Origin: Solirubrobacterales bacterium
GTDB taxonomy: Bacteria; Actinomycetota; Thermoleophilia; Solirubrobacterales; 70-9
Direction: 5' to 3'
Assembly (NCBI GenBank): GCA_021155855.1
Contig: JAJNAZ010000001.1
Span: 62,001-126,000, forward strand
Length of the DNA stretch: 64,000 bases
Shown here one piece after another: positions 1 through 64,000 of the stretch. Under the pieces are notes generated by a model, which worked only from the letters and a program-made list of their open reading frames with translations, did not search any database and was not told where the DNA came from. The position numbers were made by a program, and so were the translations under genes. Within the stretch, counting starts at the first letter, position 1. The number at the start of each line of letters is the position of its first letter.

Positions 1-164
1 ACCACATTCTGGGCCTCGAGCGCCGCCGGGATGCTGCGCGGGTGGTTGCGTGCGGTCATCGCCTGGTAGATGCCGAAGGCGAAGGTCGGGCCGAAGGCGA
101 CGACCACGGCGCTCACGTGAAGCCAGACGATCACGTCGTAGAACTGGACGGCGAGCGTGGTCAT
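1..164 (-). CDS. Membrane protein, possibly DUF2269-like (partial)
   Basis: Only the N-terminal 54 codons lie in the window; the gene continues past position 1. It starts at the ATG complementary to 162-164. Residues 10-32 (VIVWLHVSAVVVAFGPTFAF) form one clear transmembrane helix with an early histidine, followed by a polar stretch containing ARNHPRS. Small four-helix DUF2269 proteins begin in a similar way, so that family is my guess, but one helix is too little to be certain. It sits 31 nt downstream of the prmA stop on the same strand, so it may be the last gene of the hrcA-dnaJ-prmA operon. Confidence 0.5.
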   Translation of the reverse strand, partial: MTTLAVQFYDVIVWLHVSAVVVAFGPTFAFGIYQAMTARNHPRSIPAALEAQNV

Positions 165-195
165 GCGCGCACCCTACTTCGCCGCCCGGCCGAAA

Positions 196-1020
196 TCACC
201 TCGCCCGGCAGAGCAGTGCCCCCCATTCGCCGCGCGAGCGCTCGGCAACCGGCTCGATCCCGGCCCGGGCGAGCGCCGCGCGTACGCGTTCGGCCTCGCT
301 CGCGAGCAGCCCGGAGCAGATCAGCACCCGCGGCGGCACTGCGATTCGCGCCGCGGTCGCCTCCAGCAGGGGCGCGGTGAGGTTGGCGACCAGGGCGCGA
401 GCGCACGGAGGCGCCTGCTCACGCAGATTCACTCGGTGCAGCTCGAGCTCGACCCCGTTCGCGGCGGAATTCGCTGCGGCCGCCTCCAGGGCCGCCGGCT
501 CGCTGTCGCAGCCGCTCACAGGAGCGAAGCCGAGCTTCGCCGCCGCGATCGCCAGCACCCCGGAGCCGGTGCCCAGGTCGGCGAGCGGCCCGCTCGCCTC
601 CCCGGCGTCGGCGAGCGCGAGCAGCAGCTCCAGGCACATCCGCGTGGTCGCGTGCGCGCCGGTGCCGAACGCCTGACCGGGCTCGATGACGATGTCCACC
701 GCGTCGTCGACCGCCGCACCGTCCTCCCAAGAGGGGCGGACGACGATCCGGCCCCCGGCGATCGAGACCGGCTCGTGAAAGTCCCGCCAGCGGTCGGCCC
801 AATCGTCGGGAATCTCGGTCGTGCTGATCTCGACCAGGCCGTCGCCGGCGGCGGCCTCGAGCTCGGGCAGCGACGGGATCTCTCCCGGCGGGCCGTAGAT
901 CGCATATTCCACCCAAGCGCCCCCGCGTTCCTCCTCCACCCCGCCGGGCACGAGCTCGAGCAGGTCGGTGAGCACCCGGTCTGCGAGCTCGGCCCGGCAG
1001 CGGATCGCGAGCCGGATCAC
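196..1020 (-). CDS. prmA: Ribosomal protein L11 methyltransferase PrmA
   Basis: A 274-residue SAM-dependent methyltransferase that in this family trimethylates lysines of ribosomal protein L11. The PrmA-typical [14 protein letters not shown] lies near residues 113-126, followed by the SAM-binding loop [14 protein letters not shown] at about 148-161 and by VANLTAPLL, which corresponds to the catalytic NxxA/P-type motif. The GTG at 1018-1020 overlaps the dnaJ TGA as GTGA, which fixes the start and implies translational coupling. dnaJ followed by prmA is a common actinobacterial and firmicute order. Length is normal for the family. Confidence 0.93.
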
Positions 1021-2087
1021 TCGCCGAGCGACTCGTGCAGGCGCTCGGCGAGCTTGCGCTGCTCGCGGCTCAGCTTTCGCGGCACGATCACGTCGACGAG
1101 CACGTGCTGGTCGCCGCGGGCCGCGCTCCGCAACGACGGCAGGCCGAGCCCGGCAAGCCTCACCGTGTGGCCGGGCTGCGCGCCCGCCGGAATCTCGACT
1201 TCGCGGTCGCCGTCGAGGGTGGCCGCCGTCACCGTGCCGCCGACCATCGCCAGGGTCGCGGGCACGTGGATGACCGTGACCAGGTCCCGGCCGCGGCGCT
1301 CGAAGCGTTCGTCCTCGGCCACTTCGACCCCGACGTAGAGGTCGCCGGGCGGCGCCCCGCTCTCGCCGGCGTGACCGGCCCCCGCGATCCGAATCCGCTG
1401 ACCGGACTCGATCCCGGAGGGCACGTCCACGTCCCAGGTTCGCGCCCGGACCTCGCGCCCGACACCGTCGCAGCGCTCGCAAGGCTGTTCGGCGACGCGG
1501 CCGTCGCCGCCGCAGGTCGGACAGGCCCCGGTTTGGACCAGCTGTCCGAACGCGGTTCGGCGCACCTGCTGCACCCGACCCGCGCCGCCGCAGGTCTCAC
1601 AGGTGCGGATCGGAGTGCCCGGCTCGGCGCCGTTGCCCCGGCAGCGCTCGCACAGCGAGACCGCCTCGAAGCCGACCTCGCGGGTGACGCCGGTGAGCAC
1701 GTCGGCGAGCGTGATCTCGATCTCGACCGCGATGTCGCCGCCCGGCGCCGGGCCGGCGCGCCGGCCGCCGCCGAAGAGGTCGGCGAACAGCGAATCGCCG
1801 CCGCCGAAGAACGAAGCGAGGATGTCCTCCATGCTCCCCGCGGTGTGCGGCGACCAGCCCCCGGTGCGCAGTCCCTCGTGGCCGAAGGCGTCGTAGGTGC
1901 GGCGCCGGTTCGGGTCCGAGAGCACCTCGTACGCCTCGGCGGCCTGCTTGAACTTCTCCTCGGCGTCGGGGTCGTGGCGGTTGACGTCCGGGTGCAGGTC
2001 ACGGGCGAGGCGGCGGAACGCTCGCTTGATCTCCGACTCGCTCGATCCCCGCTCGACGCCGAGCACCTCGTAGTAGTCGGTAGGCAC
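1017..2087 (-). CDS. dnaJ: Chaperone protein DnaJ
   Basis: A 356-residue type I Hsp40 co-chaperone that stimulates DnaK. The J domain covers residues 1-70 with HPD at 32-34. A short G-rich linker ([13 protein letters not shown]) follows, then four zinc-finger repeats: [24 protein letters not shown] and CERCDGVG. The C-terminal substrate-binding domains are complete. It starts with GTG, sharing one base with the hrcA stop (TAGTG). Neither dnaK nor grpE is present here, so this is the hrcA-linked DnaJ copy; actinobacteria often carry a second one next to dnaK-grpE. Confidence 0.95.
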
Positions 2088-3109
2088 TACTCGTAGACCG
2101 ACTCGAAGAAGCGTGAGAGCTCGCCCGCGGCCTCACGCACCGAGGCGATCGCCGTCGCGTAGTCCATCCGCAGCGGCCCGACCACGCCGACCGTGCCGAG
2201 GTTGCGGTAGCCGAGCCCGTAGTTGGCGCCGATGACGCTCACCGAGCGCAGGTCCGGCGCCGGGTTCTCGCCACCGATCCACATGAACACCGACCGTTCG
2301 TCGAGCGTCGAGCGGAGGACCTCGAGCAGGCTCGCCCGGCGCTCGAGCGCCCGCATCAAGGAGTCGGCGCGCGGCAGGTCGGGCGCGTGCTCCGCCGAGA
2401 GCAGCCGCGCCGCGCCTTCGACATAGAGGTCCGATTCCGCACCCTGCTCGAGCCCGGAGAAGGCGTCGCGGATCTCGTCCAGGAAGCTGCGCTCTGCGGG
2501 CCCAAGCTCGGGGTCGTCGAGCCGGTCGCCCGCCATCCGCGCGCCGAGCGCGAGGCCCTCCAGACGCTCGTTGAGAAAGCTCGACGCCCACTCGACCAGG
2601 CCGCGGTCCACCGGATCGGCGAAGTTGAAGACCCGCCGCGTGACCGCGCCGTTGGAGGCGATCACCACCACCATCACCACCCGCGGCTGCAGCTGGAGGG
2701 CCTCGACCCGGTGCACCCTGGCGGCCGAGGGCGGCGGGCCGGTGGCGACCGCCAGCAGGTCGGTCATCCGCGCGAGGGCAGCGGCGGTCTCGCGCAGCGC
2801 ATCCTCGATCTCACGCCGCATCTGCGAGAGGTCGAGCGTGCCGGTCGCCGCGCCTGGCTTCGCCCCGGCGACCAGCAATGCATCGGCGTGGAAGCGATAG
2901 CCGGAATCGGTCGGCACGCGCCCGGCCGAGGTGTGGGGATGGGTGAGGTAGCCCTCGCGCTCCAGCGCCGCGAGCTCTGCCCGCACGGTCGAGGGGCTCC
3001 ACTCGACGTCCGGGCCCTCGGCGAGCGCCGCCGAGCCCACGGGCTTGCCCGACTCCAGGTAGAAGTCGACCACCAGGTCCAGGATTCGCTGCTGGCGCTC
3101 GGTGAGCAC
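2087..3109 (-). CDS. hrcA: Heat-inducible transcription repressor HrcA
   Basis: A 340-residue repressor that in this family binds CIRCE operators and controls groESL and dnaK genes. The N-terminal winged helix ([20 protein letters not shown], then [18 protein letters not shown] and [14 protein letters not shown]) is the diagnostic HrcA start. A GAF-like middle region and the C-terminal segment ending in RFFESVYE follow. The GTG start lies only 25 nt from the divergent peroxiredoxin ATG. I found no CIRCE repeat (TTAGCACTC-N9-GAGTGCTAA) in that gap, so HrcA targets presumably lie elsewhere. Confidence 0.94.
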
Positions 3110-3134
3110 CCCCCTGATTCTAGGATCGGCGCGG

Positions 3135-3698
3135 ATGATCGATCCCTACACGCTCCCGGACGACCTCCCGGCGCCCGTCGACGACGGCGCCGCCGACCAC
3201 CTGTCCGGCTTGGCGCTGCCCGATGTCCCGGTCCCCGCGACCGACGGGCGCCGCGTCTCGCTCGCCCGCTTGAGCGGGCGAACCGTGGTCTATGCCTACC
3301 CGCGAACCGGTCGCCCGGGCGAGCCCTCGTTGGTCGACGACTGGGACCTGATTCCCGGCGCGCGCGGCTGCACGCCGGAGGCCTGCGGCTTTCGCGACCA
3401 CCATGCCGAGCTCGCGGCCGCCGGCGCCGCCGTGTTGGGGCTCTCGACCCAGGACGGCGCCTACCAGCGCGAACTGGTCGAGCGGCTCGGCCTGCCATTC
3501 GCGATTCTCTCCGACGAGCGACTCACGCTCACCCGGGCTCTGCGGCTGCCGAGCTTCGAGGCGGCCGGGCAGACCCTGCTGCGACGGCTGACGCTGATCG
3601 CGCGCGACGGTTGCATCGAGCACGCCTTCTATCCCGTCTTCCCGCCCGACCGCCACGCGTTCGAGGTGCTGGCGTGGCTACGGGCGCACCCGTCCTAG
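3135..3698 (+). CDS. Peroxiredoxin (BCP/PrxQ-like)
   Basis: A 187-residue thiol peroxidase of the AhpC/TSA superfamily, predicted cytosolic. The peroxidatic cysteine is Cys79 and the resolving cysteine Cys84 in GCTPEACGFRDHH, matching the Cp-x4-Cr spacing of the BCP/PrxQ group. Between the strand VVYAYPR and this motif there are about 17 extra residues (GRPGEPSLVDDWDLIPG) compared with the usual short YPKDNTPG loop. I chose ATG 3135 over an in-frame start at 3102, which would overlap hrcA. The stop shares a CTAG palindrome with the convergent MaoC gene. Confidence 0.85.
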   Translation: MIDPYTLPDDLPAPVDDGAADHLSGLALPDVPVPATDGRRVSLARLSGRTVVYAYPRTGRPGEPSLVDDWDLIPGARGCTPEACGFRDHHAELAAAGAAVLGLSTQDGAYQRELVERLGLPFAILSDERLTLTRALRLPSFEAAGQTLLRRLTLIARDGCIEHAFYPVFPPDRHAFEVLAWLRAHPS

Positions 3699-4090
3699 CC
3701 GAGCTGAACCTCGGCCTCGGCGTTGCGAATGATCCGGTTCTCCCCCTGCGCCGCCTCGGTCTCGGTGACGATGCGCCCATCGTCGACCTCCTTCACCGTC
3801 CCGGTGACCACGATCTCGCGCTCGGGGAAGCCCATGCCGCGGAACTGCACCCGGAGGCGCTTCAGCGCCCGTGGGTCGCCGTGGGCGAGCCCGCCGTGGG
3901 CGCGGGCCACCTGAGCCATCGTGTAGAGGCCATGCAGGATGCAGCCCGGAAGGCCGACGGACTTCGCGAACTCCTCGTCGGTATGAATCGGGTTCGGGTC
4001 CCCCGACGCCTCGGCGTAACGCTTCGTCAGCCCCGCATCGGGCGTCACGCGAAGCTCGGGGATCGGGTCGCCGGGCCGAAGGTCGGTCAT
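3695..4090 (-). CDS. MaoC-type hydratase/dehydratase (HadB-like)
   Basis: A 131-residue hot-dog protein. The hydratase-2 signature is present: YAEASGDPNPIHTDEEFAKS followed by GLPGCILHGLYTM, giving the catalytic Asp and His of R-specific enoyl-CoA hydratases. It lies 10 nt downstream of a FAS1-type dehydratase half-protein. Such pairs form the heterodimeric (3R)-hydroxyacyl-ACP dehydratase HadAB of fatty-acid synthase II in mycobacteria, with this subunit catalytic. Whether it acts on ACP or CoA substrates cannot be read from the sequence. Confidence 0.85.
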   Translation of the reverse strand: MTDLRPGDPIPELRVTPDAGLTKRYAEASGDPNPIHTDEEFAKSVGLPGCILHGLYTMAQVARAHGGLAHGDPRALKRLRVQFRGMGFPEREIVVTGTVKEVDDGRIVTETEAAQGENRIIRNAEAEVQLG

Positions 4091-4100
4091 CGCGCTCCTC

Positions 4101-4541
4101 TCAGACGCCGCGGACGATGTTGGTCCACGTGCCCTTCACCGTCTGCTCTCCGTCCTGGTTGGTGGACACCGACTCGAACACGTAGAAGCCCTTGCCGTCG
4201 CGCTCGGAGATCTCCCGGCAGCGCACCGCGGTGGTGATCGTGTCGCCGGCGCAAACCGGCTCGCTCCACTCGAACTCCTGCCCGCCGTGCACCATGGCGG
4301 CGAGGTTCATCCCCACCTCGGGATCGAGGATCGCAGGTCCCATCGCTACCGAGCTGTAGACGACGCAGAACATCGGCGGCGCGACGACGTCGCGATAGCC
4401 CGCCGCGCGGGCGGCCTCGGGATCGCGATGGACGGGGCTGTCGGCGCCGATCGCGGCCGCGTACTTGCTCACCCGCTCGGCCTCGACCTCGAACGAGGCG
4501 GGCTCCCAGGACTTGCCCTCGGCTTCGGTGTTGAGCGCCAT
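4101..4541 (-). CDS. FAS1-like dehydratase subunit (HadA-like)
   Basis: A 146-residue hot-dog domain of the MaoC N-terminal type (FAS1-like dehydratase). Visible features are FEVEAERVSKYAAAIGADSP near the N-terminus, then AAGYRDVVAPPMFCVVY, and FEWSEPVCAGDTITT in the second half. It lacks the full catalytic Asp/His motif of its downstream neighbour, as expected for the structural or substrate-binding half of a HadA/HadB pair. The ten-nucleotide spacing supports a two-gene operon. Partnership is inferred from gene order and family knowledge. Confidence 0.82.
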   Translation of the reverse strand: MALNTEAEGKSWEPASFEVEAERVSKYAAAIGADSPVHRDPEAARAAGYRDVVAPPMFCVVYSSVAMGPAILDPEVGMNLAAMVHGGQEFEWSEPVCAGDTITTAVRCREISERDGKGFYVFESVSTNQDGEQTVKGTWTNIVRGV

Positions 4542-4558
4542 CGGCGGCGGGAGTGTAG

Positions 4559-5038
4559 TCAGTGCACCGCCGCGAGCGCCGATTCCCGGTCGGGATGGAT
4601 GTGAAAGCGGACCGCGCGCTCGTCGCGGATCTCGAGCAGGTAGTAGTTGGTCATCTCGACCGGGACCCCGCTGCCCGCCCCGACCGCGCGCTGGTGGATC
4701 TCGGCAATCACGTGGTGCTCGTCCGGGAAGGTGATCGAGACCACGGAGCTCTGCTGCGAAGCGAATGCCTCGCCCCAGGCCCCGGTCATCCGCTCGAATC
4801 CGTCGATCCCGAACCAGGTCCCGGGGTTACCGAGCCCCGAGGCGACGTGGCACTCGATCCCCGGGTCGAACATCGCCATCAGAGTCGCGTAGTCGCCCCG
4901 GTTGAAGGCCTCGACGCCCTCGCGCAGCAGCCGCTCGTTGCGCTCGGGCCGCGAGGCCTCAGCCGAGCCGCGCCGCCGTTGAGGCGCCTCATGCGAGGCC
5001 TCAGCCGAGCGCCGCGGTTGAGGCGCCTCATCCCTCAT
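4559..5038 (-). CDS. SnoaL-like (NTF2-fold) protein with repeated N-terminal tail
   Basis: 159 residues. The C-terminal 125 residues form a SnoaL/NTF2-like domain: LLREGVEAFNRGDYATLMAM opens the fold and FHIHPDRESALAAVH closes it. No catalytic residues can be assigned. The first 30 residues are low-complexity and encoded by an imperfect tandem duplication (repeat at 4950-5030), giving EAPQPRRSAEAS then EAPQRRRGSAEAS. The ATG overlaps the upstream deacetylase TGA as ATGA. A start at about residue 31, before the conserved domain, would also be possible if the repeat is not translated. Confidence 0.65.
   Translation of the reverse strand: MRDEAPQPRRSAEASHEAPQRRRGSAEASRPERNERLLREGVEAFNRGDYATLMAMFDPGIECHVASGLGNPGTWFGIDGFERMTGAWGEAFASQQSSVVSITFPDEHHVIAEIHQRAVGAGSGVPVEMTNYYLLEIRDERAVRFHIHPDRESALAAVH
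4950..5030. repeat. Imperfect tandem repeat, about 40 bp x 2, with internal palindromes
   Basis: Two copies of a unit beginning GCGAGGCCTCAGCCGAG and ending GTTGAGGCGCCTCAT lie side by side; the first has a few extra bases in its middle. Each contains the palindromes GAGGCCTC and GAGGCGCCTC, so each unit can fold back on itself. The repeat falls exactly at the 5' end of the SnoaL-like gene and is translated in frame there. Confidence 0.75.
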
Positions 5039-5779
5039 CGCAGCTGTTCGCGGACCGTGGCGAAGCCCCAGCCGCGCCGCTTGAGCCCGTTGACCAGCCG
5101 CTCGAGCGCCGGGCCATCCTGCGATTGGCCGCCGACGTGAAGGAGGTAGATCGCGCCTCGCCGCAGCTGCCCGAGGCAGCGCTCGACGATCGCCGACGCC
5201 GAAAGCCCCGCCCAGCCGAGCGAATCCGTGCTCCAAAGCACGTTGTAGTCATAGCCGCGATTGGCCAGCAGCCTCAGAGCCGCAGCGTCGTAGTCGCCCT
5301 GCGGCGGCCGGAACCAGGGCTTGGTACGCACGCCGGCGACCTTGCGGACGAGCCTGTCGGTGCGCTTCAGCTCGCGCCGACGCTCCGCGTTCGTTAGCCC
5401 GCCGCCCGCGGAACGACCGGTCCAGGAGCTGTGCGAGTAAGTGTGGTTGATGATCGTGTGGCCGCGGTTGGCGATCCGGCGGGTGAGCTTTCGATTCTCC
5501 CCGACCCAGCGGCCGGTGAGGCCGAAGGACGCCTTCACCTTCTCGCGGCGCAGGACGCGAAGGATCCTCTTCGTGTAGCCCCTGTCGCTGCCGGCATCGA
5601 AGGTGAGGGCGACGAGCTTCTTCTTCGTCGGCAGGGTGCGCACGGTATCCGCGACCCGGCGCTCCGCGGTCCGGCCCTCGCCCGCCCGGGCTTTGCCCGG
5701 GCGATTCTCGGCCGCGGCGCCGACGGCGGCCGAACACGCGGCGGCGCCGAGGACGACGGCCACCAGCGCCGGCGAGCGC

Positions 5780-5787
<8 letters not shown>
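5035..5787 (-). CDS. Secreted polysaccharide deacetylase (NodB domain)
   Basis: A 250-residue carbohydrate esterase family 4 type protein that would remove acetyl groups from cell-wall or exopolysaccharide GlcNAc. The GTG start overlaps the lepA stop (GTGACTGA). Residues 1-25 ([20 protein letters not shown]) look like a signal peptide. NodB motifs follow: LTFDAGSD (motif 1), NHTYSHSS (metal-binding H-x3-H), FRPPQGDYD (motif 3) and LLHVG (motif 5). The second Asp of the usual TFDDG is Ala here, so metal binding or activity may differ, although TFDAG forms occur in the family. Confidence 0.83.
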
Positions 5788-7576
<1,789 letters not shown>

Positions 7577-7615
7577 GGCGACCGCTCAGTATGGCGGGCG
7601 TCAATCGTCCCTCGA

Positions 7616-8221
7616 TCAGCGCGGGCGCTTCAGCGGCTCCCAGTCGCGCAGCGCGGGCAGCGGGTCCCGGGGCTCGCCGCTCATCCCTCGGCCGGCGCGG
7701 ATCTCGAAATGGAGGTGGTCGCCCCAGCAGGAGCCGGTGCAGCCGACCCCCCCGAGGCGCTGCCCGGCCGATACCCGGTCCCCGGTGTCCACCGCTGCGG
7801 GCTGCACCATGTGCATGTAGACATAGGTGAGGCCGCGCTCCGGGTCATAGAGATGGACGTAGTTGCCCTGGCCACCGTCGCTGCCGGCAGCGGCGACGAC
7901 CCCGTCCGCCACCGCGGTCAGCGGCGTGCCCGCGGGCGCGAACAGATCCTGGCCGGCGTGCAGGTGGCCCGAACGAGCGGCGCCCAAAGCGGCTTCGCCG
8001 GAGCCGAGGTCGAGCTCGCCGATCAGCGGCGCGAACGGTCCCTCGGCGGCGGCCGCTGCGCGCGCCTGCGCCTCCTGCGCCCAGCCGGCGACCCGGGCGA
8101 CCCCGAAATGCATCGTCACCTTGGGACCGTCGGCGGCCACGGCCGGCGCGGCGGCGGTTGTCGCGACGCCGATCGCTGCAATCGTGGTCGTCACGCGGAT
8201 TTTCGAGAGCATGCGCCGCAT
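7616..8221 (-). CDS. Secreted M23 family metallopeptidase
   Basis: A 201-residue peptidoglycan endopeptidase of the LytM type. Residues 1-30 are a signal peptide ending APAVAADG. The zinc site is seen as H-x-H-A-G-Q-D (HLHAGQD) near residue 90 and HLHFE near residue 170, with the intervening VHLYDPERGLTYVYMHM and GDRVSAGQ strands. There is no LysM or SH3 domain, so it is a minimal enzyme. An SD (AGAGGTGA) lies 7 nt before the ATG. The 140 nt upstream fold into several hairpins (see the leader entry). Confidence 0.88.
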   Translation of the reverse strand: MRRMLSKIRVTTTIAAIGVATTAAAPAVAADGPKVTMHFGVARVAGWAQEAQARAAAAAEGPFAPLIGELDLGSGEAALGAARSGHLHAGQDLFAPAGTPLTAVADGVVAAAGSDGGQGNYVHLYDPERGLTYVYMHMVQPAAVDTGDRVSAGQRLGGVGCTGSCWGDHLHFEIRAGRGMSGEPRDPLPALRDWEPLKRPR

Positions 8222-8360
8222 GCCTGAGTCACCTCTGTTAGGTCGGCTCGCGACCCCGCGACGGCGCTCTTCAGCGCCTAAAGGTCGCCCGTGCCGCGGC
8301 CCGCGTCTTGCTGAGGCCGCGCCTGGTCAACGGGCGTGTTCGTGGAGGTCTAACAACCTC
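8222..8360 (-). promoter_or_regulatory. Structured 5' leader of the M23 peptidase gene
   Basis: Four stable stems lie in this stretch when read towards the peptidase. In plus coordinates they are GAGGT/ACCTC (8345-8360); a nested stem with outer arms 8287-8292/8330-8335 and inner arms 8295-8301/8315-8321 (CGCGGCC/GGCCGCG); GGCGCT/AGCGCC with a 4-nt loop (8263-8278); and GGTCG/CGACC (8241-8255). The SD follows directly. Actinobacterial cell-wall hydrolases are often controlled by c-di-AMP riboswitches, but I cannot match this to that consensus. Confidence 0.35.
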
Positions 8361-8483
8361 GCGCCGCCGAAATCGCCGTCACACATCGTCAGCCTGCAAT
8401 CGACTTTGCGTGGGCCGCCGGTGCGGATAGGTTGGTGTCGACGGCCCACGCACCAGCGCCGCGCCGCCGCCGCTACCCCGCTC

Positions 8484-9050
8484 ATGACCACCCACCGCCA
8501 CCATTACCCGCTCATGACCACGGCTCTGCTCGCAGGCGCGGCGCTCACCGCCGCCCTGCTCGGTCCCTCGCCGTCCGGCGGCGCGGGTGGCGCCGCGAGA
8601 TGCGACGGCAAGCCGGTCACGATCACCGAGGACAAGTTCGGCGGCCCGATCAACGGCGCCGATGACCGCATCGACGGCACCAACGGCGACGACGTGATCG
8701 ACGCCGGCGGCGGCGACGACCGAGTCAACCTGTTCGGCGGCGACGACCTCGTCTGTGGTGGCCGCGGCCTGGAGCGAGTCGAGGGCGACTTCGGCGCCGA
8801 CCGCATCTTCGGCGACGCCGGCGACGATTCCGGTGGTGGCTCGGAGGGCTTTCGCCTCGTCGGCGGACCGGGCGCGGACGAGATCCACGGTGGCGGCGGC
8901 AAGGACCGCCTCAACGGCAACTCGGGCAAGGACGCGCTCTATGGCGAGCAGGACGACGACGAGCTCGACGGCGGAAGCCGGTCCGACCTCTGCGCCGGCG
9001 GCAAGGGGGACGACGTCGCCAAGGGCTGCGAACGGGTCTCCGGTATCTAG
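8484..9050 (+). CDS. Secreted RTX-type calcium-binding repeat protein
   Basis: 188 residues with a signal-like N-terminus (MTTALLAGAALTAALLGPSP) followed by RTX nonapeptide-like repeats: GTNGDDVIDAGGGDD, NLFGGDDLVCGG, GGPGADEIHGGGGKDRL and LYGEQDDDELDGG. These should bind calcium as a small beta-roll. There is no catalytic or secretion domain, so it is not a recognisable toxin. The sequence CCCGCTCATGACCAC occurs twice (from 8479 and 8509), producing two equivalent in-frame ATGs (8484 and 8514). The second directly precedes the signal peptide and may be the true start. Confidence 0.75.
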   Translation: MTTHRHHYPLMTTALLAGAALTAALLGPSPSGGAGGAARCDGKPVTITEDKFGGPINGADDRIDGTNGDDVIDAGGGDDRVNLFGGDDLVCGGRGLERVEGDFGADRIFGDAGDDSGGGSEGFRLVGGPGADEIHGGGGKDRLNGNSGKDALYGEQDDDELDGGSRSDLCAGGKGDDVAKGCERVSGI

Positions 9051-9099
9051 CTTCGATGCTCGAGTCCCGTCGGCTCGTCGCATAGGCGGGACTGGACGT

Positions 9100-9124
9100 G
9101 TTTCGCCAATCTGATTGGCGAAAC
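9100..9124. terminator. Perfect 12-bp palindrome between convergent genes
   Basis: GTTTCGCCAATC and GATTGGCGAAAC flank a single central T. As RNA this gives an 11-bp stem with a CTG loop in either direction. It lies between the 3' ends of the RTX gene and murJ, which suits a bidirectional terminator, although no T-tract follows. The composition is AT-richer than the surroundings. It could alternatively be a protein-binding site. Confidence 0.6.
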
Positions 9125-9145
9125 CGGCCCAACCTAATTAGCGCC

Positions 9146-10825
9146 CTAACCCCGCCGCAGCAGGCGCCGGAGCTGCCCTGCCTCGGGAATCCGGAGCGCT
9201 GTGATCGCGACCGCGTAGATCGCAGCGCCGACGGCGAGCCCGGTCCCGAGCGAGACGATCTGGCTGCCGAGCCCGCGCCCGAGCGCCTCGTCGAGCAGTC
9301 GCCAGACGCCGTAGCTCGCCCCGGCGAGCACCGCCGATGCCAGCGTCACTCGCGCGGCCGTCCACACGAGCCGCCAGAGCTCGAGCTGCCCGAGCGCGCG
9401 GCGCAGGACCTCGCATTGGGCGACGACGCTGGCGGCGGTCGCGATCGCGGTCGCCGCGACGATCCCGCCGACGCCGTACGGCTCGTAGAGCAGCAGCGAG
9501 AACAGCGCCGTGATCGCGAGATTGCCGGCGGCGATGGCGGTCGGCACCCAAGGGCGCTGAAGGCTGAAGAAGGTCCGGGTCAGGAGCAGGAAGAGGCCGT
9601 TGAACGGGAGCGAGAACGCGAACCAGAAGAGCGCCTCGGCGACGAGCTCGCTCTGCTCGGCGTCGAAGGCTCCGCGCTCGTAGACGAGCCGCACCATCGG
9701 CTCGGCCAGCACCAGGATCGCGGCGGTCGCCGGCATCAGCAGAAGGACGATTTGGCGCATCCCGTTCGCCATCGTCGCCCGCAGGTCGCCGAGCGCCCCG
9801 CGAGCCGCGAACCTGGCCAGGGTCGGGAACAGCACCGTGGAGACGGCGACCGAGAACACCCCCTGGGGCAGCATGTAGATCCGAAACGCCTTGTCGATCC
9901 CGGCCGGGGCCTGATCGGAGACGAGCGAGCCGAAGAAGCTGTTTACGAGCAGGTTGACGTTGATCAGGCCGAGGCTGATCGTCACCGGCAGCATCAGGAG
10001 CAATACGCGGCGCACGTCGAGGTCCCTGAACGCCTCCCCCAGGCGCCGGCCGACCGGCGCCAGCAGCGCGCGGCGGATCCCGAACGGCGTGTTGCGCAGG
10101 TCGTAGGTCAGCATCGCGAGCTGGATCACGGTGCCGACGAGCACGCCGATCGCGTAGGCGTAGATCTGGTCCTCCTCCGGGAACGCCGGCGCCAGACCGG
10201 CGAGCACAGCGATGATCGCCACGTTCCAGAAGAACGGCGCGATCGCGAAGACGCCAAAGCGGTCGTAGCTGTTGAGGACGCCGACGACGAGCCCGGAGAC
10301 CCCGAGCAGGACCAGGATCGGGAACAGAAGCCGCGACAGCGACACCGTCAGATCGAGGACCTCGCCCTCGAACCCGGGGGCGAAGATCGGCATCACCAGC
10401 GGAGCGAAGAGGATGAACAGGGCCGTGATCGCTCCGAGGACCACGGCGACGACGAAGATCAGGGTCGACGCGAGGTGGAACGCCTCGCGACGGCGCCCGC
10501 GCTCGAGCTGCTCGGTGAACACCGGCACGAAGGCGGCCTGGATCGCGGCGTCGGCGAACAGGCTGCGAACCGTGTTCGGGACCAGGAAGGCGATCGTGAA
10601 CGCCGACATCGGAGCGTTGATGCCGAAGTAGCTCGCGGCGACGATCTCGCGCACCAGGCCGGCGATCCGAGAGAGCGCGGTGGCGATCGAGAAGAAGGCG
10701 GTCGAGCGAGCGAGGCGCCCGGAGCGAGGCCGCGGGGCGCTCACCCCCTCGCTGGGGACGACCTCGGCCTCGGCGACGCCGTCGAGATCCCCGAGGCGCG
10801 CGCCGGGATCGTCTCTTTCGCTCAC
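9146..10825 (-). CDS. murJ: Lipid II flippase MurJ
   Basis: A 559-residue integral membrane protein of the MVF/MOP superfamily that flips lipid II for peptidoglycan synthesis. After a 35-residue cytosolic tail, the MurJ opening is clear: STAFFSIATALSRIAGLVRE, then SYFGINAPMSAFTIAF. About 14 hydrophobic helices follow. VSTVLFPTLARFAARG and LPFNGLFLLLTRTFFSLQRP are typical later segments. There is no C-terminal pseudokinase extension as in mycobacterial MviN. It lies divergently from rpsT with about 30 nt between starts. Confidence 0.95.
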   Translation of the reverse strand: MSERDDPGARLGDLDGVAEAEVVPSEGVSAPRPRSGRLARSTAFFSIATALSRIAGLVREIVAASYFGINAPMSAFTIAFLVPNTVRSLFADAAIQAAFVPVFTEQLERGRRREAFHLASTLIFVVAVVLGAITALFILFAPLVMPIFAPGFEGEVLDLTVSLSRLLFPILVLLGVSGLVVGVLNSYDRFGVFAIAPFFWNVAIIAVLAGLAPAFPEEDQIYAYAIGVLVGTVIQLAMLTYDLRNTPFGIRRALLAPVGRRLGEAFRDLDVRRVLLLMLPVTISLGLINVNLLVNSFFGSLVSDQAPAGIDKAFRIYMLPQGVFSVAVSTVLFPTLARFAARGALGDLRATMANGMRQIVLLLMPATAAILVLAEPMVRLVYERGAFDAEQSELVAEALFWFAFSLPFNGLFLLLTRTFFSLQRPWVPTAIAAGNLAITALFSLLLYEPYGVGGIVAATAIATAASVVAQCEVLRRALGQLELWRLVWTAARVTLASAVLAGASYGVWRLLDEALGRGLGSQIVSLGTGLAVGAAIYAVAITALRIPEAGQLRRLLRRG

Positions 10826-10836
10826 CCCTACCCCGC

Positions 10837-10842
10837 TATAGT
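10837..10842 (+). promoter_or_regulatory. Candidate -10 box for rpsT
   Basis: TATAGT lies 14 nt before the rpsT ATG in otherwise GC-rich sequence. No convincing -35 is visible; TTTCGC at 10816-10821 is the nearest match with a short spacer. If used, the leader would be only a few nucleotides long. Confidence 0.35.
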
Positions 10843-10855
10843 CACGCGTCGCCCG

Positions 10856-11119
10856 ATGGCCAATATCCCCTCACAGAAGAAGCGCAACGCCCGCACGGTG
10901 CGTGAGCACGACGAGAACCAGCGCCTGAGGAGCGCGGTGAAGACGTACTTCCGGCGGCTCGAGGCCGCCGTCGCCTCAGGCGACTCCGCGGCCGCGGCCG
11001 CCGAGCATCGCCAGCTCTGCTCGCGGATCGACACCGCGGTCCGCAAGGGCGCCCTACACCGTCGAAACGGCGCCCACAAGAAGTCGCGCGCGGCGCGCGT
11101 GCGCGCCGGCGCCGGCTGA
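10856..11119 (+). CDS. rpsT: Small ribosomal subunit protein bS20
   Basis: 87 residues, the usual S20 length, rich in Ala, Arg and Lys. It starts MANIPSQKKRNARTVREHDEN, the classic S20 N-terminus, and ends KGALHRRNGAHKKSRAARVR. It binds 16S rRNA during early 30S assembly. It is transcribed on its own, divergent from murJ and convergent with holA. The rpsT-holA neighbourhood is conserved across many bacteria. Confidence 0.96.
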   Translation: MANIPSQKKRNARTVREHDENQRLRSAVKTYFRRLEAAVASGDSAAAAAEHRQLCSRIDTAVRKGALHRRNGAHKKSRAARVRAGAG

Positions 11120-11147
11120 GCGCTTCCCGGCGGCGGCTGGCGCCGCG

Positions 11148-12158
11148 TCACCCGCCCGCGGCGCGACGCACGGCGAGGGTGAGGGCCACCGACTCGGGGT
11201 ACTCCGAGCCCCCGCGCGTCCACCATTCGAGGTCCGCCACGGCGCAGGTCGCGGCCCGCAGCTCGGCGCTGGAGCGGCCGCGTATCCGGCGGACCAGCAG
11301 CTTCGCTGCATAGGGGTGCATCGGCAGCGCCGCCTCGACCTCCTTCGGCGGCCGGCCCGCCTCGAGCTGCGCGAGCGCCGCGTTGGCCTCGCGCAGCCGC
11401 TTCGCCGCCTGGTAGATCAGCGGGGTCACCGACTCGCCCTGTCCGGTGAGGCGCTCGGCCGCCGCCAGGGCGGACCCCTGATCGCGGTCGACGATCGCGT
11501 CCGAGAGCGCCCAGGACGCCTCCTCGGAGGTGTCGGCCACCATCGCCTCGAGCGCCTCGCGCTCGATCGTGCCGCCGGGCTCGGCCCAGAGCGCGAGCCG
11601 GTCGAGTTCGGTCGCCAGGCGCGCGGTCGAGTCGGCGACCCGCTCGCCCAGCAGCCGCGCAGCCTCCGGCTCGAGCTCGAACCCGCGCCGCCGCGCCTCC
11701 TCGGCGAGCCAGCGAGGCAGCTCGCGCGCCTTGGGCGCCGTGTAGGTGAGCACCTCGCCCCCTGCCGCCTCGACCGCCTCGACCAGTCGCTTCGGTGCCC
11801 TCAGCTTCGGCGGCTGCTCCCGGGCGATGAGCACGACGGTCACATCCTCCGGTAGCGCCGCCAGCGCCTCGGCGACCGGCGCCGACTGCTTCGCCGACCA
11901 GCGCTCGACTCCGTCGGCGAGCAGATATCGGTGTCCGGCGGTGAGCGAGAGCGCCGGAATCGCGGCAACCAACCGTTCGGCGTCCGGCCCCGCGCTCGAG
12001 CCAGGGGGCGGCGAGAACGACTCCAGCGCGCCGCTCTGGCCCTCCGCTTCGGCGCGGCCGCGCAGACGCGCCAGCGCCGCGTCGAGTTTCGCCTGGTCGG
12101 TACCCGCGATCAGGTACGCGGGACCGATCTCCGAGCTGTCGCGCTTCCCACCAGCCAA
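11148..12158 (-). CDS. holA: DNA polymerase III subunit delta (HolA)
   Basis: A 336-residue clamp-loader subunit. It shows the HolA fold pattern: AYLIAGTDQAKLDAALARLR near the N-terminus, the VERWSAKQSAPVAEALAALP and VVLIAREQPPKLRAPKRL segment, then an alpha-helical C-terminal collar with DQGSALAAAERLTGQGESVT and LIYQAAKRLREAN. It starts at TTG 12156-12158. Gene order comEA-comEC-holA, with rpsT opposite, matches the conserved arrangement and supports the call. Confidence 0.93.
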   Translation of the reverse strand: MAGGKRDSSEIGPAYLIAGTDQAKLDAALARLRGRAEAEGQSGALESFSPPPGSSAGPDAERLVAAIPALSLTAGHRYLLADGVERWSAKQSAPVAEALAALPEDVTVVLIAREQPPKLRAPKRLVEAVEAAGGEVLTYTAPKARELPRWLAEEARRRGFELEPEAARLLGERVADSTARLATELDRLALWAEPGGTIEREALEAMVADTSEEASWALSDAIVDRDQGSALAAAERLTGQGESVTPLIYQAAKRLREANAALAQLEAGRPPKEVEAALPMHPYAAKLLVRRIRGRSSAELRAATCAVADLEWWTRGGSEYPESVALTLAVRRAAGG

Positions 12159-12197
12159 GGTGGGGCGAGTGTATTCGCCGTCCGGGTCGTCTCCCCG

Positions 12198-12644
12198 CTA
12201 CACGGAGCCGACCAAGATGCTGAGCACGCCGAGGACGATCGCGACCGCGGTGAGCTGCAGCAGCAGGGGCCCTCTACGCCCGGTGGCGGCGAAATAGAGC
12301 GCCACCAGGGCGGCGATTCCGGCGAGGATGCCACTCGGCCAGCCGAGCACCAGGGTGGCGACCTTCTGCGCGGAGGAGCCGTCGAAGCACTCGTTCTCGC
12401 CCTGGCGCAGGGCCTCGGCGATTCCCTCGGGATCGTCGCAGCGCGGGGTCGAGCCGATGTCGGCCATCGCGATCACCATCACCGCGGAGGCGAAGGCCAG
12501 CGCCAGCGCGAGCACGACGCCGAGCGCGCGCCAGCCGCCACTGGCCTGGTCTTCGTCCGAGGGGGTCGACCCGGGAGGCGGTGGCGGGGGCGGTGGTGTC
12601 GCCTGCGGCTGCCGCTCTGGCGGTGGGGTACCGCTTGCTTCCAT
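12198..12644 (-). CDS. Small membrane protein with proline-rich N-terminus
   Basis: 148 residues; no family recognised. The first 40 residues are low-complexity (RQPQATPPPPPPPPGSTPSD). A transmembrane helix at about 46-72 is followed by an extracytoplasmic loop with two cysteines (TPRCDDPEGIAEALRQGENE then CFD) that could form a disulfide, and then two more hydrophobic helices to the C-terminus. ATG 12642-12644 is chosen because AGGAGGGC lies about 8 nt upstream. It sits between comEC and holA. Confidence 0.7.
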   Translation of the reverse strand: MEASGTPPPERQPQATPPPPPPPPGSTPSDEDQASGGWRALGVVLALALAFASAVMVIAMADIGSTPRCDDPEGIAEALRQGENECFDGSSAQKVATLVLGWPSGILAGIAALVALYFAATGRRGPLLLQLTAVAIVLGVLSILVGSV

Positions 12645-12708
12645 CTTCAGTGCCCTCCTCTGCGAGACATGGGTCACCCGCGGGGCAGGGCCCACGGACG
12701 GCGGCACC

Positions 12709-15048
12709 CTATCTCACGCTCCAGCCGTAATCGGCGACGTCGATCGCGATCTCGCCCTCCTGGTCGGTGCGCAGCACCGGTACGGCAAGGGCGTCGAGAG
12801 CCGCGAGCGTGGCCGGCGACGGGTGGCCGTAGGGGTTCTCACCCACCGAGATCAGCGCCAGCCGCGGCTGGGCGTCCGTGAGCAGGCGCTCGAGCCCGGC
12901 GTCCTCGCTGCCGTGATGGGCGACCTTGAGCACGTCCACCGGCCCGGGCGCGAGCGGCGCCGCCTCGGCCTCCGCGTCGCCCGCGAGCAGTGCCTCGAAC
13001 CCGTGCCAGCGGGCCACCGTTACCAGCGAGAGCGAGTTCGGGTCGTCGAGGGGCGAACCTCGCTGCGCGGCGAGGCGCTGCGGCGGCGGCCAAAGGACGC
13101 TGAGCCGCAGTGCGCCGTAACGCAGTCTGGCGCCGGCGGCGACGCGAACCGGCCGCGTCCCTGCACCGCGCGCCGCCGCTACCGTGACCGGGCTCGCCCG
13201 GGCAAAGACCAAGCGGCCGGTCGGGATGCGGGCGAGCACGTCGGCGGCGCCGCCGTCGTGATCGTTTTCGGGATGGGTGATCACGAGCGCGGCGAGACGA
13301 TCGATTCCGCGTTGCTCGAGCCGCTCGGCGACCTTCGCGCCCGCCGGGCCGGTGTCGACGAGGACCGGATCGCGACCGTCCGGCTCGAGCAGGATCGCGT
13401 CGCCCTGGCCGACGTCGAGCAAGGTCAGCCGCAGGCCCGGAACGCGGCCTGCGGCCTCCCGGCTCGGGACCGCCGCCGCGGCGACGGCGGCCACGGCCAC
13501 GAGCACTGTGATGGCCAGTACCGCGCGCCGGCGGCTGGCGGTAGAGCCGGCGGCCCCCGCCGGTCGCAGGCTGCGCCGCCGGGCGGCCCAGCGCAGCACC
13601 AGCGCGAGGCCGGTGCCCGCCAGCGCGTATCCGAGGGCGAGGCCGAACGGATGGCCGAGCGCGAGCTCGGCCTGCGCCCACGCGGGGGCGCCGAACCAGG
13701 CCGCGACCTGGGCGATGTAGGCAGCGAGCAGGCCGGCGAGCCAGGTCAGTGGCTCGACCGGCAGCCAGCTTAGTTGCGCGGCGGCCGCGACGAGCATCCC
13801 CAGCCACATCACCGGCGCCACCGCCGGCAACGCGACCAGGTTCGCGGGCAGCGAGACGAGCGAAACGGTGCCGAAGTGATGCGCCATCAGCGGCGCGGTG
13901 GCGATTGTCGCCGCGACCGTAAGCGCGACCGCGTCGGCGAGCGCCCGGCGCCATCCCCGAGCACCGCCCGCGATCAGCTCGGCCATCGGCCGTGAGCCGA
14001 GCAGGATCCCGCCGACCGCGGCGAAGCTGAGCTGCCAGCCGATGTCGGCGCTGGCGCGAGGATCGAGGCCGAGCGTGGCGCAAGCCGCGAGCAGGAGCGC
14101 GTACCAGCGCGACCGCGGCCGACCGGCGAGTGCGGCGACGATCCCCGCCGCGCCCATCACCCCGGCGCGCTGAATCGAGGCGCCGGCGCCGGCGACCGGG
14201 ACGTAGATCGCGATCAGCGCCAGGATCCAGGCGAGCCGCGAGCGCAGGGGCACACCGAGCAGTGCCAGGGCGACGGTCGCGAGCACGGCGAGCAGGATGA
14301 CGTTCTGACCCGAGACCGCGAGTAGGTGAGCGAGCCCGGAAGCCTTGAACTCCTCGACCGTCGCCGCGTCGATGCGATCGTCCTGGCCGAGGACGAAGCC
14401 GCGCAACAGGCTCGCCGCCTCGGCGGTGGTACCGGCGCCCAGCGCCGCCTCCGCGCGCGAGCGCACTTGGTCGAGCTGGCCCGTGAGCCCGCCGCGGCGG
14501 CCCGCCACCGCCTCGATCCGGTCCGCCGCGAGCAGGTCGCGGATGCCGAGCCGCTCGAGCCGAGTGCGTTCCCAGTCGCCGGGATCGCGGATCGTTCCCG
14601 AGACCCGAACCGCGGATCCGACCGCCAGGTCGGCGACCGGCTCCGGCGCCCGTACCAGGATGCGTCCGTCCGGGGTCTCGATCCGGACGCTGACCTCACC
14701 GCCGGAGCGCGTCGGCACCGCGGCGACGAAGCCGCGGACGACGGCCTCGCGGCCGGCGGCCAGGTCGAGGGCGCCCCGATCGATCGCCGCGAGCCGCGCC
14801 GAGCCCGCGGCGGCTCCCGCGATCGCGGTCGCCAGCGCAAGGCAGGCGAGCCAGGAGGTCCCGGCGGCGGCGCCCACGGGCGCGCGCGGGCGAAACGCCG
14901 CAAGCGTGACGACGGCGACCGCGGCGACCGCGACAAGCGCCCATGCCCGATCGATTGCGGGCGCCAGGAATGGCGACACGAGCAACCCCGCCGTCGCCCC
15001 GCCCAGAGCCGCGAATCGCCAGGCCACGGCGAGCCGGGCGAGGCTCAA
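12709..15048 (-). CDS. comEC: Competence protein ComEC/Rec2 (DNA uptake channel)
   Basis: About 779 residues. The order is N-terminal helices and a DUF4131-like OB domain, then the polytopic competence domain (FKASGLAHLLAVSGQNVIL is its hallmark), then a C-terminal metallo-beta-lactamase domain starting LTLLDVGQGDAILLEPDG, with ITHPENDHDGG as its HxxxDH-type motif and KVAHHGSEDAG later. The usual HxDxDH is HPENDHDG here. The first canonical start compatible with comEA is TTG 15046-15048, with GAAGG upstream; a GTG at about 15027 is an alternative. It would import single-stranded DNA with ComEA. Confidence 0.9.
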   Translation of the reverse strand: MSLARLAVAWRFAALGGATAGLLVSPFLAPAIDRAWALVAVAAVAVVTLAAFRPRAPVGAAAGTSWLACLALATAIAGAAAGSARLAAIDRGALDLAAGREAVVRGFVAAVPTRSGGEVSVRIETPDGRILVRAPEPVADLAVGSAVRVSGTIRDPGDWERTRLERLGIRDLLAADRIEAVAGRRGGLTGQLDQVRSRAEAALGAGTTAEAASLLRGFVLGQDDRIDAATVEEFKASGLAHLLAVSGQNVILLAVLATVALALLGVPLRSRLAWILALIAIYVPVAGAGASIQRAGVMGAAGIVAALAGRPRSRWYALLLAACATLGLDPRASADIGWQLSFAAVGGILLGSRPMAELIAGGARGWRRALADAVALTVAATIATAPLMAHHFGTVSLVSLPANLVALPAVAPVMWLGMLVAAAAQLSWLPVEPLTWLAGLLAAYIAQVAAWFGAPAWAQAELALGHPFGLALGYALAGTGLALVLRWAARRRSLRPAGAAGSTASRRRAVLAITVLVAVAAVAAAAVPSREAAGRVPGLRLTLLDVGQGDAILLEPDGRDPVLVDTGPAGAKVAERLEQRGIDRLAALVITHPENDHDGGAADVLARIPTGRLVFARASPVTVAAARGAGTRPVRVAAGARLRYGALRLSVLWPPPQRLAAQRGSPLDDPNSLSLVTVARWHGFEALLAGDAEAEAAPLAPGPVDVLKVAHHGSEDAGLERLLTDAQPRLALISVGENPYGHPSPATLAALDALAVPVLRTDQEGEIAIDVADYGWSVR

Positions 15049-15055
15049 CGGGCCT

Positions 15056-15655
15056 TCAGGGCTGGAGGCCCCCGCGCAGCGCCTCCATCGTCGCCGGCCC
15101 GATGCCGCTGATCTGATCGAGCTCCTCGATCGAGCCGACGCCGCCATGTTCGTCGCGGAACTCGAGGATGCCCTGCGCGGTCACCGGACCGATTCCCTCG
15201 ATCGTGTCGAGCTGCTCGATCGTGGCCGTACCGAGGCTGATCGGGCCGTCGGCCGCGGCGGCCGGCGCGGCCGGCGAGCCGGGCGCCGCGGCCTTCGCCG
15301 GCAGCACCACCTGCTGGCCGTCGGCGAGCTCGGCGGCGAGGTTGAGCCCGTCCGGCAGTGCGCCGGCGCTCGCGCCTCCCGCGCGCTCGATCGCATCGGT
15401 GACCCGCGATCCCTGTGGCAGGCGGTAGACGCCCGGGTCGCGCACGGCGCCGGCGACGTGGACGACGAGACCACCGTCATTCTGGTCGATCTCGAACGAG
15501 CCTTGGTCTGAACCCTCAGGCGCCTCGGCCAGGCGCTCGACGCCGCCCTCGGCCCCGGCTCCCTCGGCCGAGCGCAGCCATCGTGCCCCGACGAGCAGCA
15601 ACGCGATCGCGACCGCGCCGTAGACGAGCATCTGCGAGCGACTGAGCTCCGGCAC
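15056..15655 (-). CDS. comEA: Competence protein ComEA (DNA receptor)
   Basis: 199 residues. An N-terminal membrane anchor (MLVYGAVAIALLLVGA), a low-complexity linker, and an SLBB domain (VVHVAGAVRDPGVYRLPQGS) precede a C-terminal tandem helix-hairpin-helix: LGTATIEQLDTIEGIGPVTA then IEELDQISGIGPATMEALRG. The HhH pair binds double-stranded DNA outside the membrane and passes it to ComEC. It overlaps or abuts comEC, forming an operon. Confidence 0.93.
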   Translation of the reverse strand: MPELSRSQMLVYGAVAIALLLVGARWLRSAEGAGAEGGVERLAEAPEGSDQGSFEIDQNDGGLVVHVAGAVRDPGVYRLPQGSRVTDAIERAGGASAGALPDGLNLAAELADGQQVVLPAKAAAPGSPAAPAAAADGPISLGTATIEQLDTIEGIGPVTAQGILEFRDEHGGVGSIEELDQISGIGPATMEALRGGLQP

Positions 15656-15704
15656 CGCCCGATCGTGCCTCGACCGGCGTCACCCGTGGCCGGTCGTTCG
15701 TGCC

Positions 15705-15740
15705 GAAAGCGCTACGCGATCAGAAAGCGCTACGCGATCC
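15705..15740. repeat. Two exact-phase 18-bp tandem copies over the acyP stop codon
   Basis: GAAAGCGCTACGCGATC followed by A or C occurs twice with an 18-bp period; a degenerate third copy starts at 15741 inside acyP. Read on the minus strand, each copy carries the codons for FRIA or FLIA followed by TAG, so the duplication supplies a second in-frame stop 18 nt after the first. Confidence 0.8.
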
Positions 15741-15996
15741 GAAAGCCCTGCAGCTCCTGGGGCTGCTCCTCGTGCTCCTCAACCCGCTCGACCGCCGCCC
15801 GCTCAGGGCCCCGGCGACAGAAGCGCAGCATCGATTCGACCGCCTCGGCGTCGCCCTCGAAAACCGCTTCGACGGCGCCGTCGGCACGGTTGCGAACCCA
15901 GCCCGCGACGCCGCGCGACACCGCCATCCGCCGCGCCGTGTCGCGGAAGAACACCCCCTGCACCCGCCCGTGGACGACGACGCGGCGACGGATCAA
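15730..15996 (-). CDS. acyP: Acylphosphatase
   Basis: 88 residues, normal length. VHGRVQGVFFRDTARRMA supplies the phosphate-binding loop with its catalytic Arg, and GVAGWVRNRADGAVEAVFEG supplies the catalytic Asn. It hydrolyses acyl phosphates. The last residues (QGFRIA) and the stop lie in an 18-bp tandem duplication. It is 6 nt downstream of the cupin gene. Confidence 0.92.
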   Translation of the reverse strand: MIRRRVVVHGRVQGVFFRDTARRMAVSRGVAGWVRNRADGAVEAVFEGDAEAVESMLRFCRRGPERAAVERVEEHEEQPQELQGFRIA

Positions 15997-16002
15997 AGGC
16001 GG

Positions 16003-16404
16003 CTATTCGTCGTCGTAGTCGTCGTAGCCGGTCGCCTGGGTGGCGAGGCGGCGGCTGTAGAGCTCGTCGGCCGAGACGGCGGGCGACTGGACCGAGACCA
16101 GTGCCAGCGGCTCGTTGCCGTCGTTGGCGACCGCATGGTCGGTCGCCGGAGGGATCAGGACCAGGTCTCCGACCGCAAGCCGCTGGGTGTCGCCGGTCGC
16201 CGACATCGTGCCGGTGCCGCTGACGACGACATAGACCTGCTCGGCCTCCTCGTGCGAGCGCAGCTCCTCGGAGACCCCGGCTGGAACCTCGAGCCAGTTG
16301 ACCGAGAGGTTTCGCGACCCGAGCTCCCCGGCGTCCATGAGGATATGCGGGCGCAGCCCGTGCACTTCCTTCGTCGCCGCATCCGCCAACCGCCTGACGA
16401 GCAC
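16003..16404 (-). CDS. Cupin-domain protein
   Basis: 133 residues forming a single beta-barrel. Cupin motif 1 is degenerate (SHEEAEQVYVVVSGTGTM: His-Glu-Glu present) and motif 2 is VGDLVLIPPATDHAVAND with the metal-ligand His. The C-terminus is unusually acidic (TGYDDYDDE). It resembles small cupins that bind a metal or sugar ligand, but no substrate can be named. Confidence 0.8.
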   Translation of the reverse strand: MLVRRLADAATKEVHGLRPHILMDAGELGSRNLSVNWLEVPAGVSEELRSHEEAEQVYVVVSGTGTMSATGDTQRLAVGDLVLIPPATDHAVANDGNEPLALVSVQSPAVSADELYSRRLATQATGYDDYDDE

Positions 16405-16427
16405 GCGAGCTTTCTACCAGACCCGGA

Positions 16428-16823
16428 CTACTTGCGCTTGGCCTTCCACTTCACCTTGCCGCTGCGACACTCGCCGCCGTTGTAGCGGAGGCGGTAGATG
16501 ATCGTCCCCTTGGCCTTGTGCTCGCCCACCTTCCCCTTCACCAGGGAGGTCGTGCCGCCGACCTCGAGCCGGTCCCTGAACCGGTCGCGGCGGTTGAGGT
16601 GGTCGGAGTGCGAAGCGCCGCCCTGACGCGGATGGCTGCCGTCGGAACACTCGACGAGCACGTCCGTGTAGTCGAAGACGACGTCACCGCCCGCGAGCTT
16701 CAGCTTCACCGGCATCGCCTCGTCCTCCACAGCGGCGCCGCGATAGGTGGCGGCGAGCGCCGTCACCATTACAGCGCTCAGCACCACCACCAGCGCCAGC
16801 GCGCGCCCCGCGGGGCGCCTCAT
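16428..16823 (-). CDS. Small secreted protein, paralogue of the gene at 58808
   Basis: 131 residues with an N-terminal signal sequence ([18 protein letters not shown]), then ATYRG, two cysteines (LVECSDGS and [11 protein letters not shown]) and a basic C-terminus. It ends in the pattern KGKVG-x3-AKGT-x2-YR, C-x-SGKVKWKA, which is also present in the protein at 58808-59230. The cysteines probably form a disulfide outside the cell. Function unknown. Its ATG overlaps the leuS stop (ATGA), so it is translationally coupled to leuS. Confidence 0.72.
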
Positions 16824-19363
16824 CGCACGACGAGATTGACGAGCTTGCCAGGGACGACGATCTCCTTGACGACCTCCTTGCCGTCGAGATGGCGGCGGAC
16901 GTTCTCGCTCGCCCGCGCGAGCTCGAGCAGCTCGGCGTCGGGAGTGCCGGCCGCCGCCTCGATCTGGTCGCGCCGCCTGCCGTTGACCTGGACCACGAGG
17001 GTGAACGTGTCGCGCTCGAGCAGCGCGGGATCCGCCTCTGGCCACGGCTGCTCCCAGACCCGCCCCCCGGTGATCGCCTCGTAGGCCTCGCAGCCGAGGT
17101 GGGGGGCGAAGGGAAAGATCAGTGAGGCTGCTGTCGCGGTCGCGAAGCAAAGCGCCGATTCCCCCTGCGGGGTGCCGTACAGCGAGTCCTTGAGCCGGTA
17201 GGCGTCGTTGACCAGCTCCATCACCGCGGCGATCGCCGTGTGCAGGGCGAAGCCGTGCTCGATGTCGCGGGTGACCTTGTCGATCGCCCAGTTCGCCTTC
17301 GCCAGCAGCTCGCGCGCGGGACCCTGCTCGGGGAGGCCGGACTCGTCCGCCCGCGGCTCGGTGCGCTCGACGACCTCGCACTGCAGGCGCCAGAGCCGGA
17401 CGAGGAAGCGGTGCACTCCCTCGACCCCCTCGGGCACCCAGTCACCGCCGCGCTCCGGGGGACCGAGGAAGCAGACATAGGTGCGCGCGGTGTCGGCGCC
17501 GTAGCGCTCAACCGTCTCGATCGCGCTCACGGTGTTGCCCTTCGAGGAGGACATCTTGGCGCCCCCCATGGTGATCATGCCCTGGGTGAACAGGCTCGCG
17601 AACGGTTCCTGGACGCCCAGCATGCCCATGTCGGCGAACGCCTTGACGAAGAAGCGCGCGTACATCAGGTGCAGAATCGCGTGCTCGACGCCGCCGATGT
17701 ACTGGTCGACGGGCATCCAGTAATCGGCGATCTCGCGTTCGAACGGCAGCCGCTCGTTGTCGGGGTCGAGGTAGCGGAGGAAGTACCAGGACGAATCGAC
17801 GAAGGTGTCCATGGTGTCGGTCTCCCGGCGGGCAGGCCCGCCACACTCGGGGCAGGTCGTGTTGACCCAGTCCTCGACCGCCGCCAGCGGGCTGCGACCC
17901 TTCGGCGCGTAGTCCTCCACGTCGGGGAGCTCGACCGGGAGCTGATCGTCCGGGACCGTGACGATCCCGTCCGTCTCGCAGTAGACGACCGGGATCGGAC
18001 AGCCCCAGTAGCGCTGGCGGGAGAGCAGCCAGTCGCGCAGGCGGTAGTTGACCGCCGGGTGGCCGAGCCCGCGCCGCTCGAGGTCGGCGACGATCGCGCG
18101 CTTCGCCTCCACCGAGCCGATGCCGTCGTATTCGTCGCTGTTGACGAGCACCTCGTCGTCGGAGTGGCCGAGGAACGCCTCCCCGAGCGGATCACCGTTG
18201 CCCGCCGCCTCCTCCGCGTCGCGTCCGGGGGCGGCGGGGCCCCCGCTACGGCGCGGCGCGACCACGCGCCTGACCGGGAGCCCGAAGGCGGTCGCGAATT
18301 CGAAGTCGCGCTGGTCGTGGGCTGGGACGGCCATCACCGCGCCGGTGCCGTACTCCATCAGCACGTAGTCGGCGACGAACATCTCGATCTGCTCGCCGTT
18401 GACCGGGTTGGTGACCGTGCGCCCGAGCGGCACCCCGGTCTTCGCCCGCTCCTCGGAGGCCCGCTCCTCGGCCGACTCGCGGATCGACTCGTCTACATAG
18501 GCGCGGACCGCGTCCTCGTGCTCGGTGCCCGCCGCGAGCCGCCGCACCTCCGGGTGCTCGGGCGCGAGGACGAAGAAGGTGGCGCCGAAGAGGGTGTCGG
18601 GGCGGGTGGTGAAGACCGGGAAGTCGATTCCGAGCTCCTCGCAGCGGAAGGTGACCTCGGCGCCCTCGGAGCGGCCGATCCAGTTGCGCTGCATCGTCAC
18701 CACGTGCTCGGGCCAGGACTCGAGCAGGTCGAAGTCGGCGAGCAGCCGGTCGGCGTACTCGGTGATCCGGAAGAACCACTGCTCGAGGTCGCGCGCCTCG
18801 ACCAGCGAGCCACAGCGCTCGCAATGGCCGTCGATCACCTGCTCATTTGCGAGCACTGTCTGGTCGACCGGGCACCACTGCACCGGGGCCTCCGCCCTGT
18901 AGGCGAGGCCGCGCTCGAACAGCCGCAAAAAAATCCACTGCGTCCAGCGGTAGTACTCGGGAGCATGGGTGGCCAGCTCGCGCGACCAGTCGATCGAGAC
19001 CCCCCAGGCGCGAAACTGCTCGCGGTAGGCGGCGATCGAGGCCTCGACCGCGTCGCGCGGGTGCTGGCCGGTGTCGATCGCGTTGTTCTCCGCCGGCAGC
19101 CCGAACGCGTCGTAGCCCATCGGGTGGACGACCTGGTAGCCGTTGCGGCGGCGGAAGTGGGCGATCGCGTCGCCGAGCGAATAGTTCTTCAGGTGCCCGA
19201 CGTGGGGCTCGCCCGAGGGGTAGGGGAGCATCTCGAGCACGTAGCACTTCGGCTTTGAGTCGTCGAACCCCGGCTGTCCGGGATTCGGCACCTCCCAGGT
19301 GCGTTCGCGCTCCCAGACCGCCTGCCAGCGGCGCTCGATCTCGTGCGGGTCGTAGCGGTCCAT
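16820..19363 (-). CDS. leuS: Leucine--tRNA ligase
   Basis: An 847-residue class I synthetase. The HIGH motif appears as [15 protein letters not shown]; the KMSKS motif as [11 protein letters not shown]; the CP1 editing domain contains [19 protein letters not shown]. Zinc-like cysteines occur in HCERCG and TCPECGG. A glycine/alanine-rich insert ([20 protein letters not shown]) extends a loop after the editing domain. The ATG 19361-19363 gives [14 protein letters not shown], the standard LeuS start. Confidence 0.97.
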
Positions 19364-19453
19364 CCGCACCGATCTTACGAGCGCCCCGGCTCGTACACCG
19401 GCGCGGGGTCCCGGGCGTACACTCGCTCGGCAGAGCCAATCGAGGAGGTTGCG

Positions 19454-19675
19454 ATGGGACGCCTGATCAGACTCGACCGCAGCGGGCACACGACGCTGGC
19501 GGAGTGGACCGCGGGCGGGGGCGGCGAGGAGGCGGCGGTGGCCGCGTTCCGGGCCGAGCTCGAGCGCGGGATGATCGCCTCGGCCACCGGCCCCGACGGG
19601 ACCGCCGAGGTGGTCCGCGAGCTGCCCCTCGATGCCGAGCTGGTGATCATGCGGCGGCCGATCGCGGGCGGCTGA
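19454..19675 (+). CDS. Small conserved hypothetical protein
   Basis: 73 residues, [18 protein letters not shown] to MRRPIAGG, with a strong SD (GAGGAGG) 7 nt before the ATG. The middle is an Ala/Glu-rich helix ([19 protein letters not shown]). No catalytic motif is visible. Its TGA is followed in the same reading frame, without any gap, by the next gene, which has no ordinary start codon. This raises the possibility of coupled translation or readthrough. Confidence 0.7.
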
Positions 19676-19717
19676 GCGTCGAGACGCAGCCGCGACGGCA
19701 CGACGACGGGAGAGGTC

Positions 19718-20452
19718 ACGGCCCCCAACGGGATCGCCGCCGGGCTCGAGGAAGCCGCGCGCCTGCATTGGCGCGAGGACGCGAGCGAGGCCACCCTGCG
19801 CCGCGACGGTCGCCGGTGGACCGCCTGGACTGCATGGATCACGGCCGTGTTCTGCGTCCCCGGCGTGCTCTTGGTCGCAATCGAGCCGCTCACCCTGCCG
19901 GCGGCGGCGATCTGCTTCGCGCATGCCTGGGCGATCCCGTCGATACAGGCGCGCCGCGGCGCCCGCCAGGTGGTGCCGATCGGCGGCGAGCGCAGCGCCG
20001 CCCGTCGCGGCGACGCCGACGGCGGCGCCGAGCGGGTCGCGCTCGGGTTGCTCGGCGACTTGGTCGGACACGCTCGGCGCGAGCTGCTCGCGACGACCGG
20101 GCTGGCGCTCGAGCGTGGCGAGATCGGTGCCTGGCTGGTGGGCGAGCAGGGCGCGTTCCTGGTCCGGCGCGGAGGGCGACGAGTGGACTGCTGGTGCGTG
20201 CGCGTCGCCGAGCAACAGCCGGCACCTCAACAGCTGCGCGGCTCGGCTACGCCTCCCGAGGAGCTGCCCGCCGGCGACCGCGTGGCGCATCTGCTGCTCG
20301 CCCTGCGCGAGGACGAGCTCGGCTTCGCCAAGGTGGCGAACCTCGGCTTCTCCGGCGCGAGCTGGCGGGTGCGCCGGCACCTGGCACCGACCTCACGCCC
20401 GGCACTCGAGGCGGCGGTCTCGGCCGCGCGCGCCGCCGAGTACGGCCGGTAG
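19718..20452 (+). CDS. Hypothetical protein with a two-helix hydrophobic hairpin (start not canonical)
   Basis: About 245 residues from the chosen point. An N-terminal polar region ([20 protein letters not shown]) leads into two helices ([36 protein letters not shown]), followed by a soluble domain ([40 protein letters not shown]). The reading frame is open back to the TGA at 19673 but contains no ATG, GTG or TTG before 19847, which would cut the first helix. GGGAG lies 5 nt before ACG 19718, and GTC is at 19715. No family recognised. Confidence 0.6.
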
Positions 20453-20458
20453 AAGCGC

Positions 20459-21127
20459 CTACCCGGGCAGCGCGGCGACGAAGTCGACGAACCTGCGCGT
20501 GTCGCGCAGCGGCGCCCCGTGGCCGAAGAGGACGAGCTTTGGCTCGAGCCCGGCGAGACGCCTCGCCGACTCGACGTTGCGAGGCGGGTCCGGCGTCAGA
20601 AACGGCTTCGGGGTGTGCAGACCGGGGATCCCGGTGAGGATGTTCACGTTGTTGAGCACGTCGCCGAGCACCAGAACCCGATCGGACCCCCGCCAGAAGG
20701 CGACGTGGCCGGCCGAGTGGCCGGGGACGTCGAGCACCTCGAAACCGGCCACCTGGTCACCCTCCATAAGCCTGCGGTCGACCCGGTGCCCCGGTCCGAC
20801 GAAAGCGCGACCGAAGAGTCGGGCGATCGGGTGGCTCGGCTGTCGCTCGCCGATCAGCTCCGGGCGCTCGGCCGCGTCTGCGTCGGCGGCGCCGACCCAG
20901 AACGGCAGTCCGCGCCGCTCACACACGGCGTGGCTGGCGCCCTGGTGGTCGGGGTGAGCGTGCGTGAGCGCGTGCGCCGATAGCGGGTGGCCCGCGACCT
21001 GGCTCAGGATGCGACGAGTCGCATGGCGCGAGGCGGCATCGACCAGCACGTCCTCGATCACGTAGACGTTGATCGCGTTCGGCGGGAAGCCCCTCAGCTG
21101 CCAGACGCCGTCGGCGAGTCGCTTCAT
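20459..21127 (-). CDS. MBL-fold metallo-hydrolase
   Basis: 222 residues. The zinc motif HxHxDH is THAHPDHQG; further ligands fit VPGHSAGHVAFW (third His), VLGDVLNN (bridging Asp) and LFGHGAPL (last His). This is the glyoxalase II-like layout of the superfamily. The N-terminus, LADGVWQLRGFPPNAINVYV, is also typical. Substrate unknown. ATG 21125-21127 is preferred over GTG 21136 because TAGGGTG precedes it. It converges with the preceding gene with only 6 nt between stops. Confidence 0.85.
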   Translation of the reverse strand: MKRLADGVWQLRGFPPNAINVYVIEDVLVDAASRHATRRILSQVAGHPLSAHALTHAHPDHQGASHAVCERRGLPFWVGAADADAAERPELIGERQPSHPIARLFGRAFVGPGHRVDRRLMEGDQVAGFEVLDVPGHSAGHVAFWRGSDRVLVLGDVLNNVNILTGIPGLHTPKPFLTPDPPRNVESARRLAGLEPKLVLFGHGAPLRDTRRFVDFVAALPG

Positions 21128-21317
21128 CGGCGGCACCCTACCCAGCGCCGTGCGCGCTCACGGCCAAAATCGCCCGCGCGGCTCGGCAATGCGCCGGTGG
21201 CGGCTCCGCGGAACCGTTGCTCAGCCAGTCCGGTCGCTGGTTTCCATGTACCTGCCGAAGTGCTCGCGAAACTCGTTCGCGCCCACTGTCACGAATGGTG
21301 CGCGATCATCAGGAGAG

Positions 21318-21391
21318 TGGAGCTGGTGGGACTCGAACCCACGACCTTGCGGCTGCCAGCCGCACGCTCTTCCCAGCTGAGCTACAGCCCC
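21318..21391 (-). tRNA. tRNA-Ala (anticodon GGC)
   Basis: The minus strand reads GGGGCTG at the 5' acceptor, TAGCTCAGCTGGGA in the D arm, and TGCGG-CTGGCAG-CCGCA as the anticodon arm, with GGC at positions 34-36. GTGGG-TTCGAGT-CCCAC forms the T arm and CAGCTCC the 3' acceptor, with an A discriminator. All four stems pair. CCA is not encoded. It reads GCC and GCU alanine codons. Confidence 0.95.
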
Positions 21392-21488
21392 AGTGAGTTC
21401 GTAATCGGCTGCTCAGTTTAACGCCGCGCGTTGAGCATTCTTGGCTGATCCGAGGCGCAAGTGGAGCACCGAGTCGCGTGGAACGCGC

Positions 21489-22262
21489 CTACGCCGCCTC
21501 GATCGCGTCCACGTCGAGCACCAGCCGGTCGAAGCGCCGGTCGCGTACGCGGAACTCGAACGGCGAGCGCTGCTCGAGCTCGCGCAGCAGCTCGACCGGC
21601 TCGGCCAGCCTCACCTCCAACGTCGCCCGGCCCTGAGCGAAGCGTTTCACCGAGATCTCCGAGGTTGCCGTGATCCCGTCGGCCGCATCCTCGAAGCCCA
21701 CCAGCTGCGAGAAGTCGTCCAGCGGCCCGACCTCGATCTCGATCGTGCCGTCGAAGAGCTCGCCCGCGGCCCGCGAACCGCCCCCGTTCAAGCTCGCCGG
21801 CGCCCCGACCTCGAGCGGCTCTTCGTCCTCGCCGCCGATCCGCGCGGTCGCCTCCCGAAGCGAGTCGAGCAGCCGTTCGCGGCTCGCCGGGCGCTCAGCC
21901 AGCTCGGTCATTCGCCCGCCGAGCTCGGCGGCGTCGCGCAGCGCCCGCAGCCTGATCCGCGTCGCCTGCGCGCGCGCCAGTCGACGTACGCCCTCGAGCT
22001 CGTCCGCGATCGCGGTCAGCCCCCGCAGGCGCGCATCGCCCTCCTCGCGCAGCCGGTCGAGCTCCGCCCGCAGCTCGTCGAGCTCCCGCTCGCGTGCCAG
22101 GAGGCGCTCCCAGAGCCGGCCGCAGACCAGCTCGAGCTGCGCGCCTCGGCGCTGCTCCGCCTCGAGCTGCGCGCGGCGCTCGGCGAGCGCCGCAGCCCGC
22201 TCACCAAGCTCCTGCGTTGCCTCGGCAAGCGCCGTGTCGCGCGCCGCCAGCGCCTCGTCCAC
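21489..22262 (-). CDS. Coiled-coil protein with DivIVA-like N-terminus
   Basis: 257 residues from GTG 22262. A long coiled coil (ALAERRAQLEAEQRRGAQLE to ELDELRAELDRLREEGDARL) is followed by a compact C-terminal domain (TIEIEVGPLDDFSQLVGFED). Upstream, in frame, the codons for SFKRSLFGYRRSEVDEAL match the start of DivIVA-type proteins (FGYRRxxVD), but no ATG, GTG or TTG precedes them. The frame opens after a TAG at about 22320 and offers only ATA (22311-22313) or ACG. The true protein is therefore probably 15-18 residues longer. Polar-growth or division scaffolding is a plausible role, not shown. Confidence 0.7.
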   Translation of the reverse strand: MDEALAARDTALAEATQELGERAAALAERRAQLEAEQRRGAQLELVCGRLWERLLARERELDELRAELDRLREEGDARLRGLTAIADELEGVRRLARAQATRIRLRALRDAAELGGRMTELAERPASRERLLDSLREATARIGGEDEEPLEVGAPASLNGGGSRAAGELFDGTIEIEVGPLDDFSQLVGFEDAADGITATSEISVKRFAQGRATLEVRLAEPVELLRELEQRSPFEFRVRDRRFDRLVLDVDAIEAA

Positions 22263-22336
22263 CTCGCTCCGCCGGTAGCCAAAGAGCGACCTCTTGAAAC
22301 TGCCCGTCGCTATGGGCCAAACCTAGGCCGGGCGTC

Positions 22337-22352
22337 GGACGGGAACCCGTCC
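22337..22352 (-). terminator. Hairpin downstream of rsfS
   Basis: GGACGG-GAAC-CCGTCC forms a 6-bp stem with a 4-nt loop, just after the rsfS stop and before the DivIVA-like gene. There is no U-tract, so it may attenuate rather than terminate. Confidence 0.4.
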
Positions 22353-22356
22353 CGCC

Positions 22357-22806
22357 TCACTGCGCGGGAGCCTCGCCGTCGACCCCGAGCTCGAGCCGCT
22401 CGGCCTCCCCCCACAGCTTCTCCAGCCGGTAGCGGTCGCGGATCTCGGGCACCATCAGGTGCAGGACGCAGGCGAGGTAGTCGACCAGCACCCAGCGCCC
22501 CTCGGCCTCGCCCTCGATGCGCGCCGGCAGCAGGCCGTCGTCCTTCTTCAGCCGCAGGTGGACCTCGTCGTGGATCGCCTTCGCTTGGCGCTCGTTGCGG
22601 GCCGTCGCGATCAGCAGGTAGTCCGTGTATCCGACAAGCTCGCGAACGTCGAGGGCGATGATCTCCCCGCCCTTCTTGTCGTCGACGATCGCCGCAATGC
22701 GTCGCGCGAGCTCCGCCGAGGCGGCCAGTGAGTCCGTGCGCCGCTCGGCGACCGCCGCCTCACGCCCGACGCTCTGCTCCGCGGCCGCCCGATCGCTCAG
22801 GCTCAT
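22357..22806 (-). CDS. rsfS: Ribosomal silencing factor RsfS
   Basis: 149 residues. The core matches the RsfS/Iojap family: AAIVDDKKGGEIIALDVREL, YTDYLLIATARNERQAKAI, and GEAEGRWVLVDYLACVLHLM. The protein binds uL14 and blocks subunit joining in starvation. The N-terminal 30 residues are an extra charged tail. The ATG overlaps the nadD TGA (ATGA). The order nadD-rsfS is the standard arrangement. Confidence 0.93.
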   Translation of the reverse strand: MSLSDRAAAEQSVGREAAVAERRTDSLAASAELARRIAAIVDDKKGGEIIALDVRELVGYTDYLLIATARNERQAKAIHDEVHLRLKKDDGLLPARIEGEAEGRWVLVDYLACVLHLMVPEIRDRYRLEKLWGEAERLELGVDGEAPAQ

Positions 22807-23417
22807 GCCGGCACCGCCTCTCGGTAAAGTCCGCGGTCGGCGATCAGCTTCGCGACCGCCTCACCGACCAGGTAGCGGACCGGCCGACCGGCGGCGATCC
22901 GCCGCCTGATCTCGGTCGAGGAGACGCCGATCTCGGGCATTCTGATCGAGTCGGCGCGGGCGGACGCACCGAGCCGCTCGAGCGCCGCCTCGACCTCGTC
23001 GAGCTCGGTCCCGGGCCTGGCGGCGATCCCGAGGCGCGCCAGCTCGACCACCCGCCTCGGATCGCGCCACCGCTCGAGATGCGCGGCGACGTCGGCCCCC
23101 AACAGGAAGGTCAACTCGTCGTCGGGCCGCTCGTCTCGCAACAACTCCAGCGTACGGAAGCTGTAGGACGGGCCGTCGCGGGAGATCTCAAGATCGCTCA
23201 CCTCGAGCAGCTCGTCGCCGGCGACCGCCAGCCGGGTCATCTCAAGCCGCAGGTGCGGCCCCGGCTCCGGGTCGATTCGCTTGTGCGGCGCCTCGCCCGA
23301 GGGCACCAGCAGCACCCGGTCGAGTCCGAGCTCGAATGCCGCCTCCTGGGCCAGCACGAGGTGGCCGATGTGGGGCGGGTTGAAGGCACCCCCGAGAACG
23401 CCGAGCGCTCCGACGAC
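22803..23417 (-). CDS. nadD: Nicotinate-nucleotide adenylyltransferase NadD (no canonical start)
   Basis: About 204 residues. The nucleotide-binding motif GGAFNPPHIGHLVLAQEA is at the extreme N-terminus as in all NadD, followed by VPSGEAPHKRI and, near the C-terminus, GVSSTEIRRRIAAGRPVRYL (ISSTxIR). It transfers AMP to NaMN in NAD synthesis. Translation must begin before GG at codon 9, yet the frame opens directly after the proA TAG (23418-23420) with GTC GTC GGA GCG CTC GGC GTT CTC. None is a normal start; the first GTG (23357) would remove the ATP site. Confidence 0.85.
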   Translation of the reverse strand, partial: VVGALGVLGGAFNPPHIGHLVLAQEAAFELGLDRVLLVPSGEAPHKRIDPEPGPHLRLEMTRLAVAGDELLEVSDLEISRDGPSYSFRTLELLRDERPDDELTFLLGADVAAHLERWRDPRRVVELARLGIAARPGTELDEVEAALERLGASARADSIRMPEIGVSSTEIRRRIAAGRPVRYLVGEAVAKLIADRGLYREAVPA

Positions 23418-24680
23418 CTACCCCCGAACCTGGCCGTCGCCGTGGACGACGTACTTGGTCGTGGTCAGCTCCCGCAGGCCGATCGGGCCGCGCGCGTGCA
23501 GCTTCTGGGTCGAGTTGCCGATCTCGGCGCCCATGCCGAAGACGAACCCGTCGGTGAACCGGGTCGAGGCGTTGACGTAGACGACCGCGGCGTCGACGTC
23601 CTCGGTGAACTCGGCCGCGACGTCGTCCGAGCCGGTGACGATCGCCTCGGAGTGCCCCGTCCCATGGGCGTTCACGTGCGCGATCGCCTCGGCGAGCGAG
23701 TCGACCACGCCGACCGCCATCTTCATCCCCAGGAACTCGGTGTCCCAGTCGGCGTCGTCGGCCTCGCCGACATCAGTCCCGGCGGCGGCCGCCTGCGCCC
23801 GACCGTCGCCGACCAGCACGACCCCGGCGTCGGTGAGATCGGCGAGGATCCCGGGCAAAAAGGCGCCGGCGACCTCTGCGTTCACCAGCAGGGTCTCGGC
23901 GGCGTTGCAGACCCCGGGTCGATCGACCTTCGCGTTGAAGGCGATCCGGCGCGCCATCTCGAGGTCGGCGTCGGCGTGCACGTAGACGTGACAGTTGCCC
24001 GCCGCCGCGTACATGACGGGCACCGTCGCCACCGCCTTCAGCGCCTGCTTGAGCCCCTCGCCGCCGCGGGGGATCACCAGGTCGACCAGCCCCTCGGCGG
24101 TCGCCAGCTGCTCGAGCTCGGAGCGATCGCCGGCGAGCAGCTCGACGGCGCCCTCGGGCAACTCCGCCTCGACCGCCGCTTCGCGCACCAGCGCCGCCAG
24201 CGCCGCGTTCGAGCGCTCGGCGTAGCTGGAGCCGCGGAGCACGATCGCGTTGCCGCTCTTCAGCGTCAGCGCGGCGCAATCCACGGTCACGTTCGGCCGC
24301 GCCTCGTAGATCACGGAGACTACGCCCAGCGGCACCCGCACCTTGCGCAGGTCGAGGCCATTGTCGAGCCTTCGCCGATCGAGCTCCTCGCCGACCGGGT
24401 CCGGCAGGGCGGCGATCGCGCGCACGCCCTCCGCCATCGCGGCGATCCGCTCCTCGGTCAGGGTCAGCCGATCGCGAAGCGCCTCGGTGAGGCCCGCCGC
24501 GCGCTCGTCGGTAAGGTCGGCCGCGTTCGCCTCCAGCACGTCGGCGCTGCGCTCGCCGAGCAGCTCCGCGAGCCGCTCCAGAGCACGATCCTTGCTCGCC
24601 GTCTCCGCGCCGGCGAGCGCGCGCGATGCACGTTTGGCGCTCTGGCAGGCTGCGGTGACGCTTGTCGTGGCGATCGCCAT
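23418..24680 (-). CDS. proA: Gamma-glutamyl phosphate reductase (ProA)
   Basis: A 420-residue aldehyde-dehydrogenase-fold enzyme; second step of proline synthesis (gamma-glutamyl phosphate to glutamate semialdehyde). VPLGVVSVIYEARPNVTVD and LKSGNAIVLRGSSYAERSNA are family signatures; the catalytic cysteine is in DRPGVCNAAETLL. The end, ELTTTKYVVHGDGQVRG, is standard. It follows proB by 82 nt, with no gene between. nadD starts right behind its TAG in the same frame. Confidence 0.96.
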   Translation of the reverse strand: MAIATTSVTAACQSAKRASRALAGAETASKDRALERLAELLGERSADVLEANAADLTDERAAGLTEALRDRLTLTEERIAAMAEGVRAIAALPDPVGEELDRRRLDNGLDLRKVRVPLGVVSVIYEARPNVTVDCAALTLKSGNAIVLRGSSYAERSNAALAALVREAAVEAELPEGAVELLAGDRSELEQLATAEGLVDLVIPRGGEGLKQALKAVATVPVMYAAAGNCHVYVHADADLEMARRIAFNAKVDRPGVCNAAETLLVNAEVAGAFLPGILADLTDAGVVLVGDGRAQAAAAGTDVGEADDADWDTEFLGMKMAVGVVDSLAEAIAHVNAHGTGHSEAIVTGSDDVAAEFTEDVDAAVVYVNASTRFTDGFVFGMGAEIGNSTQKLHARGPIGLRELTTTKYVVHGDGQVRG

Positions 24681-24762
24681 CGCCTCAAAGGGTAACCGGG
24701 CTAACCGCCGGTGCCGCCTGGGCTATGCCCCGCCCGCAAACCAACCGCGCAGCTCCCAGCGC

Positions 24763-25851
24763 TCACGCGAGCACGAAGTGGTCGCGGTGCACCGCCTCCT
24801 CCGAGGCCTCGGGGTACAGCTCGAGCACGCGCTCCGACTTCATCCCCTTGACCCGGTCCAGCTCCGCGGCCGAGTAGTTGCTGATCCCCTTGCCGACGAG
24901 CGTGCCGTCCGAGACGACCTCGATCGCGTCGCCGGCGGCGAACCGCCCCTCGACGCTGACGATCCCGACCGGCAGCAGGCTCGAGCCCCGCTCTCGCAGT
25001 ACCCGCGCCGCCCCCGCATCGACCAGCACCCGGCCGCGGGCGGGCTTCGCGTAGCGAAGCCAGAGCTTGAACGACGGCGTGCGCTCGGGGTGCGGGGTGA
25101 ACAGGGTGCCGGTCGCCTCACCGCGGGTCGCCGCGAGCAACGTCCCCGGCGCAGTGCCATCGCAGATCGCCGCCGGGATCCCGGCCGCGCTCGCCATCCC
25201 AGCGGCGGCCACCTTGCTGCGCATCCCGCCTGAGCCGTAGGGGGAGGTCCGCTCGCCGATCTCGTAGCGGGCGAGATCGGCGAAGTCCTCAACCCGCTCG
25301 ACGAGCCTGGCACCGGCGTCCAGGCGCGGGTCGGCGGTGTGCAGGCCGGGCAGGTCGGTGAGCAGCACCAACAGCCGTGCGCCGAGCAGCAGCGCGACCT
25401 GAGCGGAGAGGAAGTCGTTGTCGCCGAAGGTGATCTCGTCGGTGGCGGTGGTGTCGTTCTCGTTCACCACCGGCACCGCGCGCCAGTCCAACAGCTTGCG
25501 CAGCGACTGGCGCGCGTTGAGATAGTGCATCCGCACCGCGAGGTCGAATGAGGTCAGCAGAACCTGCGCCGCGTGTACGTCCCGGGTCGCCAGGCGCATC
25601 TCATAGGCGCGAAACAGGGTCCCCTGGCCGACCGCCGAGGCCGCCTGCATCTCCTCGATCGAGCTCGGCCGCTGGGGCAGCTCCATCACCCGCATCCCGA
25701 GTGCGATCGCGCCCGAGGTCACCATTGCCACGTCCTCGCCCCCGTGGTGGAGCTCGGCCACCTGCGCGCAGACGCTGTCGAGCACGCTCGCGCGCACCTT
25801 GCCGCCGTCATCGGCGACGATCGACGATCCCAGCTTGACGACGACGGTCAT
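24763..25851 (-). CDS. proB: Glutamate 5-kinase (ProB) with PUA domain
   Basis: 362 residues. The amino-acid kinase domain shows VVKLGSSIVADDGG, MVTSGAIALGMRVM, NENDTTATDEITFGDNDFLS and SPYGSGGMRSKVAAAGMA. A C-terminal PUA domain starts around residue 270 (GRVLVDAGAARVLRERGSSL). It phosphorylates glutamate, the feedback-regulated first step of proline synthesis. The downstream proA confirms the pathway. Confidence 0.96.
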   Translation of the reverse strand: MTVVVKLGSSIVADDGGKVRASVLDSVCAQVAELHHGGEDVAMVTSGAIALGMRVMELPQRPSSIEEMQAASAVGQGTLFRAYEMRLATRDVHAAQVLLTSFDLAVRMHYLNARQSLRKLLDWRAVPVVNENDTTATDEITFGDNDFLSAQVALLLGARLLVLLTDLPGLHTADPRLDAGARLVERVEDFADLARYEIGERTSPYGSGGMRSKVAAAGMASAAGIPAAICDGTAPGTLLAATRGEATGTLFTPHPERTPSFKLWLRYAKPARGRVLVDAGAARVLRERGSSLLPVGIVSVEGRFAAGDAIEVVSDGTLVGKGISNYSAAELDRVKGMKSERVLELYPEASEEAVHRDHFVLA

Positions 25852-25902
25852 GGGCGCCTGAGATTAGGCCTTCGGGTGCCTTTCCCCGATACGGTCCGCC
25901 CG

Positions 25903-26640
25903 ATGTGCTCCGACGCCGCGATCTCGGTCCGCGACCTGAACGTGCGCCGCGGGGAGAAGCTCGTCCTGCCGGGGATCTCCCTGGAGATCGAGCGCGGCGC
26001 GGTCACCGGGCTGCTCGGCCCGAGCGGGACCGGGAAGACCACCCTGATCCGGGCGATCGTCGGGGTCCAGATCGTCGAGTCGGGCGCGGTCACGATCCTC
26101 GGGGAGCCGGCGGGGTCGGCGGGCCTGCGTGCCCGGGTCGCCTATGTCACCCAGGCGCCGTCCGTCTACCGGGACCTGACCGTGCGCGAGAACCTGCGCT
26201 ACTTCGCCCGCATCCTCGATGTGCCGGGCGAGCGGATCGCCGAGGTGATCGAGACCGTCAGTCTCGGCGAGGACGCCGATCGGGAAGTCGACAACCTCTC
26301 CGGGGGCCAGGGAGCCAGGGTCTCGCTCGCCACAGCACTGCTGGGCCGGCCGGAGGTGCTCGTGCTCGACGAGCCCACGGTCGGACTGGACCCGGTGCTG
26401 CGCGCCGATCTGTGGCGGACGTTCGCCGGGCTCGCCGCCGAGGGTGCGACGCTGCTGATCTCGAGCCACGTCATGGACGAGGCCGTCCACTGCGACCGCC
26501 TGCTGCTGATGCGCGAGGGCGACATCCTCGCCGCCTCCTCGCCGGATGAGCTGCTCCGGCGCACCGGGACGCGCGACATGGGCGAGGCGTTCCTGAAGCT
26601 GATCGAGGAGGGCCGAAGCTCGGAGGCCCCGGGCGCGTGA
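25903..26640 (+). CDS. ABC transporter ATP-binding protein
   Basis: 245 residues. Walker A is GLLGPSGTGKTTLIRA, the signature is LSGGQGARVSLATAL (Gln then Gly instead of the usual GQxQR), Walker B is VLVLDEPTVGLDP, and the switch His is SSHVMDEA. It resembles drug- or polysaccharide-type exporter ATPases (ABC-2 class). The GTG of the permease overlaps its TGA. It lies on the opposite strand inside the obg-proBA-nadD-rsfS cluster. Confidence 0.92.
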   Translation: MCSDAAISVRDLNVRRGEKLVLPGISLEIERGAVTGLLGPSGTGKTTLIRAIVGVQIVESGAVTILGEPAGSAGLRARVAYVTQAPSVYRDLTVRENLRYFARILDVPGERIAEVIETVSLGEDADREVDNLSGGQGARVSLATALLGRPEVLVLDEPTVGLDPVLRADLWRTFAGLAAEGATLLISSHVMDEAVHCDRLLLMREGDILAASSPDELLRRTGTRDMGEAFLKLIEEGRSSEAPGA

Positions 26641-27374
26641 CGCCGCGGATCGTCGCCGCGACCGCGCTCCGTGTACTTGAGCAGCTGCGGCGCGACCCGC
26701 GCACGCTGGCGATGATCATCGTCGTCCCCTGCGTCCTGATCTTCCTGCTCAAGTACGTGCTCGAGGGCCAGGAGGGCTCCTTCGACCGCGTCGGCGGGCC
26801 ACTGGTGGGCCTGTTCCCGTTGATCGTGATGTTCCTTGTTACCTCGATCACGATGCTGCGCGAGCGAACCACGGGCACGCTCGAGCGGCTGATGACGCTG
26901 CCGCTGGCGAAGCTCGACCTGCTGCTCGGCTACGGGATCGCGTTCGCGCTGGTGGCCGCGGTGCAGGCGACGATCGTCTCCGCCGTCGCCTTCGGCCTGC
27001 TCGGCGTCGAGGCGGCCGGCTCGACGATCGCGGTCGTGTTGCTGGCGATCGCCAACGCGATCCTCGGGATGGCGCTCGGCCTGCTCGCCAGCGCCTTCGC
27101 CCAGACCGAGTTCCAGGCGGTGCAGTTCATGCCCGCATTCATCCTCCCCCAGCTCCTGCTCTGCGGCCTGTTCGTCCCCCGGGAGCAGATGGCCCCGGCG
27201 CTCGAGGCGCTCTCCTACGCTCTGCCGATGAGCTATGCCTTCGACGCATTGCAGCGGGTGACGGCCGACGGCTCGCTCGGCGGCCGCGGCTGGCTCGACG
27301 TCGCGGCCACCATCGGTGCCACCCTGCTCGCGCTGGTGCTCGCCGCGGCGACGCTGCGTCGGCGGACGCCGTGA
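26637..27374 (+). CDS. ABC-2 type transporter permease
   Basis: 245 residues with six hydrophobic helices. Typical ABC-2 features are VLEQLRRDPRTLAMIIVVPC at the N-terminus, TSITMLRERTTGTLERLM after helix 2 (the conserved RERxxGTLE element), and PRLW-like loop residues around LCGLFVPREQMAPALEAL. It pairs with the upstream ATPase (GTGA overlap) as an exporter for drugs, lipids or peptides; substrate unknown. Confidence 0.9.
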   Translation: MTPRIVAATALRVLEQLRRDPRTLAMIIVVPCVLIFLLKYVLEGQEGSFDRVGGPLVGLFPLIVMFLVTSITMLRERTTGTLERLMTLPLAKLDLLLGYGIAFALVAAVQATIVSAVAFGLLGVEAAGSTIAVVLLAIANAILGMALGLLASAFAQTEFQAVQFMPAFILPQLLLCGLFVPREQMAPALEALSYALPMSYAFDALQRVTADGSLGGRGWLDVAATIGATLLALVLAAATLRRRTP

Positions 27375-27386
27375 CCGACAGCGTCG

Positions 27387-28682
27387 CTACCGCGGGTCGA
27401 GGTCGAAGGCCTCGGCGCCGATCCGGACCTCGTCGCCGGGACTGAACCCGGCGCGCTCGAGCGCGGCGATGACGCCGATCTCGCGCAGCCGCTGCTCGAG
27501 GTAGGCGAGCGCCTCGAGGTTGGAGAGGTCGTGGCGCGCGACGAGCATCTCGACGCCGCGGCCGAGCACCCGGAAGGCGTCGTCCTCGCGCTCGACGTCG
27601 AAGCCCCCCTCCCCCGCCGGCCGATAGACGACGTGCTCGGCCTCGAACTCGGGCTCGCCGCGCCCCGCGACAATCCCCGCGCCTACCCGCGTCTTAGCCG
27701 CCGGCACGGCGGCGAAGATCGCCCGGCGCAACTCGTCCAGCCCCTCGCCGGTCGCCGAGGAGACCGCGACCACCTCGGTGCTCAGGCGGTCGCGAAACCC
27801 GGCGACGATCCGCTCGATCTGATCATCGGCGAGCAGGTCGCGCTTCGAGACCACGATGATCTCCGCCAACCGATCGAGCCCGGCCCCATATGCGGCCAGC
27901 TCCTCGCGGACCGTCCCGTAGCGCTCGATCGGATCGCGATCGTCGAGTGGGTCGACGGCGATCAAGTGGACCAGCAACCGGCAGCGCTCGACGTGGGCGA
28001 GGAACTCGTGCCCGAGGCCCATGCCGTGCGCGGCGCCGGAGATCAACCCGGGGATGTCGGCGAGCACGAGTTGGCGCTCGCCGTCGTCGATCGTGCCCAG
28101 GACCGGCTCCAGGGTCGTGAACGGATAGTCGGCGACCTTCGGCGCCGCCCTGGTCAGGCGGCCGAGCAGCGACGACTTGCCGGCATTCGGCAGCCCGACG
28201 AGTCCGGCGTCGGCGAGCAGCTTCAGCCGCAGCTCGATCCAACCCGACTCGCCTTCGAGCCCGCGCTCGGCGAAGCGGGGTGTCTGCCGGGTCGAGGTGG
28301 CGAAGCGCTTGTTGCCGCGCCCGCCGGCGCCACCGCGGGCGACGACCGCGCGCTGGCCAGGCTCGGTGAGGTCGAAGCGCTCGCCGCCCAACCCGTCGAC
28401 CTGGGTCCCGGGCGGCACGGCGACGATCGCGTCCTCGCCACGCGCCCCGTGGCGCTGCTTGCCCTGACCATGCCCGCCCCGGCCCGCCCTCTGGCGGGGC
28501 GAGAAGCGGAGCGAGGCGAGGTCGCGCCGCGAGGTGTCGCAGACGAGGACGACGTTGCCGCCATGACCCCCGTCGCCGCCGTCGGGGCCGCCGCGGGGCA
28601 CATGGGCCTCGCGTCGCAGGCTGACCGAGCCGTTGCCCCCGGCGCCGCCCTCGACGTGGATTCTCGCCCGGTCGTGGAGCAT
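27387..28682 (-). CDS. obg: GTPase Obg/CgtA
   Basis: 431 residues. The glycine-rich Obg fold (GGAGGNGSVSLRREAHVPRG, GPDGGDGGHGGNV) covers residues 1-160, followed by the GTPase domain with LPNAGKSSLL (P-loop), DIPGLI (G3) and VSKRDL (G4-like). A C-terminal OCT domain ends EVRIGAEAFDLDPR. It acts in 50S assembly and the stringent response. ATG 28680-28682 gives the normal start MLHDRARIHVEGG. It is separated from rpmA by inserted genes. Confidence 0.96.
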   Translation of the reverse strand: MLHDRARIHVEGGAGGNGSVSLRREAHVPRGGPDGGDGGHGGNVVLVCDTSRRDLASLRFSPRQRAGRGGHGQGKQRHGARGEDAIVAVPPGTQVDGLGGERFDLTEPGQRAVVARGGAGGRGNKRFATSTRQTPRFAERGLEGESGWIELRLKLLADAGLVGLPNAGKSSLLGRLTRAAPKVADYPFTTLEPVLGTIDDGERQLVLADIPGLISGAAHGMGLGHEFLAHVERCRLLVHLIAVDPLDDRDPIERYGTVREELAAYGAGLDRLAEIIVVSKRDLLADDQIERIVAGFRDRLSTEVVAVSSATGEGLDELRRAIFAAVPAAKTRVGAGIVAGRGEPEFEAEHVVYRPAGEGGFDVEREDDAFRVLGRGVEMLVARHDLSNLEALAYLEQRLREIGVIAALERAGFSPGDEVRIGAEAFDLDPR

Positions 28683-28906
28683 CGACCGTACCGTAGAGGG
28701 GTCGGCGCCGCCCAATCACGGAGCCGCGCGGCGGCGGCCCGGGGGGTCGGCGCCGCTCGGCCTGTTCACGGCCTCGGCGGGGCGTGGAGCATCGAATGGA
28801 CGGTGGACGTGTTAGGAATATCCGAGACGCGGGCGCGACTAGCCGCCGCCCGCCTGAAACAGAGCTGGCAGGGGCACTGGCAGCGGAGAACTGGAAGGAG
28901 TCCAGC

Positions 28907-30094
28907 TTGAGACACGTATCCCCGATTGGCACGATCGTGCGCCCGCGCGCAATCGTGGTCGCCGCGCTCGCGGCGCTGGTAGCGATCACGGCACTCGTCG
29001 CCGCGCCCGGCGCGGACGCGAAGCCGAAGAAGAAGAAGGCCGTACCGGTGAAGGTGATGACCCGAAACATCTTCCTCGGCGCGGACCTGGGTCCCGCCCT
29101 GAACGCGGAGAGCTTCCCGGAGTTCACCGCCGCCAACGGCGCGATCCTGCACGAGGTCGAGCAGACGGATTTCCCGCGACGCGCGATCGGGCTCTCACGC
29201 GAGATCGAGCAGAAGAAGCCCGACCTGATCGGCATCCAGGAGGGAGCGTGGTGGCGAACCGGGCCTCCGCCCACGATTGAGGCGCCATACGCCCAAGGGC
29301 CGGATGGCGACTTCACCGCCACGACCGACAAGTACAACTTCCTCCAGATCCTCCTCGACGAACTCAAGGATCGCGGGCTGAGGTACAAGATCGCGGTCGA
29401 GAAGGTCGAGTTCGACTTCGAGGCACCCACCGACTACGACGGCAACCCGAGCACAGGCCTGTTCGGCGGTGAGGTTATGGGTCGGCTGACGATGCGTGAC
29501 GCGATCCTGGTCAACAAGGATTCGAAGGTGAAGGCGAAGCTCAAGAACCCCCAGAGCGGCACCTACTCGAGCCTGTTCACGCCCAACATCTCAGGGATTG
29601 ACGTCCCGGTCACCCGCGGCTGGACCGCCGGCGACGTTACGGTCAAGAAGGGCAAGGGCAAGAACGAGGTGAAGCGGAAGTTCCGCTTCGTCAACACCCA
29701 CTTCGAGGCCTTCGACGACGAGACCCAGGTGCCCAGCATCCGCGCCCAGCAGGCGACCGAGGTGGTCAACGGCCCGGCATCCAAGAAGCGGACGATCATG
29801 CTCGGCGACTTCAACTCCGACGTCCCGGGGGTGCAACCGGGCGACGAGCAGGCGTTCCAGGTCATCCTCGACGCCGGCTTCAAGCGGCGGGCGACCAATG
29901 ACCCGCTGAGCTGCTGCGTGAGCAACCTGTTCACATCGCCGCCGAGTGAGTTCGACCATCAGGTCGACCACATCGTCAGCAACATGGGCAAGAAGGCGAA
30001 GCTGGTGAAGTCGTCGGTGACCGGCCTCGAGCAGGTCAACGGCATCTACGACTCCGACCACGCGGGCGTCTTCAGCAAGCTGAAGCTGAAGTAG
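28907..30094 (+). CDS. Secreted endonuclease/exonuclease/phosphatase-family protein
   Basis: 395 residues. TTG 28907 is chosen because AAGGAG lies 7 nt upstream; it gives a signal peptide (IVVAALAALVAITALVAAP). EEP motifs follow in order: MTRNIFLGADL (Asn), LIGIQEGAWW (catalytic Glu), FVNTHFEAF, MLGDFNSD (Asp/Asn), and YDSDHAGVF (final Asp-His). The fold covers sphingomyelinases, DNases and inositol phosphatases; an extracellular lipase- or nuclease-like activity is likely. A cysteine pair (LSCCVSNLF) occurs near the C-terminus. Confidence 0.85.
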   Translation: MRHVSPIGTIVRPRAIVVAALAALVAITALVAAPGADAKPKKKKAVPVKVMTRNIFLGADLGPALNAESFPEFTAANGAILHEVEQTDFPRRAIGLSREIEQKKPDLIGIQEGAWWRTGPPPTIEAPYAQGPDGDFTATTDKYNFLQILLDELKDRGLRYKIAVEKVEFDFEAPTDYDGNPSTGLFGGEVMGRLTMRDAILVNKDSKVKAKLKNPQSGTYSSLFTPNISGIDVPVTRGWTAGDVTVKKGKGKNEVKRKFRFVNTHFEAFDDETQVPSIRAQQATEVVNGPASKKRTIMLGDFNSDVPGVQPGDEQAFQVILDAGFKRRATNDPLSCCVSNLFTSPPSEFDHQVDHIVSNMGKKAKLVKSSVTGLEQVNGIYDSDHAGVFSKLKLK

Positions 30095-30118
30095 CGACGC
30101 GGACGACGGACGAGCTCG

Positions 30119-30144
30119 GGAGCGGCGCCCGCGGGCGCCGCTCC
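30119..30144. terminator. Perfect 26-bp palindromic terminator
   Basis: GGAGCGGCGCCCG is followed directly by its reverse complement. It lies exactly between the convergent EEP-family gene and the anti-sigma gene, touching the anti-sigma stop codon. A hairpin of about 11 bp with a small loop forms in either direction, without a U-tract. Confidence 0.65.
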
Positions 30145-30398
30145 TAGTTCGTGCGCTTGAGCTCGCGGAACGCCGCGAGCGCCTGCTCGCGGGTGCGGGG
30201 TAAGTCGTCGGCGTCGGCGAGCCGGCGCAGCCCGGCGATCGTCTGCTGGATCTGCTCGAGGTAGGTGGCACAGCCGTCGCACTCGCCCAAGTGAGCCTCC
30301 ACCTCGACGCGCTTGGCCTCGGCCAGCTCACCCTCGATCAGGTCGGTCACGAGCTCTACGAATTCCCGGCAGGTCATCTCATCGATAGCCGTGCTCAT
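30144..30398 (-). CDS. Zinc-binding anti-sigma factor
   Basis: 84 residues. TCREFVELVTDLIEGELAE then HLGECDGCATYLEQI gives the His-x3-Cys-x2-Cys zinc site of ZAS/zf-HC2 anti-sigma domains, with an upstream Cys in MTCREF as fourth ligand. There is no transmembrane helix, so it is a cytosolic, RsrA-like regulator. Its ATG overlaps the sigma factor stop (ATGA), the usual sigma/anti-sigma coupling. Confidence 0.9.
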   Translation of the reverse strand: MSTAIDEMTCREFVELVTDLIEGELAEAKRVEVEAHLGECDGCATYLEQIQQTIAGLRRLADADDLPRTREQALAAFRELKRTN

Positions 30399-31048
30399 CT
30401 CCCCGCCTCCGAATCGAAGTGGCGCTCGAGCGCCGCCCGCACCTTTGAACGGGCTCGATGAAGGAGCACTCGCTGGTTGGTCTCGCTGAGCTCGAGCGCG
30501 TTACGGGCTTCCTCGGCCGAGTAGCCCTGGATGTCGCGCAGCGTGAGCACCTCGCGCTGGCGCTCGGGCAGGTTGGCGATCGCGGTCAACATCACCTCGC
30601 GCGCGGCGTCGCCGGCGAGCCGCTCCACGGGTGAGTCCCACTCCACCGGAGGCCGCGCCCAATGTCCCGGGTACTCACCGCGACGACCCTGGAACCGGTC
30701 CGCGTCCACGGCGGGCTCGTTTCGCCCCTCGGGATCGTGGCGGCGAAGCGACGAGAACGGCAGCGTGCGCTTCTCCCGCTGCCCGCGGCTGCGAGCGTTG
30801 TTGAGCAGGATCTGGAAGATCCAGGTGCGCAGCGACGAGCGACCCTCGAACCGATCGATGCCCCGGATCACGCCGACCCACGTGTCCTGCACGACCTCGT
30901 CGGCGACCGCACGGCTGGGCACGTGCGCGAGCGCCAGCCGGGTGAGTGGGGCGGTGAGCTCGTCGACGAGGCCGGCGAATGCGGCCTCGTCTCCACGGCG
31001 AATCGCCGCGATCAGCTCAGCATCGTCACGGATCGCGGTGTCGGTCAT
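30395..31048 (-). CDS. ECF sigma factor
   Basis: 217 residues. Region 2 is seen in DEAAFAGLVDELTAPLTRLA, ADEVVQDTWVGVIRGIDRFE and SLRTWIFQILLNNARSRGQR; region 4 in LPERQREVLTLRDIQGYSAE and LELSETNQRVLLHRARSKVR. The linker between them is longer than usual (about 45 residues, Arg/Pro-rich). It is coupled to the downstream zinc anti-sigma, suggesting redox or envelope stress control. No GGAAC-type autoregulatory promoter was visible upstream. Confidence 0.93.
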   Translation of the reverse strand: MTDTAIRDDAELIAAIRRGDEAAFAGLVDELTAPLTRLALAHVPSRAVADEVVQDTWVGVIRGIDRFEGRSSLRTWIFQILLNNARSRGQREKRTLPFSSLRRHDPEGRNEPAVDADRFQGRRGEYPGHWARPPVEWDSPVERLAGDAAREVMLTAIANLPERQREVLTLRDIQGYSAEEARNALELSETNQRVLLHRARSKVRAALERHFDSEAGR

Positions 31049-31154
31049 CCCCCGCGCAGCCTAACCGCGCCCTCGTGCGCCGGCGCGCCCAACTCACGGG
31101 CGAGTCTTGGGCGCCGGGGGCCCCGAAAGTCGCCCATCCGCGCGGCCGGCGGAG

Positions 31155-31409
31155 CTACTCGCCGTCGACGATTGAGACGGTGCGGCCCTTGTGGCCCGCG
31201 GTGAACTCGACCACGCCCGCCCTGGTGGCGAAGATCGTATGGTCGCGGCCGAGGCCGGCGCCGTCGCCGGCGCGGAAGCGGGTGCCGCGCTGTCGGACGA
31301 TGATCTCGCCGCCGCCGACCTTCTGGCCAGCGAACACCTTGACCCCGAGCATCTTCGGGTTCGAGTCACGGCCGTTGCGGCTCGAGCCGAGCCCCTTCTT
31401 GTGAGCCAT
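31155..31409 (-). CDS. rpmA: Large ribosomal subunit protein bL27
   Basis: 84 residues, normal length: [20 protein letters not shown], then [20 protein letters not shown]. The N-terminus begins directly with AHKKG, without the cleaved firmicute extension. It sits 4 nt downstream of rplU. In this genome it is the last gene before an inserted sigma/anti-sigma/EEP block; obg normally follows. Confidence 0.96.
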
Positions 31410-31413
31410 CTGC

Positions 31414-31902
31414 CTAGCTCTCCTTCTCGGTCGAAGGCTTCTTCGCCGCGGGCTTCTTCGCGGCGGACCGCTTCGCCGCCGCCGGCTTCTTAGCCGCGGC
31501 GGGCTTCTCGTCGGCCTTCTTCTCGTCGGCCTTCTTCTCGTCCGGCTTCTTCGTAGCGGGCTTCTTCGCCGCCGGCTTGCGGGTCAGCAGCTTGACCTCG
31601 GTCACCTCGAGCCTGGTCAGCTCCGAGCGGTGACCAGCACGCTTGCGATAGCCCTTCTTCGCCCGGTACTTGAACACGCGGATCTTCTCGCCGCGCTCGT
31701 GGCCGGCGATCACCGCCTCGACCTTGACCTTCTCGAGCTTGTCGGACTCGAGCACGACGTCGTCGCCGCCGCGGAACATCACCGCCCGCAGGTTGACCTT
31801 CGCGCCCTCATCGTTGGGCAGCCGATCGACGAGCAGGGTCGAGCCCTGCTCGGCGCGATACTGCTTGCCGCCGCTTTCGACTATCGCGTAGGTCTCAGCC
31901 AT
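31414..31902 (-). CDS. rplU: Large ribosomal subunit protein bL21 with Lys/Ala/Pro-rich tail
   Basis: 162 residues; ordinary L21 is about 103. Residues 1-105 are canonical ([38 protein letters not shown]). The remaining 57 residues are repeats of [16 protein letters not shown] and [20 protein letters not shown], a histone H1-like basic tail. ATG 31900-31902 is used, 2 nt after the rng stop. The tail is likely disordered and may bind RNA; this is inference. Confidence 0.94.
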
Positions 31903-31904
31903 GA

Positions 31905-33812
31905 TCATTCGTCCTCGCCGGAGCCACCGCCGCTGCGGGCACGACTACGGCGCCGGCCGCCTCGGCGTCCGCGGCGCCGTCCGGAGGGCGGTGATTCTAG
32001 CTTCTCGCCGTTGGCGTCGATCAATGAAGCGGTCGCCGCCGAACGGGCGACGGTCTCGATCCGCACCAACCGGCGCTCGCCGATGTGACGGCCGCCGCCG
32101 TCGACGCTGACGATGTAGGAATCGACCCTGGCGATCGCGTCGTCGGCGTCGTACATGTGCGGCTCCTCGATCGTCACCAGCACCTCCTCCCCGACCCGGA
32201 AGGGCAGCGCCCGCTCCTCGATCTCCGAGCGGCTGCCCCGGTCGACGACCTCGTAGGTGTCGATCGCCAGCGCCTCGCCGCCCTCGAAGTGGAAGTGCTT
32301 CTCGGTCTCGGCCTCGAGCTCGGCCAGGCCGCTGTCCTCGGCGACGAGCTCGGCCGCGACGTGGGGGTTGACCCGAATCAAAAACGCCTCGGGCTCCGGC
32401 TCGGCGGCGGCGAGCTCGCGCAGCCGGCGGATCACCTCGATCGCCATCGTCTCCTCGGAGGGCACGACGCCCTCGCCGGCACAGGTCGGGCAGGTTCGGG
32501 TGAGGATCTCGCGCACGCCGTCGGTGACGTTCTGACGGGTCATCTCGACCAGGCCCAGCGGCGAGACCTCCATCACGTAGCTCTTCGTCTTGTCCGCGTC
32601 GAGCGCCTTACGCAGCGTCTTCAGCACCTGCTCGCGGTTCTTGGACTTCGCCATGTCGATGAAGTCGATGACGATGATCCCGCCGATGTCGCGCAGCCGA
32701 AGCTGGCGCACGACCTCCTCCGCCGCCTCGACGTTGACCTTCGTGATCGTGTCCTCCAGCCGCCCGCGGCCGCGGCCGGTGAAGCTGCCGGTGTTGACGT
32801 CGATCACCGTCAGCGCCTCGGCGTAGTCGATCATCAGATAGCCGCCCGAGGGCAGATCGACGCGTCGCGAGAGGACCTGGTCGAAGGCCTCGTCCGCGCC
32901 CTCGCGCTCGAGCAGCGGCCGGGGCTCCGAGTAGAGCTCGACGAACTCGACCAGCTCCGGCGCGGTGCGCTGGAAGAAGCTGGTCACCCGGTGGTGCTGC
33001 TTCGTGTCGTCGATCACCGCGCCGTCGAACTCCTTCGTCAGCACGTCGCGCAGGACGCGGATCGAGAGATCCGCCTCCTGGAAGACCATCGCCGGCGCCT
33101 TGACCTCCTGGGTCCGCCGCTGCATCACCTCGTGCAGCTTGTGGAGATAGTCGAGGTCGCGTTCGAAGTCCGCCTTGCGGGCACCCTGCGCCGCGGTCCG
33201 CACGATCACCCCGCCGTCGCCCTTGTGCAGCTTCTGCAGCAGCTTGCGCTGGCGGTCGCGCTCGGCGTCGGGCAGCCTGCGCGAGGCGCCGACGCCGGCG
33301 CCGCTCGGCATGTAGACGAGGTAGCGCCCGGCGATCGAGATCTGCATCGACAGCCGCGCGCCCTTTGTCTTCAGCGGGTCCTTGACCACCTGGACAAGGA
33401 CCTCCTGCTTCGGCTTGATCAGCTCGTCGATCCGCCGCCCCCGACCGTGGCCGCGCCGGGGGACCTTCTGCCCGTCACCGAGCACGATCTCGTCGACGTG
33501 GAGGAAGCCGTTTCGCTCCAGGCCGATGTCGACGAAGGCCGCCTCCATCCCGGGCAGCACGTTGTCGACGACGCCCTTGTATATGTTGCCGACGATCGAG
33601 CGCGAGCCCCGCCGCTCGACGTACAGTTCCGCAACGCGGAACTGTCCATCGGAACCACTGCGCCGCGGCTGCTCGGCTGCGCCTCCGCCGTCGCGACGGT
33701 TTGTGCGCCCTTTCTTGGCGCGATCACCACCCTGACGGGCGGCGCCCTTGCCTTCGAGTACCGCGACGCGGGTCTCCCCCGCGTCCACGGAGACGAGAAT
33801 TCTCTTCTTCAG
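31905..33812 (-). CDS. rng: Ribonuclease E/G, CTG start
   Basis: About 635 residues. An S1-like RNA-binding region (GNIYKGVVDNVLPGMEAAFV) is followed by the RNase E/G catalytic domain (GGYLMIDYAEALTVIDVNTG, with the two Asp of the Mg site in DVNTGSFTGRG and IVIDFID) and the zinc-link RTCPTCAGEG. The ordinary first codon in frame is GTG 33788, but the family N-terminus KKRILVSVDAGETRVAVLE begins at CTG 33812, directly after a TAA and preceded by the long SD GAGGTGATC. It processes rRNA and mRNA. Confidence 0.94.
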   Translation of the reverse strand: MKKRILVSVDAGETRVAVLEGKGAARQGGDRAKKGRTNRRDGGGAAEQPRRSGSDGQFRVAELYVERRGSRSIVGNIYKGVVDNVLPGMEAAFVDIGLERNGFLHVDEIVLGDGQKVPRRGHGRGRRIDELIKPKQEVLVQVVKDPLKTKGARLSMQISIAGRYLVYMPSGAGVGASRRLPDAERDRQRKLLQKLHKGDGGVIVRTAAQGARKADFERDLDYLHKLHEVMQRRTQEVKAPAMVFQEADLSIRVLRDVLTKEFDGAVIDDTKQHHRVTSFFQRTAPELVEFVELYSEPRPLLEREGADEAFDQVLSRRVDLPSGGYLMIDYAEALTVIDVNTGSFTGRGRGRLEDTITKVNVEAAEEVVRQLRLRDIGGIIVIDFIDMAKSKNREQVLKTLRKALDADKTKSYVMEVSPLGLVEMTRQNVTDGVREILTRTCPTCAGEGVVPSEETMAIEVIRRLRELAAAEPEPEAFLIRVNPHVAAELVAEDSGLAELEAETEKHFHFEGGEALAIDTYEVVDRGSRSEIEERALPFRVGEEVLVTIEEPHMYDADDAIARVDSYIVSVDGGGRHIGERRLVRIETVARSAATASLIDANGEKLESPPSGRRRGRRGGRRRSRARSGGGSGEDE

Positions 33813-33822
33813 TTAGATCACC

Positions 33823-35019
33823 TCAAGCGTTGCGTGTGAGGCCCCGCTTGGAGGTGAGCTGCGCTTGAACGTAGATGCTCTGCAGGAGCCCGAGCGCCAG
33901 GAAAGTGGCGATCACGGACGACCCGCCTGAGCTCATCAACGGCAGTGGGATGCCGGTGATCGGCATCACCCCGATGTTCATCCCCACGTTGACGATCATG
34001 TGGAACATCAGCATCGCGGCGATTCCGCCGGCGATCAGGCTGCCGAAAAAGTTCTTCGAAAGGGTCAATATGCGCAGCGCCCTCCAGATGAGCAGGGCGT
34101 ATAGAGAGAGTAGGAATGCGGCTCCGACGAAGCCGAAGCGCTCGCCCACGACCGCGAAGATGAAGTCGGTGTGGCGCTCCGGCAGGAAGCCTTTTGATGT
34201 CTGGGTTGCGTCATCGCCGCGTCCGGTCTTGCCCCCTGAGCCTACGGCGATCAGCGACTGGTTGATCTGGTAGCTCGAATCCGCCGGATCGTTGCTCGGG
34301 TGCAGGAAGGCCGTCAGGCGGTCTTCCTGGTAATCCTTGAGCACCGGCACACCAAGTGCCGGAGCGATCACGAGGACCACCGCCACCAGGCTAGCAGCGG
34401 TCGCCCCCATGATCGCGAAGTGGGTCCAGCGCACGCCGACTAGGAACATGATCGCCAGGGTCACCGCGCCGTAGACGAGCGCCGTTCCGAGGTCCGGCTG
34501 CAGCAGCACCAGGGCGGCGGGGAAGAACCCGAGCGCGAGCAGCCGGACCGTCCGCCGCACCTCGGAGCTGCGCCTGGCGGTGTCGAGCGCGAACGCTGCC
34601 AGCGAGACGACCAGCAGCACCTTGCCGAGCTCAGAGGGCTGGAAGGTGAAGAACGGCAGCTCGATCCAGGCGCGCGTTCCGCGGGTCGCCTCGGCGAACA
34701 CGAACACGAGGCAGATCGAGGCGATCATCGCCGTGTAGATGCCGACCCGCAGCTCGCGGAAGCGCGAGTAGTCCACCCTCGCGATGGCTAGCATCAGCGC
34801 GATCCCGATCACCGCGTAGATCGACTGGCGGACCGCGTAGTAGTAGGGGTCGCCGGGGACGTCCTCCTGGGTGGCGACCCCGAGGGTGTAGATGCTGAAG
34901 CCGATCACCCCGATCCCGGCGAGCAGCAGGATCGGATCGAGGTTGCCGAAGCCGGCCCGCGAGATCAGCGACGCGCGCGGCTGCTCGAACGGGCGCGGGC
35001 GGGGGAAAGCCTCCATCAC
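33823..35019 (-). CDS. rodA: Peptidoglycan glycosyltransferase RodA
   Basis: A 398-residue SEDS-family protein with 10 or so helices. Typical segments: PFFTFQPSELGKVLLVVSLA, LLQPDLGTALVYGAVTLAIM, FLPERHTDFIFAVVGERFGF and GMNIGVMPITGIPLPLMSSG. It polymerises glycan strands with PBP2 in the elongasome. GTG 35019 and ATG 35016 are both possible starts; the latter gives a TGATG overlap with the PBP2 stop. Confidence 0.95.
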   Translation of the reverse strand: MMEAFPRPRPFEQPRASLISRAGFGNLDPILLLAGIGVIGFSIYTLGVATQEDVPGDPYYYAVRQSIYAVIGIALMLAIARVDYSRFRELRVGIYTAMIASICLVFVFAEATRGTRAWIELPFFTFQPSELGKVLLVVSLAAFALDTARRSSEVRRTVRLLALGFFPAALVLLQPDLGTALVYGAVTLAIMFLVGVRWTHFAIMGATAASLVAVVLVIAPALGVPVLKDYQEDRLTAFLHPSNDPADSSYQINQSLIAVGSGGKTGRGDDATQTSKGFLPERHTDFIFAVVGERFGFVGAAFLLSLYALLIWRALRILTLSKNFFGSLIAGGIAAMLMFHMIVNVGMNIGVMPITGIPLPLMSSGGSSVIATFLALGLLQSIYVQAQLTSKRGLTRNA

Positions 35020-36980
35020 TCGACCACCGCGACCTCGGCCGAGACGTCGCCGATCTTCCCCTCGTTGACGCCGAGCAGCTGGTTGAGGATCTCGAGGGTC
35101 GCCGGCGCGGCGGCATCGGCGCCGAATCCCCCCTCCTCGACCGTTACCGCGACCACGTACTTGGGGTCGTCGTAGGGTGCCACGGCGACGTACCAGGACT
35201 GGTCGCCGTAGGGCGGACGCTCAGCGGTGCCGGTCTTGCCCGCGATCTCCACCGGGTAGCCGCCGAAGATCGGATACGAGGTTCCGCCGGGCGCCATCGC
35301 GGCGTCGTGCAGCCCGGCCATGATCGTCTGCTGCCAGATCGGGTCGATCTCAACCTCGCGCCGCGGCGCCGGGTCGATCTCCTGGATCGCGCGCCCCTGG
35401 GGGTCCTCGATCCGCAGGCCGACGTGTGGGCGAACCACCGTGCCGCCGTTTGCGATCGCCGCGTAGGCGACCGCCATCTGTAGAGGATCGGCCTGCAGAT
35501 CGCCCTGTCCGACGGCGAGGTTGATGTTGTCGCCGATCGACCACGGTCGATCGGTGAGCTCGCCCTTTGCGACGTCGACCTCCTCGCCGCCGGGGCCGTC
35601 GGGATCGGTGTTCTGCTGGAAGGCCTCGTTGCGCTCCTCGGGCGTCGGCACCCGCCCGGTACCCTCGCCGCCGACGTCGAGCCCGGTGGGGGCCCCGAGA
35701 CCGAGCGCCCGCGCCCATTCCTGGATCGCCCCGCCGTCGCCCTCCTGGACGTTGGTCTCGGCGCCCATGATGTAGAAGAAGACATCGGAGGAGACCTGGA
35801 GCGCCCGCTGCAGATCGACCGATCCGTGCGCGACATCGCCCGCGTTTGAGAACTGAACCCCGCCGTATTCGACCGAGCCGCCATCGACGATCGTCCGCGC
35901 CGGCGTCAGGTTGCCGGCATCGAGAGCAGCGACCGCGGTGATTGGCTTGAAGGTCGATCCGGTGGGATAGACGCCCTGGGAGGCGCGGTTGACCGCGGGC
36001 GCCGCGAGTGTGCTCAGCGGGTCCTTGGGGTCGCCGAAGATCTGCTCGTAGGTGGCCGGCGTTACCACCGGCTGGGCGAACACGGAGGGGTCGTAGGTCG
36101 GGGTCGAGCCCATGCCGAGTAGCTCTCCGGTGTTGACGTTCATCGCCACGAAGCCGCCAGGCAATCCGAAGCGCCCGATTGCGCTCTCGCCGGCCTCCTG
36201 CACCGCGGTGTCGATCGAGAGCACGAGGTCGTTGCCGGTCCGCGGCTCGCGCACGTCGAGGCTGCGGCCGGTCGGCGTCCCGGAGGCATCGACCTGAACC
36301 CGCGAGGCGCCGTTGACGCCGCGCAGGAGGCTGTCGTAGGTGTACTCGACGCCCTGCTTGCCGACGAAGTCGCCCTGCTCGAGGCTCTCGTAGCGGGGGT
36401 CCTCGAGCTCGTCGGGCGAGATCTCGCGCACGTAGCCGAGAAGGTGCGCGGCAAGGCTGTCCTGGGGGTAGCGGCGGACGTAGACCCGCTCGACGGAAAC
36501 GCCCGGGAACCGACGCTGGTTCTCGCGGATGTAGTAGACGGTGTCGAAGGCGACGTCGCGCTTCAGGGTCACCGGGCTCGCGGGCAGCTCCTTGGTCTGG
36601 ACCCTGATCTGGCGGCGGATCTGCTTCGGCGACATCCCCGCGAGCTCGCCGACGCGCTCGAACAGCCGCGCCCGGCGCTCGCGGCTGTGGGGCAGCTCGG
36701 TCGTCTTCAACTGCAGCTCGAGCGCGGTGCGGTTCTGGACCAGGGGTCGGCCCTGGCGGTCGAGGATCTCGCCCCGCGGCGCCTGCACGGTGAACTCGCG
36801 AACCTGGTTGTTCTGCGCCTGCGCCAGGTACTTGTCGCCCGAGAGCACCTCGAGGTACCAGAGGCGTAAGAAGATGACCGCGAACATCACCAGCGCGACC
36901 CCGCCCAGCACGGTAACCCGGAAGGCGAGCTGCGCCGGAATCGGCGGCCCGCGCCAGTCGCCGCGGCCGGGCATCATCAT
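35016..36980 (-). CDS. mrdA: Penicillin-binding protein 2 (elongation transpeptidase)
   Basis: 654 residues. A single N-terminal anchor (TVLGGVALVMFAVIFLRLWY), then the PBP dimerisation region with APRGEILDRQGRPL, and the transpeptidase domain. Active-site motifs: YPTGSTFKPITA (SxxK), VSSDVFFY (SxD, as in classical PBP2) and AGKTGTAE (KTG). It cross-links peptidoglycan during side-wall growth, together with the adjacent RodA and MreBCD. Length is standard. Confidence 0.96.
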   Translation of the reverse strand: MMMPGRGDWRGPPIPAQLAFRVTVLGGVALVMFAVIFLRLWYLEVLSGDKYLAQAQNNQVREFTVQAPRGEILDRQGRPLVQNRTALELQLKTTELPHSRERRARLFERVGELAGMSPKQIRRQIRVQTKELPASPVTLKRDVAFDTVYYIRENQRRFPGVSVERVYVRRYPQDSLAAHLLGYVREISPDELEDPRYESLEQGDFVGKQGVEYTYDSLLRGVNGASRVQVDASGTPTGRSLDVREPRTGNDLVLSIDTAVQEAGESAIGRFGLPGGFVAMNVNTGELLGMGSTPTYDPSVFAQPVVTPATYEQIFGDPKDPLSTLAAPAVNRASQGVYPTGSTFKPITAVAALDAGNLTPARTIVDGGSVEYGGVQFSNAGDVAHGSVDLQRALQVSSDVFFYIMGAETNVQEGDGGAIQEWARALGLGAPTGLDVGGEGTGRVPTPEERNEAFQQNTDPDGPGGEEVDVAKGELTDRPWSIGDNINLAVGQGDLQADPLQMAVAYAAIANGGTVVRPHVGLRIEDPQGRAIQEIDPAPRREVEIDPIWQQTIMAGLHDAAMAPGGTSYPIFGGYPVEIAGKTGTAERPPYGDQSWYVAVAPYDDPKYVVAVTVEEGGFGADAAAPATLEILNQLLGVNEGKIGDVSAEVAVVE

Positions 36981-37696
36981 CGGCGGTGCCTCCAGTGAGC
37001 CATGTGGGCTGCTGGGATCACCGCTGGGGCCCCCCCGCGGACGGGCCGCCGGCGCACCTGGCTGCGACGGCGACGACCCACCGGCCCCGAGCCGTGGCGA
37101 ATCGCGGCGCCCGAACGCGAGCGGTTCGAGGCGATCTTGCGGCGCGTCCGCGAGCGCCTCGGGCCGGGGACGAGCAGCCGGCGCGAGGGCGCATAGTCGA
37201 TCAGCGCCGGGGCGAGGATGCGGCGGAGGAGCGGGTAGATCGCCATCGCCAGCAGCACCGCGAGCAGGCCCTGGACCACGATCTCGCGCACCAAGGTGAC
37301 GCTCACCGCGGCGTCGACGCCGAGCATCAGCTGCACCGCGGCGAAGCCGGCGGCGCCGAGCAGGGTGAAGCCCCCGGCGAGCAGCGGCGGGATCAGCCAG
37401 TTCGTGATCTCGACACCCTCGCGGTAGCGCCCCGCCAGATAACCGATCGAGAGCAGGACCAGCGAGGAGACCCCGAGTGTCTGCAGCAGCAGCGAATCGA
37501 GCAAGAAGCCGGCGGCGAAGCCGCAGACAGCACCGACGACCCCGCCGCCGAGCAGCGCGAGGGAGACGACCGCGACCCCGACGATGTTCGGGGTCACCCC
37601 GAGGATCTGCAGATAGGAGAAGAACGAGACCTGGAGGATCACGGCCGCGAGGACGATCAGGGCGATCCGCAGCCCGATGCGCCCGGTGACGATCAT
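36977..37696 (-). CDS. mreD: Rod shape-determining protein MreD
   Basis: 239 residues. Five hydrophobic helices (residues 5-160), including IALIVLAAVILQVSFFSYLQ and GFAAGFLLDSLLLQTLGVSS, the usual MreD pattern. The C-terminal 75 residues are unusually basic (Arg-rich) and absent from short MreD proteins. ATG 37694-37696 overlaps the mreC stop (ATGA) and its own stop overlaps mrdA. The function is membrane scaffolding in the elongasome. Confidence 0.88.
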   Translation of the reverse strand: MIVTGRIGLRIALIVLAAVILQVSFFSYLQILGVTPNIVGVAVVSLALLGGGVVGAVCGFAAGFLLDSLLLQTLGVSSLVLLSIGYLAGRYREGVEITNWLIPPLLAGGFTLLGAAGFAAVQLMLGVDAAVSVTLVREIVVQGLLAVLLAMAIYPLLRRILAPALIDYAPSRRLLVPGPRRSRTRRKIASNRSRSGAAIRHGSGPVGRRRRSQVRRRPVRGGAPAVIPAAHMAHWRHRR

Positions 37697-38607
37697 CCGG
37701 GCACCCCCGGACGGTCGGGGCCTCCGGTGAGCACCTGAACGTGCTCGATGTCGCGCAGGTCGGCGAACGGGGACACGTGGATGCGCTGGAACTCCTCCTG
37801 CTCGCCCTCCTCGGCCTCGGTCACGCGACCGATCGGGAGTCCGGGGGGGTAGGCCGAGGAGACGTTCCCGTTCGACCACCCGGCGGTGATCAGGATCTGG
37901 TTCTCCTCGATCGGCTCCTGCTTGTCGATGAAGTCGAGCAGCAGGTCCTCGGGATCGCCGGCCACCGGGGCGACGATTCCGGTCGGATTATCGGAGGAGA
38001 GCGCCCTGGTGACGGCGTCGTCGGTGTCGGCCGTCGGCAGGACCTCGGCCGAGACCGCGTTGTCGGGATCGGTGATCAGCTCCACCTGGGCGGTACCCCC
38101 GGTCAGGTCCCCGACCCGGCCGACGAGCCCGGCGAAGTTGATCACCGGGTCGTTGCGCTCGATCCGCGAGCTCGAGCCCTGGTCGATGATCAGGGTCGAG
38201 AACCAGACGGTCGGCGAGCGGCCGATCACCCGCGCCGTGACCGGCTCGTAGCCGCCGAGCGCCGGGCTTCGGTCGAGCTTCAGCAGCTGTTTGAATTCCG
38301 CGTTGTCGCCGACCGCATCCTGGCTCTCGGAGACCTGGGCGCGAAGCGCCGCGATCTCCTCCTCGAGTTGCTCGTTCTCCCCCCTGGCCTCGAACGTCTC
38401 GTCGAACCAGTTGATCAGGTCCCGGGCGGGCTTCAACGCCCGCTCGGCGCCCTCGCCGATCGGCGACAGAACCGCGGCAACCCCCCGCTGGATCGTGTGC
38501 AGCGGACCGCTCTCGGCCTCCGAGAAGTGGCTCGAGAGCAGCACGAGGGAAACGACGATCAACGCCACGAGGACCGCGCGGCGCCTCCGGACCTGCTTTC
38601 GGTACAC
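37693..38607 (-). CDS. mreC: Rod shape-determining protein MreC
   Basis: 304 residues. An N-terminal anchor (AVLVALIVVSLVLLSSHFSE) precedes a coiled coil (NEQLEEEIAALRAQVSESQD) and two beta-barrel domains (ARVIGRSPTVWFSTLIIDQG; VELITDPDNAVSAEVLPT). It links MreB to PBP2 in the periplasm-facing space. It lies between mreB and mreD as in most rod-shaped bacteria. Confidence 0.94.
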   Translation of the reverse strand: MYRKQVRRRRAVLVALIVVSLVLLSSHFSEAESGPLHTIQRGVAAVLSPIGEGAERALKPARDLINWFDETFEARGENEQLEEEIAALRAQVSESQDAVGDNAEFKQLLKLDRSPALGGYEPVTARVIGRSPTVWFSTLIIDQGSSSRIERNDPVINFAGLVGRVGDLTGGTAQVELITDPDNAVSAEVLPTADTDDAVTRALSSDNPTGIVAPVAGDPEDLLLDFIDKQEPIEENQILITAGWSNGNVSSAYPPGLPIGRVTEAEEGEQEEFQRIHVSPFADLRDIEHVQVLTGGPDRPGVPG

Positions 38608-38628
38608 GCCAGCTCTCCTACTCGAACA

Positions 38629-39687
38629 TCAGACCGCTGCTCCAACCCGGCGGCGGCGGTGCGAGTTGCGACTCATCCGGTGGATGACCTCGAACTCCTC
38701 CAGCGACCTGCCCGAGCCGACCGCGACGCAGGTCAGCGGCGATTCGGTCAGCTGGCAGGGCATCTGGGTCTCCTCGCGCATGCGCTGCTCCATCCCGTGC
38801 AGCAGGGCGCCACCTCCCGCGAGGGTGATCCCCCGATCCATGATGTCGCCGGCGAGCTCGGGCGGGGTGCGGTCGAGGGTGTCCTTGAGCGCGGCGACGA
38901 TCTGGCTCACCGGCTCCTCGAGCGCGACCCGGATCTCGTCGGAACCGAGCATGATCGTCTTCGGCAGGCCGGTGACCAGGTCGCGGCCCCGGATCTCGGT
39001 GCGGATCGTCTCCGGCAGCGGCGCCGCCGAGCCGATCTCGAGCTTGATCTCTTCGGCGGTCCCGAGCCCGATCGCCAGCTTGTGCTCGTGCTTGCAGTGG
39101 TTGACGACGGCTTCGTCCATCTCGTCCCCGCCGACCCTGATCGACTCCGAGACGACGATCCCGCCGAGCGAGATCACCGCGACCTCGCTGGTGCCGCCGC
39201 CGATGTCGAGGATCAGCGACCCGGTCGGGTCGGCGACCGGCAAACCGCAGCCGATCGCCGCCGCCATCGGCTCCTCGATCAGATAGGCCTGCCGCGCGCC
39301 GGCCGAGAGGCAGGCCTCCTCGACCGCGCGCTTCTCGACCCCGGTGACGCCTGAGGGCACGCAGACGACGACGCGGGGGTGGGCGAAGCGGTTCTGGTGC
39401 GTGCGCTGGATGAAGTGCCGAAGCATCTCCTCGGTGACGTCGAAGTCGGCGATCACCCCGTCCTTGAGCGGCCGGATCGCCTGGATCGTGCCCGGGGTCC
39501 GCCCAAGCATCCGCTTCGCGTCGACGCCGACAGCATGCACCTCACCGGTCACGGAGTCGACCGCGACGACCGAGGGCTCGGAGAGCACGATCCCGCGGCC
39601 GCGCACGTATACGAGCGTGTTCGCGGTGCCGAGGTCGACCGCCATGTCGCGGCCACCGAAGCCGGTCAGGTTGTTGAAGATGCCCAT
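38629..39687 (-). CDS. mreB: Rod shape-determining protein MreB
   Basis: A 352-residue bacterial actin. Nucleotide-binding motifs: AVDLGTANTLVYVRGRGI (phosphate 1), LILDIGGGTSEVAVISLGG (phosphate 2) and GITLAGGGALLHGMEQRM (adenosine). It starts MGIFNNLTGFGGRD, and a promoter-like pair lies about 45 nt upstream. It leads an mreB-mreC-mreD-mrdA-rodA-rng-rplU-rpmA transcription unit. Its presence implies rod-shaped growth or sporulation use. Confidence 0.97.
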   Translation of the reverse strand: MGIFNNLTGFGGRDMAVDLGTANTLVYVRGRGIVLSEPSVVAVDSVTGEVHAVGVDAKRMLGRTPGTIQAIRPLKDGVIADFDVTEEMLRHFIQRTHQNRFAHPRVVVCVPSGVTGVEKRAVEEACLSAGARQAYLIEEPMAAAIGCGLPVADPTGSLILDIGGGTSEVAVISLGGIVVSESIRVGGDEMDEAVVNHCKHEHKLAIGLGTAEEIKLEIGSAAPLPETIRTEIRGRDLVTGLPKTIMLGSDEIRVALEEPVSQIVAALKDTLDRTPPELAGDIMDRGITLAGGGALLHGMEQRMREETQMPCQLTESPLTCVAVGSGRSLEEFEVIHRMSRNSHRRRRVGAAV

Positions 39688-39732
39688 GGAAAGTGAGACC
39701 TGGCCGGCGGGTCGGGCACAGGTCGCCGGCTG

Positions 39733-39760
39733 ACTGTAGCAACTGAATCCCAGCCCTCAA
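39733..39760 (-). promoter_or_regulatory. Sigma-70-type promoter for the mreB operon
   Basis: On the minus strand TTGAGG (39755-39760) and TACAGT (39733-39738) are separated by 16 nt, about 45 nt before the mreB ATG. Both boxes match housekeeping hexamers at four or five of six bases. Confidence 0.5.
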
Positions 39761-39792
39761 GCGCGGATCGAGGGCCCCGCAAAAGCCTAACC

Positions 39793-40401
39793 CTAAATCT
39801 TCGCCTTAGCCTTCGGCCGCCCGATCAGGTTGGGGGCCAGTTGCAGCACCAACGCCACCGGCAGCCCGACGACGTTGGAGAAATCGCCCTGCAAGCCGGC
39901 GACCAGAAGCGAGCCCAGGCCCTGGATCGCATAGCCGCCGGCGCGGTCGCGCCATTCCCCCGAGGCCACGTACAGGTCGATCGTCGCCCGGTCCAGATCG
40001 TTGAAGGTGACCGCGGTGCGCGCGATCGCCGAACGCTCGACGGGGATCTCGCTGCCGATCGCGGTGTCCAGGAGGACGACGCCGCCGAGCACCTCGTGGG
40101 TGCGGCCCGACAGCGTCTCGAGCCGTGCCCGGGCGCCGTCCTCGTCCTCGGGCTTGCCGAGCAGGCGCCGGTCGAGGGCGACGTCGGTGTCGACGCCGAG
40201 CGCCAGCCCCGCTCCCCCGGCGGCGGTGCGGCCGGCGTGCGCCTTGCGGCGCGCATTCTCGATCACGACCACGTCCGGGTCGCCCGAGCGCAACTCGGAT
40301 ACGTCGGGGACGACGACCTCGAACTCGACTCCGAGCCGCTCCAGGATCTCGCGGCGGCGCTGGGACGCCGAGGCGAGGATCAGGCGCGGGGCGACGGCCG
40401 T
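39793..40401 (-). CDS. maf: Maf-family nucleotide pyrophosphatase (no canonical start)
   Basis: About 202 residues. The Maf signature LILASASQRRREILERLGVE opens the protein, followed by IENARRKAHAGR, ALGVDTDVALDRRLLGKPED, LSGRTHEVLGG and GYAIQGLGSLLVAGLQGDFS. It removes non-canonical nucleotides. The frame opens directly after the ndk TAG (40405-40407) with GCC ACG GCC GTC GCC CCG CGC CTG ATC; none is ATG, GTG or TTG, and the next normal start (40293) would delete the phosphate-binding loop. GGGGAG lies 6 nt before the ACG, so 40401 is given as best guess. Confidence 0.85.
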   Translation of the reverse strand, partial: TAVAPRLILASASQRRREILERLGVEFEVVVPDVSELRSGDPDVVVIENARRKAHAGRTAAGGAGLALGVDTDVALDRRLLGKPEDEDGARARLETLSGRTHEVLGGVVLLDTAIGSEIPVERSAIARTAVTFNDLDRATIDLYVASGEWRDRAGGYAIQGLGSLLVAGLQGDFSNVVGLPVALVLQLAPNLIGRPKAKAKI

Positions 40402-40404
40402 GGC

Positions 40405-40812
40405 CTACTCCCCGAACCAGATCTCGATCTCGCGCTCCGCGGAGGCGTCCGAGTCTGAGCCGTGGACGAGGTTGAAGGTGACTTCGAGCCCGTAGTCGCC
40501 TCGGATCGATCCCGGCGCGGCTTCGATCGGGTCGGTTGCGCCGATCACCTGGCGGGCCGCCGCGACCGCCTGGTGACCCTCGAGCACCGCAGCGACCAGT
40601 GGGCCGCCGGTAATGAACGAGACGAGCTCGCCGAAGAACGGCTTCTCGGTGTGCTCGTCGTAGTGGCGATGGGCGATCTCCTCGTGGGCGTGCAGCAGAC
40701 GCAGGTCGGCGATCCGCAGGCCCTTGTGCTCGAACCGGGCGAGGACCTCGCCGGTGAGTCCGCGCTCGAAGGCGTCCGGCTTGATCAGGATCAGGGTTCT
40801 GGACTCGGCCAT
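40405..40812 (-). CDS. ndk: Nucleoside diphosphate kinase
   Basis: 135 residues, normal length. [20 protein letters not shown] opens the fold, and the catalytic histidine is in [17 protein letters not shown]. It balances nucleoside triphosphate pools. It lies between a zinc-ribbon membrane protein and maf; ndk, valS and folC are close neighbours in many actinobacteria. Confidence 0.96.
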
Positions 40813-40826
40813 CGGCGCGCGGCAGC

Positions 40827-41657
40827 CTACTCGCTGCCGTGCTTCGGCGGCCGCGCGGTGGTCGCACGCTGGTCGGTGGCACGCGAGGATGAGCGGCCCT
40901 GGCGCGGACCGCTCGGCGTGCGCGTGGACGCGGTCTCGCCGCCCGACGACTCGCGGGCGGGTTCGCCACCCGAGGCGGGCTGGCGCGCGGGCTCAGCGCC
41001 CGCAGGGGGCGTGCGCGCCGACTCGCTCGGCGACGGCTGGCGTGCCGGCTCGCCGCCGTCCTCGGGGCGCGGGCTCGAGCGGCCGCTCGACGGGCGCTGC
41101 TTGGGCGGGGCCACCGACGCCGTCGAGGCGGCCGAGCTTCGAGGCGTCGGCTCCCGTGAGGGCTGCTTGCCGCGTCGCTTGGGCTGTGGACGGCGCTCGG
41201 GCGGAGCCGCATGGCGCACCGGCGTCTCGCAGTACGGGCAGATCGCCCAGCGGGGATCGATCGGCTTGCCGCAGGTTCCACACGGGTCCTTGATCCGGGC
41301 GCGGCAATTCGGGCAACGCAGGAAGGTGCGCTCGACCGGGTGCTCGCAGTTGGGGCACGACTGCTCCTCGAGCTGGCGCACGCGCAGCTCCGAGGCACGG
41401 ATCTCGAGCTCGCGCTCGCGCCTGTCGGCGAGGAACTCGGGCGGGCGGAGGATCGAGTAGACGATCGTGCCGACGAATGGAAAGATCAGCGAGCAGACCG
41501 TCGCGCAGACGACCAAGAAGCCATCCTGGAGCCTGCGGCGGGCGTCGAAGTAGGTCCACGCGACCAGCGCCAACCAGAGCACGACCAAGAACAGGATCAG
41601 GAGGTTGACGACGAGGTTGAGCGCGTCGTTGGTGATTCCGAAGAGGGCGACGGGCAT
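40827..41657 (-). CDS. Membrane protein with double zinc ribbon
   Basis: 276 residues. Two N-terminal helices ([39 protein letters not shown]) are followed by two zinc ribbons ([39 protein letters not shown]) and a 120-residue disordered tail with repeats such as GEPARQPS and [17 protein letters not shown]. Proteins of this plan are common and uncharacterised in actinobacteria. It may act in membrane-linked protein interactions. It precedes ndk with a 14-nt gap. Confidence 0.78.
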
Positions 41658-41686
41658 CAGGAGTTCGGCAGTCTAGCCAGTGGATG

Positions 41687-41773
41687 TCAGAGAAAAAGGC
41701 GCCCGAACAGGTATCCCAGCCCGAAGAAGACGAGGATCACGATCGCGACGATCGCCGCGACCAACCCCATCAT
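41687..41773 (-). CDS. 28-residue membrane peptide
   Basis: Two ATGs open a short frame, MMGLVAAIVAIVILVFFGLG and eight more residues ending RLFL. It is a single hydrophobic helix with almost no soluble part. It lies upstream of the zinc-ribbon gene, in the gap before the divergent amidase. There is no strong SD, so it could be chance; the hydrophobic composition and clean stop argue for a real small protein. Confidence 0.4.
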   Translation of the reverse strand: MMGLVAAIVAIVILVFFGLGYLFGRLFL

Positions 41774-41805
41774 GTGGAGCAGCTCTGAGCGTGCGCCCTT
41801 GTCCA

Positions 41806-42480
41806 ATGTCGAGAGAAGGTAGTCGCAAACGGCAGCTTGTGCGGCATTGGGCAATCGCCTGGGCGCTGGCGACCGCGACCGTGGCCGGCGCCGCCGCGGC
41901 CGCCTCGAAGCCCCGGATCGCCGACGACCCCATCTCCTACGGCGACCAGCGGCGCGCCCAGATGGCGGGCTACTCGCAGCGTCACTACGGGGAGCGCGAG
42001 TGGCGGCTGCACGACCCCGACGCGATCGTCCTCCACTACACGGCCGGCGGCAGCTACTCGTCGGCGTGGAGCACCTTCGACTCCAACGCCCCCAACCTCG
42101 GCGAGCTGCCGGGGGTCTGCGCCCACTACGTGGTCAAACGCAGCGGCAAGATCGCAGAGCTCGTCCCGCCGCGGATTCGTTGCCGCCACACGATCGGCCT
42201 CAACCACCGCTCGATCGGGATCGAGATGGTTCAGGAGGCGGGACCCGGCCCGGCGTGGGCCGACCGCCAGATCCTTCAGCGCCGGCCCCAGGTCCGTGCG
42301 GCGCTGCGGCTGGTCGACTGGCTCCAGGGCCGCTTCGAGATCGCCACCGGCGACGTGATCGGGCACTCGATGGCCAACCAGAGCCCCTACTTCAAGGACC
42401 GCAAGGGGTGGCGCAACGACCACACCGACTGGCTGAAGCGTGACGTGAAGACGTTCCGCAAGCGGCTGCGGCGGGTCTGA
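41806..42480 (+). CDS. N-acetylmuramoyl-L-alanine amidase (amidase_2/PGRP fold)
   Basis: 224 residues with an N-terminal signal sequence (AIAWALATATVAGAAAAASK). Zinc amidase motifs: IVLHYTAGGSY (first His), RHTIGLNHRSIGIEMVQ (NHxSIGIE) and DVIGHSMAN (second His), then KGWRNDHTDW with the final ligand. It cleaves the MurNAc-L-Ala bond. ATG 41806-41808 is used. There is no cell-wall-binding domain. Confidence 0.88.
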   Translation: MSREGSRKRQLVRHWAIAWALATATVAGAAAAASKPRIADDPISYGDQRRAQMAGYSQRHYGEREWRLHDPDAIVLHYTAGGSYSSAWSTFDSNAPNLGELPGVCAHYVVKRSGKIAELVPPRIRCRHTIGLNHRSIGIEMVQEAGPGPAWADRQILQRRPQVRAALRLVDWLQGRFEIATGDVIGHSMANQSPYFKDRKGWRNDHTDWLKRDVKTFRKRLRRV

Positions 42481-42550
42481 CCGGGTCGGGCTGGGCCGGT
42501 GCGGATGGGCGACCTTAGGGCGCGATAGCGCCTACAACTCGCCTATCCGC

Positions 42551-43798
42551 CTACTCGGTGGCGTAGCGGAGCAGGTAGTGGGACCCGGTGACGAGGACTA
42601 CGCCGCCGAGCTCCGCGGCGCGCGAGCGGGCGACGGCGATTGCCGCCGCGGGATCGGCCTCCTCCCCCACCCAGCCCAACCCCGCTTCGCGCGCCGCCGC
42701 GGCCAGCTCGCTCGCCACTCGCGCCCGCGCCCCCGGCCGCCCGGCGATCGCCAGCCCCTCCGCGCGGATCTCGGTCGCCACCAGCCCGTCGAGCACCGGC
42801 GCCAGCGCCCCGACAACCCCCGGCGCGTCCTTGTCCGCGAGCACGGCCAGGCAAGCGATCACAGGCCGGCCCGCGGCCGCCAGCGGCACCGCCTCGGCGA
42901 GCGCCAGCGCTCCCGCCGGATTGTGAGCCGCGTCGAGGATCAGCGGGGGATCGCCGGCGACCAGCTCCATCCGTCCCTGCAGGTCGAGGTCGGCGGCGAC
43001 GTCGGCCACGCGTTCTGGGTCGAGCGATCCGACCACCCCCTCGGCGGCCGCCAGGGCGACGGCGAAGTTCCGGCGCTGATACGGGGCCGGCGAGGCGAGC
43101 CCGACCCGGGGTGAGAGGTCGCGGACAGCGACCAACTCGCTGTGGCGCTCGCGGGCCGTCTCCCTGGCGAGGTCCTCGACCGCCTCGGAGACCGGACCGA
43201 CGACCAGCCGCGTGTGGTCCCGCAGCACCGCGAGCTTCTCGGCCGCGATCTCGGTCTCGGTCTCGCCAAGCCATTCGGTGTGCTCGAGCCCGATCGAGGT
43301 CAGCACCGTAACCCGCGAGGGCAGCACGTTGGTGGCGTCCAGCCGCCCGCCGAGCCCGGCCTCGATCACGCCGGCCGCGACCCCGGCACCCGCCAGGGCG
43401 ACGAAGGCGGTCGCGGTGTCGGCCTCGAACTGGGTCACCGACTCACCCTGGTCGAGCGTGCGGTCGACCGTCGTCACCGCCTGCGCCACCCGCTCTACCG
43501 CGAGGCCGAAGGCGGCGGGCGAGATCTCGGCGCCGCCGATCTGGATCCGCTCCGACCAGCGCTCGTCGTGGGGCGACAGATAGGCGCCGGCGCTGATCCC
43601 GTGTGCTTCGAGCAGCGCGGCGGTCATCTCCGCAACCGAAGACTTGCCGTTGGTGCCGACGACGTGGATCGAGACGAAGCGGTGCTGGGGCATCCCGAGC
43701 ACCGAAACCAGCTTGCGGATCCGCTCGAGCCCGAACCGCATCCCGAGCGGCTCGAGCGAGGCGAGATACGCCTCCGCCTCCTGCGCGCTCCAGGCCAG
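42551..43798 (-). CDS. folC: Folylpolyglutamate/dihydrofolate synthase (FolC), start uncertain
   Basis: 415 residues from CTG 43798. HVVGTNGKSSVAEM is the Mur-ligase-like P-loop; GVIEAGLGGRLDATNVLP and LDAAHNPAGALALAEAVPLA are FolC signatures. It adds glutamate to folates. The expected N-terminus QEAEAYLASLEPLGMRFGLE is in frame but has no ATG, GTG or TTG before it back to the overlap with valS. CTG 43798 or ACG upstream are candidates; ATG 43741 would lose 19 residues. Confidence 0.88.
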   Translation of the reverse strand: MAWSAQEAEAYLASLEPLGMRFGLERIRKLVSVLGMPQHRFVSIHVVGTNGKSSVAEMTAALLEAHGISAGAYLSPHDERWSERIQIGGAEISPAAFGLAVERVAQAVTTVDRTLDQGESVTQFEADTATAFVALAGAGVAAGVIEAGLGGRLDATNVLPSRVTVLTSIGLEHTEWLGETETEIAAEKLAVLRDHTRLVVGPVSEAVEDLARETARERHSELVAVRDLSPRVGLASPAPYQRRNFAVALAAAEGVVGSLDPERVADVAADLDLQGRMELVAGDPPLILDAAHNPAGALALAEAVPLAAAGRPVIACLAVLADKDAPGVVGALAPVLDGLVATEIRAEGLAIAGRPGARARVASELAAAAREAGLGWVGEEADPAAAIAVARSRAAELGGVVLVTGSHYLLRYATE

Positions 43799-43802
43799 TT
43801 GC

Positions 43803-46376
43803 CTAGCCGAGCTCGTCCAGCTCGGCGCGATAGCGGGCGAGCTTCTCGCGCTCGGCCTCGACCACCTCAGGGGGCGCCTTGGCGACGAAGCCCCGGTTGG
43901 CGAGCTTGCGCTCCGCGCGGTCGATCTCCGAGCGCAGCTCACCGCGTGCGTGCTCGAGCCGGCGCTCGGCCTCCTCGGCGTCGATCTCTGCCGAAGCGAG
44001 GATCTCCAGCGGACCGATCGTCTGCAGTGGCTCGCCCCGGGCGCCGTCGAGGTGTAGCCGTGCCAGGCGCCCGACCAGCTCCGGAGGGGATTCGGTACCG
44101 ACCACGCGGGCATTTAGCACGCTCGCGGCCGCGACGCCGACCAGGTCGCGCCAACGGCGCACGCTGCGGGTGAGGTCGATCCAGCGCTCGACCTCCGCCT
44201 CGGCGGCCTCGTCGATCCGCCCGGGATCGGACTCGGGGAACCCCGAGACCACGAGCGGCTGACCCCGATCGGGCAGGTAGGCCCAGATCGCCTCGGTGAC
44301 GAAGGGCATCACCGGATGCGCGAGCGCCAGCACCCGTTCGAGCACGAACAGCAGGTTGGCGGCCGCGTCCTCCTCGCCGTCGTAGAGGCGCGGCTTGACG
44401 ATCTCCAGATACCAGTCGCAGAACTCCGACCAGAAGAAGGAGTAGAAGTCGAGCACCGCGTGGGCGAAGTCGTATGCCTCGAAGCCGCGGGCGACGCCGG
44501 CGATGGTGCGTTCCAGCCGCGAGAGGATCCAGCGGTCCTCGGCCCGTTCGTCGCGCGGTTCGGGCGTCGTCTCGGCGTTGAGCAGGATCAACCGCGAGGC
44601 ATTCCACATCTTGTTCGCCAGATCGCGGCCCTGCTGCACGCGGTCGACCGAGTAGCGCACGTCCTGGGTCGACGACATCGCCAGCAGGCCGAAGCGAAGC
44701 GCGTCGGCGCCGTGCACATCGATCTCGTCGAGTGGGTCGATCCCGGTCCCCAGCGACTTCGACATCCGCCGCCCGTCGGGAGCCTGGATCACCGGATGGA
44801 CGTAGACGTCGCGGAAGGGGATGTCGCCGGCGAACTCGATCCCCATCATCACCATCCGCGCAACCCAGAGGAAGATGATGTCGCGGGCGGTGGTCAAAAA
44901 GCTGGTCGGGTAATAGGCGCGCAGCAGCGGATCGTCCTCGGGCCAACCGAGGGTGGCGAACGGCCACAGCGCCGAGCTGAACCAGGTGTCGAGCACGTCG
45001 GTCTCCTGGCGCAGCTGGTCCGGCTCGAGTCCCCGGGCCCGCGCCGCCTCGCGCGCCGCCGACTCCGACTCGGCGACGATCTCCTCGCCTTCGGGGCCGT
45101 ACCAGACCGGCAGCCGGTGGCCCCACCAGAGCTGGCGTGAGATGCACCAGGGGCGGATATTGCGCATCCACTCGAGGTAGACGCGCTTGTAGTTGTCGGG
45201 AACGATCCGCACTTGGTCGCGCTCGACCACCTCGATCGCGGGGGCCGCGAGCTCGTCCATGCGACAGAACCACTGCAGCGACACCAGCGGCTCGATCCGC
45301 TCGCCCGAGCGGCCCGAGAACGGCACCGAGTGCGTGTACGGCTCCTCCCCGCGAAGCCGGCCCTCGCCGCGCAGAGCCTCGACCACCGTCGCGCGCGCCT
45401 CGGCCGCGGTCATGCCCTCGAACCTCTCCCCCGCCGCCGCGGTCATCCTCCCGTCCTCGCCGATCACGGTGATCTCGTCGAGGCCGTGGGCGCGACCGAT
45501 CTCGAAGTCGTTGGGGTCGTGGCCCGGGGTGATCTTGAGCGCCCCGGTGCCGAACTCGGGATCGACGTGCTCGTCGGCGATCACCGGCAGCCGGCGGCCG
45601 ACGAGGGGCAGGGAGCAGTGCCCGCCGATCAAACTCCGGTAGCGCCGATCGTCGGGATGGATCGCGACCGCGGTGTCGGCGAGCATCGTCTCCGGGCGCA
45701 CCGTCGCCACGGTGAGCACCTCGTCGGAGCCCTCGACCGGGTAGCCGATCGAATACAGCGTGTCGGTGACCTCCTCGTTGACCACCTCCAGGTCGGAGAT
45801 CGCGGAATGGGTGCCCGGGTCGAAGCTGACCATGTAGTTGTCGCGGTAGATGTGGCCCTTCTCGTAGAGGGCGGCGAAGACCCGGTAAACGGCGCGCACG
45901 TAGCCCTCGTCGAGGGTGAAGCGCTCGCGGTCGTAGTCGCAGGATGCCCCGAGCCGCTTGTACTGCTCGATGATCTGCGAGCCGTAGCGCTCGCGCCACT
46001 CCCAGACCCGCTCGACGAATGCGTCGCGGCCGAGGTCGTGGCGCGAGCTCCCCTCGCCGCGCAGCTCGCGCTCGACCACCATCTGGGTGCCGATCCCGGC
46101 GTGGTCGGTGCCCAAAAGCCAGAGCGCGCGGCGCCCCTGCATCCGGTTGATCCTGGTGAGCGCGTCCTGAACCGTGCCGTTGAGCGCATGGCCCATGTGC
46201 AGGGCGCCGGTCACGTTCGGGGGCGGGATCGCGATCGAGAAGTTCTCCTCCGGGCTGCCCTCCGCCGGCGGGTTGAAGGCGCCGCTGGCGAGCCAGTCCT
46301 CGAGGATGCGGGCCTCGGCCTCGCCCGGGTCCCAGCGCGTGGTCGCCTCGAGCTTCTCCCGTCGGGCCGTGTTCAT
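43803..46376 (-). CDS. valS: Valine--tRNA ligase
   Basis: An 857-residue class I synthetase. HIGH is IPPPNVTGALHMGHALNGT, KMSKS is GRRMSKSLGTG, and the editing domain has TVRPETMLADTAVAIHPDD. The C-terminal coiled coil (ERRLEHARGELRSEIDRAER and following residues) is the ValS tRNA-binding arm. ATG 46374-46376 gives MNTARREKLEATTRWDPGEA. It overlaps neither neighbour except the folC frame at its end. Confidence 0.97.
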   Translation of the reverse strand: MNTARREKLEATTRWDPGEAEARILEDWLASGAFNPPAEGSPEENFSIAIPPPNVTGALHMGHALNGTVQDALTRINRMQGRRALWLLGTDHAGIGTQMVVERELRGEGSSRHDLGRDAFVERVWEWRERYGSQIIEQYKRLGASCDYDRERFTLDEGYVRAVYRVFAALYEKGHIYRDNYMVSFDPGTHSAISDLEVVNEEVTDTLYSIGYPVEGSDEVLTVATVRPETMLADTAVAIHPDDRRYRSLIGGHCSLPLVGRRLPVIADEHVDPEFGTGALKITPGHDPNDFEIGRAHGLDEITVIGEDGRMTAAAGERFEGMTAAEARATVVEALRGEGRLRGEEPYTHSVPFSGRSGERIEPLVSLQWFCRMDELAAPAIEVVERDQVRIVPDNYKRVYLEWMRNIRPWCISRQLWWGHRLPVWYGPEGEEIVAESESAAREAARARGLEPDQLRQETDVLDTWFSSALWPFATLGWPEDDPLLRAYYPTSFLTTARDIIFLWVARMVMMGIEFAGDIPFRDVYVHPVIQAPDGRRMSKSLGTGIDPLDEIDVHGADALRFGLLAMSSTQDVRYSVDRVQQGRDLANKMWNASRLILLNAETTPEPRDERAEDRWILSRLERTIAGVARGFEAYDFAHAVLDFYSFFWSEFCDWYLEIVKPRLYDGEEDAAANLLFVLERVLALAHPVMPFVTEAIWAYLPDRGQPLVVSGFPESDPGRIDEAAEAEVERWIDLTRSVRRWRDLVGVAAASVLNARVVGTESPPELVGRLARLHLDGARGEPLQTIGPLEILASAEIDAEEAERRLEHARGELRSEIDRAERKLANRGFVAKAPPEVVEAEREKLARYRAELDELG

Positions 46377-46545
46377 CGAAGCGGCGAGTTTAGTTGCGGG
46401 CTGCTATCACCTCGGAGTGAAAGCCAGGGCGACGGTCAGATCCCCAAGATCACGAAGCGTTCTGGATCCCGGTGCCTTGGATCCGCGTCCTGCGGGTGAA
46501 GTCCTTGCCCCGCACCGGGAAGGAGCGGCTCGGCCCGGCGGCCGC

Positions 46546-47835
46546 TCAGGCCGACTCTTCCTGGATCTCGCCCAGGGCCTCGTCGGCGGCCTCGGGCACC
46601 GCCTGCGTGACCAGGGTCGGTCCCAGGCCCTGCTCGATCGTCTCCCTGGTGACCACGCACTTGGAGACGTCGCGGCGTGAGGGAAGCTCGAACTGAACGT
46701 CCATCAGCGTCTCCTCCAGGATCGAGCGCAAGCCGCGGGCGCCGGTCTCGCGCTCGAGCGCCTTGTCGGCGATCGCCCCGAGCGAGTCCTCCTGGAACGA
46801 GAGCTCGATATCGTCGAACTCGAAGAAGCGCTGGAACTGGCGGGTGAGCGCGTTGCGAGGCTCGGTCAGGATCGTGATCAGGTCGTCGCGGGTGAGCTGG
46901 TGGATCGCGGCGACCACGGGCAGCCGCCCGATGAACTCCGGAATCAGTCCGTACTCGATCAGGTCCTCCGGCAGCACCTGCTCGAACAGTTCGCCGGTGT
47001 CCTTCTCGGCCTTGGAGGCGACCTCGGCGCCGAAGCCGACGCCCTGACGGCCGATGCGCCGCTCGATCACGTGGTCGAGCTGCGCGAAGGAGCCGCCGCA
47101 GACGAAGAGGATGTTGGTCGTGTCGATGGTCAGGAACTCCTGGTGGGGGTGCTTGCGCCCGCCCTGCGGCGGCACCGACGCGGTGGTCCCCTCGAGGATC
47201 TTCAGCAGCGCCTGTTGAACGCCCTCACCGGAGACGTCGCGGGTGATCGACGGGTTGTCGGCCTTACGGGCGATCTTGTCGATCTCGTCGATGTAGATGA
47301 TCCCGGTCTCGGCCTTCTTGACGTCGAAATCCGCGGCCTGGATCAGCTTCAACAGGATGTTCTCGACGTCCTCGCCGACGTAGCCCGCCTCGGTGAGCGC
47401 GGTCGCGTCGGCGATCGCGAACGGGACGTTGAGGATCTTGGCCAGGGTCTGGGCGAGCAGCGTCTTGCCGCAGCCGGTCGGGCCGAGCAGCATGATGTTC
47501 GACTTCTGCAGCTCGATCTCGCCGTCGGTCGTCCCCTGGCTCATCTGTACGCGCTTGTAGTGGTTGTAGACGGCGACCGAGAGCGCACGCTTGGCCGTCT
47601 CTTGGCCGACCACGTACTCCTGCAGCACGTCGTAGATCTCGCGCGGCTTCGGCAGGTTCTCGAGCTCGAACGAGGGCGGCGCGGTGAGCTCCTCGTCGAT
47701 GATCTCGTTGCAGAGATCGATGCACTCGTCACAGATGTAGACGCCGGGCCCCGCGATCAGCTTCTTGACCTGCCGCTGCGACTTGCCGCAGAAGCTGCAG
47801 AGAAGTTGCTCGTTCGAATCGGTCGGGCGTGCCAC
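46546..47835 (-). CDS. clpX: ATP-dependent Clp protease ATPase subunit ClpX
   Basis: 429 residues. The N-terminal zinc domain uses C13, C16, C35 and C38 ([20 protein letters not shown]). Walker A is GPTGCGKT at 118-125 (Cys where Ser is usual), Walker B is [10 protein letters not shown], the pore loop is GYVG, and the RKH-type loop and IGF-loop region follow the family. It unfolds proteins for ClpP. It starts at GTG with AAGGGAG about 8 nt upstream. 46377-46545 between it and valS shows no gene. Confidence 0.97.
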
Positions 47836-47911
47836 AGCGGTGTCTCCCTTCGGTGCTCTACGTCCGGGCCGCCGTGCTCAGGTTACGGCACCACCGGTCC
47901 CGGCTGGACGC

Positions 47912-48295
47912 CTAGTTGTTACTCGGCCGCCCTCGCCGTCCCTTCAAGCGGGGGCGCCGTTGCAGGCGCGGAACCACCGGGAAACGCCGGTCCGGCAGCT
48001 CGGGCGCCGCGAGCGCCGGGGACTCGGCCGCCAGCGCCTCGGCGAGGCGCTCCCAGAAGGCTGGGCCCGCGGCAACCTCGCGACCGGGATCGCGCCGCTC
48101 GACGAACCCGGCGATCCACTCGTCAAGCTGCGGCTCGCCCTCGTACGCGGAAAGGTCCCGGTAGGCGGCGACGCAGGCGCGAAGCAGGGTTTCCTCGTCG
48201 CCCGCGCGGCGACGCAGCTCGGCATCGTAGGCCCTGACCAGCTCGATGAACGCCCCTGGATCTCCGGCCCGCGCCCGCTCGAGCGGCCCGGCCAC
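47912..48295 (-). CDS. Sigma-region-2-like protein of unknown function
   Basis: 127 residues, GTG start with AGGAG 8 nt upstream. The first 70 residues (LERARAGDPGAFIELVRAYD, ETLLRACVAAYRDLSAYEGE, PQLDEWIAGFVERRD) mimic the region 2 helices of ECF sigma factors. There is no region 4; instead, an Arg/Pro-rich basic tail follows (PRLQRRPRLKGRRGRPSNN). It lies between clpP and clpX in the same operon. It may be a degenerate sigma remnant or a small RNA-polymerase-binding or adaptor protein. Confidence 0.7.
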   Translation of the reverse strand: MAGPLERARAGDPGAFIELVRAYDAELRRRAGDEETLLRACVAAYRDLSAYEGEPQLDEWIAGFVERRDPGREVAAGPAFWERLAEALAAESPALAAPELPDRRFPVVPRLQRRPRLKGRRGRPSNN

Positions 48296-48306
48296 GCGAG
48301 CGGCTC

Positions 48307-48891
48307 CTAGTGGTGCTCGATGACGCGGTCGACGATCTTGTACTCCATCGCCTCCTCGGAGGACATGAAGTAGTCGCGCTCGGTGTCCTTGGTGACCTTC
48401 TCGAATGGCTGGCCGGTGTGCTTGGCGATGATCTCGTCGAGGCGGCGGCGGACGTCGATGATCTCCTTCGCGTGGATCTCGATGTCGGTCGCCTGACCCT
48501 GGAAGCCGGCCGAGACCTGATGGATGAGGATCTTCGAGTTCGGGGTCGCCATCCGCTTGCCCTCCATGCCGCCGGCGAGCAGCAGCGCCCCCATACTCAT
48601 CGCGACCCCGACGCAGATCGTCTGCACGTCGGGCTTGATGTACTGCATCGTGTCGTAGATCGCCAGCCCGGCGTAGACGGACCCTCCGGGCGAGTTGATG
48701 TAGATCGAGACGTCCTTGTCGGGATCCTCGGACTCGAGGTGGATCAGCTGGGCGACGACGAGGTTGGCGATGTCCTCGGTGATCGGCGTGCCGAGGAAGA
48801 TGATTCGCTCGTTCAGCAGCCGCGAGTAGATGTCGAAGGCGCGCTCTCCGCGCGACGTCTGCTCGACCACCATCGGGACCAAGGGGCTCAT
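48307..48891 (-). CDS. clpP: ATP-dependent Clp protease proteolytic subunit ClpP
   Basis: 194 residues. The catalytic triad is Ser99 ([12 protein letters not shown]), His124 (KILIHQV) and Asp173 (TERDYF). SPGGSVYAG is the oxyanion glycine loop. The start [20 protein letters not shown] is usual for actinobacterial ClpP; an upstream GTG at 48909 is possible. A second clpP gene, common in actinobacteria, is not in the window. Confidence 0.96.
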
Positions 48892-49081
48892 CGGCGGGTG
48901 AGTGTACAAAAGGCGTTCGCTCGGCCCGGCAGGCGGTCGGGCGAAACAGACGGCGAGCGAAGCCTCGAACGAGCGGACGCTGACGAGCCGGCGCAGCGAG
49001 ATCGGCTGGTACCTGCGCGGCCGGCCAGATTGAGGTCGGCGGCCACGCCGCGGCGCAGCCGGCGTCGGCCTCAGCCGGCGG

Positions 49082-50491
49082 TCATCGGCCCGGCGTCCAG
49101 AGCTTGCCCGGCTCGGGCTGCTCGCTTTCGCCGGGGGCGCCGGGCGGTTCTGTCGACTCTTCCTTGTCGGGGGTCCAGATCTGCTCGCGCGCGGCGGCCT
49201 GCTCGACCGGGATCGGCTTCGCCGACTCGGCGACCACGTCGGCCGCGATCCGCAGGCGGACCTCGTCGCGGAGCAGGCTGTCGCGGCCGCTCTCGCGCAG
49301 CCGGGCCAACAGCTTCGCGGGGTCGTTCTTCCCCTCCCCCGGGCCGAGCGCCTCGATCAGCTCCTCGTCGCCGGGCTCGATGCCCTCCGCCTCGGCGACC
49401 GCCTCGAGCGCCGCCTCGCGGCGAAGCGCGCGCTCGGCGTCCTCCTCGGCGTCGTCGATCAGCGCGTGGCGGTCCTTGCCCTGCATCCGCGCGTATGCCT
49501 GCGGGTCGATACCGCGGCTGGCGAGCTGGCGCTCGATCCGCTCCCACATCTCGTGGGCGCGGGCGTGGACGAGCTCATGCGGGATCTCGAGCCTGGCGCC
49601 GGCGGCGACCGCGTCGACGGCGGCCTCGCGAAACTGAGCCTCGGCTTGCCGGTCGAAGGCCTCGGCGAGGCCCGAGCGGATGCTCTCGCGCAGCTCCTCG
49701 AGCGTGTCGAACTCCGACGCCTCCGAGGCGAAGTCGTCGTCGAGCGCGGGCAGGTTCTTCTCCCGCACCTCCTTGACGGTGACCGCAAAGCTCGCCGTCT
49801 TGCCGGCCAGCTCCTCGGGTCGATAGTCGTCAGGGAAGGTGACCTCGACCGTGCGCTGGTCGCCGGCGGCGGCCCCGACCAGCTCGGCGTCGAATTCCGG
49901 CAACAGCCCCTCGCCGCCGAGCTCGACCACGAAGTCGCGCGATTCAGAGCCCTCGAACGGCTCGCCGTCGATGGTGCCGGAGAAGTCGATCACCACCGCA
50001 TCGCCGGCGGCGGCCGGGCGCTCGACCGGGGCGAGGTTGCCGAAACCGGCACGCAGGCGGTCGAGCTCGGAGTCGATCGCCTCGGCGGGCACCTCGGCCT
50101 CCGCCCTGCCGACCTCGAGCCCCTTGTACTCGCCCAGCTCCGCCTTCGGCCGCACCCCGACCTCGATCGTGAAGGTAAGCTCGTCGCCGTCGCCGGGGAG
50201 ATCGCCGACGTCGACCTTCGGCTCGCCGATCGCCGCCACCCGAGCCTCGAGCAGCGCCCGCTCGTACCACTCGGGGAGCCCGTCGCGAAGCGCCTGCTCG
50301 AGCACCGTCTCGCGCCCGACCCGCTGGATCACCAGCTCGGCGGGCACCTTGCCCTTGCGAAACCCGGGCAGCTTGATCTCGGCGGCGAGCGCCTTCGCGG
50401 CGCGGTCGATCCGCTTGCGCAGCGCGTCGGCCTCGACCTCGACCTCGATCTTGACCCTCGATGCGGGCAGCTGTGTGACGGTCGTCCTCAC
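49082..50491 (-). CDS. tig: Trigger factor
   Basis: 469 residues. The N-terminal ribosome-binding domain starts at GTG 50489-50491 ([28 protein letters not shown] is the signature), then the PPIase domain ([20 protein letters not shown]) and the C-terminal chaperone arms ([20 protein letters not shown]). A 50-residue Pro/Glu-rich tail ends the protein. tig-clpP-clpX is a classical order. 48892-49081 before clpP holds no visible gene. Confidence 0.96.
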
Positions 50492-50549
50492 GGGCTCGCA
50501 GCTTAGTGCGCGCGGCCGCGAGCACTGGGTGGCCGCTACGGTTTCCGCC

Positions 50550-51692
50550 GTGGACCGTGGACGGACGGCGATCGGCACCTGGAGCGGCGGCCGCTTTATG
50601 CGCTTCGGCGAGCCGATCGACGAGTCACGGCTGCTCGCGCTCCTGCGTCCCGGCCCCGGGATCGACACCGTGATCAGCGCCGACGTTTACGGCGAGGGTG
50701 CCGCCGATGCGCTGCTCGGGCGGGCGATCGAGGGCGTCGAGCGCGACACCTTCAGCCTCGTCGGCGCGGTCGGGCACGACTTCGTCGAGGGCGAGCGCGA
50801 CGGACCCCGGGGATTTCCGCGGTTCACCGACCCCCGTCTCCGCGGCCCCGACCAGTACGCGGCCTACCTGCGCCGTGCGACCGAGTCCAGCCTCGAGCGG
50901 ATCGGCGTCGACCGCTTCGACCTCCTGCTGCTCCACAACCCCGACCGCACCGGGTTTCGCTCCGAGGCGGTCTGGGACGGGATGACGGCGCTCCGCGACG
51001 CGGGGCTGTGCGATGCGATCGGGATCGCCCCCGGGCCCGCGAACGGGTTCACCCTCGACCTGATCGACTGCTTCGAGCGCTTCGGCGACCGGATCGAGTG
51101 GGCGATGGTGATCCTCAATCCGCTCGAGCCCTGGCCCGGCGAGCTCTGCCTCGGCGCCGCCGCCGAGCACGGGGTCCGCGTGATCACCCGCGTGGTCGAC
51201 TACGGCGGGCTGTTCTGGGACGACGTCCTGCCCGGCCACGAGTTCGCCGAGCACGACCACCGGCGCTTCCGCCCCCACGGCTGGGTGGAGTCCGGGCGCC
51301 GGCGCCTCGAGCGGATGCGGCCGATCGCCGAGCGCGCCCGCCTCACGCCGCTCCAGCTCGCCTGCCAGTGGAACCTCGCCCACACCGCGGTCGCCTGCGC
51401 GGCGCCGACGCTGATCCAGGAGCCCGGGCCGCGGGCTCGGAGGATCGAGGACAAGCGGGTCGAACTGGCCGCCCTGCCCGAGCAGCGCCTCGACTCCGCC
51501 GCGGTCGCCAAGGTGCGCGCGATCGGCGACAACACGGGCTCGATGGCGCTCAAGGGGGCGAGCCCCGACCATGAAGGCGACGAGCGCGCCGACCGCTGGC
51601 CGCTCAGCGACGAGCTGGTCGCCGCCGGCCGGCGCTGGGGCGTCGAGCCGGAGCGCGACCTGCGCCGGGCCCAAGCCGCGACCGCCGCCTGA
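50550..51692 (+). CDS. Aldo/keto reductase-family protein
   Basis: 380 residues. GTG 50550 gives an N-terminus RGRTAIGTWSGGRFMRFGEP. The AKR barrel is recognisable from SLERIGVDRFDLLLLHNPDR, GLCDAIGIAPGPANGFTLDL and LTPLQLACQWNLAHTAVACA. The usual GxxxxGxxE catalytic neighbourhood is altered: DVYGEGAADALLGRAIEGVE stands where D/Y is expected, and the K/H pair is not clearly placed. NADPH-dependent oxidoreductase activity is a family-based guess. Confidence 0.78.
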   Translation: MDRGRTAIGTWSGGRFMRFGEPIDESRLLALLRPGPGIDTVISADVYGEGAADALLGRAIEGVERDTFSLVGAVGHDFVEGERDGPRGFPRFTDPRLRGPDQYAAYLRRATESSLERIGVDRFDLLLLHNPDRTGFRSEAVWDGMTALRDAGLCDAIGIAPGPANGFTLDLIDCFERFGDRIEWAMVILNPLEPWPGELCLGAAAEHGVRVITRVVDYGGLFWDDVLPGHEFAEHDHRRFRPHGWVESGRRRLERMRPIAERARLTPLQLACQWNLAHTAVACAAPTLIQEPGPRARRIEDKRVELAALPEQRLDSAAVAKVRAIGDNTGSMALKGASPDHEGDERADRWPLSDELVAAGRRWGVEPERDLRRAQAATAA

Positions 51693-51700
51693 CACCCGCC

Positions 51701-51862
51701 ATGTCACCCCTCAGCCTCAAGGACCGGTTCCTCTCCTGGATCGTCACCGGGCCGGTCGGCCGCCTGATCGCTTTCGTCGCCGACCTTGGGGCGTACTTGT
51801 GGGGGTGGGCGCGCGCCCGCCTCACTGCTCGCCGGCGTAGCCGAGGATCGAGCGGTCGATGA
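51701..51862 (+). CDS. 53-residue hydrophobic protein
   Basis: ATG 51701 opens SPLSLKDRFLSWIVTGPVGR followed by LIAFVADLGAYLWGWARARL and an Arg-rich tail. One amphipathic helix and one hydrophobic segment with positive C-terminus suggest a small membrane protein. It follows the AKR stop by 8 nt and overlaps the convergent synthase gene by 41 nt. Too short for family assignment; reading-frame integrity and composition support it. Confidence 0.55.
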   Translation: MSPLSLKDRFLSWIVTGPVGRLIAFVADLGAYLWGWARARLTARRRSRGSSGR

Positions 51863-53327
51863 GCCACTCGACCGGCGCCCTGTCGTCGGTGTAGACGGCG
51901 CCGCCCTCCAGCCGCGGGGCGATTCGCGCGCCCTCGATTCGGGCCAGGTTGCGCAGCTCGGGTGGAAGCTGGCGCGCGGCGCGGTCCAGGTTCTCGGCCG
52001 AGGCCGGCGCCGCCGAACCGACCAGGAGCGTGTTGGTGGGCTCGATCGGGTCGCGCAGGACGGTCGGGAACACCTCAGCCATCGTCCGCCCGAGCACCTT
52101 CTCGAGGTCGTCGTTGCCCTCCGGGTGCCCGGCGTTGACGACCACCACCCCGCCGGGAGCGAGCCGGTCGCGAACGAGCTCAAAGAACTCTGTGGTGGCG
52201 AGGTAGAACGGGATGTAGGGCTGCCGGTAGGCGTCGACCATGATCACGTCGTAACCGCCGTCGGAGCGCCGCAGCCATGGACGGGCGTCCTCAGAGTGCA
52301 CGGTCAGGTTCTCGTTCGAGCCCATGTCGAAGTATTCGAGCCCGACCCGCTCCAGCTCCGGGTCGATCTCAACCCCGTCGATCTCGGTCTCGGGGAAGTA
52401 GTGACCGTAGGCGCGGGCGGTCGTCCCGGCGGCGTTGCCGAGGATCGCCATCCGCTCCGGAGGCACGTCGAGGGCGGTGAACGGCAAGACCAGATACCCG
52501 TCCCAGACGTCGCCGGTGAGAAACGATCCGGGCCTGTAGAGGGAGTGGGTTGCCTGGCCCTCGTTTAGCTCCAGGGCCCGATCGCCGTCGGGCTGCTCGA
52601 TCACGCGGATGTACTGGTGCTCGGAGTCGGTCTCGAAGATCACCGTTCCCTCGTCGGTCGCCTTCACCGTGCCGACCGGGATCGCCATCGCCGCCGCGAC
52701 CGCGATCGGAGCCGCAATCGCCCGCCAGCCGATCCCGGCCGCGGCGACGATCGCGAGCCCGAGGGCGAAGGTGAGGAAGGTCCGCTGGGTGCCGATGAAC
52801 GGGATCAGCACCAGCGCCGCGAGCATCGTCCCCAGCAGCGAGCCGATCGTCGAGATCGCGTACAGCCGCCCGGCGACGCGCCCGGAATGCTCGACGTCGG
52901 GTACGGCGAGCCGGATCGCCCACGGCGAGCAGGTGCCGGCGAGCCCGACCGGGACGGCGATCAGAACGAGTACCGCGAACAGCGAGCCGACGAAGGCGCC
53001 CGCCTCGATCTCGTCGAGCGCGTCCACGGAGAGATCGAAGAATGGCTGGGAGACGAGCGGCACCAGGGCGAGCAGCAGCGCCGCCGCCATCACCGTGAGG
53101 CAGAGCGTGCGCAGGCTCGGATAGCGGTCGCCGAGCCGGCCGCCGAGCCAGTAACCGATCGACAGCGCCACCAGCACGACGCCAATCGTGTTCGCCCAGA
53201 CGATCGTCGAGGCGCCGAAGAAGGGCGCCATCAGGCGCGCGGCTGCGATCTCCGCACCGAGGGTCGAGATCCCGACCACGAACACGAGCACGTAGAGGAA
53301 CCGGTTGGAGGACACGGCGGCGGTCAA
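51822..53327 (-). CDS. Fused membrane/spermidine-synthase-like protein
   Basis: 501 residues. The N-terminal 215 residues contain six or seven helices (FLYVLVFVVGISTLGAEIAA, GYWLGGRLGDRYPSLRTLC, with an MFS-like GRLGDR loop). The C-terminal half is a spermidine-synthase-type Rossmann domain: GYLVLPFTALDVPPERMAIL, VEIDPELERVGLEYF, and YDVIMVDAYRQPYIPFYLAT (DxY). The usual GGG of polyamine synthases is GNAAGT, so true aminopropyl transfer is doubtful. Fused forms of this type are widespread and uncharacterised. Confidence 0.82.
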   Translation of the reverse strand: MTAAVSSNRFLYVLVFVVGISTLGAEIAAARLMAPFFGASTIVWANTIGVVLVALSIGYWLGGRLGDRYPSLRTLCLTVMAAALLLALVPLVSQPFFDLSVDALDEIEAGAFVGSLFAVLVLIAVPVGLAGTCSPWAIRLAVPDVEHSGRVAGRLYAISTIGSLLGTMLAALVLIPFIGTQRTFLTFALGLAIVAAAGIGWRAIAAPIAVAAAMAIPVGTVKATDEGTVIFETDSEHQYIRVIEQPDGDRALELNEGQATHSLYRPGSFLTGDVWDGYLVLPFTALDVPPERMAILGNAAGTTARAYGHYFPETEIDGVEIDPELERVGLEYFDMGSNENLTVHSEDARPWLRRSDGGYDVIMVDAYRQPYIPFYLATTEFFELVRDRLAPGGVVVVNAGHPEGNDDLEKVLGRTMAEVFPTVLRDPIEPTNTLLVGSAAPASAENLDRAARQLPPELRNLARIEGARIAPRLEGGAVYTDDRAPVEWLIDRSILGYAGEQ

Positions 53328-54187
53328 GCGCCGCCCCCGAGGATCCGTTCGCGCAGACGCTCACCCTGCCCGGCGGCGACCGCTCGCCCGGCCCGAGCCG
53401 GGTCGAGGTCGATGCCGCGCGCCTCGGCAAGCTCGATCAGCTCCTGCTTCTCGGCGCTGCGGCCGGCGGCGCCGATGAACAACCAGGTGAACAGCCCAAG
53501 GGTGACGACGCCGGTCCAGATCATCATCAGGTTGCCGGCTGCGCCCTGGTCGGCCAGCGGGCTGATGCCCCATTCGGCCTCCCCCGGCGCGTAGTCGGGA
53601 TACAGCACGGCGCCCGACCAGATCAGCACGTTGGCGAGCACCGCCTCGAGCATCCGCACGACGACGATGTAGAGCAGCTTCGCGCCGTCGCCGAACCAGG
53701 AGGGCTTCGGCAGCGGCCCGACCAGCGGTAGCCACATCGCGATCCCGAAGCTGAAGAAACAGGCATGCTGGGCGAAGTGCAACAGCGGGCTGGTGAGCAC
53801 CCCCTGATAGAGCGCCGAGAGGTGCCAGACGTAGAGGTTGAGCGCCCAGAAGGGCAGGGCGACGATCGGGTTGCCCATCGCCCGTAGCCAGCCGAGGACT
53901 CGGGTCGCCAGCAGCGGCTGCAGGATCGGGCCCGTGAGCCCGAGGGCGATAAGTAGTCCGGCGAGGTCGGCGATCAGCAGGTGCTGCGCCATGTGGGCGA
54001 CGACGAGCTCGTCGGCGATCGTCGAGATCGGGGGTAGGTCGGCGAGCATCAGGATCACCAGCCCGGCGGCGAACGAGACCTGGCGCCAGGGGTTCACGGG
54101 GCGGTCGCGGCGGGCCAGGGTCGAGACGCGACGCGCGTAGGCCACCGCCACCGCAACCAGCAGAAGCGGCGCAGCTACATCGATCAT
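53324..54187 (-). CDS. Cytochrome c oxidase assembly protein CtaG-like
   Basis: 287 residues with seven helices of the Caa3_CtaG family. LVVAHMAQHLLIADLAGLLI carries the conserved His pair; NLYVWHLSALYQGVLTSPLL and LLHFAQHACFFSFGIAMWLP carry others, candidates for copper ligands. The family helps deliver Cu to caa3-type oxidase. It shares an ATGA overlap with the fused synthase downstream. No oxidase genes are nearby. Confidence 0.85.
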   Translation of the reverse strand: MIDVAAPLLLVAVAVAYARRVSTLARRDRPVNPWRQVSFAAGLVILMLADLPPISTIADELVVAHMAQHLLIADLAGLLIALGLTGPILQPLLATRVLGWLRAMGNPIVALPFWALNLYVWHLSALYQGVLTSPLLHFAQHACFFSFGIAMWLPLVGPLPKPSWFGDGAKLLYIVVVRMLEAVLANVLIWSGAVLYPDYAPGEAEWGISPLADQGAAGNLMMIWTGVVTLGLFTWLFIGAAGRSAEKQELIELAEARGIDLDPARAGRAVAAGQGERLRERILGGGA

Positions 54188-54229
54188 CCCCGCCAGCGTA
54201 CTGAGCGCCCGCCGCCGGCCGGCAAGCCC

Positions 54230-55204
54230 TCAGAGCCAGTCGATGCGGCGAAAGAAGCGGTGCAGCGACAGCACCGCGACCGCCATCAGGACCAGCGCCA
54301 GCGGGTAGCCCCAGGGCTGGTCGAGCTCGGGCATGTCCTCGAAGTTCATTCCCCAGATCGAGGCGAGGAAGGTGGGCACGGCGATGATCGCGGCCCAGGC
54401 GGAGATCGTGCGCACAACCTCGTTCTGGCGCACCGAGAGCAGCGCCAGGTTCGCCTCCAGGATCGAGGTCAGCAGCTCGCGTTGTGAGTTCACCTGCTCG
54501 TCGACCCGGCGTACGTGATCGGAGACGTCGCGGAAGTAGCGTCGCAGCTCCTCGTCGATCTGCGGGAAGGCGCCGCGCTCCAACGCCTCCAGCGGCGGCA
54601 TCAGCGGGGCCACCGCGCGATGGAACTCGATCACCTCGCGCTTGAGGAAGTAGATCCGCTCGGTCGAGTCGGTGCCGCGGGCGAAGATGTCCTGCTCGAC
54701 CTCCTGGATGTCGGTGTCGATTCCCTCGACGACCGGCATGTAGTCGTCGACGACCTTGTCGAGCACCGCCCAGGCGACCGCGCCCGGGCCATGGGAGAGG
54801 AGCTCGGACCGCTCGAGTCGCCGCCGCGCCGGCCGCAGCTCGCTCGCCTCGCCGCGGCGGACCGCGATCACATAGCGGGCGGAGAGGAAGAGGTGAATCT
54901 CGCCGAACTCCACCGATTCGGTCTCGTCCAGGTAGCGCGCCGGCCGCAGGACGATGAACGCCGAGCCGTCGTAGTCCTCGAGCTTGGGCCGCTGATGGGC
55001 GTGGCGCGCGTCCTCGACCGCGAGCGGATTGAGGTCGAATGCCCGCCGCGCGCGCTCGAGCTCCTCCGCGCTCGGGTCACGCAGCCCGAGCCAGACGAAC
55101 TCGTCCTCGCCGCCACGCAGGGCGATTTCGGCGGCCGCCTCGATCTCGAGCGGCTCCTCGTGCTGGCGCCCGCCCGCCCGGTAGTGCGCGCAGTCGACGA
55201 TCAC
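54230..55204 (-). CDS. CorA-like magnesium transporter
   Basis: 324 residues. The large N-terminal cytosolic domain includes EDARHAHQRPKLEDYDGSAF; two C-terminal helices flank the selectivity motif WGMNFEDMPEL (GMN). The end is FFRRIDWL. It forms a pentameric Mg2+ (or Co2+/Ni2+) channel. Length is standard. Confidence 0.92.
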   Translation of the reverse strand: MIVDCAHYRAGGRQHEEPLEIEAAAEIALRGGEDEFVWLGLRDPSAEELERARRAFDLNPLAVEDARHAHQRPKLEDYDGSAFIVLRPARYLDETESVEFGEIHLFLSARYVIAVRRGEASELRPARRRLERSELLSHGPGAVAWAVLDKVVDDYMPVVEGIDTDIQEVEQDIFARGTDSTERIYFLKREVIEFHRAVAPLMPPLEALERGAFPQIDEELRRYFRDVSDHVRRVDEQVNSQRELLTSILEANLALLSVRQNEVVRTISAWAAIIAVPTFLASIWGMNFEDMPELDQPWGYPLALVLMAVAVLSLHRFFRRIDWL

Positions 55205-55255
55205 GGGCTGGTTTTCAGCCCTGGCGACCGGGCTCCTGCTCGTAGGTGATTCCGT

Positions 55256-55867
55256 TCAGACCCGCTCGGCGGCGCCGGCGCGCTCGGCATCGAGCGCAGC
55301 CAGCCCGGCGCGCAGGCCATCGGCCAGCGCGACGCCGGGAGCGATCCGCTCGACCATCGCCACGTCCCGGCGCCAGGCGTCGATCCTGAGGTCGAGGGTC
55401 GGCGCCTTGTGGAGGTCGATGGCGCTCTCGCCGCGCTCGGCGTACAGCATCCGCAGCTCACCGAGGTTGGCGAGCTTGTCGGCCGCGTAGATCGTCGCCG
55501 CGCGCTCCCCCGCCTCCGCCACCTGGGCGCGCAGGGCGTTCTTGCGCGCGACCCAATCCTCGATCGCGGCATCCTCGGTCAAGGCGGAGACCAGCTCGCC
55601 GACCTCGACCCCGAAGCGCCCGACCACCTCGCCGACGGTGAGCTCGGAATCCTCGACGCCGTCGTGGAGCAGCGCCGCGGCGAGGGTCGGCTCCGCGGCG
55701 CCGGTCTCGGCGAGCAGCTCGCAGACGCGCAGCGGATGAGCGAGGTAGGGCGTGCCGTCGTGGCGGGTCTGGCCCCGGTGGGCAGCCGCCGCCACGGCGA
55801 GCGCATCGCCGAGCAGGTCGGACCCCCGGACGTAGTCCGGTGCCATGAGCGGGTTCTCGCCAGCCAC
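55256..55867 (-). CDS. HD-domain hydrolase, RelA/SpoT N-terminal type
   Basis: 203 residues. HRGQTRHDGTPYLAHPLRVC and LAAALLHDGVEDSELT carry the His and HD metal motif of the ppGpp-hydrolase (MESH1/SpoT HD) family; YAADKLANLGELRM adds the later Asp/Asn. No synthetase or TGS domain follows, so it is a standalone small alarmone-hydrolase candidate. A second ATG at residue 8 is possible as start. Substrate unproven. Confidence 0.75.
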   Translation of the reverse strand: MAGENPLMAPDYVRGSDLLGDALAVAAAAHRGQTRHDGTPYLAHPLRVCELLAETGAAEPTLAAALLHDGVEDSELTVGEVVGRFGVEVGELVSALTEDAAIEDWVARKNALRAQVAEAGERAATIYAADKLANLGELRMLYAERGESAIDLHKAPTLDLRIDAWRRDVAMVERIAPGVALADGLRAGLAALDAERAGAAERV

Positions 55868-55879
55868 GCGCCGGCGGCG

Positions 55880-56461
55880 CTACTGCGCCGGCGCCGGAGG
55901 CGGCTGAGTGAACGAGACCGAGACCGGCTCGCGCTCGGCGGCGTCCTCGACCTCGAAGAACTCGCGCGCCGTGAAGCCGCCCGTCCCGGCGACGACCGAG
56001 TTGGGGAAGATCTGGATCTTGGTGTTGTAGGCCTGCACGTTCGAGTTGTAGATCCGGCGCGAGGCCTGGATCTCGTCCTCGAGCTCGGAGAGGTTGCGCG
56101 AGAGCTGCTGGAAGTTCTCGGTCGCGCGCAGCTCCGGATATTGCTCGGCGACCACCCGCAGGCCCCCGAGCGCCTGGCTCAGCAGCCCCTCTGCCTGACT
56201 CGCCTCGGCCGGGCCCTGCGCCTGCATCGCGGCGGCGCGAGCCTGGGTCACCTTCTCGAAGGTCTCGCGCTCGTGCTGGGCGTAGCCCTTCACGGTCTCG
56301 ACCAGGTTCGGCACCAGGTCGTGGCGGCGCTTGAGCTGCACGTCGATCCCCGACCAGGACTCGTCGACCCGGTTGCGCGAGCCGATGATCGAGTTCCGGA
56401 CCAGGATGAAGATCAGCCCGAGCAGGATGACTACTCCGATGATGATCAGGACTATCGTCAT
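55880..56461 (-). CDS. LemA family protein
   Basis: 193 residues. An N-terminal helix (VLIIIGVVILLGLIFILVRN) anchors a long coiled-coil helical bundle: NRVDESWSGIDVQLKRRHDL and VPNLVETVKGYAQHERETFE are the family signature, and RRIYNSNVQAYNTKIQIFPN the second. The role in bacteria is poorly known. The disordered tail has a short Pro-rich end. Confidence 0.92.
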   Translation of the reverse strand: MTIVLIIIGVVILLGLIFILVRNSIIGSRNRVDESWSGIDVQLKRRHDLVPNLVETVKGYAQHERETFEKVTQARAAAMQAQGPAEASQAEGLLSQALGGLRVVAEQYPELRATENFQQLSRNLSELEDEIQASRRIYNSNVQAYNTKIQIFPNSVVAGTGGFTAREFFEVEDAAEREPVSVSFTQPPPAPAQ

Positions 56462-56510
56462 TCCCCTACGACCTCTCCTTCTAAGTGGTTAGGGCGGCCA
56501 TGATTATCGC

Positions 56511-56996
56511 CTACTCGCGGGCCTGATCGTCGGACGGCAGCACAGAGAGCCGACGCAGCGCCGACTCGATCAGCTCCCCGGAGAGCCCGTGCTCGCCAAG
56601 CGCGTCGAGGCGCCCGAGCTCGTAGGCGAGGCCGACCGCATCGCCGGCGGCGATCGCGCCCTCGATCGCCTCCGCGTACGCGGTGTCACCGGCGTCGCCG
56701 GCGGCGGCGAGCTCGCGCAGCCGGGCGACGGCGCTCGCGCGGGGAGCCATCGCGGCGGCGGCGAGCGAGACGTTGCCGGCGAGCTCGGCCCGACGCGGCG
56801 GCTGACCGCTCGGGGTGTAGGTCTCGGCCACCGCTCCCTGTCTGCGAAGGCGCTCGATGTGCTGGTAGACGGCGTTGCGGCTGACGCCGATATCGGTCGC
56901 GATCTGCTTCACCTGATCGCCGCGCTCGAGCCGCTCGAGGATCTCCTGCTGGCGCTTGGTCAGCTCCGCCTTGGGGCTGTTGGGGTCGACATGCAT
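56511..56996 (-). CDS. Small HTH regulator
   Basis: 161 residues. LTKRQQEILERLERGDQVKQ followed by IATDIGVSRNAVYQHIERLR is a helix-turn-helix of the LuxR/sigma-4 shape. The Ala-rich C-terminal 80 residues show no sensor domain. An imperfect palindrome (56998-57022) lies directly in front of its start, which suggests autoregulation. Confidence 0.82.
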   Translation of the reverse strand: MHVDPNSPKAELTKRQQEILERLERGDQVKQIATDIGVSRNAVYQHIERLRRQGAVAETYTPSGQPPRRAELAGNVSLAAAAMAPRASAVARLRELAAAGDAGDTAYAEAIEGAIAAGDAVGLAYELGRLDALGEHGLSGELIESALRRLSVLPSDDQARE

Positions 56997-56997
56997 A

Positions 56998-57022
56998 GTT
57001 GGCAGTATATGTGACTGTCAAC
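56998..57022. promoter_or_regulatory. Palindromic operator candidate before the HTH gene
   Basis: GTTGGCAGT (56998-57006) and ACTGTCAAC (57014-57022) are inverted repeats with one mismatch and a 7-nt spacer. The right arm reads on the minus strand as GTTGACAGT, containing TTGACA. The site is one nucleotide upstream of the ATG. The 25 bp are AT-rich compared with the surroundings. Confidence 0.55.
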
Positions 57023-57080
57023 CTTGGCTATTAACGGGTTTCTCGTTTCGCGGGTCCAGGGCCGAGCAAAAGCACCACAT

Positions 57081-57698
57081 TCAGCCGATCGCCCCCTCGA
57101 GCTTCAGCAGCCACTCCTTCATCTCCGGCCCGCCGCCGTAATTGCCGACCCGACCGCCGGCGAGCAGGACGCGGTGGCAGGGAACGATCAGCGGGATCGG
57201 GTTGTGTCCGAGGGCCGTGCCGGCGGCGCGGTAGGCGCGCGGGTTGCCGGCCCGGTCGGCGATCTCGCCATAGCTGGCGGTGACCCCGAACGGCAGCTTC
57301 GCGGTCTCGCGCAGCACCCTGCTGTAGAAGCCGGGGCGCACCAGGCGCCAGTCGAGCTCCAGATCGAACCGCCGGCGACGGCCCTCGAAGTACTGGTCGA
57401 GCTCGCGCCGCGCATCGTCGAGACGACCGGGCAGCTCCAGGATCCGGGGCGAGACGTCGGTCGCGAGACGCTCGATCGTCTCGTCGAGCCGCTCGTTGGG
57501 AAGCGCGACACGGACCACCCCCCGCCCGGTGGCGGCGACGAGCCCGGTGCCCAGTGGCGATTCGAAGCGCGCGTAGGCAACCTCGGCGAGGTCCTCGCGC
57601 TCGACCCGATCGGTCAGCCTCGCGGCCGCGGCGGCGGCCTGCTCCGCGATCCCCGCGCCCAGCGCCCTCGCGATGTCCTTCGCATCCGCTCGGCTCAT
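57081..57698 (-). CDS. ogt: Methylated-DNA--protein-cysteine methyltransferase (Ogt/MGMT)
   Basis: 205 residues. The C-terminal domain has the active cysteine in PLIVPCHRVLLAGGRVGNYG (PCHRV) and the HTH TASYGEIADRAGNPRAYRAA. It transfers alkyl groups from O6-alkylguanine to itself. The N-terminal 40 residues (MSRADAKDIARALGAGIAEQ onward) precede the usual RNase H-like domain and could hold an additional helical domain. The start overlaps the sigma gene stop (ATGA), so it is co-translated with an ECF sigma factor. Confidence 0.92.
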   Translation of the reverse strand: MSRADAKDIARALGAGIAEQAAAAAARLTDRVEREDLAEVAYARFESPLGTGLVAATGRGVVRVALPNERLDETIERLATDVSPRILELPGRLDDARRELDQYFEGRRRRFDLELDWRLVRPGFYSRVLRETAKLPFGVTASYGEIADRAGNPRAYRAAGTALGHNPIPLIVPCHRVLLAGGRVGNYGGGPEMKEWLLKLEGAIG

Positions 57699-58201
57699 CG
57701 CCTCGTCTCCTCTCGGTCGATCGTCCTGCGTAAGGCCTTGAGCCCGTCGGCCACCCGGCGCCGCGCCGCCGCCTCGCTGGTGTCGAGCGCCGCCGCGATC
57801 TCGCGATAGGGAAGATCGGCCGCGTAGCGGAGCGCGACCGCGGCCCGCTGGCCGTCCGCCAACTCCGATACCGCGTCCCAGACCTCGCGGTCAGGGGTCC
57901 GGTCGCTGACCCCGATCTCGGGCAGCTCGCCGCGGGGCTCGGGCCGCCGGGCTCGCGCCCGGTGATGGTCGATCGCCTTGCGCCGCGCGATCGTCATCAC
58001 CCAGGCACGCGGGTGGCGGCCGTCCATGCGCTCGTAGGCGCCGAGCGCGGCGATGAAGGTCTCCTGGAAGCAGTCGTCGGCGTCGTGCGGGCCGACCATC
58101 GCGCGCAGGAACGCGAGCACCGGCTCGCGGTGCTCATCGAGGAAGCGCTGAAACGGCGCCGGGGGAGGCCGGTGACCTCGGCTTGTGGCGGCGGCGCTCA
58201 C
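57695..58201 (-). CDS. ECF sigma factor
   Basis: 168 residues. Region 2: FQRFLDEHREPVLAFLRAMV, ADDCFQETFIAALGAYERMD, HPRAWVMTIARRKAIDHHRA. Region 4: ELADGQRAAVALRYAADLPY, REIAAALDTSEAAARRRVAD. GTG 58199-58201 is the start. There is no adjacent anti-sigma factor; the coupled downstream gene is ogt. A GGAAC-N17-CGT promoter stands just upstream on the opposite strand. Confidence 0.93.
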   Translation of the reverse strand: MSAAATSRGHRPPPAPFQRFLDEHREPVLAFLRAMVGPHDADDCFQETFIAALGAYERMDGRHPRAWVMTIARRKAIDHHRARARRPEPRGELPEIGVSDRTPDREVWDAVSELADGQRAAVALRYAADLPYREIAAALDTSEAAARRRVADGLKALRRTIDREETRR

Positions 58202-58212
58202 TGCTCGATCAC

Positions 58213-58237
58213 GGAACGCTCCGACGAGCGTATTCGT
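58213..58237 (+). promoter_or_regulatory. ECF-type promoter (GGAAC-N17-CGT)
   Basis: GGAAC at 58213-58217 and CGT at 58235-58237 are 17 nt apart, the classic ECF sigma geometry. It points at the secreted protein gene at 58291 and stands next to the ECF sigma start, fitting sigma-dependent control of this neighbour. Confidence 0.55.
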
Positions 58238-58290
58238 GAGTAGGATCGGCTGCAGGGGGAGGGACGGACACTCGATCGGGAGGTCTCAGC

Positions 58291-58746
58291 ATGCGCAGAA
58301 AGTGGATCGTGGGCGTGGTCACGCTGGCGGCGGCCGCCGGCACCGCGACGATGGCGACGAGCGTCTTCGGCGGCGGCTCGAAGCCGCGCACCGGCGACAA
58401 CGTCGTCGAGGTCAAGATGAAGAGCGCGCCCGACCCCGCCAGCCAGCGGGCGCAGAAGGCGAGGAAGAAGAAGCCGCGGATGGTCTATCTGCAGGGACCT
58501 TCGCAGTTGGTCGACGTCGCCCAGACCGGTCCCTTCATCGACGTACGCCTCTCGTCCTGCCCGGGGAACTCCCGCGTGATCGAGGGCGGGATCGTCGCCG
58601 ATAACGTCGGGGTCTTCGAGCAGGGCTCCTACGTCGAGAGCCGCAAGGCCTACCACGTGTTGATCGGCTTTGCTCCCGGGATCACCCCGGTGAACTTCAA
58701 CCTCAGCTCGCATCTGACCTGCATCAAGGGCGTTAAGGGCGGCTGA
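58291..58746 (+). CDS. Secreted protein of unknown function
   Basis: 151 residues. The N-terminus (WIVGVVTLAAAAGTATMATS) is a signal peptide or lipid-free anchor. A basic linker (RAQKARKKKPR) is followed by a soluble domain with two cysteines (LSSCPGNSR, HLTCIKGVKGG). SD GGGAGG lies about 8 nt upstream. No family recognised. It is probably driven by the ECF-like promoter at 58213. Confidence 0.75.
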   Translation: MRRKWIVGVVTLAAAAGTATMATSVFGGGSKPRTGDNVVEVKMKSAPDPASQRAQKARKKKPRMVYLQGPSQLVDVAQTGPFIDVRLSSCPGNSRVIEGGIVADNVGVFEQGSYVESRKAYHVLIGFAPGITPVNFNLSSHLTCIKGVKGG

Positions 58747-58756
58747 GGCCATCAAT

Positions 58757-58793
58757 CGCGGCGCCGCCGGCGCAACTCGCCGGCGGCGCCGCG
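58757..58793 (+). terminator. 16-bp GC hairpin terminator
   Basis: CGCGGCGCCGCCGGCG, loop CAACT, then the exact complement. It follows the 58746 stop and precedes the next SD. All pairs are G-C and no T-run follows. Confidence 0.65.
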
Positions 58794-58807
58794 TGTTGGG
58801 GGGGCAG

Positions 58808-59230
58808 ATGAAGAGGACGCTGGTCATCGGCGCGCTGGCGGCACTGCTGGTCGCAACCACCGCCTTCGCGGCGACGCAGACGTACAGGGGCGGGATCAAG
58901 GGCGACAAGAAGTCGTCGGTAGCGCTGAAGGTGAAGCGGAGCGACGGCGCGCGGAAGGTGAGGTCGTTCGTCGCCAAGGACTTCGTGATCTCCTGTCGCA
59001 CCACCGATGCGCGGCTCGAGAGCGCGACGATCACGGCCCTGGTCAGGGTCGACGACAGGGGCAGGTTCAAGATCACCGGCGCCAGCGGCCAGCAGGAGCT
59101 CAAGGTGACCGGGAAGCTGATCGGCAAGCGCCGCGCCAAGGGAACGGTGCGCTACTCGGGGCCGACCGAGGTCGACGGGACGAGCGAGAACTGCGACAGC
59201 GGCAGGCTCGACTGGCGCGCCTCGCGCTAG
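58808..59230 (+). CDS. Small secreted protein, paralogue of the gene at 16428
   Basis: 140 residues. A signal peptide (LVIGALAALLVATTAFAATQ) is followed by TYRGG, two cysteines (FVISCRTTDA; ENCDSGRLDW) and the shared end pattern KVTGKLIGKRRAKGTVRYSG, C-x-SGRLDWRA. This matches the other copy in motif order, although overall identity is low. GGGGGG before ATG 58808 may serve as SD. Its TAG shares CTAG with the convergent DUF2283-like gene. Confidence 0.72.
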   Translation: MKRTLVIGALAALLVATTAFAATQTYRGGIKGDKKSSVALKVKRSDGARKVRSFVAKDFVISCRTTDARLESATITALVRVDDRGRFKITGASGQQELKVTGKLIGKRRAKGTVRYSGPTEVDGTSENCDSGRLDWRASR

Positions 59231-59499
59231 ACCGGGCCACGCATCGCCGCCTCGACCCCCTGAAGCCGCTCTCGCTCGCCGCTCGGAAGGGTGAGGTAGA
59301 CGGCGCCGTCGCGTTCGAGCCGCGAGCGCGGCTCCATCACGATCACCCCTGTCGGCCGCCCGACGTCGTCAAAAGTCCACACGTCGCCGTCCTCGGTTCG
59401 CTCACGCGAGGCCTCGCGGGAGCCGCTGAGCTTCGCGTAGAGCACGTCGCTCGGGGGGTCGTAGGTGACCTGGGGAAAGGAGTGGCGCCCCGCGCGCAT
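59227..59499 (-). CDS. DUF2283-like protein
   Basis: 90 residues. PQVTYDPPSDVLYAKLSGS and DDVGRPTGVIVMEPRSRLE follow the DUF2283 pattern (YDxxxDxLYI, DxxGxxxGIEI). The fold is a small beta sheet, often near toxin-antitoxin or mobile genes, but function is unknown. ATG 59497-59499 is the best start. Confidence 0.65.
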   Translation of the reverse strand: MRAGRHSFPQVTYDPPSDVLYAKLSGSREASRERTEDGDVWTFDDVGRPTGVIVMEPRSRLERDGAVYLTLPSGERERLQGVEAAMRGPV

Positions 59500-59606
59500 C
59501 GGCCTTCGAATGTAGCGACCGCTCGGAAGCGGCCCGAACCCGAATCGCTCGCCGCGAACCGATCTGATTCGTACCCGCCTGGCGGCATTTACTCCGACCG
59601 GTTCGC

Positions 59607-59708
59607 TCACTGCTCGACGTCCTCGATCTTGCCGCTCGGCATCGCGATCAGCGAGACGACGAAGGCGACCGCCATCACCCCCGCCATGACGCAGAAGACG
59701 GTCGCGAG
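59607..59708 (-). pseudogene. Remnant of a transporter C-terminus (MFS-like)
   Basis: The last 33 codons before a TGA encode LATVFCVMAGVMAVAFVVSL followed by IAMPSGKIEDVEQ, a terminal transmembrane helix and short tail like those ending MFS drug transporters. Upstream in the frame there is no membrane-protein sequence. The rest of the gene is missing. It fills a 300-bp stretch (59500-59805) that otherwise holds nothing recognisable. Confidence 0.4.
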
Positions 59709-59805
59709 AGGTCCTTCTGGAGCTCGGGGACCGCAATGAGACGATCCTCTGCCCCGCCGCACGGCGATGAGCCGTCGCCACGCGACGGGCATAGAGTTGA
59801 TCGAC

Positions 59806-60444
59806 GTGACGGCGCTTGAGATCGACACCCCGCATGGCTTGGCGCGGGCGCACCTGCATCCCGCTGAACAGCCCGTGGCCGCGCTGGTGCTCGGCCATGG
59901 AGCCGCCGGGGGGGTGAGCGCCCCGGACCTGGTTGCGGTCACCGAGGTCGCCCGCGCGGAGCGGTTCAGCGTCGCGCTGGTCGAGCAGCCCTACGTGGTC
60001 GCCGGGCGCCGCTCGCCCGCCCCAGCCCATCATCTCGACTCGGCCTGGAACGCGGTGGTCGAGGAGTTGCGCGGCGGCGAGCTGCGCGGGCTGCCGCTCG
60101 TCGTCGGCGGCCGCTCGGCCGGCGCCCGAGTGGCCTGTCGCACGGTCGCCGACAGCGGCGCGATCGCCGTGCTCTGCCTGGCGTTTCCGGTGCACGCGCC
60201 GGGACGCTCCGCGAAGGCGAAGAGCCGGCAGCCCGAGCTCGACGCGGTCGAGGTGCCGACCCTGGTGGTGCAGGGCGACAGCGACCCGTTCGGGATGCCG
60301 CGCGGCGGCGCCAACATCAGCGTTGTCACCGTCGCCGGCAACCACAGCCTGAAGGCCGACCTGGAAGCCGTCGCCGCGGCGGTGCGGGAATGGCTTCCAG
60401 GTCTCGTCGGCCAGGGCGACCGACGACGGCGACCGAGCGCTTAG
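59806..60444 (+). CDS. Alpha/beta-hydrolase-fold protein
   Basis: 212 residues from GTG 59806 (an ATG at 59767 is also in frame). HLHPAEQPVAALVLGHGAAG carries the oxyanion strand, VVGGRSAGARVACRTVADSG is the nucleophile elbow (GxSxG as GRSAG), TLVVQGDSDPFGMP the Asp loop, and VAGNHSLKADLEAVAA the catalytic His. It resembles KANL3/TEX30-type hydrolases; substrate unknown. Confidence 0.78.
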   Translation: MTALEIDTPHGLARAHLHPAEQPVAALVLGHGAAGGVSAPDLVAVTEVARAERFSVALVEQPYVVAGRRSPAPAHHLDSAWNAVVEELRGGELRGLPLVVGGRSAGARVACRTVADSGAIAVLCLAFPVHAPGRSAKAKSRQPELDAVEVPTLVVQGDSDPFGMPRGGANISVVTVAGNHSLKADLEAVAAAVREWLPGLVGQGDRRRRPSA

Positions 60445-61327
60445 CCCGCCTGATACGCGGCCGCCAGCTCGTCGGCGAAGGCCTCGAACCGCGTCGCGGT
60501 GGTGTTCCGGGGGCCGCGCTCCTCGCGCGCCCTGATCCTGCCCTCGCTCAGCGCCCGGGTGAACTCGAGGTGCAGCCCGGCGACTTGCGCAGAGAACCCG
60601 GCCTCGGTCAGCACGGCGGCCATCTCGGCGTCCGGGAGCTGCACGTACTCGAGCTCGGGCTGGCCGATTCGCTTGCCGATGATCCTGGTCGCCTCGGCGT
60701 AACTGAGGTCGCGCTGCCGAGGAGCTCGCGGACGACGAAGCCCTCCCAGTCGCGCGCCCGCAGCGCCTCGGCCGCGACCTCGGCGATGTCCCCGGTGGCG
60801 ATCATCGGGATCCGAGCGTCGGGCGCGACCGTGTCGGCGTTGATCCCCTCCTCGGCGATCAGCCCGAGAGCCTCCTGGAAGACCTCGAAGAACGAGCCGG
60901 CGCGGAGGGCGAGGATGTCGGTCCCGGCTAGCGCGCGCAGGCGCTGCTCCTGGGCGTGCAGGCTGACGATGAAGCCGGTGCCGTACGGCTGCTCCGCACC
61001 GACACTGCTGAGCGCGACGACGTGGCCGACGCCGGCGTCGCGAATCGACTCAACGATCGACTCGCCGAGCCGCCGCTGGTCGCCGAGGTAGTCGGACGAG
61101 CGCGGGTCGTATGGCATCAGCCTGTAGACGGCATCGGCCCCGCGGAACGCCTCGGTGAGGAAGGCCGGGTCGCTCGAGTCCCCGACGCGCGGCTCCGCGC
61201 CGGCGCGCTCGAGGACGGCGAGCCTGCTCGCCGACCTGCCCACGGCACGCACCCGCTCGCCGGCGTCGAGCAGCCGCTCGGTGATCTGCCCGCCCGTGTT
61301 CCCGGTTGCGCCCATCACGGTGATCAT
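60441..61327 (-). pseudogene. NmrA-family NAD(P)-binding protein, frameshifted
   Basis: Residues 1-205 follow the NmrA/atypical SDR pattern: ITVMGATGNTGGQITERLLD (GxxGxxG), then VGHVVALSSVGAEQPYGTGF and VFQEALGLIAEEGINAD. After VRELLG the frame breaks near 60718; the continuation QRDLSYAEATRIIGKRIGQP and LEYVQLPDAEMAAVLTEAG is intact in the next frame to 60441. One missing base (GGCAGC instead of GGCCAGC) explains it. Sequencing error or real loss cannot be separated here. Confidence 0.82.
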
Positions 61328-61333
61328 CTGGTA

Positions 61334-61376
61334 CCTCCAATTTTCGGGGTGGTTGCAGTTCGTCCATTATTGGAGG
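61334..61376. repeat. Inverted repeat CCTCCAAT/ATTGGAGG
   Basis: CCTCCAAT (61334-61341) and ATTGGAGG (61369-61376) are exact inverted repeats with a 27-nt spacer. On the minus strand the first is the SD of the NmrA-family gene and the second overlaps its promoter -10 region. Confidence 0.55.
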
Positions 61377-61394
61377 ATAAAGTCGGACTGTCTA
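61366..61394 (-). promoter_or_regulatory. Sigma-70 promoter for the NmrA-family gene
   Basis: On the minus strand TAGACA (61389-61394) and AATAAT (61366-61371) are separated by 17 nt. Each matches the consensus at five of six bases. The start of transcription would be about 61359, giving a 30-nt leader with SD GGAGG. Confidence 0.6.
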
Positions 61395-61470
61395 TGATCG
61401 ATGTACGCCAATTCATGCTTCATCGTCCAGAAACTGTGGACGTGAAGTGAAACCGCCTTATGCTTGACCG

Positions 61471-62496
61471 ATGGAGGCGACGAGAGCAATCGACCCCTGG
61501 GCCCCCGTCGATCCGCTCGGCGAGGCGCTGCACTTCCTGCGCATGAACGGCGCCTTTTATTGCCGCTCCGAGCTCACCGCACCCTGGGGGCTGACGATGC
61601 CGCCGATGCCCGAGTACGTCTGGTTTCACGTCGTCACCTCGGGCCGGGTCTGGGTCGAGACCGAGGAGCCGGCCGGCACCACGTTGCTGCAGCCGGGGGA
61701 CCTCGCGCTGGTCCCGCACGGGGCGGGCCACGTCCTGCGCAGCGAGCCGGGAGCCACGGCGCCGGGGATTCTCGAGCTCGAGCGCGAGCGGGTCAGCGAC
61801 CGCTACGAGATCCTTCGCCACGGCGAGGGTGGCGCGCCGAGCCTCCTGATCTGCGGGGCGGTGCGCTTCGACCACCCCGCCGCGCGCGACCTGGTCGAGG
61901 CCCTGCCGGCGACGATTCGGATCGAGGCCGCCGACTCGCCCGAACTGGACTGGTTGCAGAGCACGCTCAGGTTGATGGCCGCCGAGGCAAGGGAGCTGCG
62001 ACCGGGCGGCGAGACCGTGATCACCCGCCTCGGTGACATCCTCGTTATCCAGGCGATCCGGTCGTGGATCGAGACCGATCCGGCGGCACAGACCGGATGG
62101 CTCGGAGCCCTCAGGGACCGCCAGATCGGCCGCGCGATCTCACTTATCCACCGCGATCCGGCCCGGGCGTGGACGGTGGCCTCGCTGGCGGACGAGGTGG
62201 CGATGTCGCGCTCGGCCTTCGCCCGCCGCTTCACCGAGCTCGTCGGCGAGCCCGCGATGCATTACCTGGCGCGCTGGCGGATGCACCTCGCGCTCGATTC
62301 GCTCCGCGAGGACGCCGCCACCGTCGCCGAGCTCGCCAGCCGGCTCGGCTACCGCTCGGAAGCCGCGTTCGCCCGCGCGTTCAAGCGCGTCGTCGGGGTG
62401 TCGCCCGGTGCGGTCAGGCGCGGCGCGCAACAGAGCGGAGCCGTCGGGGCGGCGCACATTCGATCCCGATCGACGCCGGTGGAGACGATTCGCTGA
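61471..62496 (+). CDS. AraC-family regulator with cupin sensor
   Basis: 341 residues. N-terminal cupin_6-type sensor (EYVWFHVVTSGRVWVETEEP; LQPGDLALVPHGAGHVLRSE) and C-terminal AraC domain with two HTHs (SLADEVAMSRSAFARRFTEL; ASRLGYRSEAAFARAFKRVV). TATGCT lies 6 nt before the ATG, so the transcript may be leaderless. Divergent from the NmrA-family gene, which is its likely target. Confidence 0.92.
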   Translation: MEATRAIDPWAPVDPLGEALHFLRMNGAFYCRSELTAPWGLTMPPMPEYVWFHVVTSGRVWVETEEPAGTTLLQPGDLALVPHGAGHVLRSEPGATAPGILELERERVSDRYEILRHGEGGAPSLLICGAVRFDHPAARDLVEALPATIRIEAADSPELDWLQSTLRLMAAEARELRPGGETVITRLGDILVIQAIRSWIETDPAAQTGWLGALRDRQIGRAISLIHRDPARAWTVASLADEVAMSRSAFARRFTELVGEPAMHYLARWRMHLALDSLREDAATVAELASRLGYRSEAAFARAFKRVVGVSPGAVRRGAQQSGAVGAAHIRSRSTPVETIR

Positions 62497-62574
62497 CCAA
62501 CCTCCGGCCTCGTGCGCCCGCGCTACCGAGGTTGGCGCTGAGCCGAGCAGTTGGCTCGGGGCCATCGAGGCGCC

Positions 62575-62970
62575 TCAGTCGACCACCGCACGCTTGGACT
62601 TGTCGCGAAGGCAGACGAAGGTCGTCCCCGCGGTTCCCTCCGAGCGCTGCTTGACAATCGCCCGGTAGACGCCCGAGCTCAGCGGGTCGACGATGACCTC
62701 CCACTTGCCCTCTTCGTCCGTGTGGGTCTTGCCGAGCAGCTTGCGGCCACCGCTGCGCTTCTTCTTGAACACCTTCACGAGCCGGTTGTCCACGCAGGCC
62801 TCGTTATGAGACTTGACCTTGCCGTGGAAGGCGGGGAAGGTCTGGCGCATGATGATCCGGCTGTCGATCTCGACCGTATTCGCGGCCGGCGCGGCGCTGA
62901 TCGTCACGCCCGAGAACGCGAGCGCGAGGACCGCGGTGAGGGCCGGCTTTGGGGTGAGCGTGTTGGGCAT
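62575..62970 (-). CDS. Secreted protein of unknown function
   Basis: 131 residues. Signal peptide (PALTAVLALAFSGVTISAAP), then a beta-rich domain: FHGKVKSHNEACVDNRLVKV, GGRKLLGKTHTDEEGKWEV and SGVYRAIVKQRSEGTAGTTF. The pattern resembles carboxypeptidase-regulatory or Ig-like surface domains. Two cysteines could pair. No assigned role. Confidence 0.75.
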   Translation of the reverse strand: MPNTLTPKPALTAVLALAFSGVTISAAPAANTVEIDSRIIMRQTFPAFHGKVKSHNEACVDNRLVKVFKKKRSGGRKLLGKTHTDEEGKWEVIVDPLSSGVYRAIVKQRSEGTAGTTFVCLRDKSKRAVVD

Positions 62971-63126
62971 CGGGCCTCAAACCTCCGTGTTCGGATCGGC
63001 TCCAAACCTATCCCAGGCGACCGCGATTGCAAGCGATGCGACCTGCGCGCAAGGCGGCGCGCCCGGTGTGGGATTGATTCGGACAGAAGCGCGAAAGACC
63101 AGGGCTCGCGGGATACTGGGCGGGCG

Positions 63127-63525
63127 ATGTCGCAGGAGAACGTCGACAAGGTCCGAGACTTCATCGACGCCTATAACAGGCGTGACTTCGACGCCGCCAT
63201 CGAGTCGTTCGATCCCGAGATCGACTTCGTGCTTCCGGCGCATCAGAGCGCAGACTCGGGCCGCGGTGCGGACCACGTGATCCGCTTCTTCGAGGGCCTC
63301 GACGAGACCTTCGACGAGGTTCGGCTGCTGCCGCAGGAGTTCGTCGACGGCGGGGACCGCGTCGCGACTCGGCTTCGCCACCACGCGCAGGGCAAGGGGA
63401 GCGGGCTGGCGCTCGACGAGGAGCTGTACCACCAGGTCACGACCTTCCGCAGTGGGAGGATCGTGCGGATCGAGTACTTCGCCGACTGGAACGCCGCCCT
63501 CGAAGCCGCCGGGCTGCCGGAGTAG
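63127..63525 (+). CDS. SnoaL-like (NTF2-fold) protein
   Basis: 132 residues. MSQENVDKVRDFIDAYNRRD starts the NTF2 fold; FDPEIDFVLPAHQSADSGRG and VTTFRSGRIVRIEYFADWNA complete it. Possible steroid-isomerase-like pocket, but catalytic residues cannot be named. It resembles the protein at 4559 in fold. A second, broken 5' end of the same gene type follows directly. Confidence 0.82.
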   Translation: MSQENVDKVRDFIDAYNRRDFDAAIESFDPEIDFVLPAHQSADSGRGADHVIRFFEGLDETFDEVRLLPQEFVDGGDRVATRLRHHAQGKGSGLALDEELYHQVTTFRSGRIVRIEYFADWNAALEAAGLPE

Positions 63526-63528
63526 GTC

Positions 63529-63549
63529 ATGTCGCAGGAGAACGTTTGA
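63529..63549 (+). pseudogene. Five-prime remnant of a second SnoaL-like gene
   Basis: ATGTCGCAGGAGAACGT is an exact repeat of the start of the gene at 63127, here followed at once by TGA (MSQENV then stop). It is the remains of a tandem copy; no further homologous codons were seen downstream. Confidence 0.6.
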
Positions 63550-63626
63550 GGCGGTCAGGCGGGCCAGCGACGCCAAGCCGGGATGCGCAGAACCCCGCAT
63601 CAGCGGGGGCTCCCTGAGGGGTGAGC

Positions 63627-63646
63627 TGGGACTCGAACCCACGACC
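63627..63646 (-). other. Isolated tRNA T-arm fragment
   Basis: These 20 nt are identical to 21327-21346 of tRNA-Ala(GGC), that is, the variable/T-arm region. The acceptor end differs (GCTCACC), the last T-stem pair is broken, and no D or anticodon arm can be folded upstream. It is not a functional tRNA; it may be a leftover attachment site. Confidence 0.5.
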
Positions 63647-63701
63647 GCCTGGAGACCCGCCACGAAGGCCGGCAGGAGGCCAGCTCTGAAAACTCAGGCA
63701 G

Positions 63702-64000
63702 CTAGTGGCATTTCACGTGCACGCACTGCCGCTTATCCCCGTTCCCTCTGGCCCGGTTGCCGCCGCCGTCGATAACGCCTTTGACCGCCTTGATCCCGAG
63801 GGCCGCGTTGCGCGTCGCCCGGTTCTTCGCCAGCCTCGTCGAGCGGCTCTCGACGTCAAAGCCGTCGTCCTTCGCCCCAGTGGAAACGTTGCGCTTCAGG
63901 ACATAGCTGCCCTTGTGGTTGACCAGGAACCCATCGCCCCCGCTCCTGTTGACCACGTTTCGGCGGACGATGTTGTCGGCCCCGCCGAAATCAGGTCCGT
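63702..64000 (-). CDS. Parallel beta-helix repeat protein (partial)
   Basis: The C-terminal 98 residues of a longer protein that runs off the window's right edge. Repeated coils NIVRRNVVNRSGGDGFLVNH, YVLKRNVSTGAKDDGFDVES, and RLAKNRATRNAALGIKAVKG have the N-x-V/A and GDGF pattern of pectate-lyase-like right-handed beta-helices. The C-terminus has two cysteines (QCVHVKC). A secreted surface or polysaccharide-binding role is likely. Confidence 0.7.
   Translation of the reverse strand, partial: GPDFGGADNIVRRNVVNRSGGDGFLVNHKGSYVLKRNVSTGAKDDGFDVESRSTRLAKNRATRNAALGIKAVKGVIDGGGNRARGNGDKRQCVHVKCH

Follow-up and report, generated by a model that had tools for sequence, protein, structure and literature searches.

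An ECF-type sigma factor and the O6-alkylguanine-DNA alkyltransferase gene coupled to it, ogt, are together best explained as a sigma-factor-driven adaptive response to DNA alkylation in which Ogt acts as putative sensor and off-switch. As an account of the whole, this explanation is judged somewhat more likely than not. The pair lies on the minus strand of the window, the 64,000-nucleotide stretch of DNA that was analysed.

The sigma factor gene (57695..58201, minus strand) has a GTG start and encodes 168 amino acids. Pfam assigns sigma-70 regions 2 and 4 to the product (PF04542 and PF08281), which has no C-terminal extension and scores 70.1 bits against TIGR02937 (sigma70-ECF), where the cut-off is 42.9. 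It is an ECF (group IV) sigma factor, that is, a small protein with sigma-70 regions 2 and 4 only. The ogt gene (57081..57698, minus strand) encodes 205 amino acids carrying PF01035 and PF02870. The sigma stop and the ogt start share the bases ATGA (57695..57698, minus strand), an overlap that is read as translational coupling. A first-pass annotation of this DNA had described the gene pair, its ATGA overlap and extra residues at the Ogt N-terminus. Both open reading frames, the overlap and the expected Pfam domains were recovered and the N-terminal residues are present; the strand that it had given for a nearby promoter did not hold. Downstream of the pair, beyond an HTH gene, the window carries a LemA gene (55880-56461, minus strand). 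A LemA gene directly follows sigma-ogt in two relatives (L060, L061), making it a conserved neighbour with no obvious functional link.

The sigma-ogt pairing extends well beyond the window. In a survey of the phylum, the window sigma alone was searched in 296 genomes, which gave 47 places at E <= 1e-25. Ogt lies directly downstream of 46 of these 47 close homologues, and the remaining one is at a contig end. When named genomes were scanned separately, using an alignment of the sigma alone, the linked Ogt stood beside the sigma in all 80 loci kept, which cover Streptomyces, Rhodococcus, Nocardia, Gordonia, Arthrobacter, Sinomonas, Tsukamurella, Amycolatopsis, a Mycobacterium and others. The overlap of the two genes is exactly four bases in 129 of 148 pairs. 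A lack of conserved adjacency had been named beforehand as refuting, and the adjacency that was observed leaves the proposal standing; the two counts rule out an adjacency that is due to chance or merely local. Sigma-ogt was also seen in contigs labelled Chloroflexi, Acidobacteria, Dormibacterota, Rokubacteria, Sporosarcina and Dehalococcoidia (L149, L176, L186, L199, L204, L205), which suggests either transfer beyond Actinomycetota or mis-binned contigs.

No anti-sigma-like gene adjoins the window sigma and, by neighbour clustering, none recurs within 4 kb of the sigma across the 80 relatives, which bears out the earlier remark that the sigma has no anti-sigma gene beside it. A review (PMC8999054, citing Casas-Pastor 2021) mentions ECF122 as a group that has no anti-sigma factor and is found near 6-O-methylguanine DNA methyltransferases, its mechanism being still uncharacterised. 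The window sigma resembles this group in both respects, having no anti-sigma and an adjoining 6-O-methylguanine DNA methyltransferase. Correspondingly, the 46 of 47 and 80 of 80 loci with an adjacent ogt agree with the neighbourhood as worded in that review, and the lack of a recurrent anti-sigma gene within 4 kb in the 80 loci agrees with the lack of a cognate anti-sigma factor. A literature search for a described sigma-Ogt alkylation system returned the ECF122 remark only; the original ECF122 classification may predict a promoter. On the strength of this record, the sigma-ogt pairing is therefore not new. The first-pass annotation knew of no described system of this layout; the pairing is on record as ECF122, with its mechanism uncharacterised (PMC8999054). 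The text of the review on ECF122 gives no regulon, promoter or mechanism; the promoter, the operon with ogt2, AlkB, AlkA and Tag, and the extension of the linked Ogt that are described below go beyond it.

A predicted autoregulatory promoter precedes the sigma gene (58213..58240, minus strand), with the -35 element CTCAC at 58236-58240, a 17-base spacer and the -10 element CGTT at 58215-58218. The GTG start of the window sigma follows 13 nt past the -10 element, so that its transcript would be nearly leaderless. Across loci the median distance from the -10 element to the start codon is 8 bases, and the transcripts are therefore probably leaderless or nearly so. The motif CTCAC-N17-CG[T/A][T/C] was found upstream of the sigma in 54 of 64 loci, compared with about 0.5 in shuffled sequences. 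Its spacing is exactly 17 bases, neighbouring spacings giving only 0-2 matches, and its fuller consensus is A[TC]CTCAC[GA][TA][TA]C followed by CGT[TC]TA. Among the named loci, CTCAC-N17-CGT[T/C] stands ahead of the sigma in 59 of 80. Twenty of the other 21 have a second, short ogt (ogt2) directly upstream of the sigma, and the promoter precedes ogt2 in all 20; it thus heads either the sigma or an operon-leading ogt2 in 79 of 80 loci. Because promoter and sigma are co-conserved, it can be predicted with high confidence that the window sigma recognises CTCAC-N17-CGT[T/C] and would thus activate, by positive feedback, both its own expression and alkylation repair.

The same DNA read on the opposite strand gives GGAAC-N17-CGT (58213..58237, plus strand), which the first-pass annotation had taken for an ECF promoter serving a secreted protein next door. 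The string does occur at this position, but it is the reverse complement of the conserved, sigma-facing CTCAC-N17-CGTT (58240 to 58215, minus strand). The sigma-facing motif is present in 113 of 144 loci, whereas the divergent reading is found in five (1.1 expected), and a same-genus relative has GAAACG where the divergent motif of the window stands. The gene in question (58291..58746, plus strand) is divergent from sigma-ogt and encodes a secreted-type protein whose family was not recognised. Among the loci examined, the second genome of the genus is the only other one with a homologue at this spot, and nothing was seen that ties the protein to the sigma-ogt system. A divergent ECF promoter for the secreted protein is thus highly improbable, and the earlier reading is best put down to a misread strand.

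Further copies of the promoter motif point to a regulon. The motif precedes 32 of 37 second ogt genes, where 0.18 would be expected. Motif scans of the relatives' genomes returned mainly sigma-ogt promoters. Five genomes also gave matches at ogt2 genes, and a further match lay at an oxygenase gene of PF09859, a family to which Pfam ascribes activity on damaged DNA. Within the genome of the window itself, matches shortly before a fitting start were found for this sigma, for a second sigma-ogt operon, where the match precedes a remnant of an oxygenase gene, and for alkA (HhH-GPD), where the motif lies 17 nt before the ATG. This genome holds 20 matches in total and the reversed control 16, so that a match carries weight only where it stands before a fitting gene. 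Only two of 30 relatives have the promoter at alkA, which is therefore a lineage-specific target and was rejected as a core member of the regulon in the order. A perfect CTCAC-N17-CGTTTA was also seen 13 nt before a Ppx/GppA phosphatase gene (L103/L136) in a Mycobacterium-like genome, G133, where it may be due to chance. Regulon membership is unproven for the matches at ppx/gppA in G133, at a SigJ-like gene in G289 and inside genes.

The second sigma-ogt pair of the window's genome lies at G000:C55. The Oxygenase-NA gene before it (L057:4463-4699) is a 78-aa remnant with its middle missing (...GQQRPTGIIFHDAK), which reflects a genuine deletion or else an error of assembly. In genome G001 (L059), a 243-aa copy of Oxygenase-NA is followed by sigma, ogt and ogt2, and a second ECF sigma with a DUF6596 C-terminal extension (L059:303-1688) is encoded upstream of this operon.

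The operons themselves are rich in repair genes. Clustering of the neighbour genes in the 80 named loci identified, as co-directional neighbours, an AlkB-type oxygenase in 20, Oxygenase-NA in 17, AlkA in 16, Tag in 15 and Ada_Zn_binding in 9; a second ogt was counted 37 times, once on the other strand. At least one extra alkylation-repair gene (ogt2, AlkB-type, Oxygenase-NA, AlkA, Tag or Ada_Zn) lies near the pair in 50 of the 80 loci. On comparative sequence evidence, this is the arrangement of an adaptive-response operon, with repair genes predicted to share the promoter of their regulator, as is the case for the 32 second ogt genes and for alkA in the window's genome. Because the conserved promoter precedes ogt2 and alkA and the operons are rich in repair genes, the sigma is very probably the regulator of an Ada-like response to alkylation damage, for which inducibility is predicted. 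Comparison of promoters and of operon content thus lends strong support to one part of the first-pass interpretation, that the sigma drives an alkylation response; another part, the promoter for a secreted protein, falls away.

The system resembles that of Ada (E. coli Ada, AdaA/AdaB) in having an alkylation-repair regulon of AGT, AlkA and AlkB types and, probably, an alkyl-acceptor protein as sensor. It differs in its regulator, which is an ECF sigma rather than an AraC-type activator. It is not an Ada regulon proper, as it does not include an Ada-type activator (Ada_Zn_binding with AraC HTH); a search of the 96% complete genome of the window (G000) gave no PF02805 (Ada_Zn_binding) domain. 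A strict mutual exclusion of sigma-ogt and Ada was considered and not seen, some genomes having both. A full-length Ada domain occurs in about 6 of 46 sigma-ogt genomes versus 62 of 250 others, a comparison for which no significance is claimed. Stand-alone Ada_Zn_binding proteins of ~85-112 aa, without the Ada HTH, are encoded in some sigma-ogt operons (9 of 80; L165:5868-6206, L063:5719-5976 and others), and are possibly methylphosphotriester acceptors, or sensors without their activator.

In the window Ogt, the AGT residues C174, H175, R157, Y143, N166 and E201 are present and conserved in the alignment. The PCHR active site (residues 173-176, with Cys174; 57171..57182, minus strand) is ~99% invariant across 141 sequences. 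The AF2 model (mean pLDDT 95.3) has a canonical AGT fold with one extra N-terminal helix. Its best structural match in Foldseek is M. tuberculosis OGT (4bhb, 4wx9; E 1.5e-14), a protein of 165 aa that shares the AGT fold but is without the N-terminal helix. As judged from alignment and model, the window protein is an AGT/Ogt enzyme, with the PCHR nucleophile, Arg finger, Tyr, Asn hinge, catalytic Glu and predicted AGT fold all in place.

The extra residues at the N-terminus that had been noted earlier number about 35 before the AGT domain, and residues 3-35 (57594..57692, minus strand) are predicted to form a single helix. This extension is characteristic of sigma-linked Ogts, in which its median length is 37 residues, compared with 10 in second Ogts, and it is variable in length and sequence. 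Most sigma-less members of the clade that lie away from contig ends are without it. One such Ogt (L069, G196:C1) retains the extension; its gene adjoins a second ogt and a Tag gene, and its sigma has probably been lost recently. We know of no recognised anti-sigma domain that the extension resembles. A further family-specific element in the alignment is the stretch SPRILELP (SPRxLxxP; residues 83-90; 57429..57452, minus strand), of which SPR is at least 95% conserved in linked Ogts and mostly gapped in second Ogts. A role for Ogt as a zinc anti-sigma (ZAS) was rejected, as the protein has a single Cys, which is that of PCHR, and the HxxxCxxC motif is absent.

The sigma and its linked Ogt also diverge together. 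Across the 43 loci that have all three of sigma, linked Ogt and ogt2, the distances among sigmas track those of the linked Ogt (r 0.71, partial 0.65) and not those of ogt2 (r 0.38, partial 0.03); the difference has a bootstrap interval of 0.06 to 0.44. This co-divergence could alternatively arise from more frequent exchange of ogt2. In a sigma-Ogt covariation analysis, too shallow at Neff 21 to be informative, a few of the top pairs touch the N-terminal helix, a poorly aligning part.

In the favoured mechanism, which is compatible with all of the data, the coupled Ogt is both off-switch and sensor; with the contact itself putative, its chances are put at about even. Ogt would be made together with the sigma, and unmodified Ogt would hold it through the extra N-terminal helix, perhaps also through the SPR stretch. 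Transfer of an alkyl group to the active-site Cys of AGT proteins is irreversible and destabilises them. Such transfer to Cys174 would release the sigma, which would then turn on its own operon and the repair genes; once the damage is gone, fresh Ogt would re-capture the sigma. Ogt is proposed as the regulator because no anti-sigma is conserved, the four-base overlap prevails, PCHR is nearly invariant, the extension is specific to linked Ogts and sigma and Ogt co-diverge. The linked Ogt is, moreover, the sole invariant companion of the sigma, the other repair genes not being invariant. In its fullest form, the proposal would make a suicide repair enzyme a cytoplasmic anti-sigma, each alkyl group removed inactivating one inhibitor and freeing one sigma, so that damage is counted stoichiometrically; this form is more tentative, and the balance tips slightly against it.

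Ogt might instead be a target only. The sigma would still drive the repair operon, with its activity set by its own level or turnover, by an unlinked anti-sigma or by another damage signal at the promoter, and translational coupling would merely keep sigma and Ogt expression in step. Positive autoregulation by itself can yield a switch, further repair genes in the same operon need not regulate, and the AF2 model of Ogt has no known anti-sigma fold in Foldseek. Left unexplained, however, are why the partner that is never missing is the linked Ogt (80/80, versus at most 37/80 for ogt2, AlkB and AlkA), why its extension is specific to linked Ogts and why sigma and Ogt co-diverge. This reading is a serious contender, if a distinctly less likely one. 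Ogt could also act by Ada-like co-activation, in which alkylated rather than free Ogt would bind the sigma and activate or stabilise it. E. coli Ada, which is activated by methyl transfer, is a precedent, and the conservation evidence serves this model as well as it does the release of sigma from free Ogt. However, alkylated AGT proteins are generally destabilised and ECF sigmas usually need no activator, and co-activation is considered unlikely.

ECF41 provides a partial parallel, as it has no anti-sigma partner and a promoter before the first gene of an operon of sigma and enzyme (PMC3426412). The -35 element of its promoter, TGTCACA-N16-CGTC (PMC3426412), has TCAC in common with that of sigma-ogt. 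ECF41 differs in its partner enzymes and in the regulatory domain that is fused to its C-terminus (PMC3426412).

ECF122 is named in the review as an uncharacterised case of ECF sigma control without an anti-sigma factor (PMC8999054). The promoter and regulon give this group a probable function, in alkylation damage, and a concrete, falsifiable mechanism of control. The significance is considered high because the review text states no function for ECF122 and its mechanism has become open to direct testing. Among the named carriers are Streptomyces, Rhodococcus, Nocardia, Arthrobacter, Tsukamurella and a Mycobacterium species. The findings suggest a possible route to an adaptive response in bacteria without Ada, that of the window included. 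If Ogt does control the sigma, the system would represent a novel mode of ECF sigma factor control and a second design of the adaptive response, one that does not depend on Ada.
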